The notes under the pieces: generated by a model
What the model was told of the DNA's origin: nothing
Database searches by the model: none
The model's input: only the letters and a program-made list of their open reading frames with translations
Shown: positions 1-41,793 of the stretch, piece by piece
How positions within the stretch are numbered: position 1 is the first letter of the stretch
Layout of the letters: the number at the start of each line of letters is the position of its first letter
Assembly (NCBI RefSeq): GCF_029265375.1
Contig: NZ_JAJUJJ010000024.1
Coordinates: forward strand, 1-41,793
Source: Nesterenkonia sp.
Lineage (GTDB): Bacteria > Actinomycetota > Actinomycetes > Actinomycetales > Micrococcaceae
Direction: 5' to 3'
Length of the DNA: 41,793 nucleotides
Position numbers and translations under genes: made by a program

Positions 1-2
1 TC

Positions 3-119
3 CGTACGGTCCAGGAGCTGCTGGGCCACGCCTCGGTGACCACCACCCAGATCTACACCAAGGTCACCGCCGAATCCCTGCGCGAACAGTACGCCACCGC
101 TCATCCGCGCGCGCTCTGA
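3..119 (+). CDS. xerD: Tyrosine recombinase XerC/XerD, C-terminal end (partial)
   Basis: Only the last 38 codons are in the window. They hold the end of a tyrosine recombinase catalytic domain: LLGHAS carries the second conserved histidine (codon at 27-29) and QIYT carries the nucleophilic tyrosine (codon at 54-56), followed by a short C-terminal helix. Xer recombinases resolve chromosome dimers at dif at the division septum. XerC and XerD cannot be told apart from this end alone. XerD is preferred because in other actinobacteria xerD lies just upstream of parA-scpA-scpB, which here begins about 11.7 kb downstream. The start lies outside the window. Confidence 0.85.
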
Positions 120-182
120 TCTGCGCCGACGCTGCATAACTCCCGGACTGCGTGGGCGCAGGACCCGGCGCGGGCGCAAGCA

Positions 183-212
183 TTGTCACACCGCCGGCAG
201 GCGGCGTACTGT
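183..212 (+). promoter_or_regulatory. Promoter of the PspC gene, leaderless type
   Basis: A -35-like TTGTCA (183-188) and a -10-like TACTGT (207-212) are separated by 18 bp. The ATG at 220 begins 7 nt after the -10 hexamer, so transcription should start at or beside the start codon. No Shine-Dalgarno sequence is seen, which fits a leaderless message. Confidence 0.55.
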
Positions 213-219
213 CAGTGCT

Positions 220-477
220 ATGAGCGGCTTCTTCGACTCCATCAGGAACCTCGGCTTCCGGCGCGGCCCCCACCGGCTGGTGGGCGGCATCGCCGGCAGC
301 ATCGCCTACCGGCTGGGAACCGATGTGTGGCTGACCCGGCTGGTGGTGCTGCTGACATTCCTGCTGCCGGGGCTCGGCATCGGCCTCTATCTGCTGGTGT
401 GGGTGCTCACCCCGTGGCAGGACGGCTCGATCCCGCTGGAGCGTCTCTTCGCCAGCGGGGACCGAGGACCGCACTGA
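220..477 (+). CDS. PspC-domain small membrane protein
   Basis: An 85-residue protein that is almost entirely one PspC domain. Residues 20-35 hold the typical GGIAGSIAYRLGTD stretch, followed by WLTRLVVLLTFLLPGLG and a membrane helix that ends in LVWVLTP (about 41-65). PspC family members sit in the cytoplasmic membrane. In enterobacteria PspC senses envelope stress with PspB. In actinobacteria short stand-alone PspC proteins are common and mostly uncharacterised, and no pspA or pspB lies nearby. The start is supported by the promoter directly in front of it. The family call is firm and the role unknown. Confidence 0.85.
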   Translation: MSGFFDSIRNLGFRRGPHRLVGGIAGSIAYRLGTDVWLTRLVVLLTFLLPGLGIGLYLLVWVLTPWQDGSIPLERLFASGDRGPH

Positions 478-825
478 CTCACCTGCCGGCTTTAGGCTTC
501 CCGCGAATGGTATTACCGGGTCCAAGGATCCTGGGGCGTTTCGCCTGGGCGGAAACCGCACGATTCTGCCATCAGCATCGCTTCAGGAAATCCGGTCGCA
601 AGGAACTGCGGCTCATGAGCATCACTGCCAAAGATCCGGTCGAACAGATCCAGGTCAACAACGTCGCCCACCCAGCTGTCGCACAGGTGCAGTGAAGCGT
701 GTGCTAACCCGGGCAGCCTCGGCTTGGCCCGGAGCTGGAGGGTTGAACAGCTGGAGCTGGCAGTGGCACCCCTAAGAGCATCGAAGCACGCGTAGACTGG
801 GATTAGTCGTTGGAGGAGGTCCAAT
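478..825 (+). other. Region without a convincing gene between pspC and the toxin-antitoxin pair
   Basis: No recognisable gene is seen in these 348 bases. A 26-codon frame at 615-695 has an AAGGA-like sequence before its ATG but no recognisable product. On the minus strand a frame ending at 513 stays open through 690 and could be the 3' remnant of a lost gene, but no family is recognised. A TAGACT at 793-798 could be the -10 element of the downstream parD-parE pair. Base composition drops towards that pair, which suggests acquired DNA. Confidence 0.4.
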
Positions 826-1125
826 ATGGCAAGCAATCGCCAGTACACCGTGACACTTCCAGTAGAGCAAGCTGAAGCACTGGAGAGTCGTGTGCGGGCT
901 GGTATGTATTCGGATATCAGCGACGCCATCAGCAAGAGTCTGGACCGAGAGCTGGGTGCTGAAGGGCAACCTGAAGGCTTGCCTGCTGCGTTGCAAGAGG
1001 ACATCAAAGGGCGAATCGCGGAACTGGATCGGCTTCCGGAGGATCACCCCTCGCGGAACCGCACTCTGGAAGATCTTCACCAGGCAATGCAGCATACGAG
1101 GGCTGCCTCTCGCCGCGTAGCATAG
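826..1125 (+). CDS. ParD-like antitoxin (type II toxin-antitoxin)
   Basis: A 99-residue protein with an N-terminal ribbon-helix-helix DNA-binding domain (residues about 5-50: a short beta strand YTVTLP, then two helices, the second beginning near YSDISDAISKSL). A charged C-terminal half would wrap the toxin. By family, ParD-type antitoxins neutralise ParE/RelE toxins and repress their own operon. GGAGGAGGT at 812-820 is a strong ribosome binding site 5 nt before the ATG. The toxin gene starts 12 bp downstream. The codons use A/T in third position far more often than the neighbouring chromosomal genes, pointing to horizontal transfer. Exact subfamily is uncertain. Confidence 0.8.
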   Translation: MASNRQYTVTLPVEQAEALESRVRAGMYSDISDAISKSLDRELGAEGQPEGLPAALQEDIKGRIAELDRLPEDHPSRNRTLEDLHQAMQHTRAASRRVA

Positions 1126-1137
1126 TCCGAGCCTGTT

Positions 1138-1461
1138 ATGGCGTCGAAGCTTCATTTCACCGATCTTGCAATTGCTGATTTACAGCGCCGTTGGGAGTAC
1201 CTCGACGAAGTAGCTGGTCCGGAGATAGCAGATTCGGATCACTTCAAAATCGTAGATTTCTGTCAGACGCTATTATCGACCGCCGAGTCTCGGTCAGTAC
1301 GCCAGGATATCGCCGCTGGGTGCCGCCTGGCGTTCTACGACAAGCGAATAGTGGTCGCCTATCGAGTGATCCGTGGCCACGTGGAAGTCGTAGCTGTGTA
1401 CTCAAGCAGGCAGGACTACGAATCACGTCTTCAGGCCCCAGCTCGTTGGTCCAATGACTGA
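1138..1461 (+). CDS. ParE/RelE-superfamily toxin
   Basis: A 107-residue protein of normal length for the ParE/RelE fold. It shows the family layout: an N-terminal strand (LHFTDLAIADL), two helices, and a C-terminal sheet with GCRLAFYDKR and VEVVAVYSSRQDYES. ParE members poison DNA gyrase and RelE members cut mRNA on the ribosome. The sequence alone does not decide which applies, but the pairing with a ribbon-helix-helix antitoxin favours ParE. It lies 12 bp after the antitoxin gene and must be co-transcribed. Codon use is A/T-rich like the antitoxin. It converges with a truncated VOC gene, leaving only 5 bp between the two stops. Confidence 0.78.
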   Translation: MASKLHFTDLAIADLQRRWEYLDEVAGPEIADSDHFKIVDFCQTLLSTAESRSVRQDIAAGCRLAFYDKRIVVAYRVIRGHVEVVAVYSSRQDYESRLQAPARWSND

Positions 1462-1466
1462 GCCGG

Positions 1467-1766
1467 TTACTGGGATGCATCGACCACGCAGAACCGGTTT
1501 CCTTCTGGGTCTTCCATGATGATGTAGTCGGCATCTTGGGGTCTGCGGTCCCAGTGGATTTGTCGGGCTCCCAGGACCGTGAGGCGCTGGACCTCAGCCT
1601 CCTGATCCTGCGCGTACAGGTCCAGATGCATCCGCGGCGGCAGGTGGCGTTCAGAGGCCTGGGCGTCCAGTGAGATATTCGGTCCGGGCCCGTGCCGCGG
1701 CCGCAGCAGCACCAGGTGTGGCCATCGGTGCGGCCTGGGGCGAGCCCGCAGGGTGCGGGAACCGGC
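1467..1766 (-). pseudogene. VOC (glyoxalase-like) protein, N-terminally truncated
   Basis: The C-terminal half of a vicinal-oxygen-chelate fold protein is readable: HLDLYAQDQEAEVQRL, then a loop, and the closing strand ADYIIMEDPEGNRFCVVD. Complete one-domain homologues have about 115-130 residues. Here only about 100 codons are open, and the frame runs back without a start codon to the prpC stop codon. The first possible start is a GTG at 1712-1710, giving 81 residues, which would lack the first beta-alpha-beta unit. I read this as a remnant cut when the prp cluster (or its neighbour) arrived. Its substrate is unknown, and a short functional domain cannot be excluded. Confidence 0.6.
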
Positions 1767-2903
1767 TCAGAGGTGGCGCTCCTCGGGTCCGCTGTAGGCG
1801 CTCAGCGGGCGGATCAGCGAGTTGTCAGCCCGCTGCTCCATCACATGCGCCGTCCAGCCGGTGATCCGGGAGGCGATGAACAGCGGGGTGAACATCTCGG
1901 TGTCGAAGCCCATCAGGTGATAGGTCGGACCGGCCGGGTAGTCCAGATTCGGCTTGATGCCCTTGGCCTCATCCATCGCCTGCTCCAGCCCGTCGTAGAG
2001 ACCCAGGATCTCGTGGCGCCCGTAGTGCTCGATCATCGCATCCAGGGCCTGCTTCATGGTGGGCACCCGTGAGTCGCCCTTCTTGTAGACCCGGTGGCCG
2101 AAGCCCATCACCCTCCGCTTGGCCGCCAGCGCCTCCTCCATCCAGGTCTTGGCGCGGGCAGCGGCCTGCTGGCGAGTCTCATCGGTGCGGATGCCGATCT
2201 CGTCGAAGGTGTGCATCACCGCCTCATTGGCCCCGCCGTGCAGCGGACCCTTCAGCGCGCCGATAGCCGCGGTGACCGCCGAGTGCAGATCGGCCAGGGT
2301 GGAGGTCACCACGCGTGCGGTGAAGGTCGAGGCGTTGAAGGAGTGCTCGGCGTAGAGCACCATCGAGACCCGGAAAGCGTCCACCACCTCTGGGGCGGCC
2401 TCCTCCCCGAAGGTCATCCACAGGAAGTTCTGCGAATAGTCCAGATCATCGCGGGGCTCCACCACGTCCTGGCCGCGCCGGCGCCGCTGGTCGTAGGCCA
2501 CCACCGCGGGGAAGGCGGCGAAGAGCTTCTTGGCCTTGAGCAGCTCGGTCTCTGCGGAGGAGTCCTCCGAATCGGGGTCATTGGCCCCGATCACCGAGAC
2601 GGCGGTGCGTCCCACATCCATGGGATGGCAGTCGGTGGGCAGCAGATCGATCGCCTGCTTGACCCGGGGGTCCAGGGCCCGGTGGCTGCGTTCGAACTGC
2701 ACGAACTCCTCCAGCTCGGCCTCGCTGGGCAGCTCGCCGGTCCACAGCAGCAGCGCCACCTCCTCGAAGCTCAGCTGTGCGGCGAGCTGCTGGACCGGGT
2801 ACCCCCGGTAGAGCAGCGAGTTGGTCTCCGGGTTGACCTTGGAGATGGCGGTGTGGTCGGCCACTACGCCGGCCAGGCCCTTGCGGACGTCAGTGTCGTT
2901 CAT
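1767..2903 (-). CDS. prpC: 2-methylcitrate synthase
   Basis: A 378-residue member of the citrate synthase family, the length typical of the short methylcitrate synthases. It condenses propionyl-CoA with oxaloacetate to 2-methylcitrate in the cytoplasm. Visible marks are the N-terminal GLAGVVADHTAIS and YRGYPVQQLA, the LHGGANEAV histidine loop, the active-site FGHRVYK, and the NLDYPAG segment with the catalytic aspartate. It is the last gene of the minus-strand operon gntR-prpD-prpB-prpC, 31 bp after prpB. AAGGAG stands 7 nt before the ATG. Some homologues also make citrate, but the operon context argues strongly for the methylcitrate role. Confidence 0.93.
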   Translation of the reverse strand: MNDTDVRKGLAGVVADHTAISKVNPETNSLLYRGYPVQQLAAQLSFEEVALLLWTGELPSEAELEEFVQFERSHRALDPRVKQAIDLLPTDCHPMDVGRTAVSVIGANDPDSEDSSAETELLKAKKLFAAFPAVVAYDQRRRRGQDVVEPRDDLDYSQNFLWMTFGEEAAPEVVDAFRVSMVLYAEHSFNASTFTARVVTSTLADLHSAVTAAIGALKGPLHGGANEAVMHTFDEIGIRTDETRQQAAARAKTWMEEALAAKRRVMGFGHRVYKKGDSRVPTMKQALDAMIEHYGRHEILGLYDGLEQAMDEAKGIKPNLDYPAGPTYHLMGFDTEMFTPLFIASRITGWTAHVMEQRADNSLIRPLSAYSGPEERHL

Positions 2904-2934
2904 GGGTCACTCCTTACCTGGTGGGGGCCACGCC

Positions 2935-3843
2935 TCAGCGGGGCCGGGAGGGCACATCAAAGTTGAAGATGCCGGTGTCGAAGCTGTTGTAGGACTCATA
3001 GTCCACCAGCTCGTACAGCCGGGCGCGGGTCATCATGGTCTCCACCGCCGGCTGCTGGGTGCCTTCGTCGCGGATCACATCCAGGGTGCGCTCGACGGCG
3101 CCCATGGCAGTGCGCAGCGAGGTCACCGGGTAGATGATCATCGCCACCCCGGCATCGGCCAGCTGGTCGCGGGTGAACAGCTCGGACTTGCCGAACTCGG
3201 TCATATTGGCCAGCACCGGCACATCCACCGCCCGGCAGATGGTCTCGAACTCGCGCAGGTCCGCCATCGCCTCGGGGAAGATGGCGTCGGCCCCGGCGTC
3301 GACCAGCGCCTTGGCGCGGTCTGCGGCGGCGTCGAGCCCCTCCACGGCACGCACATCGGTGCGAGCCATGATCAGGAAGTTCTCATCCCGGCGTGCGTCA
3401 GCGGCGGCGCGGATCCGCTTGGCGGCGGTGTCGATGTCCACCACCGACTTGCCGTCCAAGTGTCCGCAGCGCTTGGGGTTGATCTGGTCCTCAATATGGC
3501 AGCCGGCCAGTCCGGCGTTCTCCAGCTCTTGGACGGTGCGGGCCACATTCATCGGCTCGCCGAAGCCGGTGTCGGCATCCACGATGGCCGGCAGGTTCGA
3601 GACCCGGGCGATCTGTCCGGCCCGGGCGGCCACCTCGGTCAGAGTCGTCAGCCCGATATCCGGCAGGCCCAGCTCATTGGCCAGCACGGCCCCGGAGATG
3701 TAGAGGCCGTCGAAGCCCTTCTCCTCGATCAGCGGAGCGCTCAGCGGGGTGAAGGTGCCGGGGAACTGCCGGGCAGCCCCCGGTGTGAGGATGCTGCGCA
3801 GATGACGGCGCTTCTGCTCGGGTGTGGTGGAGGCGTAGAGCAT
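2935..3843 (-). CDS. prpB: 2-methylisocitrate lyase
   Basis: A 302-residue enzyme of the isocitrate lyase/PEP mutase superfamily that splits 2-methylisocitrate into pyruvate and succinate, the last step of the methylcitrate cycle. The signature KRCGH is at residues 124-128 with catalytic Cys126, and the metal and substrate loop DADTGFG is at 89-95. The length is right for PrpB, whereas isocitrate lyase AceA would be over 420 residues. Its ATG shares one base with the prpD stop codon (TGATG at 3845-3841), so translation is probably coupled. The cold-adapted C-terminal end is ordinary and no residue seems to be missing. Confidence 0.94.
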   Translation of the reverse strand: MLYASTTPEQKRRHLRSILTPGAARQFPGTFTPLSAPLIEEKGFDGLYISGAVLANELGLPDIGLTTLTEVAARAGQIARVSNLPAIVDADTGFGEPMNVARTVQELENAGLAGCHIEDQINPKRCGHLDGKSVVDIDTAAKRIRAAADARRDENFLIMARTDVRAVEGLDAAADRAKALVDAGADAIFPEAMADLREFETICRAVDVPVLANMTEFGKSELFTRDQLADAGVAMIIYPVTSLRTAMGAVERTLDVIRDEGTQQPAVETMMTRARLYELVDYESYNSFDTGIFNFDVPSRPR

Positions 3844-5360
3844 CAGAACAGTCCCTTCGGGGCAGCGGTGGGGTCGATGACGCCCTCGGCGGCCACCACG
3901 TTGAGCTGGTTCAGCTCCCCGGCGCCGAGGTTCTCCAGGTTCTGCACGGCGTCCAGGAACCGAGCGGTCTCCGCAGGGTCCACCACCCCTTCGGCCAGGG
4001 TGCGGAACTTCGCGATGTACTGCTCGCGGGCGAAGGGACGTGCACCCAGCGGATGGGCATCAGCCACGGCGATCTCATCGGTGATGACCCGCCCGTCGGT
4101 CAGGGTGATCTCCACTGATCCTCCGAAGGCCTTCTCCGAGATGTCCAGGGAGTGGTACCGGCGGGTCCACTCCGGGTCCTCTTCGGTGGTGACCTTCTGC
4201 CACAGCTCCACGGTGTCGGCGCGGCCGGCGCGCTCCGGGGCGTAGGAGTCCACGTGGTGCCAGGCGCCGTCCTGCAGGGCGACGGTGAAGATATAGGGGA
4301 TCGAGTGGTCCAGGGTCTCCCGGGAGGCGGTGGGGCTGTACTTCTGCGGGTCGTTGGCTCCGGAGCCGATCACATAGTGGGTGTGGTGGCTGGTGCGGAT
4401 CAGCACCGACTCCACGTTCTTGGGGTCGGTGACCTCGGGATGCTCGGTGTGCAGCTTCCGGGCCAGGTCGATCCAGGCCTGGGCCTGGTATTCGGCCGAA
4501 TGCTCCTTGGTGTAGGTGTCCAGGATGGCGCGCTTGGGCTCGCCGGCCTCCGGCAGCGGCACGGTGTACTCGGCGCCGGGTCCGTCCAGCATCCAGGCGA
4601 TGACGCCGTCCTCCCCTTCGTAGATCGGCACCGGGGAGGTCTGCCCGCGCATCGCCCGGTCCACCGCCTCCACGGCCATCTTGCCGGCGAAGGCAGGCGC
4701 ATGGGCCTTCCACGTGGAGATCTCGCCCTTGCGGGACTGACGGGTGGCGGTGGTGGTGTGCAGGGCCTGGCCCACCGCCTGGAAGATCGTCTCCGTGTCC
4801 AGCCCCAGCAGAGTGCCCAGTCCGGCGGCGGCCGAGGGGCCCAGGTGGGCGACGTGATCGATCTTGTGCTTGTGCAGGCAGATGCCTTTGACCAGGTTGA
4901 CCTGGATCTCGTATCCGGTGGCGATGCCGCGGATCAGCTGCGCGCCGGAGGCGCCGGTGTGCTGAGCCACCGCCAGGATCGGGGGGATGTTGTCGCCGGG
5001 GTGGGAGTAGTCGGCGGCCAGGAAGGTGTCGTGGTAGTCCAATTCGCGCACCGCTACGCCGTTGGTCCACGCGGCCCACTCCGGGCTGCTGACCTCGCCG
5101 ATGCCGAAGATGGTGGCACCGGATCCGCCGGAGGAGACCGGGTGGGAGAGCGCCTGGGCCCGTGAGGCCACAATCGGGGCGCGGGTCAGGGAGGCCACGG
5201 CCACTGCGGCGTTGTCGATGATCCGGTTGATGACCATCTCGGTGACCTCAGCCTCCACCTCCACCGGGTCGACGGCGACCTGGGCGATCTTGTGGGCGAG
5301 CTGGTCTTCGCGCGGCAGATTCTCCTCGCTGCGGTAGACCTTCACAGTGTGTTCGATCAT
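3843..5360 (-). CDS. prpD: 2-methylcitrate dehydratase
   Basis: A 505-residue MmgE/PrpD family protein of full length. It dehydrates 2-methylcitrate to 2-methyl-cis-aconitate, which an aconitase (not in this window) then hydrates. Family marks include [15 protein letters not shown] and [12 protein letters not shown] near residues 103-130, [10 protein letters not shown] near 168, and the lysine-rich [16 protein letters not shown] near 220. It is the first enzyme gene of the minus-strand operon, starting 32 bp after the GntR stop codon and overlapping the prpB start by one base. The ATG at 5360 is chosen because the homologous N-terminus ([19 protein letters not shown]) begins there. Confidence 0.94.
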
Positions 5361-5392
5361 CGTGCGGTGGTGTCCTCTCGTATCGGTGGGGC

Positions 5393-6037
5393 TCAGGTGT
5401 GCGCCGGCAGGGCCGCTGCCCGGCGCTGGTCGGAGATGTAGGTCAGGCTGCGGCGCAGGTGCAGCAGGGTGGCGGCTTCTGCGGCCACCGCATCACCGGC
5501 GGCGATGCAGCGGCAGATCTCGCGGTGCTCGGCGGCGGAGGCGGCCAGCCGCTGCGGCTGATCCTTGGCCAGCCGCCGGATGCGTGCCAGGTGGACGCGC
5601 AGTCCGGCCAGCATGGTGCTGAGGTACGGATTGGCCACGGCCTCATCCACGGCGGCGTCCATCCGGGCGGCCAGCTCGTAGTGCACCTCCGGGTCGGACT
5701 CCGCGCAGGCGGCGTCGAACTCCTCGGCCAGCTCCGCGAAGACCACAGCGGATCCCCGCTGGGCGGCCAGAGCGGCTGCCTGGGTCTCCAACGGGATGCG
5801 CACTTCGAAGAGGCGGTCCACGTCGTTGAGTGAGATCTCGCTGACCACGGTGCCTCGGCCGGGGGACTGGACGGCGAGCCCGTCGGCCACCAGACGGGAG
5901 AGCGCCTCGCGCACCGGGGTGCGGGAGACCCCCAGGCGGTGGGACTGTTCGGTCTCAGTCAGCACCGATCCGGGGGAGAGCTGTCCCTCCAGGATCTCTT
6001 CACGAAGCGTGGCGTACGCTGCGTCACTGGCGCGCAT
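5393..6037 (-). CDS. GntR-family (FCD subfamily) regulator of the prp operon
   Basis: A 214-residue transcription factor. Residues about 5-70 form the GntR winged helix, with the [27 protein letters not shown]-type pattern and the wing SPGRGTVV. Residues about 75-205 are the all-helical FCD ligand domain. It is the first gene of the unit with prpD-prpB-prpC, so it likely controls them and itself, sensing a propionate metabolite such as 2-methylcitrate (inference). The ATG at 6037 follows a -10-like TACACT by 6 nt, so the message is probably leaderless. That -10 overlaps the palindrome at 6045-6054, as expected for autorepression. Other actinobacteria use unrelated PrpR-type regulators for this pathway. 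Confidence 0.88.
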
Positions 6038-6043
6038 ACCTGC

Positions 6044-6054
6044 AGTGTATACAC
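6044..6054 (-). promoter_or_regulatory. gntR-prp promoter -10 with palindromic operator 1
   Basis: GTGTATACAC (6045-6054) is a perfect 10-bp palindrome of the type bound by FCD-group GntR regulators, which often have GTATAC-like cores. Read on the minus strand, TACACT (6049-6044) is a -10-like hexamer 6 nt before the gntR ATG. A protein bound here would block the gntR-prpDBC promoter. Confidence 0.6.
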
Positions 6055-6107
6055 AGCTGCCAAGGAACACGAGATCCAGGCCACTTTTTTCGGCGTATTT
6101 CCTGTTT

Positions 6108-6117
6108 GTGTATACAT
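6108..6117 (+). promoter_or_regulatory. Palindromic operator 2, pyc side
   Basis: GTGTATACAT repeats the TGTATACA core of operator 1, with the two cores 63 bp apart (about six helical turns). TATACA within it could be a plus-strand -10 element for pyc, preceded by a T-rich stretch near -35. It would leave a long leader of about 130 nt before the pyc ATG, so the true pyc promoter may lie elsewhere. Confidence 0.5.
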
Positions 6118-6250
6118 GCGGCGGGCGGGGCCGGTGATTGCTACCGTTGTGCTCGTCGTCGCATCTGAAGACGGCGCATACGGTGCCCTGCGCCGGACCC
6201 TCGGGCCTCAATGACGCGGCCCGAGCCCCAAGACAAGGAGCCTGAACTGC

Positions 6251-9200
6251 ATGTTCTCGAAGATTCTTGTGGCCAATCGCGGCGAGATCGCCATCCGCGC
6301 CCTGCGCGCCGCCGTCGAGCTGGGAGCCCGAACCGTGGCGGTCTATCCCCATGAAGACCGCAACTCGATGCACCGCCAGAAGGCTGACGAGGCCTACCGG
6401 ATCGGGCAGGAGGGCCATCCGGTCCGCGCCTATCTGGACACGGAGGAGATCCTGCGGGTTGCCCGCGACGCCGGGGCCGATGCGATCTATCCCGGCTACG
6501 GATTCCTCTCGGAGAACCCCCAGCTGGCCCGGGCCGCCGAGCAGGCCGGCATCACCTTCATCGGGCCCCCGGCTGAGGTGCTGGAATCCACCGGGGACAA
6601 AGTGCGGGCCCTGCGAGCTGCGCGTGAGGCCGGGATCCCGGTGCTGGAGAGCTCCGAACCCTCCTCCGACCCCGATGAGCTGATCGCCGAGGCCGACCGC
6701 ATCGGCTTTCCGATCTTCGTCAAAGCAGTCGCCGGCGGCGGGGGCCGCGGTATGCGTCGGGTGGCCCGCCGCGAGGACCTGCCCGGGGCCCTGCGGGAGG
6801 CGATGAACGAAGCCGAGACCGCCTTCGGCAACCCCACCGTGTTTGTGGAGCAGGCCGTGGTGCGCCCCCGGCACATCGAGGTCCAGATCCTGGCCGACGG
6901 GCAGGGCAATGTGGTGCACCTCTTCGAGCGGGACTGTTCCTTGCAGCGCCGGCACCAGAAGGTCGTGGAGATCGCTCCGGCCCCGAATCTGGACGATACG
7001 GTGCGCCAGGCCCTCTACCGGGACGCCGTGGCCTTCGCCGAAGCCATGGGCTATCGCAACGCCGGAACCGTGGAGTTCCTCCTGGAGACCGAGGGGGAGC
7101 GGGCCGGTGAGCACGTGTTCATCGAGATGAACCCGCGGATCCAGGTGGAGCACACCGTCACCGAGGAGATCACCGACGTGGACCTGGTGGCCGCCCAGAT
7201 GCGCATCGCCGCCGGGGAGACCCTGGCTGACCTGGGCATTGAGCAGGAGAGGCTGCGGATCCGCGGGGCGGCCATGCAGTGCCGGATCACCACTGAGGAC
7301 CCCACCAACGGGTTCCGGCCCGACGTCGGCACCGTGACCGCCTACCGCTCCGCCGGAGGCTCCGGCATCCGGCTCGACGGCGGCACCGTCTACGCCGGGG
7401 CGGAGATCAGCCCGCACTTCGACTCGATGCTGGTGAAACTCACCTGCCGCGGCTACGACTACCTCACCGCAGTGCGGCGCGCCCGCCGAGCCCTGGCCGA
7501 ATTCCGCATCCGCGGGGTGGCCACCAATATCCCGTTCCTGCTCAATGTGCTGGACTCTGAGGAGTTCCTGGCCGGGGACGTGGCCACCAACTTCATCGAC
7601 ACCCACCCGGAGCTCACCGAGGTCAACCGCTCCCAGGACCGCGGCTCCAAGGCGCTGCAGTATGTGGCCGAAGTGACGGTCAACAAGCCCCACGGCCCAC
7701 GGATCGAGGGCATAGACCCCCGCGATAAGCTTCCCCGCTTCCCCGGGGATAAGCGCGATGAGCCCGACCGCAGCCCCTTCGACGGCCCCTCCGAACACCC
7801 CAAGCCGCCCGGCTGGCGGGACCTGCTGCTGGCCGAGGGGCCGGAAGCCTTCGCGGCCCGGCTGCGCGAGCAGACAGCCCTGGCAGTCACCGACACCACG
7901 TTCCGCGACGCCCACCAGTCGCTGCTGGCCACCCGGGTGCGCACCCGGGACCTGCTGGCCGCCGCACCGGCAGTGGCGCATGTGACCCCGGGCCTGTTCT
8001 CCGCGGAGGTCTGGGGCGGGGCCACCTACGACGTCGCCCTGCGGTTCCTCTCCGAAGACCCCTGGCAGCGGCTGGCGCTGCTGCGGGCGGAGATGCCCAA
8101 TATTCCGCTGCAGATGCTGCTGCGCGGACGCAACACCGTCGGCTACACCCCCTACCCGCTGCAGGTCACCGAAGCCTTCGTGGCCGAGGCCGCCGCCACC
8201 GGGGTGGACATCTTCCGGATCTTCGACGCGCTCAACGACGTCGACCAGATCATCCCCGCCATCGAAGCCGTGCGAGCCACCGGCACCGCAGTCGCCGAGG
8301 CCGCCCTGTGCTACACCGGAAATCTGACCGACCCCGGCGAACAGCTCTACATCCTGGACTACTACCTGCAGCTGGCCGAGCGGATGGTCGACGCCGGAGC
8401 GCACATCCTGGCGATCAAGGACATGGCCGGGCTGCTGCGCCCGCAGGCGGCCCGCACCCTGGTCACCGCGCTGCGCGAACGCTTCGAGGTCCCGGTGCAC
8501 CTGCACACCCATGACACCGCCGGCGGACAGCTGGCCACTCTGATGGCCGCCGCGGAGGCCGGGGTGGACGCCGTCGACGTCGCCGCAGCCTCGATGGCCT
8601 CCACCACCTCCCAGCCGCCGGCCTCAGCCCTGGTGGCGGCCCTGGAGGGCACCGAGCGTGACACCGGGCTGGGCCTGGATGCGGTGGCCTCGCTGGAGCC
8701 CTACTGGGAGGCCGTGCGCGCCATCTACCAGCCCTTCGAATCCGGGCTGCCGGCACCCACCGGTCGGGTCTACCGGCACGAGATCCCCGGCGGGCAGCTC
8801 TCCAACCTGCGCCAGCAGGCAATCGCCCTGGGCCTGGGCGAGCGGTTCGAAGAGATCGAGGACATGTACTACGCCGCCGATAAGATGCTGGGCCGGCTGG
8901 TGAAGGTCACGCCCTCCTCCAAAGTGGTGGGCGACCTGGCCCTGCAGCTGGTGGGCCTGGGAGTCTCACCGGAGGAGTTCGAAGCCAACCCGCAGGACTT
9001 CGACCTGCCGGATTCGGTCATCGGATTCCTGGCCGGCCAGCTGGGAGATCCTCCCGGAGGCTGGCCCGAACCCTTCCGCAGCCGCGCCCTGGAGGGCCGC
9101 ACGGTCAAAGCGATCGACGAGACCCTCGCGGAGGAGGACGCCCAGGCGCTCGCCGGCGACTCCGCCACCCGCAGACAGACTCTGAACCGGCTGCTGTTCC

Positions 9201-9706
9201 CCGGTCCGGCGCGTGACTATGAGAAGGCCCGGGAGACCTATGGGGATCTGCAGGTCCTGCACACCCGCGACTTCCTCTACGGGCTGACCCCGGGGGAGGA
9301 GCATGTGATCTCCTTGGGCAAGGGTGTGCGGCTGCTGGTGACGCTGCAGACCATCTCCGAGCCGGACGAGAAGGGCATGCGCACCGTGATGTGCACCCTC
9401 AACGGCCAGCTGCGTCAGGTGATGGTGCGCGATGAGAGCGTGGAGGTCACCGTCCGCTCCGCGGAGAAGGCCGATCCGAACCACCCGGGCCACCTGGCGG
9501 CTCCCTTCGCCGGCGCGGTCACCCTGGCGGTCCAGGAGGGCGACACAGTGGAGGACGGCCAGTCGGTGGCGACCATCGAGGCGATGAAGATGGAGGCCAG
9601 CATCACCGCCCCACGGTCCGGAACGGTGACCCGCACGCTCTTCGACGGCGTGCAGCAGGTCGAGGGCGGGGACCTGCTGCTGGTCATCGAGCCCGAGCCA
9701 TCCTGA
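6251..9706 (+). CDS. pyc: Pyruvate carboxylase
   Basis: A full-length 1151-residue single-chain pyruvate carboxylase, which makes oxaloacetate from pyruvate, bicarbonate and ATP. Domain order: biotin carboxylase (residues 1 to about 450, with the ATP glycine loop GGGGRGMR near 162-169 and the EMNPRIQVEHTVTE active-site stretch near 295), a carboxyltransferase barrel beginning with DTTFRDAHQSLLATR near 546, and a C-terminal biotinyl domain with EAMKMEA in which Lys1113 receives biotin. It is divergent from the gntR-prp operon and could refill the oxaloacetate consumed by PrpC while using the pyruvate released by PrpB. AAGGAG occurs about 10 nt before the ATG. Nothing appears to be missing. Confidence 0.96.
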   Translation: MFSKILVANRGEIAIRALRAAVELGARTVAVYPHEDRNSMHRQKADEAYRIGQEGHPVRAYLDTEEILRVARDAGADAIYPGYGFLSENPQLARAAEQAGITFIGPPAEVLESTGDKVRALRAAREAGIPVLESSEPSSDPDELIAEADRIGFPIFVKAVAGGGGRGMRRVARREDLPGALREAMNEAETAFGNPTVFVEQAVVRPRHIEVQILADGQGNVVHLFERDCSLQRRHQKVVEIAPAPNLDDTVRQALYRDAVAFAEAMGYRNAGTVEFLLETEGERAGEHVFIEMNPRIQVEHTVTEEITDVDLVAAQMRIAAGETLADLGIEQERLRIRGAAMQCRITTEDPTNGFRPDVGTVTAYRSAGGSGIRLDGGTVYAGAEISPHFDSMLVKLTCRGYDYLTAVRRARRALAEFRIRGVATNIPFLLNVLDSEEFLAGDVATNFIDTHPELTEVNRSQDRGSKALQYVAEVTVNKPHGPRIEGIDPRDKLPRFPGDKRDEPDRSPFDGPSEHPKPPGWRDLLLAEGPEAFAARLREQTALAVTDTTFRDAHQSLLATRVRTRDLLAAAPAVAHVTPGLFSAEVWGGATYDVALRFLSEDPWQRLALLRAEMPNIPLQMLLRGRNTVGYTPYPLQVTEAFVAEAAATGVDIFRIFDALNDVDQIIPAIEAVRATGTAVAEAALCYTGNLTDPGEQLYILDYYLQLAERMVDAGAHILAIKDMAGLLRPQAARTLVTALRERFEVPVHLHTHDTAGGQLATLMAAAEAGVDAVDVAAASMASTTSQPPASALVAALEGTERDTGLGLDAVASLEPYWEAVRAIYQPFESGLPAPTGRVYRHEIPGGQLSNLRQQAIALGLGERFEEIEDMYYAADKMLGRLVKVTPSSKVVGDLALQLVGLGVSPEEFEANPQDFDLPDSVIGFLAGQLGDPPGGWPEPFRSRALEGRTVKAIDETLAEEDAQALAGDSATRRQTLNRLLFPGPARDYEKARETYGDLQVLHTRDFLYGLTPGEEHVISLGKGVRLLVTLQTISEPDEKGMRTVMCTLNGQLRQVMVRDESVEVTVRSAEKADPNHPGHLAAPFAGAVTLAVQEGDTVEDGQSVATIEAMKMEASITAPRSGTVTRTLFDGVQQVEGGDLLLVIEPEPS

Positions 9707-9794
9707 GCCGGAGCCGCTGAGGCTCGTCGCGCCGCTGCGGTGCCCGGCCAGCCGACCGCGGCACACCTGCCACCAGGACAGGCAGCGCGGTGTC

Positions 9795-9819
9795 TATGAT
9801 GTGAGGTGTATCACCTCAC
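9795..9819 (+). promoter_or_regulatory. prpE promoter -10 and 8-3-8 palindromic operator
   Basis: TATGAT (9795-9800) is a good -10 hexamer. It is followed immediately by GTGAGGTG-TAT-CACCTCAC (9801-9819), a perfect 8-bp inverted repeat with a 3-bp centre. The expected transcription start falls within the palindrome, so a bound protein would block initiation. A clear -35 is not seen. The centre GTGTAT-CAC resembles, but does not equal, the GTGTATACAC operators near gntR. Confidence 0.6.
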
Positions 9820-9853
9820 GCTGAGAAGCCGCGAGCCGACGAAGGGGTCCGCC

Positions 9854-11770
9854 ATGCCGCAGACGCACGCCGCAGACACCGACTACCGGGCACTGCACGC
9901 CGCCTCCCTGGAGGACCCGGAAGGGTTCTGGCTGCAGGCCGCCCGAGACCTGGACTGGACCCGGTTCCCCAGCCGCGCGCTGGACGACTCGGCCGCCCCG
10001 CTCTACCGCTGGTTTCCCGACGGCGAGCTGAACATCTGCCACAACGCCCTGGACAGGCACGTCGACGCCGGCAGGGGAGAGGCCACCGCGCTGATCTACG
10101 ACTCAGCCGTCACCGAGGACTCGCGCAGCTACAGCTACGCCGAACTGCGCGATGAGGTGGCCGCCACCGCCGGGATGCTCGCCGGACTGGGAGTCGGCCG
10201 CGGCGACCGGGTGATCATCTACATGCCGATGATCCCGCAGGCAGTCACCGCTATGCTCGCCTGCGCCCGACTGGGTGCGGTGCACTCGGTGGTCTTCGGC
10301 GGATTCGCCGCCAAGGAGATCGCCTCCCGGATCGACGATGCCCAGCCCAAGGCGGTGCTCACCGCCAGCGGAGGGGTCGAGCCCACCCGGAGGATCGAAT
10401 ACATGCCCAAAGTCGCCGAGGCCGTGGCCGCAGCCCAGCACGCCGTCAGCGACGTCGTCGTACTCCACCGCCACGGCTTCGCCCCGGCCGCCGAGCAGAT
10501 CCCCGAGGGCACTCCCGCCCGCTGGCACGACTGGCGGCAGCTGCTCAGCGACGCCGAACCCGCCCCGCCGGTCCCGGTGGCCTCCACCGACCCGCTGTAT
10601 GTGCTCTACACCTCCGGCACCACCGGCCGGCCCAAGGGCGTGCTGCGGGACCAGGGCTCCACGGCCACGGCCCTGCGCTGGTCCATCTCCGCGATCTTCG
10701 ACGTCAACCCCGGGGACACCATGCTGACCGCCTCCGACGTCGGCTGGGTGGTGGGGCACTCCTATATCGTCTACGCCCCGCTGCTGGCCGGAGCCACCAC
10801 CGTGCTCTACGAGGGCAAACCGGTGGGCACCCCCGACGCCGGGGCCTTCTGGAGACTGGTCCAGGACCACCAGGTCACCACCCTGTTCACCGCGCCCACG
10901 GCCCTGCGGGCCGTGCGCCGGGCGGATCCGCAGCTGAGCCACCTGGCCGGCTACGACACCTCCAGCCTGCGGTGGCTCTTCGCCGCCGGCGAGCGGTTGG
11001 ACCCAGAGACCCAGCGGTGGATCGGGGACGGCCTGGGAGTGCCGGTGATCGACAACTGGTGGCAGACCGAGACCGGCTGGCCGATCGCCGCCAACCCGGT
11101 CGGCATCCAGCAGCTGCCGGTCAAGGAAGGATCCGCCACCCTGCCCATGGTCGGATACGACGTCGTCGTCCTGGACCCGATGGGGGAGCCGCTGCCCGCC
11201 GACCAGCACGGCAACATCGCGCTGCGGCTGCCGCTGCCGCCGGGGACCCTCACCACTCTGTGGGGCGATGATCAGCGCTACATCGACGCCTATCTCTCGG
11301 CATTCCCCGGCTGCTACACCACCGGTGACTCGGGCTACATCGACTCCGACGGCTATATCTACGTAATGGGCCGCACCGACGACGTGATCAACGTCTCCGG
11401 CCACCGGCTCTCCACCGGGGAGATGGAATCCGCCGTGGCCGAGCACCCCGCGGTGGCCGAATGCGCGGTGATCGGCCTCTCCGATGAGCTCAAAGGGCAG
11501 CGGCCGGCCGGATTCGTGGTGCTCAAAGCCGGTGCCGAGATCGATGAGGACACCCTGCGGGACCAGCTGGTCGCCCAAGTGCGCAGCAGCATCGGTCCGG
11601 TGGCCGATTTCAAGGACGTGGCGGTGGTGCCCGCGCTGCCGAAGACACGCTCAGGCAAGATCCTGCGCAAGACCATGCGGCAGATCGCCGACGGCGAGGA
11701 CTACACCGTGCCCTCCACCATCGAAGACCCCCAAGTCATCGAGCAGCTGATCCCGGTGCTGCGGCGGTGA
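9854..11770 (+). CDS. prpE: Propionyl-CoA synthetase (acyl-CoA synthetase, AMP-forming)
   Basis: A 638-residue ANL-superfamily enzyme that activates propionate to propionyl-CoA through an acyl-adenylate. The AMP-binding loop YTSGTTGRPKG is near residues 251-261, the hinge region has YTTGDSGYIDSDGYIYVMGR, and the C-terminal TRSGKILRKTM carries the catalytic lysine near residue 602. The N-terminal NICHNALDRHV is typical of PrpE rather than acetyl-CoA synthetase. The ATG at 9854 is chosen because AAGGGG lies 7 nt upstream and homology begins there. An earlier GTG at 9806 would fall inside the palindrome. It lies downstream of pyc in the same direction and supplies the substrate of the neighbouring prpDBC pathway. 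Confidence 0.9.
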   Translation: MPQTHAADTDYRALHAASLEDPEGFWLQAARDLDWTRFPSRALDDSAAPLYRWFPDGELNICHNALDRHVDAGRGEATALIYDSAVTEDSRSYSYAELRDEVAATAGMLAGLGVGRGDRVIIYMPMIPQAVTAMLACARLGAVHSVVFGGFAAKEIASRIDDAQPKAVLTASGGVEPTRRIEYMPKVAEAVAAAQHAVSDVVVLHRHGFAPAAEQIPEGTPARWHDWRQLLSDAEPAPPVPVASTDPLYVLYTSGTTGRPKGVLRDQGSTATALRWSISAIFDVNPGDTMLTASDVGWVVGHSYIVYAPLLAGATTVLYEGKPVGTPDAGAFWRLVQDHQVTTLFTAPTALRAVRRADPQLSHLAGYDTSSLRWLFAAGERLDPETQRWIGDGLGVPVIDNWWQTETGWPIAANPVGIQQLPVKEGSATLPMVGYDVVVLDPMGEPLPADQHGNIALRLPLPPGTLTTLWGDDQRYIDAYLSAFPGCYTTGDSGYIDSDGYIYVMGRTDDVINVSGHRLSTGEMESAVAEHPAVAECAVIGLSDELKGQRPAGFVVLKAGAEIDEDTLRDQLVAQVRSSIGPVADFKDVAVVPALPKTRSGKILRKTMRQIADGEDYTVPSTIEDPQVIEQLIPVLRR

Positions 11771-11797
11771 GCACAGCCGGCTGGTTGAAGGCTGACC

Positions 11798-11825
11798 TTG
11801 CCCGCGGGACCTCACCGGGTAATCT
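11798..11825 (+). promoter_or_regulatory. Promoter of the parA-scpAB block
   Basis: TTGCCC (11798-11803) and TAATCT (11820-11825) are separated by 16 bp and match -35 and -10 consensus well. The start would be near 11832, leaving a leader of about 57 nt with a possible GGGAC/GTCCC hairpin before the TTG start of parA. Confidence 0.5.
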
Positions 11826-11888
11826 GGTCGGGACACTGACCGGGGTCCCGGGTGCGGGGCCTGCCCAGCATCGTTAGGGGAGTGCACG

Positions 11889-12773
11889 TTGACGAACGAG
11901 CCGAAGGAGCTGCGCACCATCCACGGTGACGCGATCATCGGCCCCACCGGCCGCCCCAAGCATGAGTTCCCCGAGCCGGAGCTGCTGGTCTCCCACGGGC
12001 CGGCGCGCGTGATCGCCATGGTCAACCAAAAGGGCGGCGTGGGCAAGACCACCTCGGCCATCAATCTGGCCGCCGCGCTGTCCGAATACGGGCGCCGGGT
12101 GCTCATGGTGGACTTCGACCCTCAAGGGGCGCTCTCGGCCGGCCTGGGCGCGAATCCCCACGAACTGGACACCACGGTCTACAACGTGATGATGGAAAAG
12201 GGCGTGAGCGTCGACGACGTCCTGATCTCCACCCACGTGCCCGGAGTGGATCTGCTGCCGGCCAATATCGACCTCTCCGCCGCGGAGGTCCAGCTGGTCA
12301 CCGAGGTCGGCCGCGAGCAGGTGCTGGACCGGGCGCTGCGCAAGGTCCGGGACGACTACGACGTCATTATCATCGACTGCCAGCCCAGCCTCGGCCTGCT
12401 GACAGTCAACGCGCTCACCGCCGCCCACGGGGTGATCATCCCGCTGGTGGCCGAGTTCTTCGCCCTGCGCGCAGTCGCTCTGCTGAAGGACACCATTGAG
12501 AAGGTGCAGGACCGGATCAACCCGGACCTGGAGATCGACGGCGTGCTGGTGACCATGGTGGACCTGCGCACCACCCACGCCAAGGAGGTCATCCAGCGGA
12601 TTGTGGAGGCCTTCGGGGAGAAGGTCTTCGAAACGGTGATCAAACGGTCGGTGAAGTTCCCCGACGCCTCGGTGGCCGCCGAGCCGATCACCAACTACGC
12701 GGCTAAGCACGACGGCGCCAAGGCCTACCGGCAGCTGGCCCGCGAGCTGATCTACCGCGGCGGCTCACCGTGA
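11889..12773 (+). CDS. ParA-family ATPase (Soj-like)
   Basis: A 294-residue ParA/MinD-type ATPase. The deviant Walker A motif KGGVGKTT is at residues 48-55, after an approximately 40-residue N-terminal extension. VDFDPQGALSAGLG and DVIIIDCQPSLGLLTVNAL provide the switch regions. In actinobacteria this second ParA homologue sits directly upstream of scpA-scpB, away from the oriC parAB pair, and its precise task is not settled; a role in chromosome organisation with ScpAB is the natural inference. The start is a TTG with AGGGGAG about 7 nt upstream. It leads a dense run of genes ending with der, 20 bp before scpA. Confidence 0.9.
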   Translation: MTNEPKELRTIHGDAIIGPTGRPKHEFPEPELLVSHGPARVIAMVNQKGGVGKTTSAINLAAALSEYGRRVLMVDFDPQGALSAGLGANPHELDTTVYNVMMEKGVSVDDVLISTHVPGVDLLPANIDLSAAEVQLVTEVGREQVLDRALRKVRDDYDVIIIDCQPSLGLLTVNALTAAHGVIIPLVAEFFALRAVALLKDTIEKVQDRINPDLEIDGVLVTMVDLRTTHAKEVIQRIVEAFGEKVFETVIKRSVKFPDASVAAEPITNYAAKHDGAKAYRQLARELIYRGGSP

Positions 12774-12793
12774 CCGGAGCCTAGGGGCCGGCC

Positions 12794-13693
12794 GTGACGG
12801 AGGTGCATGAGGCAGAGGAGCTGCAGACCGCGGAGCACCGATCCGGGTTCCACGTCAATCTGGACGGCTTCGACGGTCCCTTCGACCTGCTGCTGGGGCT
12901 GATCGCCAAGCGGCGGCTGGACGTCACCAAAGTGGCGCTGGCCGAGGTCACCGATGAGTTCATCTCCTATGTGCGCACCCTGGAGGCCCAGCGGGCGCTG
13001 GATGAGTCCTCCAACTTCGTCTTCGTCGCCGCCACCCTGCTGGACATGAAGCTGGCCCAGCTGCTGCCCGGCGCTGAGGTGGAGTCCGATGAGGACATTG
13101 CGGCGCTGGAAGCCCGGGACCTGCTCTTCGCCCGGCTGCTGCAGTACAAGGCGTTCAAGCAGATCGCCGAGCAGATGGCTGTGGCCGCTGAGCAGAACGC
13201 CGGGCGCTTCCCCCGCCGGCCGGGGGTGCATCCGGATATGGGCAATCTGCTGCCGGAGCTGGTGTGGAACACCTCGGCCGAGGACATCAAGGCACTGGCT
13301 GAACGGGCGTTCGCGCGCAAAGAGTTCGAACCCGACCATGTGCGGCTGGAGCACCTGCACGCCCACGCGGTCAACATTCGTGAGGAGATGGAGGCGATGA
13401 CCCAGCAGCTGCGCCGGGCTGGGACGTGCCGGTTCAGCGAGCTGGTGGCCGCCGCGGAGAACCGGCTGGTCGTCGTCGTGCGGTTCCTGGGGCTCTTGGA
13501 GCTCTTCCGCGACCGGCAGATCGAATTCGAGCAGCAGGCCCCGCTGGCGGAGCTGACCATCACCTGGGCCGCGGAGCAGGATCAGGATGCCGCCGACGCC
13601 GGTGAGCGCGCCGCGGCCCAGCTCAGCGATGAATACAGCGATGACGGCGGCGCCCAAGCCGCGGCCGCGGCAGAAGGAGGTCCGGCACAATGA
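12794..13693 (+). CDS. scpA: Segregation and condensation protein A (kleisin)
   Basis: A 299-residue kleisin subunit that closes the SMC ring in the SMC-ScpAB condensin complex. The N-terminal part shows FDGPFDLLLGLIAKRRLDVTKVALAEVTDEF (split here: FDGPFDLLLGLI near residues 26-37, then RRLDVTKV), the SMC-neck binding segment. The middle helices carry LLDMKLAQLLPG. The C-terminal winged helix includes RFSELVAA and VVVRFLGLLELFR. The last 40 residues are an acidic, alanine-rich tail absent from many homologues. It starts with GTG and overlaps scpB by 4 bases (ATGA), so the two subunits are translationally coupled. Confidence 0.93.
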   Translation: MTEVHEAEELQTAEHRSGFHVNLDGFDGPFDLLLGLIAKRRLDVTKVALAEVTDEFISYVRTLEAQRALDESSNFVFVAATLLDMKLAQLLPGAEVESDEDIAALEARDLLFARLLQYKAFKQIAEQMAVAAEQNAGRFPRRPGVHPDMGNLLPELVWNTSAEDIKALAERAFARKEFEPDHVRLEHLHAHAVNIREEMEAMTQQLRRAGTCRFSELVAAAENRLVVVVRFLGLLELFRDRQIEFEQQAPLAELTITWAAEQDQDAADAGERAAAQLSDEYSDDGGAQAAAAAEGGPAQ

Positions 13694-14343
13694 GTGATTC
13701 TGCGAACCACGGGGCCGAGCAGGCCAGCACGCCTGATCCCGCGCTGGAGGAGGCCTCCAGCAGCCACCTGGTGGCCCACGAGGAGTACCTCGGCGCGGTC
13801 GAAGCAGTGCTGATGGTCACCGAGGAGCCGGTGACTCCCGCGGAGCTGGCCGCCGCGGTGAATCTGCCCGAACACCAGGTGGTCGCCCTGCTGGATGAGT
13901 TGAAGGCCGAAGCCGACGGTGCCGACGGCGGACGGGAGCGCGGCTTCGAGCTGCGCGAGGTCGCCGGCGGCTGGCGGTACTATTCGCGGCTGCGCTATGC
14001 GGACCAGGTCTCCGCATTCGTGCTGGGCGGCCAGACCTCCCGGCTGTCCCAGGCGGCACTGGAGACTCTGGCGGTGATCGCCTACCGACAGCCGGTCTCC
14101 CGCTCTGCGGTGGCAGCGATCCGCGGGGTCAATGTGGACGGGGTGGTGCGCACTCTTGTCCAGCGCGGACTGCTGGACACCGCCGGCACCGACCCGGTCA
14201 CCGGCGCCACCCTGTACACCACCACGGCCGAGTTCCTCGAACGCCTCGGCCTGGACAGCATCGAGGACCTGCCCCAGCTCTCCCCGCACCTGCCCGGCGT
14301 CGACGAGGTGGACCAGGTCGCCGGCGAACAGAACCCCGGCTGA
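13690..14343 (+). CDS. scpB: Segregation and condensation protein B
   Basis: A 217-residue ScpB, a dimer of tandem winged-helix domains that binds ScpA within the condensin complex. Visible family marks are VEAVLMVTEEPVTPAELA at the start of the first domain and LSQAALETLAVIAYRQPVSR followed by RGVNVDGVVRTLVQRGLL in the second. An approximately 30-residue acidic N-terminal extension and a short C-terminal tail flank the core. Its ATG overlaps the scpA stop by 4 bases. The 50-bp gap after it carries the promoter for rluB. Confidence 0.93.
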   Translation: MSDSANHGAEQASTPDPALEEASSSHLVAHEEYLGAVEAVLMVTEEPVTPAELAAAVNLPEHQVVALLDELKAEADGADGGRERGFELREVAGGWRYYSRLRYADQVSAFVLGGQTSRLSQAALETLAVIAYRQPVSRSAVAAIRGVNVDGVVRTLVQRGLLDTAGTDPVTGATLYTTTAEFLERLGLDSIEDLPQLSPHLPGVDEVDQVAGEQNPG

Positions 14344-14379
14344 GATCTCGGCGCGTCATCAGGCGCTGGGGTTGGCCGG

Positions 14380-14385
14380 TAGGAT
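14380..14385 (+). promoter_or_regulatory. -10 element for a leaderless rluB message
   Basis: TAGGAT lies 7 nt before the rluB ATG at 14393. There is no Shine-Dalgarno sequence between them. No convincing -35 is seen. Confidence 0.4.
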
Positions 14386-14392
14386 TGTGCCT

Positions 14393-15352
14393 ATGAGTTT
14401 TCAGGGGAAGCGCGGCACCAGGAAGCCCGCGCCGCGGGCCAATCGGGCCCCCCGCACTCCCAAGCCGGGCACTCCGGGCGGGCCGTTTGCCGCAGAGAAG
14501 CCCGAACGGCTCATCGCCGCCCAGCCCAAGCCGGTGAAGATCCGCGCTGATGAGGCCGAAGCCAATTTCCGCGCCGTACACACCGATTCCGGCACCCGCC
14601 TGCAGAAGGTCCTGGCCTCCGCCGGAGTCGCCTCCCGCCGGGTGTGCGAGGACCTCATCGCGGAAGGCCGGGTGGCCGTGGACGGCCGCGTGGTGATCGA
14701 ACCCGGCGTGCGGGTGGACCCGCAGGCAGTGACCATCCACGTCGACGGCGTGCTGGTGAACCTGGACGTCGAGCACCGCTATGTGATGTTCAACAAGCCC
14801 GCCAAAGTCATGTCCACAATGCGCGATCCGGAGGGCCGGCGCAGCATCGAGGACTTCCTGGACGAAGAGCAGCGCCGCGCCCGGCTCTTCCACGTGGGCC
14901 GGCTGGACTATGAGACCGAAGGGCTGCTGCTGCTGACCAACGACGGCGAGCTGGCCAACCGGCTCACCCACCCCTCCTATGAGGTGCCCAAGACCTACCT
15001 TGTGGAGGCCGCCGGGGAGATGACCAAGAAGACCGCCAAGTCCCTGGAGTCCGGAATCGAGCTCGACGACGGCCCGATCGCCGCCGACCGCTGCTGGATC
15101 ATGGGCACCATCGGCGGACGCTCCATGGTGGAGGTCACCCTGCACTCGGGCCGGAACCGGATTGTGCGGCGCATGTTTGAGGCCGTCGGCCACCCGGTCC
15201 GCCGCCTGGTGCGCACCGGAATCGGCAACATCGTCATCGGGGACCAGCCCCAGGGCACGCTGCGCGAGCTCGGCGCCCAGGAGATCGGACACCTCAAAGA
15301 CCTCACCCGCACGCCCGCGGCCTCCGACGACGGCGGGAGCCGGCGTGGCTGA
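14393..15352 (+). CDS. rluB: 23S rRNA pseudouridine synthase, RluB family
   Basis: A 319-residue RsuA/RluB-type pseudouridine synthase. After a basic, proline-rich N-terminal tail of about 60 residues comes an S4 RNA-binding domain (LQKVLASAGVASRRVCEDLI). The catalytic domain follows, with the aspartate in HVGRLDYETEGLLLLTNDGE (within GRLDYETEGL) and the closing GRNRIVRRMFEAVGHPV. RluB modifies helix 89 of 23S rRNA, but the exact target in actinobacteria is inferred. The ATG at 14393 is chosen because the -10 hexamer lies immediately upstream. Its end overlaps the GTG start of tyrA by 8 bases. Confidence 0.88.
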   Translation: MSFQGKRGTRKPAPRANRAPRTPKPGTPGGPFAAEKPERLIAAQPKPVKIRADEAEANFRAVHTDSGTRLQKVLASAGVASRRVCEDLIAEGRVAVDGRVVIEPGVRVDPQAVTIHVDGVLVNLDVEHRYVMFNKPAKVMSTMRDPEGRRSIEDFLDEEQRRARLFHVGRLDYETEGLLLLTNDGELANRLTHPSYEVPKTYLVEAAGEMTKKTAKSLESGIELDDGPIAADRCWIMGTIGGRSMVEVTLHSGRNRIVRRMFEAVGHPVRRLVRTGIGNIVIGDQPQGTLRELGAQEIGHLKDLTRTPAASDDGGSRRG

Positions 15353-16475
15353 ACCGGTGCGGACTCTGATCCGCGGCACCGGGCTGCTGGGCGCCAGCAT
15401 CGGGCTGGGCCTGCGCGCCGCCGGGGCCGAGGTGTGGCTCTCTGACCCCTCACCGACCGCCGAGGCCATCGCCGAGGACATCGGTGCCGGCACCCGAGTG
15501 CGCGGCGAGGCTCCCGAGGTGGAGCTCGTCGTCGTCGCCGCCCCTCCGGAGGTCACCGCCCGGGAGACCGCCGCCGCCCTGCTGCAGCACCCCGAAGCGG
15601 CAGTGATCGACATCGCCTCAGTGAAGGTCCAGATCCTGGCTGAGCTGCTGGCCGCCGCCGCAGATGAGACCAACCCGCTGAGCCGCGAGCACCTGGCCCG
15701 CTATGTGGGCACCCACCCGATGGCCGGGCGCGAGAAATCCGGTCCGGTCGCCGCCCGCGGTGAGCTGTTCACCTCCATGCCGTGGGTGATCTGCCCCGCA
15801 GAGGACCCCGACACCGGGGAGCAGCTCAGCGGCCCGGAGGCGGTGGAAACCGCCGCGGAGATGGCCCGCATCCTGGGAGCCAGCGCGCACCGGATGCCGG
15901 CGGCCACCCATGACGAATCGGTCGCGCTGATCTCCCACCTGCCGCAGATCGCCGCCTCCCTGGTGGCCTCCCGACTGCAGGAGGCCCCGGTGGGTGCGCT
16001 GGCGCTGTCAGGCAACGGGCTGCGCGACGTCACCCGGATCGCCGCCTCGGACCCCAACCTGTGGGTGCAGATCCTCTCGGCCAATGCCCGTCCTGTGGTG
16101 GAGATCCTCTACGGGCTGCGCGAGGACGTGGAGCGGCTCATCAGCACCCTGGAGGCCCCCACCGCGCCGGGCGGGCACGCCGATATCGCCCAGCTGATCG
16201 CCGAAGGAAACGCCGGCGTGGTGCGGATCCCGGGCAAGCACGGCGCCCCGCCGCAGTCCTTCGCAGTGCTGACCGTGATCGTGGACGACAAGCCAGGTCA
16301 GATCGCCGCAGTGCTCAACGACGTCGCCTCAGTGGGAGTCAACGTCGAAGACCTGCGCATGGAGCATTCAGCCGGCCACCAGGTGGGTATGGTGGAGCTG
16401 TCGGTGCTGCCCGGCAGACGTGACGAATTGGCCCAGGCCCTGCGCGGGATGGGATGGAAGGTGGTTCTTACATGA
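15345..16475 (+). CDS. tyrA: Prephenate dehydrogenase with C-terminal ACT domain
   Basis: A 376-residue TyrA that oxidatively decarboxylates prephenate to 4-hydroxyphenylpyruvate for tyrosine synthesis. The NAD loop RGTGLLGASIGLGLRAAG lies at residues about 9-26. The catalytic stretch is GTHPMAGREKSGP near 122-134, with THDESVALISHLPQ near 188. A C-terminal ACT domain (about 300-370, SFAVLTVIVDDKPGQIAAVL) suggests feedback control by an amino acid. It starts with GTG inside the rluB end and overlaps cmk by 4 bases. Embedding tyrA between rluB and cmk is usual for this order and has no obvious functional logic beyond shared transcription. Confidence 0.92.
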   Translation: MAEPVRTLIRGTGLLGASIGLGLRAAGAEVWLSDPSPTAEAIAEDIGAGTRVRGEAPEVELVVVAAPPEVTARETAAALLQHPEAAVIDIASVKVQILAELLAAAADETNPLSREHLARYVGTHPMAGREKSGPVAARGELFTSMPWVICPAEDPDTGEQLSGPEAVETAAEMARILGASAHRMPAATHDESVALISHLPQIAASLVASRLQEAPVGALALSGNGLRDVTRIAASDPNLWVQILSANARPVVEILYGLREDVERLISTLEAPTAPGGHADIAQLIAEGNAGVVRIPGKHGAPPQSFAVLTVIVDDKPGQIAAVLNDVASVGVNVEDLRMEHSAGHQVGMVELSVLPGRRDELAQALRGMGWKVVLT

Positions 16476-17209
16476 GCACAGGCACAGAGCAGCGCTCCGG
16501 AGCGCCCGGGCAGGCTCCGGAGGACCGGCAGAGCACCGCGCGGCGGATGATCATCGCCGTGGACGGCCCCTCCGGCTCAGGGAAGTCCAGCGTGTGCCGT
16601 GCCGCGGCCACCCAGCTGGGTGCTGCCTATCTGGACACCGGCGCCATGTACCGTGCCGCCACCTGGTACTGCCTGCAGCAGCAGGTGGACCTCACCGACG
16701 AGGACGCGGTGGCCGTGGCGGTGGAGGAGCTGCCGCTGAACATCTCCACCGATCCGCAGCATCAGGTGATCACCGTGGGGGAGACCGACGTCACCGAGGC
16801 GATCCGCGAGCCGCGGATCTCGGAGAAGGTCTCCGAAGTGGCCACCAACCGCAAGGCCCGCCAGCTGCTGATCAGCGCGCAGCGCCGCATCATCGACGCC
16901 GCCGGCTTCATTGTGGCCGAAGGCCGGGACATCACCACCGTGGTGGCCCCGGATGCGCAGGTGAGGGTCCTGCTGACCGCTTCCGCTGAGGCCAGGCTGC
17001 GCCGCCGCGGCGCGCAGCTGGGCGGCGGACAGAGCGAAGAGTCGCTGAAGCGCCAGGTGCTGGAGCGGGACCGGCGGGACTCGGCCGCCTCCAACTTCAC
17101 CGAGGCCGCAGACGGGGTCGCGGTCCTGGACTCCTCCGACCTCAGCTTCCAGGAGGCAGTGGATTCGCTGATCGGTCGCGTGGAGACCGTGCAGGAGGAA
17201 CCAGCCTGA
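16472..17209 (+). CDS. cmk: Cytidylate kinase
   Basis: A 245-residue CMP/dCMP kinase. The P-loop GPSGSGKSS is near residues 34-42, [10 protein letters not shown] follows near 57, and the LID-side stretch [22 protein letters not shown] (read as EGRDITTVV then VRVLLTAS) lies near 150-170. The ATG at 16472 is preferred over one at 16454 because GGAAGG lies about 12 nt upstream, the ATGA overlap with the tyrA stop fits the operon, and homologues need only a short N-terminal tail. The last base of its stop codon is the first base of the der ATG (TGATG). Confidence 0.92.
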
Positions 17210-18735
17210 TGGCATCAGAGACCCCCGGGGATGACTACACCCCCGCCGGCGACGACGACCGGCTGGCTCAGCGGCTGGCGGAGATCACCGAGGAGGAGGC
17301 CGAGGCCCGGGCTGCGGCTCTGCGCGCCGGACTGGAGGACTACGAGCTCGAGGATGAGGACGCCGCGCTGCTGCAGATCGGCGACGACGGCGAGCAGCAG
17401 ATCCCCGCTGTGCCCGCGCCGCCGGTGCTGGCCATTGTGGGCAGGCCCAATGTGGGCAAATCCACCCTGGTCAACCGCATCATCCGCTCCCGCCAAGCGG
17501 TGGTGGAGGACGTGCCCGGGGTGACCCGGGACCGGGTCTCCTACGACGCCGAATGGAACGGCCGGGACTTCACCCTGGTGGACACTGGCGGCTGGGAGGC
17601 CGACGCGAAGGGCCTGCACAAGCGGGTCGCCGAGCAGGCCGAGCTGGCCGTGGATGAGGCCGATGCGGTGATCTTCGTGCTCGACGGTCTGGTGGGCGCC
17701 ACCGCGGTGGACGAGGCCGTGGTGAAGATGCTGCGCCGGAAGAAGAAGCCGGTGCTCCTGGCGGCAAACAAGATCGACTCCTCAGCCCAGATGGCCGAGG
17801 TCTACCCGCTGTGGAACCTGGGGCTGGGGGAGCCCTACCCGATCTCTGCGCTGCACGGCACCGGCACCGGTGACCTGCTCGACGCCGCACTGAAGCACCT
17901 GCCGGAGACCGCCCAGCACGGCGGGCTGGTCCCCCTGGGCGGGCCGCGGCGCGTGGCCCTGGTGGGCCGGCCGAATGTGGGCAAGTCCTCGCTGCTGAAC
18001 AAGCTGGCCGGAGCCGACCGCGTGGTGGTGGACAACATCGCCGGAACCACCCGCGACCCGGTGGACGAACTGGTGGAGCTGGGCGGCAGCCAATGGCGGT
18101 TCGTAGACACCGCGGGTATCCGACGGCGTCAGCACATGGCCTCCGGCTCGGAGTACTACGCGATGCTGCGCACCCAGCGAGCGCTGGACAAAGCAGAGGT
18201 CGCCGTCGTGCTGCTGGCTGTCGATGAGCCGATCAGCGAGCAGGATGTGCGCATCGTCCAGATGGCCTACGACTCCGGCCGCGCCCTGGTGCTGGCCTAC
18301 AACAAATGGGACCTGCTCGATGAGGAGCGCCGCTACTACCTGGAGCGGGAGATCGAACGCGACCTGAGCCATGTCTCCTGGGCCCCGCGGGTCAATGTGT
18401 CGGCCCGCACCGGGTGGCATAAGGACAAGCTGGCACCTGCGCTGGAGACCGCACTGACCAACTGGGAGCAGCGCATCCCCACCGGCAGGCTCAACGCCTT
18501 CCTGGGGGAGCTGGTGGCCGCCCATCCGCATCCGGTGCGCGGAGGCAAGCAGCCCAGGATCCTCTTCGCCACCCAGCCGAGCACCCGGCCGCCGAAGTTC
18601 GTGCTGTTCACCACCGGGTTCCTGGATCCCGGCTACCGGAGGTTCATCACCCGCCGGCTGCGCGAGACCTTCGACTTCACCGGCACACCCATTGAGGTGC
18701 AGATGCGGGTGCGGGAGAAGCGCAAGCGCAGATAG
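17209..18735 (+). CDS. der: Ribosome assembly GTPase Der (EngA)
   Basis: A 508-residue GTPase for 50S subunit maturation. It has the diagnostic tandem G domains: the first with GRPNVGKST near residues 78-86 and NKID near 186, the second with GRPNVGKSS near 252-260 and NKWD near 365. The C-terminal KH-like domain ends in the basic [10 protein letters not shown]-type tail. An acidic N-terminal extension of about 65 residues before the first G domain is usual in actinobacterial Der. It is coupled to cmk by a one-base overlap and closes the operon, meeting the next gene stop-to-stop with 6 bases between. Confidence 0.95.
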
Positions 18736-18741
18736 CAGCGG

Positions 18742-20004
18742 TCACTGGCCGTAGAGTGCGCGCTCAATATCGCGGGTGATCGCCGCGACCGAGGTCCAGG
18801 TGGATCCGGTGCTCATGATGGAGAGCACGTAGGTGCCCTGCGGGTGACGCACTATGGCGGCATCGTGGATTCGGCCATTGATCCAGCCCGGCTTGTTCAG
18901 CACCTGGCCGGCGCTGCCGGCCGGGATGCCCTGACGGTGCACATTGGCGGCCAGCGCATTGCGCATCCGGTCGTGGCCGGCCGCGCTCATGCTCAGCTGG
19001 CCGGTCTCCAGGCGGACCAGCAGCGAGGTCAGGTCATTCGGGGAGGTCACGATCGCCCCGCCGCCCTGACCGGTGCTGCCGGCCCCGGCTGAAGCGGCAT
19101 CCGAGTAGATCTGCGTCCAGCCGATCTCCGGGCCGATGGCCTCCGGGCAGGCGTTGTCGCTGACGATGATCATGTCTTGGAAGCACTGGGCCAGACTGCG
19201 GTCTCCGACGGCGTCGTCCTCCCAGTCCATCTCTCCGGCCTCTACCTGCCGGATGATGCTGTAGGCCACAAAGAGCTTATAGGTGCTGGCGGTGACGGCG
19301 GTATCGCTGCCGTGGGTGGAGGCCCGGCGCTGCTGACCGCTGATCTCCTGCAGGCTGATGGCAATGCGCCCTGGATGCGCCTCCGCCAGCTGGCTGAGGT
19401 AGGCATTGAGGTCGCCGGTGTACTCCACGTGCGGTTCCCCTGTGGGCGGGGCGATCGGCGGGGTCTCCAACTCGGGGGCAGGCTGCGGAAGCTCCTGCTC
19501 CTGTTCCTGCTGCGCCTCGGCTTCTTCCCGGGCCAGGCGCTCGGCCTCCTCCTGCTCGGCCTGAATGCGCGCCTGCTCGGCGGTTTCACGCTCGGCAGCC
19601 TCCTGCTGGGCTGAAGCCAGCGACTCGGCCCAGGACTGAAGCTCGTCGTGGTGCTCGGCCAGGGGACCGCCCTGGCCGGGGTCCTCAGAGTCCGGGCTCT
19701 CAGAGTCTGGGTCGTCTGCGTCTGGGGCGTTCTGATCCTCTACCGTGGATCCGGCGGCCACCACGTCCTGCGGCAGGGCTTCGGCGATGCGGTCGGCCAC
19801 GGCCTCAGCTGCCTCAGACATGGTGATCTCAGCAGTCTCTCCGGCCGCCGCCGGTGCGGCGTGCACGGCGGAGACCGGCAGTACGGAGCCGGGCTCGGGG
19901 GAGCCGAACGGGTTGGGTGCGCAGCCGGTGATCAGCAGGGCGGCGGTCAAGGCCGCCACAGAGGTGCCGGGCGCACCCGCTGTCAGGGGAAGGCGCGGGC
20001 GCAT
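18742..20004 (-). CDS. Beta-lactamase-like serine hydrolase lipoprotein
   Basis: A 420-residue exported lipoprotein. The signal helix ends in the lipobox LITGC with Cys28. Residues about 50-190 are acidic and contain a glutamate/alanine-rich coiled coil (about 130-170). The catalytic domain follows (about 195-420) with the class A beta-lactamase/PBP signature residues: STYK at 240-243 (Ser240 nucleophile), SDN at 282-284 and, in place of KTG, KPG at 371-373. It could be a penicillin-interacting hydrolase or a cell-wall protein that only resembles a beta-lactamase. Resistance should not be assumed, since the KTG change and the missing Glu166 loop evidence leave activity open. Monocistronic, convergent with der. 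Confidence 0.8.
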   Translation of the reverse strand: MRPRLPLTAGAPGTSVAALTAALLITGCAPNPFGSPEPGSVLPVSAVHAAPAAAGETAEITMSEAAEAVADRIAEALPQDVVAAGSTVEDQNAPDADDPDSESPDSEDPGQGGPLAEHHDELQSWAESLASAQQEAAERETAEQARIQAEQEEAERLAREEAEAQQEQEQELPQPAPELETPPIAPPTGEPHVEYTGDLNAYLSQLAEAHPGRIAISLQEISGQQRRASTHGSDTAVTASTYKLFVAYSIIRQVEAGEMDWEDDAVGDRSLAQCFQDMIIVSDNACPEAIGPEIGWTQIYSDAASAGAGSTGQGGGAIVTSPNDLTSLLVRLETGQLSMSAAGHDRMRNALAANVHRQGIPAGSAGQVLNKPGWINGRIHDAAIVRHPQGTYVLSIMSTGSTWTSVAAITRDIERALYGQ

Positions 20005-20134
20005 GATCCCGATGCTAGGGGGAGCAGTCGCCGATCACCGGTATTTGGACACACCCAGGCTGGTCACAGTTTGGTCACAGGTTTCGGTGACGCGGTTGGC
20101 ATTCCTGGATGCGACGCAGCGTCTCGGGATGATG

Positions 20135-20140
20135 TAGACT
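20135..20140 (+). promoter_or_regulatory. -10 element upstream of tRNA-Pro
   Basis: TAGACT lies 48 bp before the tRNA and would start transcription near 20147. No clear -35 is visible at the usual distance. The surrounding 17 bases also occur at the tgt promoter (20134-20150 matches the complement of 24320-24336). Confidence 0.4.
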
Positions 20141-20188
20141 GTTCCGGTGCTTCGGCCGGGATCGCTCCGGCGCACAGAGGCATGATCA

Positions 20189-20265
20189 CGGGCTATAGCG
20201 CAGCTTGGTAGCGCGTCCGTCTGGGGGACGGAAGGTCGTCGGTTCAAATCCGGCTAGCCCGACCA
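20189..20265 (+). tRNA. tRNA-Pro (anticodon GGG)
   Basis: The 77-base gene folds into a full cloverleaf. The acceptor stem CGGGCTA pairs with TAGCCCG (20255-20261), followed by discriminator A and an encoded CCA. The anticodon loop CTGGGGG gives GGG, and GGTTCAAATCC forms the T arm. The first base pair C1-G72 is typical of bacterial tRNA-Pro. Confidence 0.97.
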
Positions 20266-20498
20266 CGATTCGATTACTCAATCTGCGCGTACACGAAAGA
20301 GCCCGATGGTGGTTCGAGTCGCGTCTTGCTGCGCAGTTCGCTGGGTGCCGTGACGATCGGCTCACTACCAGTGTTGCTTCTGGCTTTCAGTCGACCATCG
20401 CCCGAGCGTTGCCCGAGATCTGCAGGCCCCGTCTGTCCACGCGGCCGCCAACGCGCACCGGCGAGTTCAGCAGGAGCCTGCGCCCTGCAGCCTCAGAG

Positions 20499-20822
20499 TC
20501 AGCCCGTCTGTGCGGTGCGCACTCCGGAGACCTTGCTGCGCGGCAGCTTCCCGGCGCGGGGGTGCCCGTGGAGCTCATCACCGGTGACGACGACGTCGAA
20601 GGACAGGTTCAGGCGCATGGGCTTGGTGATCTTCTGGTCCCAGGTGACCCGTTCGCCGTCGGGATGGTCTTCGACCGCGATGTTCTGCAGCGTCAGCTCC
20701 TCGCCGGCCCCGGAGGCGGCGCCGGTGTGACCCTCAGGCGTCCCGGTGAAGACGTAGTCGGCCTCGATCGAGCCGATGGGGGTCTTCATTGTGAAGTGCC
20801 AGGTACCAGAGATGATGCTCAT
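20499..20822 (-). CDS. Conserved small protein of unknown function
   Basis: A 107-residue protein without a signal or membrane segment. It looks like a small all-beta domain: ISGTWHFTMKTPIGS at the start, a repeat of short strands, then KPMRLNLSFDVVVTGDELHGH and the closing PRAGKLPRSKVSGVR. I recall similar small proteins in actinobacteria and proteobacteria, always uncharacterised, that resemble a lipocalin-like strand pattern. Its ATG overlaps the stop of the DJ-1-like gene by 4 bases, so the two are probably translated together. No function is proposed. Confidence 0.75.
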   Translation of the reverse strand: MSIISGTWHFTMKTPIGSIEADYVFTGTPEGHTGAASGAGEELTLQNIAVEDHPDGERVTWDQKITKPMRLNLSFDVVVTGDELHGHPRAGKLPRSKVSGVRTAQTG

Positions 20823-21550
20823 GCAGAGTGCGCCTTTGCAGCAGTGGTGGTCCAGACGGTGCCGCGGCGTTCGTATTCGAACAGCTTCTCCACCTCGTGG
20901 GCGATATGCGGTCCGAACTCGCGCGCCAGCAGGTAGAGGGCCGCATCCAGCCCTGAGGTGACCCCGCCTGCGGAGATGAGATCGCCGTCGTCGACCCCGC
21001 GGGCGCGGACCACCTCCGTTCCGGTGGCCTCCAACAGATCCTGACCCAACACGTGGGTGGTGGCCGTGCGGCCCTCAAGCAGCCCTGCCATGGCCAGTGC
21101 CAGGCCGCCGCCGCGGACGGTGACCACGGTGACCTGCGGGTTGGCCAGAGCCTGGCGCATCGCCTCGGCAGCCGAGCTCTGGGCGAAACGAGACAGCAGC
21201 ACCGGGATGGTCTCATCGCCGGCGTCGGGATCACCCTCCACCGAGCCGGCGGCACCGGCCACAAAGATATAGCCGGGCAGCTCAGGGTCCAGAGCGGCGG
21301 TGGCCTCCAGGCTGATTCCCGGTGTGCCGGAGGTGACCATGCGGGGGCCCTCGGCGGTGACCATGCGCAGCTGAAGGCCGCCGCCCATGGCATCGCTGCC
21401 TGCGATGAGGACCTCATAGGGGGCGACGACGTCGAGCGGGTCGAACCCGTCGAAGAGTACGAACTGCGCCGTGGGAGCGGCGGTATGGGTATCAGGAATG
21501 TCTCCATTCTCCCCGGCAGCAGGCGCAGCCTCCACTGGCGGGACTGCCAT
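20819..21550 (-). CDS. DJ-1/PfpI-like protein lacking the nucleophile cysteine
   Basis: A 243-residue protein of the DJ-1/PfpI class I glutamine amidotransferase-like superfamily, closest in pattern to the isonitrile hydratase/AraC-N-terminal group: AQFVLFDGFDPLDVVAPYEVL at residues 28-48 (split: FVLFDGFDPLDVV) and AGLLEGRTATTHV at 155-167. In active relatives the elbow before this reads VCTGA; here it is VRGGG, putting Arg146 where the cysteine should be. A non-catalytic or altered function is likely. The ATG at 21550 is chosen because recognisable homology begins soon after it, but no good Shine-Dalgarno is close, so the start is uncertain. It is coupled to the small gene at 20499-20822. 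Confidence 0.75.
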   Translation of the reverse strand: MAVPPVEAAPAAGENGDIPDTHTAAPTAQFVLFDGFDPLDVVAPYEVLIAGSDAMGGGLQLRMVTAEGPRMVTSGTPGISLEATAALDPELPGYIFVAGAAGSVEGDPDAGDETIPVLLSRFAQSSAAEAMRQALANPQVTVVTVRGGGLALAMAGLLEGRTATTHVLGQDLLEATGTEVVRARGVDDGDLISAGGVTSGLDAALYLLAREFGPHIAHEVEKLFEYERRGTVWTTTAAKAHSA

Positions 21551-21734
21551 GAATACCGCAGGAACTTCTCCGGGCGGTGCTGAGCAGGGTCTCCCGATGC
21601 GGTACAGCTCACACACCTGTGCCTCGATATGCCTCTGACCTGGGGTTTTGTGGAACAGAAGCCCTCGACGGCGGCCCCGGCGAGACTCTAATGTGGCTGC
21701 TGTGTAGGCCGGCTTCGGCTCAGGCTCGCCGGCC

Positions 21735-21950
21735 ATGGCCAAGACGCTGATCCTGGTGGTCGGGGCCATGTATGTCCTGTTGGGACTGGTGGCCCTGGCC
21801 GATCCTGAGTTCTTCGGCATCCTGCCCACCGGGTTCACAGGCTTCGACATCGGCTTCCACCTGGTGGTGGGCATCGCCGCTGTGGTGATCGCCTTCATCC
21901 CCAGCGCACCGGCGAGAAGATCGCCGGCTGAACCGGACAGCACCGGCTGA
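21735..21950 (+). CDS. Small membrane protein, DUF4383-like
   Basis: A 71-residue protein with two predicted membrane helices: TLILVVGAMYVLLGLVALA (residues 4-22) and GFHLVVGIAAVVIAFIPSA (about 40-58), joined by a loop with FGILPTG and followed by a basic tail. The arrangement, with two Gly-rich helices and a conserved N-terminal AxTxxxxxGxxYVLLG-like start, resembles half of a DUF4383 protein. No ribosome binding site stands out and it is divergent from the DJ-1-like gene. Real but functionally unassigned. Confidence 0.55.
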   Translation: MAKTLILVVGAMYVLLGLVALADPEFFGILPTGFTGFDIGFHLVVGIAAVVIAFIPSAPARRSPAEPDSTG

Positions 21951-21986
21951 TCCAGGCTGATCCGCTGCGCCCGGCGGCGGGCTGGT

Positions 21987-21992
21987 TAGCAT
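21987..21992 (+). promoter_or_regulatory. -10 element for leaderless D-hydroxyacid dehydrogenase
   Basis: TAGCAT ends 6 nt before the ATG at 21999. No Shine-Dalgarno sequence is found between them and no clear -35 is seen. Confidence 0.4.
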
Positions 21993-21998
21993 GAGACT

Positions 21999-22976
21999 AT
22001 GAGCGACGCCTCGCACGTCTATATCACCCGCCCGCTGCCGGACCAGGTGCTGGCCCCCTTCGAGGACCAGCTGCCGGTGCCGCTGCAGATCCATCACCGC
22101 GCCGAGTTCCCGCCGAACCGGGAGGAGCTGCTGGCCGGTGTCTCCGGGGCTGTTGGGGTGCTCAGCATGGTCACGGATCGGATCGACGGCGAGGTGCTCG
22201 ACGCCGCCGGCGATCAGTTGAAGATCGTGGCCAATATGGGGGTCGGCTACGACAATATCGACCTCGACGCCGCGGCCGAACGCTCCGTGGTGGTCACCAA
22301 CACCCCAGGGGTGCTGGATGAGACGGTGGCGGATCTGGCGCTGGCGCTGATCCTGGCCACAGTCCGTCGCGTGGCCGAAGGAGACCGGTTCATCCGCACC
22401 GGCAAGGAGTGGATCTGGGGACCTCAGGAGTATGTGGGCCTGGACGTCTCCGCCGGCGCAGTGCTGGGGATCGTGGGCCTGGGGCGCATCGGCATGGCCA
22501 CCGCCCGCCGCGCGGCGGCCTTCGGCATGCGGATCCTGGCCACCGGCAGCCGGGCCGACAGTGAGGAGGCGCGTGAGCTGGGAGTCCAGCCAGCAGGTTT
22601 GGATGAGCTGCTGGCCAGCAGCGATGTGGTCAGCCTGCACTGCCCGCTGAAGCCGGAGACCCACCACCTGATCGGCGCGGACCAGCTGGCCGCCATGAAG
22701 CCCGGCAGCTATCTGATCAACACCGCCCGCGGACCCCTGGTGGACGAGGAGGCGCTCGCCGACGCGCTGGAGGCCGGCCATCTGGCCGGTGCTGGGCTGG
22801 ACGTCCACGAGCATGAACCGCAGGTCAACCAGCGGCTGGCGCGCAGGGAGAACGTGGTGGTGTTGCCGCATATCGGCTCAGCCGGTGATGTCACCCGCCG
22901 CCGGATGGCCACCCTCGCGCTGGAGAATCTCACCGCCGTGCTGGGCGGCAAGGCCCCGATCACCCCGGTGGGGTGA
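21999..22976 (+). CDS. D-2-hydroxyacid dehydrogenase (glyoxylate/hydroxypyruvate reductase type)
   Basis: A 325-residue NAD(P)H-dependent dehydrogenase that interconverts 2-keto acids and D-2-hydroxyacids. The Rossmann loop GLGRIG is at residues 160-165. The catalytic triad is Arg244 in NTARGPLV, Glu273 in DVHEHEP and His291 in LPHIGSA. TGSRADS after the second strand of the nucleotide fold carries Ser-Arg, a pattern common in NADPH-using glyoxylate reductases, so that activity is the best guess. It is monocistronic and convergent with tgt, with 6 bases between stops. Other substrates (hydroxypyruvate, phenylpyruvate) remain possible. Confidence 0.88.
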   Translation: MSDASHVYITRPLPDQVLAPFEDQLPVPLQIHHRAEFPPNREELLAGVSGAVGVLSMVTDRIDGEVLDAAGDQLKIVANMGVGYDNIDLDAAAERSVVVTNTPGVLDETVADLALALILATVRRVAEGDRFIRTGKEWIWGPQEYVGLDVSAGAVLGIVGLGRIGMATARRAAAFGMRILATGSRADSEEARELGVQPAGLDELLASSDVVSLHCPLKPETHHLIGADQLAAMKPGSYLINTARGPLVDEEALADALEAGHLAGAGLDVHEHEPQVNQRLARRENVVVLPHIGSAGDVTRRRMATLALENLTAVLGGKAPITPVG

Positions 22977-22982
22977 AGCGGC

Positions 22983-24323
22983 TCAGCCGCGGCGGCCCTG
23001 GTAGCGGGTCAGCGCCTGGTCACGGAACTCGTAGAACCGGCCGTCCTGTATCGACTCGCGGATCTGGTCCACCAGCGTCACTGTGTAGTACTCGTTGTGG
23101 ATGGTGCACAGCGTGGAGTAGAGCATCTCCTTGGCCTTGAACAGGTGATGCAGATACGCCTTGGAATAGTGCTGGCAGGTATAGCAGCCGCAGCCGTCCT
23201 GGATGGGGGAGAAGTCCTTCTTGAACTTGGCCTGCGGAATATTGAAGTACCCGTCCGGGGTGTAGACCCGGCCGTTGCGGGCCACCCGTGAGGGCTGGAC
23301 GCAGTCGAAGGTGTCGGCGCCGTTCTCGATGGCGGTGAAGAAGTCCTCCGGCTCAGAGATTCCCAGCAGATGCCGCGGCTTGTTCTCCGGCAGCTCCTGG
23401 CTGACCCAGCCGACGATGACGCCCAGGTTCTCCTTCTCCAGGGCCCCGCCGATGCCGAAGCCGTCGAAGCTGTGCCCGGCGACCTCCATCGCGCCTAGGT
23501 CCTGGGCGGCTTTGCGGCGCAGATCCTCATACTGGGCGCCCTGCAGCACGCCGAACAGCGCCTGATACGGCCGGTGGCTGCGCTGCTGGGTCAGTTCCGC
23601 GTGGGCCGCCAGGCAGCGCTCGGCCCACAGCCGGGTGCGCTCCAGCGACTCCTCCTGATAGGCGCGGGTGTTGAACAGGGTGGTCAGCTCGTCGAAGGCG
23701 AAGATGATGTCCGCACCGATCTCATGCTGCAGCTTCATGGAGATCTCCGGGGTGAACCGGTGCTCGGTGCCGTCAATATGGGAGCGGAAGGTCACGCCGT
23801 CGTCGTCGACGAACGCCCGGCGCTCATGCTCCGGCGCCACGGCGGTGTCATCGGCCACCCGCGAGGAGTCCATGGAGATCGTCTTCTTGAACCCCACTCC
23901 CAGGCTCATCACCTGGAAGCCGCCGGAGTCGGTGAAGGTGGGGCCGGGCCAGTTCATGAACGCACCCAGACCGCCGGCGGCATCGAGCACATCGGTGCCC
24001 GGCTGCAGGTTCAGGTGGTAGGCGTTGGCCAGCACCGCCTGGGCGCCCAGCTCGCTCATCTCCTCAGGACGCACCGCCTTGACGGTGGCCTTGGTGGCTA
24101 CCGGGATGAACGCGGGGGTCTGGATGGTGCCGTGGGGAGTGGTGATGGTGCCGGTGCGGCCCAGTCCGCCGTCGATCCGGTGGTGGACCTGGAAGCCGAA
24201 GCTCTCCGGTGAGCTCTGCGGATGCGGCTGCGGCACGGTGCGGCCGCGATCGCCGGGACTCTGGGCAGTCTCGGGGGCCGCGGGGCGGGTCTCTGCGGGG
24301 GCGGGGGTGGTCTCTCCAGGCAC
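22983..24323 (-). CDS. tgt: tRNA-guanine transglycosylase
   Basis: A 446-residue TGT that exchanges guanine 34 for a queuosine precursor in GUN tRNAs. After a variable 45-residue tail comes the barrel with catalytic Asp132 in FTDSGGFQVMSL. The zinc site is CGCYTCQHYSKAYLHH-type (C-x-C-x2-C plus a distant His). The bacterial FDECxxYP segment is replaced by FDELTTL, a form I associate with actinobacterial enzymes, so substrate choice (preQ1 or a salvaged base) may differ. No queuosine synthesis genes are in the window. It begins with GTG 6 nt after TAGACT, implying a leaderless message back-to-back with the YeiH gene. Confidence 0.9.
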   Translation of the reverse strand: MPGETTPAPAETRPAAPETAQSPGDRGRTVPQPHPQSSPESFGFQVHHRIDGGLGRTGTITTPHGTIQTPAFIPVATKATVKAVRPEEMSELGAQAVLANAYHLNLQPGTDVLDAAGGLGAFMNWPGPTFTDSGGFQVMSLGVGFKKTISMDSSRVADDTAVAPEHERRAFVDDDGVTFRSHIDGTEHRFTPEISMKLQHEIGADIIFAFDELTTLFNTRAYQEESLERTRLWAERCLAAHAELTQQRSHRPYQALFGVLQGAQYEDLRRKAAQDLGAMEVAGHSFDGFGIGGALEKENLGVIVGWVSQELPENKPRHLLGISEPEDFFTAIENGADTFDCVQPSRVARNGRVYTPDGYFNIPQAKFKKDFSPIQDGCGCYTCQHYSKAYLHHLFKAKEMLYSTLCTIHNEYYTVTLVDQIRESIQDGRFYEFRDQALTRYQGRRG

Positions 24324-24329
24324 CGGAAC

Positions 24330-24354
24330 AGTCTACGACGCCGGTGGATATGCT
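24330..24354. promoter_or_regulatory. Divergent leaderless promoters of tgt and yeiH
   Basis: On the minus strand TAGACT (24335-24330) ends 6 nt before the tgt GTG at 24323. On the plus strand TATGCT (24349-24354) ends 6 nt before the yeiH GTG at 24361. The whole intergenic region is 37 bp and the two -10 elements lie 13 bp apart, so each promoter's -35 region must overlap the other's -10 or coding start. Confidence 0.5.
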
Positions 24355-24360
24355 GAACCG

Positions 24361-25413
24361 GTGCCCGATACTCCTCGACGCCGATTCGACCCTGAACAGC
24401 TGATCAGCCGCGGCTACGCGATCCTGCCCGGAGCAGCCCTGGCGCTGGTGATCGGTGCGGCCTCCCACCGGCTGCTGGCTGAGTGGATCCCGGTCTCCAG
24501 CCTGCTGATCGCCCTGGTCGCAGGCATGCTGCTGCGCACTGCCGGCTGGGTGCCCTGGTGGGGTGAGGAGGGGCTGAAGTGGTCGGCCAAGCTGCCGCTG
24601 CGGGTCGGCATCGTGCTGCTGGGCCTGCAGCTGGCGATGGCGGAGATCCTCAGCCTGGGCTGGGAGGTGCTGGTGATCGTGGTGGCCACCACCGCGGTGA
24701 CCTTTGTGCTGATGCGGGTGATCGGGCCGCTGCTGCGGGCTGATGCCACCACCGCCGCGCTGCTGGCCACCGGAACCTCCATCTGCGGAGCCTCAGCGGT
24801 GGCTGCGGCGGCTGCGGTACTGGACCGCGGGGACGGTCACGACCGGCAGGGCCGCCCCTTGGCGTCGGCGGCGGCTGCCGCGCTGGCGGTGGTGACCCTG
24901 TGCGGGACCGTGGCGATGGTCGCGCTGCCGCTGGCCAGTTCAGCTCTGGGCCTGGGGGAGCGGGAGGCCGGAGTGTGGATCGGGGCCAGTGTGCATGAAG
25001 TGGCCCAGGTGGTGGCCGCCGGCGGAATGGTGGGAGCCACCGCCCTGGCCGTGGCCACTGTGGTGAAGCTGGCCCGGGTGGTGCTGTTGGCACCGGCGGT
25101 GCTCGGCCTCAGAGTGGGACTGCCGCGGACAGACACAGCCGAGGGCGCAGCCCGCCCGCCGCTGATCCCGTGGTTCGTGATCGGGTTCCTGGCCGCCGTC
25201 GTGCTCAACTCCCTTGTCACGATCCCGGCGGACACGGCAGATCTCATAGGCCAGATCACCACCATGCTGCTGACCATTGCCATGGCAGGGGTCGGCACTG
25301 CAGTGAACCTGCGCACCCTGGGCTCCACCGCCGGGCCGGCACTGCTGCTGGGGGCCGTCGGAAGTCTCATCGCCGCCGGCACTGCGCTTGCCGGGGTGGC
25401 CCTTCTGCTCTGA
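24361..25413 (+). CDS. YeiH/UPF0324-family membrane transporter
   Basis: A 350-residue polytopic membrane protein with about ten hydrophobic segments. Family marks are LPLRVGIVLLGLQL near residue 78, TGTSICGASAVAAAAAVLD near 138, and ASVHEVAQVVAAGGMVG near 210. The YeiH family (also called PSE, putative sulfate exporter) includes proteins linked to sulfonate or taurine use, but the substrate is not proved for most members. The start is the GTG at 24361, matched to a -10 hexamer 6 nt upstream. It lies between tgt, with which it shares the intergenic region, and the gltS-like gene 132 bp downstream. Confidence 0.85.
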   Translation: MPDTPRRRFDPEQLISRGYAILPGAALALVIGAASHRLLAEWIPVSSLLIALVAGMLLRTAGWVPWWGEEGLKWSAKLPLRVGIVLLGLQLAMAEILSLGWEVLVIVVATTAVTFVLMRVIGPLLRADATTAALLATGTSICGASAVAAAAAVLDRGDGHDRQGRPLASAAAAALAVVTLCGTVAMVALPLASSALGLGEREAGVWIGASVHEVAQVVAAGGMVGATALAVATVVKLARVVLLAPAVLGLRVGLPRTDTAEGAARPPLIPWFVIGFLAAVVLNSLVTIPADTADLIGQITTMLLTIAMAGVGTAVNLRTLGSTAGPALLLGAVGSLIAAGTALAGVALLL

Positions 25414-25545
25414 GACGCCTGTTGGAGTTCAGACTTCTTTGAGGCTGCTGCCAGCTTCCACCGATGGTTGGTGGGTACCTTCAGCCGGGCCGACCGCATC
25501 CGCGGCGACCCGCCGTGACCTGCAGGAACCCGGAGGAAAGCAGCT

Positions 25546-27036
25546 ATGAGCCCAGAAGCCGTCGGATTCGCAATCGTCCTGCTGACAGCAGTCATGCTGG
25601 CCGGGAAGTACCTGCGGGTGAAAGTGCCCCTGGCGCAGAAGCTGCTGCTGCCCAGCGCCATCCTGGCCGGGTTCATCGGGCTGATCATCGGCCCGGAGGT
25701 GATGGGCCACTTGGCCGGACCGCTGAACTGGAGCTGGCTGGAGTCCGGCGGACTGCTCACCGAGGAGATCTACGAGGTCTGGGGTGCGCTGCCGGGGCTG
25801 CTGATCTCCATCGTCTTCGCCACCCTGTTCCTGGGCGCCCGCATCCCCTCACCGGTGCGGGTGGCCAAACTGGTGGGTCCCCAGCTGTCCATCGGGCTGG
25901 CCTACGGCTCCGGGCAGTACTTGGTGGGACTGCTGCTGGGAGTGCTGGTGCTCGCCCCGCTCTTCGGGGTGGAGGCCTACTTCGGGGCGCTGCTGGAGAT
26001 CGCCTTCGAAGGCGGCCACGGAACCGCCGGAGGCATGGCGCCGGCCTTTGAGGAGATGGGCATCCCTGAGGCCACGGACCTGGCGCTGGCCATGGCCACC
26101 GTCGGGCTGGTATTCGGCATCATCATCGGCATTGCGGTGATCAACTGGGGAGTGCGCACCGGACGCACCAAAGTCATCCGCAATATCACCGAGCAGTCCC
26201 CGGCCGAGCTGCGCGGACTGTACTCCGATGATGACACTGTCTACACCGGGCGGATGACCGCTCGCCCAGGATCCATTGAGCCGCTGACCCTGCATGTGGC
26301 CGTGGTCGGACTGGCCGTGATCCTGGGATGGCTGCTGCTGGAGGGCCTGGTCTGGGTGGAGGACCAGCTCTGGGGCCAGCCGGATTCGCTGTGGCCCGGC
26401 CAGGACGGGGAGGGCCTGACCCTGCTGGGCTATGTGCCGCTGTTCCCGCTGGCGATGATCGGCGGGGTGATCATCCAGTTCGTACTGGACCGCACCGGCA
26501 AGTCCACGCTGCTGGACCACGAAACCATGAAGCGCATCCAAGGCCTGGCGCTGGACATCCTGATTGTGGCGGCACTGTCGACGATCTCGCTGGCCGTGAT
26601 CGCCGAGTACTGGGAGACCTTCCTGGTGCTCTCGGTGGCCGGCGTGGTCTTCTGCACGTTCATGCTGCTCTACTTCACCCCGCGGGTGATCCCCGAGTTC
26701 TGGCTGGAGCGCGGCATCGCCGACTTCGGTCAGTCCATGGGGGTCACCGCCACCGGTCTGGCGCTGCTGCGGGTGGCCGACCCGGAGGAGAAGTCCCCGG
26801 CCATGGAGGCCTTCGGCTATAAGCAGCTGTTCTTCGAACCGATCTTCGGCGGAGGGCTGATCACGGCGCTGTCCATCCCGGTGATTGTCGCCACCGGCAG
26901 CGTGTACTGGGTGCTGGTTCCCATGGCGGTGCTGTTCGTGGCCGCCCTGGCTGCCGGAATGATCTACCACCGCGGGGTCAAGTCCGGCCGCTGGCGGGAT
27001 CCCTCATGGGAGGCGGCCCAGGATATGGCGGTGTAA
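25546..27036 (+). CDS. gltS: GltS-family sodium:glutamate symporter
   Basis: A 496-residue ESS-family transporter, longer than the roughly 400 residues of E. coli GltS mainly because of a central insert. Ten or more hydrophobic segments are visible. The diagnostic re-entrant loop EGGHGTAGGMAPAF is near residue 155-170. The second half begins near PLFPLAMIGGVIIQ. The cytoplasmic central insert (about residues 210-250) is charged. GGAGGAAA lies 8 nt before the ATG. Substrate is probably glutamate by family, but divergent members may carry other carboxylates. The downstream radical SAM gene begins 45 bp after its stop. Confidence 0.85.
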   Translation: MSPEAVGFAIVLLTAVMLAGKYLRVKVPLAQKLLLPSAILAGFIGLIIGPEVMGHLAGPLNWSWLESGGLLTEEIYEVWGALPGLLISIVFATLFLGARIPSPVRVAKLVGPQLSIGLAYGSGQYLVGLLLGVLVLAPLFGVEAYFGALLEIAFEGGHGTAGGMAPAFEEMGIPEATDLALAMATVGLVFGIIIGIAVINWGVRTGRTKVIRNITEQSPAELRGLYSDDDTVYTGRMTARPGSIEPLTLHVAVVGLAVILGWLLLEGLVWVEDQLWGQPDSLWPGQDGEGLTLLGYVPLFPLAMIGGVIIQFVLDRTGKSTLLDHETMKRIQGLALDILIVAALSTISLAVIAEYWETFLVLSVAGVVFCTFMLLYFTPRVIPEFWLERGIADFGQSMGVTATGLALLRVADPEEKSPAMEAFGYKQLFFEPIFGGGLITALSIPVIVATGSVYWVLVPMAVLFVAALAAGMIYHRGVKSGRWRDPSWEAAQDMAV

Positions 27037-27056
27037 GCCGGACCCTTGCCCAGTGT

Positions 27057-27072
27057 TCGAATATGTGTTCGA
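27057..27072 (+). promoter_or_regulatory. LexA-type SOS box
   Basis: TCGAAT-ATGT-GTTCGA matches the mycobacterial/actinobacterial LexA operator TCGAAC-N4-GTTCGA with one change (T for C at the sixth base). It sits 8 bp before the GTG start of the radical SAM gene, in the 44-bp gap after gltS, where LexA could block that promoter. Confidence 0.65.
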
Positions 27073-27080
27073 ATGCAGGT

Positions 27081-28640
27081 GTGAGATGGGAAGGGCAGAA
27101 GATCGACGACGGCGCCGCTGCGGCGCTGCTGCCCATGAAGGGTCTGCTGCGCAGTGTGCGCACCCCCGAGTTCGAGGGAGTGACCTTCCATGAGGTGGCG
27201 GCCAAGAGCGCGCTGAACAAGGTGCCCGCGCAGTCCAATATGCCCTTCCGCTGGACCATCAACCCCATGCGCGGCTGCCTCCACCAGTGCCGCTACTGCC
27301 TGAGCCCTGAGACGCTGATCCTGATGGCCGATCGCCGGCAGAAGCCGCTGCGTGAGGTGAAGGTGGGCGAGAAAGTGGTCGGCACTCGGCTCGAGGGTCG
27401 CTATCGGTACTTCGTGGAGTCGGAGGTCGAGGCGTTCTGGCACACGCGCAAGCCGGCCTACCGGGTGAGCCTGGCTGACGGGACGGAGATCGTCGCCAGC
27501 GGCGATCACCGCTTCCTCACCGAGCGGGGCTGGAAGTCTGTGGCGCCGGGAGGCGGCAGTGACGTGGCCTCCGTGCTCACCGTGCAGGACCAGCTGACCG
27601 GCCCGGAGAAGATCGACGACGACGCTCGCACCGGTCTGCTCGGCAGCGTCGCCACATCCCGGGCCGGGCTGCAGGTGGCCGCGGTCGAGCCGCTGGGCAG
27701 CGAGCAGGACCTCATCGACATCACCACCTCCACTGGTGACTTCATCGCCAACGGAGTTGTCAGTCACAACTGCTTCGCCCGGCGCACGCATGAGTATCTG
27801 GATCTCGACGCCGGGCGGGACTTCGACACCCAGATCGTGGTGAAGACGAACGTGGCCGAGGTGCTGCGCGCCGAGGTCTCCAAGCCCAGCTGGGGCCGGG
27901 AGCACGTCGCGCTGGGCACCAACACAGACCCCTACCAGCGGGCCGAAGGGCGCTACCGGCTCATGCCCGGGATCATCCAGGCGCTCGCAGACTCCGGCAC
28001 ACCCTTCTCCATCCTGACCAAAGGTCCGCTTCTGACCCGTGACCTCCCACTGCTGCAGCAGGCCGCCCAGCAGGTCGAGGTCTCGGTGGGAGTCTCGCTG
28101 GCCATCATGGACCCCGAACTGCAGCAGCAGGTGGAGCCCGGCACCCCCACCGCGGCGGCGCGGCTGAAGCTGGTCCGCGCCCTGGCCGATGCCGGGCTCA
28201 GCGTCAACGTGCTGGCCATGCCGATCCTGCCCTGGCTCACCGACTCAGCAGAACACCTGGACCTGCTCCACGCCCGGCTGAAGGAAGCCGGAGCGAACTG
28301 GGTCTCCACCGGGGCCCTGCATCTTCGCCCGGGAGCCCGCGAGTGGTACATGCAGTGGCTGCAGGAGCAGTACCCACACCTGGTGCCCAAGTACCGGCGG
28401 CTCTACCGCGGAGCCAAAGGAGGCTTCACCAGCTATGCGCACAAGGACTACACCTCGTGGCTGGCCGACCAGGCGGCCCAGGCCAGGCGTCGCCACGGAT
28501 TCATCCGCCGGGAGAACCCCCGGTGGCGTGCACGCAACAACCCCGAGGGTCGCGACGGCGGCGACCAGCCAGAGCAGCAGGAGCCGCAGCTGCCCGGACT
28601 GGAGAGCATCACCCCGGGCCAGCAGCCCGCACTGTTCTGA
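27081..28640 (+). CDS. Rv2578c-family radical SAM protein containing a mini-intein
   Basis: A 519-codon gene that encodes a 361-residue radical SAM protein split by a 158-residue intein. The extein has MRWEGQKIDDGA at its start, C66-LHQ-C70-RY as the first two iron-sulfur cysteines, and the third cysteine (Cys231) after the intein, followed by FARRTHEYLDLD. Splicing rebuilds the CxxxCxxC cluster motif. Later parts show TNTDPYQRAEGRYRLMPG and SILTKGP, typical of the family. The start GTG 27081 matches the N-terminus of Rv2578c; an in-frame start at 27006 would lie inside gltS. An SOS box precedes it. Substrate unknown; a DNA-damage link is suggested by the operator. The C-terminus is a disordered Gln/Pro-rich tail. 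Confidence 0.88.
   Translation: MRWEGQKIDDGAAAALLPMKGLLRSVRTPEFEGVTFHEVAAKSALNKVPAQSNMPFRWTINPMRGCLHQCRYCLSPETLILMADRRQKPLREVKVGEKVVGTRLEGRYRYFVESEVEAFWHTRKPAYRVSLADGTEIVASGDHRFLTERGWKSVAPGGGSDVASVLTVQDQLTGPEKIDDDARTGLLGSVATSRAGLQVAAVEPLGSEQDLIDITTSTGDFIANGVVSHNCFARRTHEYLDLDAGRDFDTQIVVKTNVAEVLRAEVSKPSWGREHVALGTNTDPYQRAEGRYRLMPGIIQALADSGTPFSILTKGPLLTRDLPLLQQAAQQVEVSVGVSLAIMDPELQQQVEPGTPTAAARLKLVRALADAGLSVNVLAMPILPWLTDSAEHLDLLHARLKEAGANWVSTGALHLRPGAREWYMQWLQEQYPHLVPKYRRLYRGAKGGFTSYAHKDYTSWLADQAAQARRRHGFIRRENPRWRARNNPEGRDGGDQPEQQEPQLPGLESITPGQQPALF
27297..27770 (+). other. Mini-intein within the radical SAM gene
   Basis: A 158-residue splicing element without a homing endonuclease. It begins with Cys1 (CLSPETLILMADRR, block A), carries block B as DGTEIVASGDHRFL with its histidine, and ends with block F DLIDITTSTGDFIANG and block G VVSHN, followed by Cys+1 of the extein. 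The residues needed for splicing (Cys1, block B His, terminal His-Asn, Cys+1) are all present, so it should splice. It lies between the second and third iron-sulfur cysteines of the host protein, directly before the third. Confidence 0.9.
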
Positions 28641-28723
28641 CGTACGCCGTTCTGCCGAGCGGCCCCGAACCAGAACCAGGCCGCCAGGGCGGCACCGGCA
28701 GGTGGATGTGATTGCATACCCCT

Positions 28724-30517
28724 ATGACCTTCACCCATGCGCAGGATCACACCACCCGGCCCACCCTTGAAGGACGCTTCGGCATGTCAGCCTCCACCCA
28801 CTGGCTGGCCACCGCCTCAGCCCAGGCGGTGCTGGAGCGCGGAGGAAACGCCTTCGACGCCGCAGCCGCAGGCGCCTTCGTGCTGCATGTGGTCGAGCCC
28901 CACCTCAACGGACCGGCAGGGGATATGACCGGAGTATTCGTCACCGCAGAGAACCCCAGCACTCCGGTGGTCCTCATGGGGCAGGGCCCGGCGCCGCAGG
29001 GAGCCAGCGTGGCCGCCTACCGCGCCATGGGGCTGGAGACCGTCCCCGGGGCCGGCGCCCTGGCCGCTGCAGTGCCCGGCGCAGTGGATGCGTGGCTGAT
29101 GCTCCTGCGCGACCACGGCAGCTGGCCGTTGGCCGATGTGCTGGCCTTCGCCATCGACTACGCCGAGAACGGCCACCCAGTGGTGCCCCGGGTGCCGGCC
29201 ACCATCCGCACCGTGAAAGACCTGTTCACCCAGCACTGGCCCAGCTCGGCAGCCCACTGGATGCCGCAGGGCCGCATCCCCGAACCCGGCGAACTGGTCA
29301 CCAACACCGAATACGCCCAGGTGCTGCGCGAACTGGTGGCCGCAGCAGAAGCGGGAGGGGACCGGGCCGAAGGCATCGAAGCCGCCCGGCGCGAATGGAA
29401 GACCGGGCGAGTGGCCCAGACCGCCGCAGAGTTCGCCGCCGCACCGCACCGGCACTCCGACGGCGGCGACTACGCAGGAGTGATCACCGCAGAGGACTTC
29501 GCCGGCTTCTCCGCAGCCTATGAGGAGGCCGTCACCATAGAGTTCCGCGGATACACCATCGCTAAGATCGGCCCCTGGGGGCAGGGCCCGGTGCTGCTGC
29601 AGACCCTGAAGATCCTGGAGGGGTTCGACGACGAGCTGCTGGATCCCGGCACCGAGGCCGGGGCGCACACCGTGCTGGAGGCGCTCAAGCTCGCCATGGC
29701 CGACCGGGACACCTACTACGGCGACGCCGAGGTGCCGCTGGAGCACCTGCTCTCCGAGGACTACGCCGCCAGCAGGCGAGAGCTGATCGGCCCCAATGCA
29801 TCTGCGGAGTTCCGGCCCGGGCACATCCCCGGGGTGCAGGCAGTCCTGCCGCCGCTGCAGGAGCCGGAAGGCGCAGCCGCTGGCGCGATGGGCGGCGGGG
29901 AGCCGACCGTCAGCCGCGATGGTGAGACCAAGGGCGATACCTGCCATATTGACGTGGTGGACCGGTGGGGAAACATGGTTTCTGCCACCCCGTCCGGCGG
30001 CTGGCTGCAGTCCTCACCGACCATCCCGGGACTCGGCTTCCCGCTGGGCACCCGACTGCAGATGACCTGGCTGGAAGAGGACTCGCCCTCGGCTCTGCGG
30101 CCCGGCCAGCGGCCCCGCACCACCCTGACCCCCACGCTGGTGCTCAAGGACGGGGAACCGGTGATGGCCCTGGGCACGCCAGGAGGGGACCAGCAGGACC
30201 AGTGGCAGCTGCTGTTCCTGCTGCGCTGGATCGTCGGCGGGCACACCCCTCAGCAGGCCATCGACGCCCCGGCGCTGCACACCACCTCAATGCCGTCGTC
30301 GTTCTGGCCCCGCACCTGGGAGCCGGCCGGAGCGGTGGTTGAGGCCCGGCTGGGCGAGGCCGTGATCGGAGCCCTTCGCCGCCGCGGACACCAGGTGACG
30401 GTGGCGGGCGACTGGTCCCTGGGCCGGCTCTCCTGTGTGGTGCGGGATCCGGCCACCGGCGTGCTGCAGGCCGCGGCGAACCCCCGCGGGGCTCAGGGGT
30501 ATGCCGCCGGCCGGTGA
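28724..30517 (+). CDS. Gamma-glutamyltransferase family protein
   Basis: A 597-residue Ntn-hydrolase of the gamma-glutamyltranspeptidase family. The precursor should cut itself before Thr406 in KGDTCHIDVVD, giving a large subunit (residues 1-405) and a small catalytic subunit (406-597) that begins with the nucleophile. Other marks are GGNAFDAAAAGAFVLHVVEPH near residue 45 and TPSGGWLQSS near 426. No signal peptide is seen, so the enzyme is likely cytoplasmic, unlike classical secreted GGT. True substrate may be glutathione-like thiols or other gamma-glutamyl or amide compounds. The ATG at 28724 is chosen over a TTG 12 bases earlier. Confidence 0.87.
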   Translation: MTFTHAQDHTTRPTLEGRFGMSASTHWLATASAQAVLERGGNAFDAAAAGAFVLHVVEPHLNGPAGDMTGVFVTAENPSTPVVLMGQGPAPQGASVAAYRAMGLETVPGAGALAAAVPGAVDAWLMLLRDHGSWPLADVLAFAIDYAENGHPVVPRVPATIRTVKDLFTQHWPSSAAHWMPQGRIPEPGELVTNTEYAQVLRELVAAAEAGGDRAEGIEAARREWKTGRVAQTAAEFAAAPHRHSDGGDYAGVITAEDFAGFSAAYEEAVTIEFRGYTIAKIGPWGQGPVLLQTLKILEGFDDELLDPGTEAGAHTVLEALKLAMADRDTYYGDAEVPLEHLLSEDYAASRRELIGPNASAEFRPGHIPGVQAVLPPLQEPEGAAAGAMGGGEPTVSRDGETKGDTCHIDVVDRWGNMVSATPSGGWLQSSPTIPGLGFPLGTRLQMTWLEEDSPSALRPGQRPRTTLTPTLVLKDGEPVMALGTPGGDQQDQWQLLFLLRWIVGGHTPQQAIDAPALHTTSMPSSFWPRTWEPAGAVVEARLGEAVIGALRRRGHQVTVAGDWSLGRLSCVVRDPATGVLQAAANPRGAQGYAAGR

Positions 30518-30539
30518 GACCGCATGCAGGCGGAGTCCG

Positions 30540-30545
30540 TAGAAT
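30540..30545 (+). promoter_or_regulatory. -10 element for the small monooxygenase gene
   Basis: TAGAAT ends 7 nt before the ATG at 30553, with no Shine-Dalgarno sequence between. A leaderless message is likely. Confidence 0.45.
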
Positions 30546-30552
30546 CTGGGCC

Positions 30553-30873
30553 ATGAGCTCCAGCGTGATCAAGATCAATGCCATTACTGTTCCCAAGGAC
30601 TCCGGCGACGAGCTGGGCAAGCGGTTCGCCGCTCGCCACGGCTCCATGGATGGGACGCCCGGCTTCCAGGGGTATGAGCTGCTGCAGCCGACTGACGGGC
30701 GGAATGTGTGGCTGGTGCTGACCCGGTGGGACTCCGAAGAGGATTTTGAGAACTGGCGCAACTCCCAGCACTTCGCCGCCTCGCACGGAGACTCAGGCGA
30801 CGGTGAGCCGAAGAAGAAGCCGGTGGGGGTCTCCAGTGAGCTGTGGAGCTACACCGTTGCCACGACAGGCTGA
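30553..30873 (+). CDS. Antibiotic biosynthesis monooxygenase (ABM) domain protein, MhuD/IsdG-like
   Basis: A 106-residue ferredoxin-like alpha/beta protein of the ABM fold. It starts with VIKINAITVPKDSGDELGKRF, followed by the GFQGYELLQP and WLVLTRWDSEEDFENWRNSQHF strands and helix. This pattern is shared with heme-degrading monooxygenases MhuD/IsdG: a conserved tryptophan and an Asn-Trp-His region line the heme pocket (here DFENWRNSQHF). Heme cleavage to release iron is therefore possible but not shown. It is a single gene between ggt and tRNA-Arg. Confidence 0.75.
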   Translation: MSSSVIKINAITVPKDSGDELGKRFAARHGSMDGTPGFQGYELLQPTDGRNVWLVLTRWDSEEDFENWRNSQHFAASHGDSGDGEPKKKPVGVSSELWSYTVATTG

Positions 30874-30947
30874 GTCTCGACTACGTACCAGCGCCCAAGT
30901 GCTGGTAACCTAGATCGGTCAGCGCGACCAGAGGTCGTGCTCGCCCC

Positions 30948-31023
30948 GCCTCCGTAGCTCAGGGGATAGAGCGTTGGTTTCCGGTACCAAAGGCCGCAGG
31001 TTCGAATCCTGCCGGGGGCACCA
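30948..31023 (+). tRNA. tRNA-Arg (anticodon CCG)
   Basis: A complete 76-base cloverleaf with encoded CCA. The acceptor stem GCCTCCG pairs with CGGGGGC (31013-31019), including one T-G pair. The anticodon stem-loop TTGGT-TTCCGGT-ACCAA gives CCG. TTCGAATCC is the T loop. Its 3' part is the insertion point of the integrative element to the right, and the recombinase gene runs antisense through it. TAACCT at 30906-30911 may be its -10 element. Confidence 0.97.
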
Positions 31024-32668
31024 GTTGGTCCTTGTTCAAACCTGCGACGTTCGCGGTTTGATCTCCACTCTGGTCTCCACCAGCCTGCTTGCGGCGCAGC
31101 GCGGTGGACTGGACCTCGGGGTTGAACAGGATGTCGAAGGGCTCGCCGGCCTGCCCGTCCACGACATCGGCTTCTGTGATGTAGAGCTTGTCGAAGAACG
31201 CCTGGTTGGCTGTGCGGCGCAGCGAGTCATCGATGCTCGTGTAGATCGCGTGGCAGTCACCAGCCAGGGCCAGGCAGTCCTCCAGATGGGCCTGGGCCTG
31301 CTCGTACTCCAGGGTGCCGGCCTCGATCTGTGCTTCCAGGAACGCCAGGCGTTTAGCGACCCGCTCCTGCTCAGTCTTCAATAACCCCAACGGCACAGCT
31401 CCGGCATAGTGAGCCTGAAGTAGCTTGGTCCGCTCCGCGATCAGGTCCTGTCGTTCTCTGGTGTAGGCCTCCTGCTGCTGCTTGGTGGTGGCCTGTAACC
31501 GGTCGAACTCCGAAGTCACCAGTTCCCGCAGTGCGGTCACGATGTGCTCGGGTATCTGGACCTGTTTGTAGTAGTTCTCGACCGCGCGCTCCACATCCGG
31601 GATGTACATGGCCTTCTGCTCACAGTTGGTGCGCTTGGAGTGCCGCCCGGCACACATGAAGTAGGGATAGATCACGCCCTGGCGGTTCTTGGCTTTGGTC
31701 ATGATCAGCCGGGACCCGCACTGGCCGCAGTACAGGCCGCCTTTGAGGTAGTGGTCATGGACCTGGGTCTTCTCTCCCGAGGCCCGGTGGGAGGACAGCA
31801 CTGCCTGGACCCGGTACCAAATCTCGGTGGGCACCAGCGGTTCGTGCATGCCTTCATAGACCGCGCCCCGGAAGGACACGTTGCCCTTGTAGTACGGGTT
31901 CGACAGCATCCGGTGCACCGCAGAGAGGGAGGGAGCCTTCTTCGGGCGCTTCGGTGTTGGCACGGTGGTCAGGCCACGGTCGATGAGTTCATCACGCAGG
32001 CTGGCGGTGGAGTAGTTGCCGCTGGCGTAGGCGTCGAAGGCCCACTTCACGATGGGGGCTCGTTCTGGATCGAGGTCAACGGTGCGCATCTCCCGGCCCA
32101 GCTCATCCTTCTTCACCACGTTGAGGTAGCCCATGGGAGCCTTGCCATTGGTGCCTCCGGTGATGGCCTTCTGGCTCATGCCCTTGGAGACTTCATTGGC
32201 CAGGTTCCGGGAGTAGAACTCCGCAATCGAGGACATGATGCCGTGCAGCAACATCCCCGAGGGCGTCTCGTCGATGTTCTCGGTTGCCGAGACCAGCAGA
32301 ACACCGGCTTCCTGCAACGCCAGATGGATAGCGACATCGTCAGAGCGGTTCCGCGCCAGACGATCCACCTTGTGCACGATGCAGTAGGCCACCTGATGAG
32401 CTTTGATGTACTCGATCATCCGCATCAGCTCGGGCCGGTCGGCCTTGCGGGCGGACTCACCGGCATCCACGAACTCTTCTACGATGATGGCGTTCAGATC
32501 GCGGGCCTTGCGCAGGTTGGCTTCCCGCTGAGCCGGGATCGAGAACCCCTCATCCCGGCCGCCCTTGGAGGCTTGCTCCTTGGTGGAGACTCGCAGGTAA
32601 GAGACCGCGAGGGTGGTGGTCTCGCCCAGCTGCTGAAGACTAGAGATGTCGGGCGCTGTGGTGGTCAT
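30959..32668 (-). CDS. Large serine recombinase (integrase)
   Basis: A 569-residue serine site-specific recombinase. The N-terminal catalytic domain has Ser28 in SYLRVST and the VDRLARNR helix (about 115-122). The recombinase domain follows (about 170-300, with YYKGNVSFRG). A zinc ribbon with YCGQCGSRL and later Cys residues lies near 315-355, then a coiled-coil motif (about 385-480). The C-terminal 20 or so residues are the antisense of tRNA-Arg, and the stop codon is inside the tRNA D-arm. AAGGAA lies 7-8 nt before the ATG at 32668. It most likely catalysed the insertion beside the tRNA. An in-frame start at 32767 is less likely because it would translate the dyad-rich leader. Confidence 0.9.
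   Translation of the reverse strand: MTTTAPDISSLQQLGETTTLAVSYLRVSTKEQASKGGRDEGFSIPAQREANLRKARDLNAIIVEEFVDAGESARKADRPELMRMIEYIKAHQVAYCIVHKVDRLARNRSDDVAIHLALQEAGVLLVSATENIDETPSGMLLHGIMSSIAEFYSRNLANEVSKGMSQKAITGGTNGKAPMGYLNVVKKDELGREMRTVDLDPERAPIVKWAFDAYASGNYSTASLRDELIDRGLTTVPTPKRPKKAPSLSAVHRMLSNPYYKGNVSFRGAVYEGMHEPLVPTEIWYRVQAVLSSHRASGEKTQVHDHYLKGGLYCGQCGSRLIMTKAKNRQGVIYPYFMCAGRHSKRTNCEQKAMYIPDVERAVENYYKQVQIPEHIVTALRELVTSEFDRLQATTKQQQEAYTRERQDLIAERTKLLQAHYAGAVPLGLLKTEQERVAKRLAFLEAQIEAGTLEYEQAQAHLEDCLALAGDCHAIYTSIDDSLRRTANQAFFDKLYITEADVVDGQAGEPFDILFNPEVQSTALRRKQAGGDQSGDQTANVAGLNKDQLVPPAGFEPAAFGTGNQRSIP
31036..31061. repeat. Dyad next to the tRNA 3' end, possible attachment-site arm or terminator
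   Basis: TCAAACC-t-GCGA pairs with TCGC-GGTTTGA around a 3-base CGT loop: eleven base pairs interrupted by one bulged T. It starts 12 bp after the tRNA CCA and lies inside the recombinase reading frame. It could be the recombinase binding site in attL or the end of the tRNA transcript. No T-run follows. Confidence 0.5.
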
Positions 32669-32763
32669 TGTCGTGTTTCCTTCCCCGTTACGGGCGGGGC
32701 CAACACGAGCAGCACCATGAGATGCCGCTGGTGCGGTGCGACTCGTAAACGGGAAACACGACA
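32669..32763 (-). promoter_or_regulatory. Foldable leader of the recombinase gene that can hide its ribosome binding site
   Basis: In the mRNA direction the leader starts with TGTCGTGTTTCC (32763-32752) and ends with its exact complement GGAAACACGACA (32680-32669) immediately before the ATG. The second arm contains the AAGGAA ribosome binding site. Between the arms are nested pairs ACGAG/CTCGT and GCACCA/TGGTGC, and a separate CCCCG/CGGGG hairpin abuts the ribosome binding site. Pairing would shut off translation. A DNA-level role (recombinase or regulator binding) is equally possible. Confidence 0.5.
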
Positions 32764-32854
32764 TCAACAGGCTGGGTGGAGCCTGCCGAAGTAAGCCCTA
32801 TGGGCCAGACATGACTGCGCACCGACAGCCGAACGGTGTCCGGCTGCTGGCTTC

Positions 32855-33070
32855 TTACATGTCAGATTCTACTCCGGGCTCCGTCTCCGCCTCTACTGCG
32901 GTGTCGGAGTCATCGCCGGTCTGCTGGTCAGTGTCGGTAGGGCGGGCACGGTCCAGGGCCATGCCGATGAACACTTGGGCCAGCCGGTGCAGGTCCGGGG
33001 CCTCCCGCGGCTGGGCCTCCACCCGCAGGTCCCGCATCCGGTCAGGCAGACGGTCTGAGGTTTGGCTCAT
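32855..33070 (-). CDS. Hypothetical protein of the integrative element
   Basis: A 71-residue protein that is not recognised. Its first half is basic (SDRLPDRMRDLRVEAQPRE) with a short amphipathic helix (HRLAQVFIGMALDRARP). The second half is very acidic. No signal or membrane segment is present. The ATG shares one base with the stop codon of the upstream gene (TGATG), so it is co-translated with the DUF4913-like protein, and its conserved position beside SSB and TraG suggests a plasmid-transfer or maintenance accessory. Confidence 0.5.
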   Translation of the reverse strand: MSQTSDRLPDRMRDLRVEAQPREAPDLHRLAQVFIGMALDRARPTDTDQQTGDDSDTAVEAETEPGVESDM

Positions 33071-33681
33071 CACCGGCCTCCTGGGTGGTCATCGAGGTGG
33101 CGGAAGAACTCGTCTTCGGCTCGTCGTCGCTCTGCGACTTGGGCCATTACGAAGTCCACGAACTCGCTTTCGCGGTCTTCGATGGTGAGGTCTTCTACCG
33201 GTGGGGTGGGGTCTTCTCCGGGCCAGGAGGTCTGTCGGGTGGGTCGGTCCCTGTCTAGCCGGGTGCCGGAGGCTGCGACCCACTCGCGGAGCCGGGCTCT
33301 GGCGTCGGCGAAGTCCCGGTGCCAGCCAATTGGGGCTGAGGCGTTCTGTTCGGGGTCGTAGGCTCCGAGCCAGTGCAGGTGTAGGGCGGAGAGTTCCCAG
33401 AGCAGTTCGGGGTGGTGGTGCCAGAAGGGTGGGATCACACTGGCTGGCAGCCCGTAGGTCCGCCGTAGCCAGTGGACCCATTTGTTTAGTTCCAGCCATT
33501 CGGCTTCCAGGTCATCGGCGGAGAGCAGGTTCCAGTTGATCGGTTTCGGCGGTTCAGGGAGGTCACCGCCGGGGTCGAACCCTGGCTCGAAGCCTGGGTC
33601 CGGTTCGTCATAGGCCGTGTCATAGGTGTCGTGGGCCAGGTAGTCCTCCGGCCCCGGGTTGTGTGGGGTGTGCTGGTTCAT
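33070..33681 (-). CDS. DUF4913-like protein of actinobacterial mobile elements
   Basis: A 203-residue protein. A disordered acidic N-terminus (about 45 residues) precedes a helical domain, with ADDLEAEWLELNKWVHWLRRTYGL, the IPPFWHHHPELLWELSALHLHWLGAYD stretch (W-x(n)-H-x(n)-L-W pattern) and PIGWHRDFADARARLREWV. I recognise this from DUF4913 proteins that recur next to TraG-type genes on actinobacterial conjugative elements. The role is unknown. It sits 21 bp after SSB and is co-translated with the next small gene. Confidence 0.7.
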   Translation of the reverse strand: MNQHTPHNPGPEDYLAHDTYDTAYDEPDPGFEPGFDPGGDLPEPPKPINWNLLSADDLEAEWLELNKWVHWLRRTYGLPASVIPPFWHHHPELLWELSALHLHWLGAYDPEQNASAPIGWHRDFADARARLREWVAASGTRLDRDRPTRQTSWPGEDPTPPVEDLTIEDRESEFVDFVMAQVAERRRAEDEFFRHLDDHPGGR

Positions 33682-33702
33682 GGCTCTGGCTCCTGGCCGG
33701 TG

Positions 33703-34149
33703 TCAGAGGCTGAGGTTGGGCGGTTCGGGCTGCGGGCTCTGCCGCTGGGGTGCCTCGAATCCGGCGGCGTCGCGCTCGAAGCTGCGGCGGGGTGTGCGGT
33801 CCACCTCGTAGCGGGTGCGGGCCATGTCATGACCGATCCGGCGGGCCACGAACTCCTCACCGGGAGCGGTTAGCCCGTTGGCGTCGGTGTACTCGTATTC
33901 GCGCACGTAGCCTTCGGCGATGATCTTGTCGCCCTTGGCCAGGCGTTCATGGCCCTGTTCGGCGGCGGCTTTGAAGGCCACCAGGTTGTGGAAGGTGGTG
34001 TCCTTCTGTGTGAACGACCCATCGGCTTCGCGCTGGTAGTGCTCCTTGCCGACCTTGACGAACAGGCGTGGGTCACCGTTTTCGGTGTAGCTCAGCTGCG
34101 GTGCTGAGGCGATGAAACCGGAGAATGACTGTTGGGTATGGATCGCCAT
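33703..34149 (-). CDS. ssb: Single-stranded DNA-binding protein
   Basis: A 148-residue SSB with one OB-fold (residues about 5-105): FSGFIASAPQLSYTENG, RLFVKVG, TFHNLVAFKAAAEQGHERLAKGDKIIAEGYVREYEY. The C-terminal part is proline- and glutamine-rich and ends in PPNLSL rather than the acidic DDDIPF tip used to recruit partners. This is typical of mobile-element SSBs, which protect transferred single strands. AAGGAG lies 10 nt before the ATG. It lies between the coupling protein and the DUF4913-like gene. Confidence 0.85.
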   Translation of the reverse strand: MAIHTQQSFSGFIASAPQLSYTENGDPRLFVKVGKEHYQREADGSFTQKDTTFHNLVAFKAAAEQGHERLAKGDKIIAEGYVREYEYTDANGLTAPGEEFVARRIGHDMARTRYEVDRTPRRSFERDAAGFEAPQRQSPQPEPPNLSL

Positions 34150-34172
34150 GACCAGGGCTCCTTATCTGTCAC

Positions 34173-34196
34173 GGCCACCGCCTGGTGCAGGTGGCC
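34173..34196 (-). repeat. Hairpin between traG and ssb
   Basis: GGCCACC and GGTGGCC form a perfect 7-bp stem with a 10-nt loop in the 79-bp gap, upstream of the ssb ribosome binding site in the transcript. No T-run follows, so it is more likely an mRNA processing or attenuation feature than a terminator. Confidence 0.35.
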
Positions 34197-34228
34197 TCTG
34201 CCAGACAGGTGCACCCAGCACCCCGGCG

Positions 34229-36022
34229 CTAGGTACGCGGGTGGTGTTGGAGCATGGCTTCGATCTGCTCCCGGTCGGCCTTCAACTCAGCGGCCTCTGG
34301 TCGTTCGGTCCATCGGCGCAGGTCGGTGATGATCGGCGGTGCGGTCCGCAGCAGGGTGATCCCGGTGCCGAAGGGCAGAGTCCTGATCCGGTCTGGTGGC
34401 AGTACCGAGACACGGCGGACGGATCGCTGGTTGGAGCGTGTGCCGTGGTCCCCGATGGTGGTCGAATCGGTGTACTCGTCACGTTCTCCGATGAGGGTGG
34501 AGAGGTCTTGGAGGTCCCGGGAGTTCGATGCCCCACCGAGGATGATTTTGACGATCGCGGCATCCCAGATCGCCCCGGCCTGGTTCTCTGACCACTTCTC
34601 CCGCGCCTGCGCCAGCGACTGAAGTACCGGCAGGGTCGTGATCCCGGTGCCGCCGCCTTCAGCCATCAACGTCGGCAGGCTGGGCAGGGGTGCGAGGTTG
34701 CCGATTTCATCCAGCGCCAACAACAGCGGCGGGTCGAGCCGTGCTCCTGGTGATCGGGCGGCCATACGCCGGGCTGTTTCGACCAGGTCTTCCACGAACG
34801 CCGCCACCAGGGAGGCTGAGGCTCCGGCTCCTGCGCCGGTGGCCAACAGGAACAGGCTGCCCCGGTCGCCGATGAACCGCTCGGGGTCGAAGTCCTCCCC
34901 AGCCCTGGGTGAGACCGCATCCAACACCCGAGGATCAGCCAACGCTGACAGGGCCAGGGAGACGCCCTGCCAGATGGAATCCCGGGTCTTCGGGTCAGCT
35001 TCCAGCATCGAGGCCAGCGAGTCATCCCAGCCGGTCGCCGCCCTCGGGGTGCTGGACAGAATGGTGACCGCCTCGGCGGCAGCTGAGGGGTCCAGGGTCC
35101 AGCGGAACAGCTCAGCCGGTGACCGGTGATCCAACGCAGCCGCATGGAGCAGGGATTGGAGGGCGGTACGGGTCTTGCCTTCCCAGAACCCACCGGACTC
35201 GACCCCGCCAGCGGACATACCAGTCGCTGAAGCCAGCCCGGTAGCCCGTATCATCGCCGTCAGCGGGTCCTCACACCCCCGGATAGGTGACCAGCGCATC
35301 CCAGCCGGGATGCCCTCTCCCAGGTGTTGGGGGTCGAAGACCGCTACCGGTCCGATCTTCTCCCTCGCCCGCAACGTAGCGGTGAGGTTATCCGGCCGGG
35401 TAGACGTCGTCACCACCGCGCCGGGTGCATCCAGGATCGCGTTGATGACCACATGCAGGCCCTTACCAGAACGCGGTGGGCCAATCAGCAGAATCGAGTC
35501 CTCCACCGAAGCCCACACCTGCTTGCCCGCAGAGGTCCCCAGAAGGTAACCGACATCCTCGACCCGCGGCTTCGCCAGAGAAGGCCGCAGCGTCTCAGCC
35601 CGCCGCAACAGGGCCTTGGAAGTGGCGACTTTGGCAATATCGGCACTGGTGGCGGTGCCTGCCAGCCGATGCGGATCGGCTTGTTTCTGTTGACCCCAGC
35701 GGCGCACCCGCACCCACACCCAGGCACCGACCCCGGCCAGCCCGGCGAGCATCAACCCGGCAATGATCCAGTAGGCCACCGGATGTAGCCCCTCAGCTGC
35801 CAGCGCGGCGGAAGGATCACCAGGGCTGAACAGAACCCCCAGTCCGGCAGCCGGGCCAGCCTCCGGCAGGGATGCGCCGGTGACCCAAGCGGCGACAGTG
35901 CCAGCAACACGCAGGATCAACGCAATGCCCGCGGTGACCATGAGCAGGATGATCAGGGCGTTAGTGACCTCATCACCCATACCCCCGGCTTGGCGAGACC
36001 CCGGAGTGATGCCCCGGGTCAT
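34229..36022 (-). CDS. TraG/VirD4-type conjugation coupling protein
   Basis: A 597-residue membrane-anchored ATPase that would link the relaxosome to a type IV secretion channel. Two membrane segments (about residues 20-50 and 82-106) precede the ATPase domain, with Walker A GPPRSGKG at 181-188 and Walker B in LLLALDEIGNLAPLP near 424-438. The TraG/TraD C-terminal recognition domain follows. Length and layout are normal for actinobacterial integrative elements. It overlaps the upstream unknown gene by 4 bases (ATGA). No other secretion components lie in the window, so whether transfer is possible cannot be told. Confidence 0.85.
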   Translation of the reverse strand: MTRGITPGSRQAGGMGDEVTNALIILLMVTAGIALILRVAGTVAAWVTGASLPEAGPAAGLGVLFSPGDPSAALAAEGLHPVAYWIIAGLMLAGLAGVGAWVWVRVRRWGQQKQADPHRLAGTATSADIAKVATSKALLRRAETLRPSLAKPRVEDVGYLLGTSAGKQVWASVEDSILLIGPPRSGKGLHVVINAILDAPGAVVTTSTRPDNLTATLRAREKIGPVAVFDPQHLGEGIPAGMRWSPIRGCEDPLTAMIRATGLASATGMSAGGVESGGFWEGKTRTALQSLLHAAALDHRSPAELFRWTLDPSAAAEAVTILSSTPRAATGWDDSLASMLEADPKTRDSIWQGVSLALSALADPRVLDAVSPRAGEDFDPERFIGDRGSLFLLATGAGAGASASLVAAFVEDLVETARRMAARSPGARLDPPLLLALDEIGNLAPLPSLPTLMAEGGGTGITTLPVLQSLAQAREKWSENQAGAIWDAAIVKIILGGASNSRDLQDLSTLIGERDEYTDSTTIGDHGTRSNQRSVRRVSVLPPDRIRTLPFGTGITLLRTAPPIITDLRRWTERPEAAELKADREQIEAMLQHHPRT

Positions 36023-36588
36023 GGCAGCCGCCTCACCAGCGTGGTCCCCGAAGACCGGCCAAAGACCAACACCTCAGCACCAGCACGCAGATTCGCCTTC
36101 TGCCGCCGAGTCAGACGGACCTCAACCTCCCCGTCCTCATTGGCCGTGGTCTCGGTGACCACCGCAGCGATAGCCACGTCCTCACCGGGCAGGAACCCCT
36201 CACCCGAGACCGTAGCCTGCTTCCCGCTGGGCTTAGACCGTGCCGACTCTGGCTGTTCCTGCTCGGGGGCAGGCTCGGCCTGGGTGCGGCGGCGCGCGCG
36301 GATAATGTCAGTAAAAGTGGACCCGTCGGTTTCGTGGACCTCGATCCGCACCGTCCGAGTCCGGTCCCCAGTGACCGTGTCCAGAAGCTCACCGAACCGG
36401 GCACGAGACCATGCCCCGTCTTCGGGTGCGGGGAAGTCCTCGCCATCCACGGTGACCGCCAGGGTCCCGGTGGGTTCGGTGACGGTGATGACCACATGAG
36501 GCAGCACCGCCGGAACATCCGACTCCTGGTCTAACGGCTTGGTCTTCTTGGTTCGGCGCGAAGGGTGTCTGGTGTTGTCGTGGCTCAT
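36019..36588 (-). CDS. Hypothetical protein preceding the coupling protein
   Basis: A 189-residue soluble protein, unrecognised. A basic N-terminal tail (RRTKKTKPL) leads into a compact beta-rich domain with VVITVTEPTGTLAVTVDGEDF and TRTVRIEVHETDGSTFTDII. A disordered Glu/Pro-rich linker follows, then a second beta domain with EGFLPGEDVAIAAVV and a turn of ANLRAGAEVLVFG. The start at 36588 (ATG AGC) is used rather than one 21 bases upstream. It is co-translated with the coupling protein. Its conserved position makes a transfer-related role likely, but nothing more can be said. Confidence 0.55.
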   Translation of the reverse strand: MSHDNTRHPSRRTKKTKPLDQESDVPAVLPHVVITVTEPTGTLAVTVDGEDFPAPEDGAWSRARFGELLDTVTGDRTRTVRIEVHETDGSTFTDIIRARRRTQAEPAPEQEQPESARSKPSGKQATVSGEGFLPGEDVAIAAVVTETTANEDGEVEVRLTRRQKANLRAGAEVLVFGRSSGTTLVRRLP

Positions 36589-36650
36589 GCCAACCAGGTG
36601 CGCCTGCAACCTCCCGCGTACTGAAGGTAGCCTTCTGGTTAGGTCACTAC

Positions 36651-36680
36651 TTGCTGACTAGTCATCGTTCGCTGTATGGT
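36651..36680 (+). promoter_or_regulatory. Promoter and operator of the cmtR-ATPase operon
   Basis: TTGCTG (36651-36656) and TATGGT (36675-36680) lie 18 bp apart and the ATG of the regulator starts 6 nt after the -10. The perfect palindrome TGACTAGTCA (36655-36664) overlaps the -35, and the half-site TGCTGACTA (36652-36660) is repeated at 36688-36696 over the start codon. An ArsR-type repressor bound here would block RNA polymerase. Confidence 0.65.
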
Positions 36681-36686
36681 CATTGC

Positions 36687-37049
36687 ATGCTGACTATTGC
36701 TTCTCGTCTTGATGTGATGAACCGGCTGGGCCGCGCTATGGCCGACCCCACCCGGTCCCGGATTCTGCTGGCCCTGCTGGATGCTCCCGGCTATCCAGCC
36801 AAGCTTGCCCGTGACCTGGAGCTGACGCGGACGAACGTGTCGAATCATCTGGCGTGCTTGCGGGATTGCGGGATCGTGGTGGCTGAGCCGGAGGGCCGCC
36901 AGACCCGCTATGAGATCGCTGACCCTCACCTGTCAAGGGCGCTGAACGCCTTGGTGGAGACCACCCTGGCAGTCGATGAGGGTGCGGAGTGTCTTGACCC
37001 GGTGTGCCCGGAGGGGTGCTGCGCTGGCGGAGAGCAGGTGCAGCGATGA
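36687..37049 (+). CDS. cmtR: CmtR-type ArsR-family metal sensor
   Basis: A 120-residue winged-helix repressor. It carries LGRAMADPTRSRILLALLDAP and the recognition segment LTRTNVSNHLACLRDCG. The metal ligands known for Mycobacterium tuberculosis CmtR, Cys57, Cys61 and Cys102, occur at exactly the same residue numbers here, which points to Cd(II)/Pb(II) sensing. The last 15 residues add four more cysteines (DPVCPEGCCAGG has three) that could extend metal binding. The ATG at 36687 lies 6 nt after a -10, giving a leaderless message. The ATPase gene overlaps its stop by 4 bases, so the sensor controls the pump it is translated with. Confidence 0.88.
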   Translation: MLTIASRLDVMNRLGRAMADPTRSRILLALLDAPGYPAKLARDLELTRTNVSNHLACLRDCGIVVAEPEGRQTRYEIADPHLSRALNALVETTLAVDEGAECLDPVCPEGCCAGGEQVQR

Positions 37050-39043
37050 GCGTGGATGCCTGCGGGTGTGCTTCCCCCCGTGAGGACACGGCTTCTGCCG
37101 AGACCACTAAAGAACCTCGGTGGTGGGGGGATCGTCGTGTCCTGATTCCGCTGGGCTCGGGGCTGTTGCTGGGCACCGGGTGGGTGTTGGAGTGGTCTGG
37201 ACTGGCCGACCAGGCCCCGCTTTCGACTGTGACGCTGGCGGTGTTCTGGGTCAGCCTGTTGTTCGGGGCGTCTCAGTTCGTTCCTGGCGCTTTGCGGGCG
37301 CTGGTGGTGCGTCGCCGCCTGGGGATCGGATTGTTGATGACGATCAGCGCCACTGGAGCGGTTGCACTGGGTTACATCGAAGAAGCTGCAGCCCTGGCCT
37401 TTCTCTATTCCATTGCAGAGGCTTTGGAAGATCGGGCGATGGACAAAGCCCGCTCCGGGCTGCGTTCTCTGCTGAACCTGCTGCCAGCCAGCGCCACCAT
37501 CGTTGACGAGGCTGGCGATCAGCGGCAGGTCCCTGCCTCTACTCTGGTGCCGGGTCAGCTGATCCGGGTTGCAGCTGGGGAGCGCCTAGCCACGGACGGT
37601 GTGGTCCGTACCGGGCGTTCGGCCCTGGATATTTCAGCGATCACTGGTGAGTCGATTCCGGTGGAGGCTGGCCCTGGTGATGAGGTGTTGGCCGGGTCGA
37701 TCAATACCACCGGGGTTTTGGAGATCGAAGCCACGGCACCAGGCTCAGACAACTCCCTGACCACAGTGGTCCAGTTGGTCGAGCAGGCTCAGGCGGAGAA
37801 GGGTGAACGTGCTCGGCTGGCTGATCGGATCGCCCGTCCACTGGTGCCCGGTGTGCTCCTGCTGGCGATTCTGATCGCGGCGCTGGGTTCACTCTTTGGG
37901 GACCCCATGGAGTGGGTCACCCGAGCGATCATCGTTCTGGTGGCCGCCTCACCATGTGCGTTGGCGATCTCGGTACCGATCACCGTGGTCTCTGCCATCG
38001 GCGGCGGCAGCAAGCACGGGGTGATCGTCAAGTCCGGTGCAGCTTTCGAGCAACTGGGATCAGTAGGCCACGTGGCCTTCGATAAGACAGGCACACTGAC
38101 CCGTAACCGCCCCACCGTCAATGCCGTGTTGACTGTCCCCGGGTATACCGAGCTGCAGGTGCTGGACTGGGCGGCAGCACTGGAAGCTCACAGTACGCAC
38201 CCCCTTGCGGCAGCTATTACCCATGCGACAGCTGGTGTCCCGAAGGCCACCGAAATCACTGAGCACCCCGGACAGGGCATCACCGGAGTTATCGGGGCCA
38301 GCCGGATCGCTGTGGGCAGTCCCCGGTGGCTTGATGCCGGGCCGCTGGCCGAAGAGGTCACAGAACTGGAACGGCAAGGCAACACCGTTGTGATCACCCA
38401 CCACAACGGGGAGGCAGTCGGGGCTGTCGGTGTGCGGGACGAACTGCGCGAAGAAGCCGTAGAAGCGATCCAGCAGCTTGCCCGTGCCGGGGTCAAGGTC
38501 ACCATGCTCACCGGCGACAACACACGCACCGCCCATGCTCTAGCGGCTGAAGCCGGGATCACGGATGTACGTGCAGAACTCCGCCCAGAAGACAAAGCTG
38601 CCGCCATCACCGAACTGCGGGCAGGTAACCGGGTGGCAATGATTGGTGACGGCATCAACGACGCCCCAGCATTGGCCGCCGCAGATATAGGTATCGCCAT
38701 GGGAGCCACTGGCTCCGACGCCGCTGTGGAATCAGCCGATGTGGCCTTCACCGGCGAAGACATCCGCCTGATCCCTCAAGCCCTGGCACACGCCCGGCGA
38801 GGACGGATGATCATCAACCAGAACATCATCCTCTCCTTGACCCTGATCGCGGTGTTACCGCTGTTGGCACTCTTCGGCGTGATCGGCCTGGCCGCCGTCG
38901 TCCTCGTCCACGAACTCGCTGAAGTCGTCATCATCCTTAACGGCCTGCGCGCGGCTCGCACCCGCAACTCTCGTGACCCCTCATCACGTCCTGTTGTCTC
39001 CGCCAAGGCAGGAGCAGGCTCGGACCATCAAGTACAGCCATGA
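37046..39043 (+). CDS. P1B-type heavy-metal-transporting ATPase with SPC motif
   Basis: A 665-residue P-type ATPase. It lacks an N-terminal metal-binding domain; its short tail has DACGCAS. Key motifs are TGES near residue 200, SPC at 302-304 in the metal-binding helix (in place of the CPC of Cd/Cu/Zn pumps), phosphorylated Asp346 in DKTGTLT, TGDN near 489, and GDGINDAPALA near 533. The last membrane helix has HELAEVVIILN. SPC pumps are typically P1B-4 enzymes that export Co, Fe, Zn or Cd. Coupled with a CmtR sensor, cadmium/lead or cobalt export is likely. It overlaps the next gene by 4 bases. Confidence 0.88.
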   Translation: MSVDACGCASPREDTASAETTKEPRWWGDRRVLIPLGSGLLLGTGWVLEWSGLADQAPLSTVTLAVFWVSLLFGASQFVPGALRALVVRRRLGIGLLMTISATGAVALGYIEEAAALAFLYSIAEALEDRAMDKARSGLRSLLNLLPASATIVDEAGDQRQVPASTLVPGQLIRVAAGERLATDGVVRTGRSALDISAITGESIPVEAGPGDEVLAGSINTTGVLEIEATAPGSDNSLTTVVQLVEQAQAEKGERARLADRIARPLVPGVLLLAILIAALGSLFGDPMEWVTRAIIVLVAASPCALAISVPITVVSAIGGGSKHGVIVKSGAAFEQLGSVGHVAFDKTGTLTRNRPTVNAVLTVPGYTELQVLDWAAALEAHSTHPLAAAITHATAGVPKATEITEHPGQGITGVIGASRIAVGSPRWLDAGPLAEEVTELERQGNTVVITHHNGEAVGAVGVRDELREEAVEAIQQLARAGVKVTMLTGDNTRTAHALAAEAGITDVRAELRPEDKAAAITELRAGNRVAMIGDGINDAPALAAADIGIAMGATGSDAAVESADVAFTGEDIRLIPQALAHARRGRMIINQNIILSLTLIAVLPLLALFGVIGLAAVVLVHELAEVVIILNGLRAARTRNSRDPSSRPVVSAKAGAGSDHQVQP

Positions 39044-40104
39044 GTCCAGCAACGTACGAACATCTCGATGTGGCAGTTATCGGTGCGGGCCAAGCGGGTC
39101 TTGCACTCGGGTACTACCTGGCCAAAGCAGGGATGAGCTTCCAGCTACTCGAGGCGACCGACAAAGTAGGCACCTCATGGGCACACCGCTGGGACTCTCT
39201 GCGCTTGTTCACCCCTGTGCAGTACAACTCGCTGCCTGGATTCGACTTCCCTGGTGAACCGGGGACACACCCTGGCAAAGATGAGGTGGCCGACTACCTA
39301 GCCACATATGCCCAACGGCACGCCCTACCCGTTCACCTCGACACCCGCGTGACGAGATTGAACGGAGCGGCAGGGGATTTTCGGCTGTGCTTCGCAAGCA
39401 GGGAGCCCCTGAGGGCGAGAGCTGTTGTCGTCGCTACAGGGGCTTTCGGGTCACCCTTCGTGCCCAGTCTGGCCAACGGGCTAGACCCGCAGGTCTTGCA
39501 GGTCCACTCCGAGGACTATCGAAACCCGAGTCAGCTACGCGGTGACAACGTCGCTGTCGTCGGGGGTGGAAACTCTGGCTTCCAAATCGCGTTGGAGCTC
39601 GCCAACCATGGGAAGAGAGTTTCCCTGTCCGAAGGTGCACGTCTGCGTAGCTTGCCGCAGCGTCTCCTAGGGCGTGATCTGTTCTGGTGGTTGACGACCA
39701 CAGGTCTCATCGGCGCTGCTGGAAGTTCACGCCTGGGTCATCGATTGCGGGCGAATGAGCCCATCATCGGGACCAGCCGTCGAAATCTCCGCAGGGCCGC
39801 GGTAAGTTTCCGACCAAGAACCGTGGAGGCACACACGGATCGTCTCGCTTTCGAAGACGGCATGGATATCAAGGTAGACACAGTTGTATGGGCCACGGGA
39901 TATCGGCATGATGACACCTGGATCGAGATCCCCGGTGCGCTCAACGAACACGGCGTCCTTACCAACCAAGACGGCGTCACTCCTGTAGAGGGGCTCTACA
40001 CCTTGGGGCGGCCGTGGCAGCGCGACCGAGGGTCTTCATTGCTCGGCTATGTCCGCCGAGACGCTGAGAGGCTGGCCCATCGCCTCGTGCGACAGGCTTC
40101 GTAA
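39040..40104 (+). CDS. FAD/NAD(P)-dependent monooxygenase-like protein (ArsO/CzcO type)
   Basis: A 354-residue two-dinucleotide-domain flavoprotein. FAD binding shows as VIGAGQAGLALGYYL near residues 13-27 and ATGAFGSPFVPS near 132. The NAD(P) site is VAVVGGGNSGFQIALELA near 169-186. The protein resembles the ArsO and CzcO groups found in arsenic and metal gene clusters, whose reactions are mostly unproved. It overlaps the ATPase gene by 4 bases (ATGA) and so belongs to the cmtR operon. Its codons are less GC-rich than those of the ATPase, suggesting separate recruitment. Substrate unknown. Confidence 0.78.
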   Translation: MSPATYEHLDVAVIGAGQAGLALGYYLAKAGMSFQLLEATDKVGTSWAHRWDSLRLFTPVQYNSLPGFDFPGEPGTHPGKDEVADYLATYAQRHALPVHLDTRVTRLNGAAGDFRLCFASREPLRARAVVVATGAFGSPFVPSLANGLDPQVLQVHSEDYRNPSQLRGDNVAVVGGGNSGFQIALELANHGKRVSLSEGARLRSLPQRLLGRDLFWWLTTTGLIGAAGSSRLGHRLRANEPIIGTSRRNLRRAAVSFRPRTVEAHTDRLAFEDGMDIKVDTVVWATGYRHDDTWIEIPGALNEHGVLTNQDGVTPVEGLYTLGRPWQRDRGSSLLGYVRRDAERLAHRLVRQAS

Positions 40105-40177
40105 CGGCGACGTTCATTCGGCTACTGGTAGTTGCGAGGGTTGTAATTGACCGTCGGTGCAGGGTGGGATCAGCATC

Positions 40178-40209
40178 TTGACCTTCTAGTTGACTTGAAG
40201 GTTTACGCT
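40178..40209 (+). promoter_or_regulatory. MerR-type promoter with operator
   Basis: TTGACC (40178-40183) and TACGCT (40204-40209) are separated by 20 bp, longer than normal, as required for activation by MerR-family proteins that untwist the spacer. The dyad ACCTTC-N10-GAAGGT (40181-40202) fills it and extends inward as AGT/ACT with one mismatch. The downstream merR-like gene (41259) is the likely regulator. Confidence 0.75.
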
Positions 40210-40275
40210 GAGTCGTCGTCCCTAAGAGGCGACCCCGGGAGTCAAACCGCCATGCGCTGCGAGGAGAGCAACTAG

Positions 40276-41262
40276 ATGAACCTGGTCGAGCGCCTGCAGA
40301 GCGTCTTCGTTGCAGCCGCCGCACTGACTGGCCTTGCCGTGGGGTTGCTGACTCCGGTCGGGGAGGTCGGCGAGTATGTGGTGATCCCGGCCCTGCTGGT
40401 GATGCTGGTGGCGATCTTCGTGCAGGTGGACGCCACCCAAGTCAGTGAAGTCCGCCGAGCGAAGTCGCTGGTGGCCGCCAGTCTGGTGCTGAACTACCTG
40501 TTCACCCCCGCTGTGGCCTGGGCACTGGGAGCCGGGCTGCTCGGTGACCAGCCGGACCTGCGGATCGGACTGCTGCTGTTGCTGATGACCCCGTGTACTG
40601 ACTGGTACCTGGTCTTCACTGGTGTGGCCAAGGGCCACACCGGGATCGCAACGGCGTTGTTGCCGGTGAACCTGGTGCTGCAACTGTTGTTGTTGCCGGT
40701 CTATGTGTTGTTGCTCGGCGGTGAGGCCGCTATGGTTGATCCTGGCACGCTGGCTGAGGCGGTGCTGCTGATGCTGCTCACCCCGCTGGTGGCTGCCTTC
40801 CTCATCCGCTGGGTCACCCGTCGGACCAAAGGTGCCCAGTGGCAGGAACAGACGCTGAATCGTTTGGCTGGGCGGCTGGTGGTGCCGCTGCTGTGTCTGG
40901 CCGTGTTCGCGATGTTCGCCTGGCAAGCCCCCGTTGTGGCCGAGCATGGCACCGAACTTGTCTTACTGCTGCCGGCCCTAGCCGGGTTCTTCATCATCCT
41001 GCCCCTGGTGGCTACCGTAGTCTCCAAGCTGATGGGGCTGCCCGGAGCCCAGCGGGTGACTCTGACGATGGTCACCACCGCCAGAAACTCACCGATCGCG
41101 TTGGGCATCGCTGTCGCTGCGTTCCCTGACCGGCCGCTGATCGCCGTGGCCCTGGTGGTCGGCCCGCTGATCGAACTGCCGGTCCTAGCCGTGCTGGCTC
41201 AAATCGTCCGTTATAAAGAGCCTGGGCTCCAGGGCTCCGCTGACCGGAGGATAGAAGGATGA
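40276..41262 (+). CDS. BASS/ACR3-like transporter (putative arsenite or metalloid efflux)
   Basis: A 328-residue membrane protein with about ten hydrophobic helices, in the bile acid/arsenite/riboflavin (BASS) fold. Its TPCTDWYLVFTGVAKGHTG segment (Cys107) corresponds to the fourth helix of ACR3 arsenite exporters, where a conserved cysteine is needed. A second family mark is TTARNSPIALGIAVAAFP near 269-286. Length is slightly below that of typical ACR3. GAGGAG lies about 9 nt before the ATG. It is driven by a MerR-type promoter and overlaps the MerR gene by 4 bases, whereas ACR3 genes are usually under ArsR. The substrate (arsenite, antimonite or something else) is inferred. Confidence 0.8.
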   Translation: MNLVERLQSVFVAAAALTGLAVGLLTPVGEVGEYVVIPALLVMLVAIFVQVDATQVSEVRRAKSLVAASLVLNYLFTPAVAWALGAGLLGDQPDLRIGLLLLLMTPCTDWYLVFTGVAKGHTGIATALLPVNLVLQLLLLPVYVLLLGGEAAMVDPGTLAEAVLLMLLTPLVAAFLIRWVTRRTKGAQWQEQTLNRLAGRLVVPLLCLAVFAMFAWQAPVVAEHGTELVLLLPALAGFFIILPLVATVVSKLMGLPGAQRVTLTMVTTARNSPIALGIAVAAFPDRPLIAVALVVGPLIELPVLAVLAQIVRYKEPGLQGSADRRIEG

Positions 41263-41660
41263 GGATTTCAGAGGTCACAGCACGGACCGGGGTTCCAGCC
41301 ACCACGCTGCGCTACTACGAAGACCTCGGTCTGATCACCTCCCAGCGTGGCCCCAACGGGTACCGGGACTACGACCAGACCGTGATTGAACAGCTGGAGT
41401 TCATCGCCACCGCCAAGAAGCTCGACATGGGCCTTGAAGAAGTACGATGGCTCTCCCAAGTCACCTCCACCGGGACATGTACCGCAGTCAGAGAGAACCT
41501 GCGCCCAGTGCTTGCTGACCGGCTGGCTCACGTCGAAGAGAACACCCAACGGTTGACCCGCATGCGCGCCCTGATTACCGAAGCACTCGACCACGTAGTC
41601 TCCTGCCCCGACACCGACCAGCCGTGCAAATCAGAGTGCGCCTTCCAATCGCGGGGCTGA
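41259..41660 (+). CDS. MerR-family metal-responsive activator
   Basis: A 133-residue regulator with an N-terminal MerR winged helix: MRISEVTARTGVPATTLRYYEDLGLI at residues 1-26 (split: VPATTLRYYEDLGLI), then RGPNGYRDY. A helical dimer region (about 80-112) follows. Cysteines lie at 74, 116, 123 and 127; the latter three form a CPDTDQPC-KSEC cluster after the dimer helix, as in metal-sensing members (CueR, ZntR, PbrR). Metal identity is not evident. GGAGG stands 8 nt before the ATG. It is co-translated with the transporter and probably activates the operon through the 20-bp spacer promoter at 40178-40209. Confidence 0.85.
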   Translation: MRISEVTARTGVPATTLRYYEDLGLITSQRGPNGYRDYDQTVIEQLEFIATAKKLDMGLEEVRWLSQVTSTGTCTAVRENLRPVLADRLAHVEENTQRLTRMRALITEALDHVVSCPDTDQPCKSECAFQSRG

Positions 41661-41720
41661 TGCAGGGATGGGTGACAACTGATCTGGCTCGGTCGCCCCG
41701 GGCCTGGAAGGATTGTCATC

Positions 41721-41793
41721 ATGCCCAAGCCTTATCCAAAGGAGTTCAAAGAGGACGTGGTGCGCGTTGCTCAGCAACGCGATCATGACGTCA
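41721..41793 (+). CDS. IS3-family-type transposase OrfA, 5' end (partial)
   Basis: The frame MPKPYPKEFKEDVVRVAQQR opens 61 bp after the merR stop and runs off the window. It matches the start of OrfA helix-turn-helix proteins of IS3-type elements in actinobacteria, which bind the element ends. The inverted repeat should lie between 41660 and 41720 but I cannot fix it without the other end. Whether the element is intact is unknown. Confidence 0.7.
   Translation, partial: MPKPYPKEFKEDVVRVAQQRDHDV

Follow-up and report, generated by a model that had tools for sequence, protein, structure and literature searches.

Intein-bearing members of the Rv2578c family of radical SAM proteins are already annotated, as the original prediction had stated, and are covered by an NCBIfam model of their own, NF038136 (‘intein-containing Rv2578c family radical SAM protein’). 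MoaA likewise belongs to the radical SAM enzymes, and most inteins begin with a cysteine, Cys1 being the usual intein nucleophile. Under oxidising conditions, splicing of the P. abyssi MoaA intein is prevented by a disulfide that joins N-extein Cys-3 to Cys1, according to the available parts of two reviews (PMC10663303, PMC3922620). The CX2C spacing of these two residues points to the third-cysteine site of the motif, where the MoaA intein would be placed by this reasoning; the accessible part of a further article (PMC3087415) names no intein in MoaA. The nucleophilic cysteine of DnaBi1, a DnaB intein of Mycobacterium smegmatis, is blocked by oxidation or zinc, as described in the available text of PMC6195587 and PMC7360933. 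The homing cycle of inteins has also been set out (PMC1654191, available part). No title on the intein considered here was found in a search of open-licence papers on Rv2578c, Nesterenkonia inteins or radical SAM inteins.

The locus described here lies in a window of 41,793 nucleotides (the whole stretch of DNA analysed) from a Nesterenkonia sp. and, judged from its sequence, holds a genuine mini-intein that is largely ordinary, i.e. a further member of the family that NCBI already models. The whole precursor scores over the cut-off of NF038136 and nothing essential separates it from the proteins of that model, the window allele being a mini-intein with its own breakpoint. It shares N-extein Cys-3 and Cys1 with the P. 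abyssi MoaA intein as the latter is presented in the available reviews, but that intein sits in another host family and another domain of life; the two are likened here by the positions of these cysteines. DnaBi1, in the text available, differs in belonging to class 3: its nucleophile, Cys118, and the partner of that residue, Cys48, both lie inside the intein, whereas the window intein has Cys1 only. As far as the available part of PMC1654191 goes, the locus resembles the described homing cycle in that empty, full and endonuclease-less alleles coexist in one genus, and no difference from that cycle was seen.

The precursor and its intein

The gene lies in an open frame on the + strand (27006-28640, from ATG 27006). 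ORF residue 27 aligns with position 2 of the NCBIfam profile, so that position 1 corresponds to GTG 27081, the probable start codon of the coding sequence; counted from there, the precursor has 519 aa and the spliced protein 361 aa. The whole precursor reaches 710.8 bits with NF038136 (curated cut-off 700), 497.4 bits with the intein-less Rv2578c model NF038135 (cut-off 430) and 48.6 bits with PF04055 Radical_SAM (cut-off 29.5). The features of the Rv2578c family, a radical SAM domain and the spliced motif CLHQCRYC (CX3CX2C), are both found. The parts of the precursor are as follows.

27081..28640, + strand: precursor coding sequence, Rv2578c-family radical SAM protein with intein (matches to NF038136 and NF038135)
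27081..27296, + strand: N-extein, 72 aa, with the first two cluster cysteines (sequence reading)
27276..27278, + strand: Cys-7, first cysteine of CX3CX2C (sequence; Cys in 118/118 distinct inteins)
27288..27290, + strand: Cys-3, second cysteine of CX3CX2C, which may partner Cys1 in a disulfide or in metal binding (sequence; Cys in 118/118)
27297..27770, + strand: mini-intein, 158 aa, no endonuclease, Cys1 as its single cysteine (sequence; the profile of its relatives matches solved inteins)
27297..27299, + strand: Cys1, splicing nucleophile and third cysteine of CX3CX2C in the precursor (sequence; 118/118)
27498..27509, + strand: block B, Ser68-Gly-Asp-His71, where the canonical motif has Thr (alignment and counts)
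27717..27719, + strand: block F Asp141 (invariant in 26/26 aligned inteins)
27765..27770, + strand: block G His157-Asn158 (invariant in 26/26 aligned inteins)
27771..27773, + strand: Cys+1, third cluster cysteine of the spliced enzyme (sequence)
27771..28640, + strand: C-extein, beginning with Cys+1 (sequence reading; PF04055 match)

The insert is in frame between CLHQCRY and CFARR and ends with His-Asn before Cys+1, the precursor reading ...RGC-LHQ-C-RY, then C1 LSPETL...VVSH-N, then C+1 FARR.... The presence of a 158-aa mini-intein at 27297..27770, as originally predicted, is thus borne out by its frame, Cys1, His-Asn, Cys+1 and the NF038136 match, and the loss of the homing endonuclease is confirmed as well: the window allele contains no LAGLIDADG endonuclease domain, one that congeneric full-length alleles do carry. 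With the 710.8-bit match and an insert at the same codon with the same ends in 48/48 and 80/80 further-described loci (see below), the window insert is far beyond chance. General intein models recover it weakly. Pfam Intein_splicing (PF14890) gives 33.9 bits, just below its cut-off of 35.8. No other place in the genome reaches E 0.01 with this model, and the insert stays below the cut-off in that search too. A search of solved structures returned remote intein matches and none that was close; a profile of 26 relatives matches nine distinct solved intein sequences, including gp41-1 and DnaB (E 5.8e-08 to 7.6e-04).

Of the features of a class 1 intein, Cys1, Asp141, His157, Asn158 and Cys+1 are present. 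The claim that all splicing residues are there holds for these and for His71 but not for the first residue of block B, which reads Ser-Gly-Asp-His and not Thr-x-x-His, the His being kept and Ser replacing Thr.

It had also been predicted that the CxxxCxxC cluster could not form until splicing. This is not borne out by the sequence, and the idea of a motif missing before splicing was rejected, as the precursor holds an intact C-LHQ-C-RY-C1 by way of the intein's own Cys1. The motif CLHQCRYC reads in both forms, with Cys1 as its third cysteine in the precursor and Cys+1 after splicing, so that splicing would swap the third cysteine of the motif, Cys1 giving way to Cys+1. The window precursor has four cysteines in all (residues 66, 70, 73, which is Cys1, and 231, which is Cys+1), every one of them at the splice site. 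This is not general, as the first 285 C-extein residues are free of any further cysteine in only 20 of 118. Within the intein itself, a second cysteine is absent from 53 of 84 distinct mini-inteins, the other 31 carrying one to three. Internal disulfide control of the window intein was set aside, there being no second cysteine in it.

Distribution and history of the alleles

The genus search covered 30 congeneric genomes, the window's own included. An intact gene was found in 28; one further genome (G028, 82% complete) gave no match, and in another (G015, loci L029 and L030) the gene is broken, its matches being split and its sequence containing one TAG, and the site looks empty. As that genome is only 62% complete, the break may be an assembly error. 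The 28 intact genes comprise 13 empty alleles, nine with a mini-intein (158-188 aa) and six with an intein of 348-352 aa, and all 15 filled loci share one insertion codon, Cys1 and HN|C. Seven of these 15 intein proteins are identical to ones from Nesterenkonia records (N. aurantiaca, N. cremea, N. alkaliphila, N. sandarakina and three that give no species). Among the inteins compared, the window intein has no close relative, its best match showing about 65% identity over shared columns and 71% over its first 102 residues.

Beyond the genus, a phylum sample of 396 genomes gave a host-family match in 174, over cut-off in 45. Among the matches listed, 33 loci besides the window's own span >100 codons more than the aligned model, and all 33 of these large inserts are inteins at the same codon. 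In one of them (L122) the host-gene match is split, probably by a frameshift, with the intein still at that codon. A further full-length allele from the family sample (G431) has the same site, Cys1, His-Asn and Cys+1. When named genomes were scanned with the intein alignment, at least 561 relatives emerged from at least 597 pattern matches, and the best 80 of these relatives all share the insertion site (80/80). By record title the best 80 are mostly Actinomycetota, plus one Bacillus record whose label is unverified. Among the 80 are also metagenome bins labelled Betaproteobacteria, Omnitrophota and Deltaproteobacteria (L154, L191 and L207, labels likewise unverified), with this intein at the same site. 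A record titled Ruania rhizosphaerae (L137) carries a Nesterenkonia-type allele (NPTRGCLHQCVY) whose intein groups with Nesterenkonia, which may reflect either transfer or a mislabelled genome.

Residues were counted over a pool of 48 + 80 alleles, which is not a random sample; ten of the 128 proteins are repeats, leaving 118 distinct inteins. Cys-7, Cys-3, Cys1, Cys+1 and His-Asn each occur in 118/118, a count in which His-Asn is partly presupposed, as the reading of alleles required the junction HN-C-F/Y-A-R together with CX3CX2C and the 80-locus scan used patterns from the C-terminal end of the intein, without Cys1. With those patterns no locus was lost, the 15 + 33 loci with large inserts and the 80 relatives all being retained. 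Tyr-1 is present in 116/118. The first residue of block B is Ser in 115 inteins, Gly in three and Thr in none, and Ser-x-x-His is thus a family-wide active-site variant that would be worth a kinetic look. As to length, 84/118 are below 250 aa (143-199) and 34/118 measure 288-355 aa. Among these 34 distinct full-length alleles, both LAGLIDADG patterns are found in 25, the second only in four, the first only in two and neither in three; PF14528 LAGLIDADG_3 scores over its cut-off in five of six scanned full-length alleles and below it in L099.

The alignment indicates that the breakpoints of endonuclease deletion differ among the mini-inteins. The 188-aa allele L004 retains an endonuclease tail, and the N-terminal part of the window allele ends elsewhere than in the group of 164-172 aa, i.e. 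at a deletion breakpoint of its own. Near sisters are found in different states, such as L027 (empty) and L028 (mini), or L012 (mini) and L014 (full). An extein tree was built from the 28 congeneric genes and seven others; it has four long end branches, and 11 of its 32 inner branches are open. On this tree the empty and filled states change eight times, with at least five changes forced by well supported branches, and a tree of the 118 inteins gives 12 changes between mini and full, five of them forced; these are counts of state changes in which gain and loss are not distinguished. The empty label is more clustered on the extein tree than in all but six of 500 shuffles, and the full label is not clustered. 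In the same tree of 118 inteins, made by a quick method, the 16 Nesterenkonia-type rows fall on one side of a branch with support 94.

Recent homing might leave a co-conversion tract, and none was evident in the five pairs compared. For L027 and L028, DNA identity is 95 and 95% in the two 100-base blocks upstream of the site, against 93 and 89% in those downstream. Over 127 loci, 20 of 48 positions around the site are conserved at ≥95%; none of the 20 is a third codon position, and this DNA conservation is what protein conservation alone would give. The dN/dS of the intein lies at 0.11-0.42, below 1, for the 10 of 13 chosen pairs in which dS could be estimated (dS being near saturation in the pair of the window allele and L016), and exceeds that of the extein in eight of those 10 pairs. 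Taken together, the pattern of empty, mini and full alleles fits a homing cycle in which the intein would have spread, lost its endonuclease and persisted as a splicing part with empty alleles alongside.

Phages and plasmids were also considered as possible carriers. On the left of the insert, the CX3CX2C host context is missing from all 16 viral-contig relatives read, out of 17; the seventeenth (L226) matched only the C-terminal part. These viral relatives were rejected as a control for the first residue: Cys stands there in all 16, but the count is uninformative, since one of the patterns used for the scan, two in number, already included this residue. No plasmid or phage record covers 80% of the precursor among the matches examined (20 of 37 for plasmids, 15 of 15 for phages), and 12 of the 15 phage matches extend little or not at all beyond the intein, the annotated ones lying in other genes. 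Distantly similar inteins of 26-31% identity occur in phage records (H22, H24-H32, H34 and H35) that include nine of Prevotella Lak phages, a terminase of an Oceanotoga phage and a helicase of a Lactobacillus phage.

Probable splicing and its possible control

It is probable that the window holds a class 1-type mini-intein of the Rv2578c family which splices, entered by homing, has lost its endonuclease and is essentially unregulated. The precursor would be translated in frame, and Cys1 would attack the Tyr-1/Cys1 bond in an N-S acyl shift assisted by block B and Asp141. The N-extein would then pass to Cys+1 by transesterification, Asn158 would cyclise and an S-N shift would follow, the spliced enzyme regaining CX3CX2C with Cys+1 as its third ligand. 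The order of these steps is taken from known class 1 chemistry, and, the window intein having no close relative among those compared, its activity is extrapolated from the family. Entry would likewise have been by homing: the element would spread by endonuclease-driven homing in relatives and have lost the endonuclease in the window's lineage, its splicing part probably being kept by purifying selection and the intein persisting because precise loss is rare. Fast and essentially unregulated splicing is considered most likely, since nothing in the data calls for more. Weighing against this reading are a block B without the canonical Thr, the lack of an evident co-conversion tract in the five pairs compared and the position of Cys-3 next to Cys1, which would allow a redox trap.

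In such a trap, oxidation would pair Cys-3 with Cys1 and block the first step, and reduction would free the pair and let an oxygen-sensitive enzyme mature. Both cysteines are present in 118/118 distinct inteins, at the same positions as in the MoaA trap described in the available parts of the reviews, and the cysteines of the window precursor are limited to Cys-7, Cys-3, Cys1 and Cys+1. A redox-sensitive start is therefore chemically plausible for the window intein. However, any Cys1 intein placed before the third cysteine of CX3CX2C must show the Cys-3/Cys1 pair, so that the geometry is forced, needs no selection and allows the trap without being evidence for it. The host enzyme uses Cys-3 as a cluster ligand, so that finding it here does not point to selection for a switch, and conservation of the pair was rejected as evidence for one, the host enzyme and splicing chemistry explaining both residues. 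Nesterenkonia belongs to the Micrococcaceae, mostly aerobic bacteria with a reducing cytoplasm, so that a trap at work in everyday conditions is not obvious, and empty and filled alleles occur in the genus in roughly equal numbers (13 and 15 of 28). Control of this kind is regarded as unlikely, if the best placed of the alternatives.

Competition by a metal or a cluster is judged improbable. Here Cys-7, Cys-3 and Cys1, perhaps with Cys+1, would bind zinc, iron or a [4Fe-4S] cluster and mask the nucleophile, so that splicing would report on metal or iron-sulfur status. The precursor CX3CX2C ending in Cys1 is intact in every filled allele read, and zinc on the nucleophilic cysteine of the mycobacterial DnaB intein blocks splicing, according to the available text of PMC7360933. 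Against this, Cys1 sits in the intein active site and may not reach a cluster on the host loop, and as the usual first residue of inteins it needs no such role. The fuller proposal, that Cys1 doubles as the third radical SAM ligand in the precursor and that metal or cluster occupancy gates splicing, making enzyme maturation depend on the state of iron-sulfur or metal supply, is held to be slightly more doubtful again. If true, such splicing would link an intein directly to iron-sulfur enzyme maturation.

A dead insert, with splicing lost and the gene reduced to a pseudogene, is very improbable. In its favour, the endonuclease is gone, block B has Ser for Thr and, in the available part of PMC12924846, a wild strain of Streptomyces carries an interrupted orthologue at no marked cost; against it, the ORF is intact, Cys1, His71, Asp141, His157, Asn158 and Cys+1 are present, dN/dS is below 1 in relatives and the Ser of block B is family-wide.

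The window precursor mostly offers a clean test case. All four of its cysteines lie at the splice site, so redox or metal control could be tested without confounding thiols, and one genus supplies empty, mini and endonuclease-bearing alleles of one host gene. The correction concerning Cys1 sharpens the idea behind the original prediction into a better test.

The Rv2578c family is sometimes annotated as SplB, and a damage-linked switch on enzyme maturation had been proposed. This finds no support in the available part of PMC12924846, which calls an SplB or DNA-repair role of the Rv2578c orthologue speculative, reports an RMSD above 4 Å and 17.6% identity to B. subtilis SplB, and describes a prophage that inactivates the gene in a wild Streptomyces strain with no significant effect on fitness. 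The same text places the attB of phage Samy in the Streptomyces Rv2578c gene.

Neighbourhood of the gene

Downstream of the intein gene by 2.3 kb, the region 30948-41660 of the window looks like an integrated element. It includes a serine recombinase (30959-32767), CcrB/XisF-like but below the cut-offs of those models, whose 3' end overlaps a tRNA-Arg (30948-31023). Further genes of this element encode a VirD4/TraG-like protein and then a heavy-metal P-type ATPase, the latter over cut-off, together with ArsO-like and ACR3-like proteins, both below cut-off.
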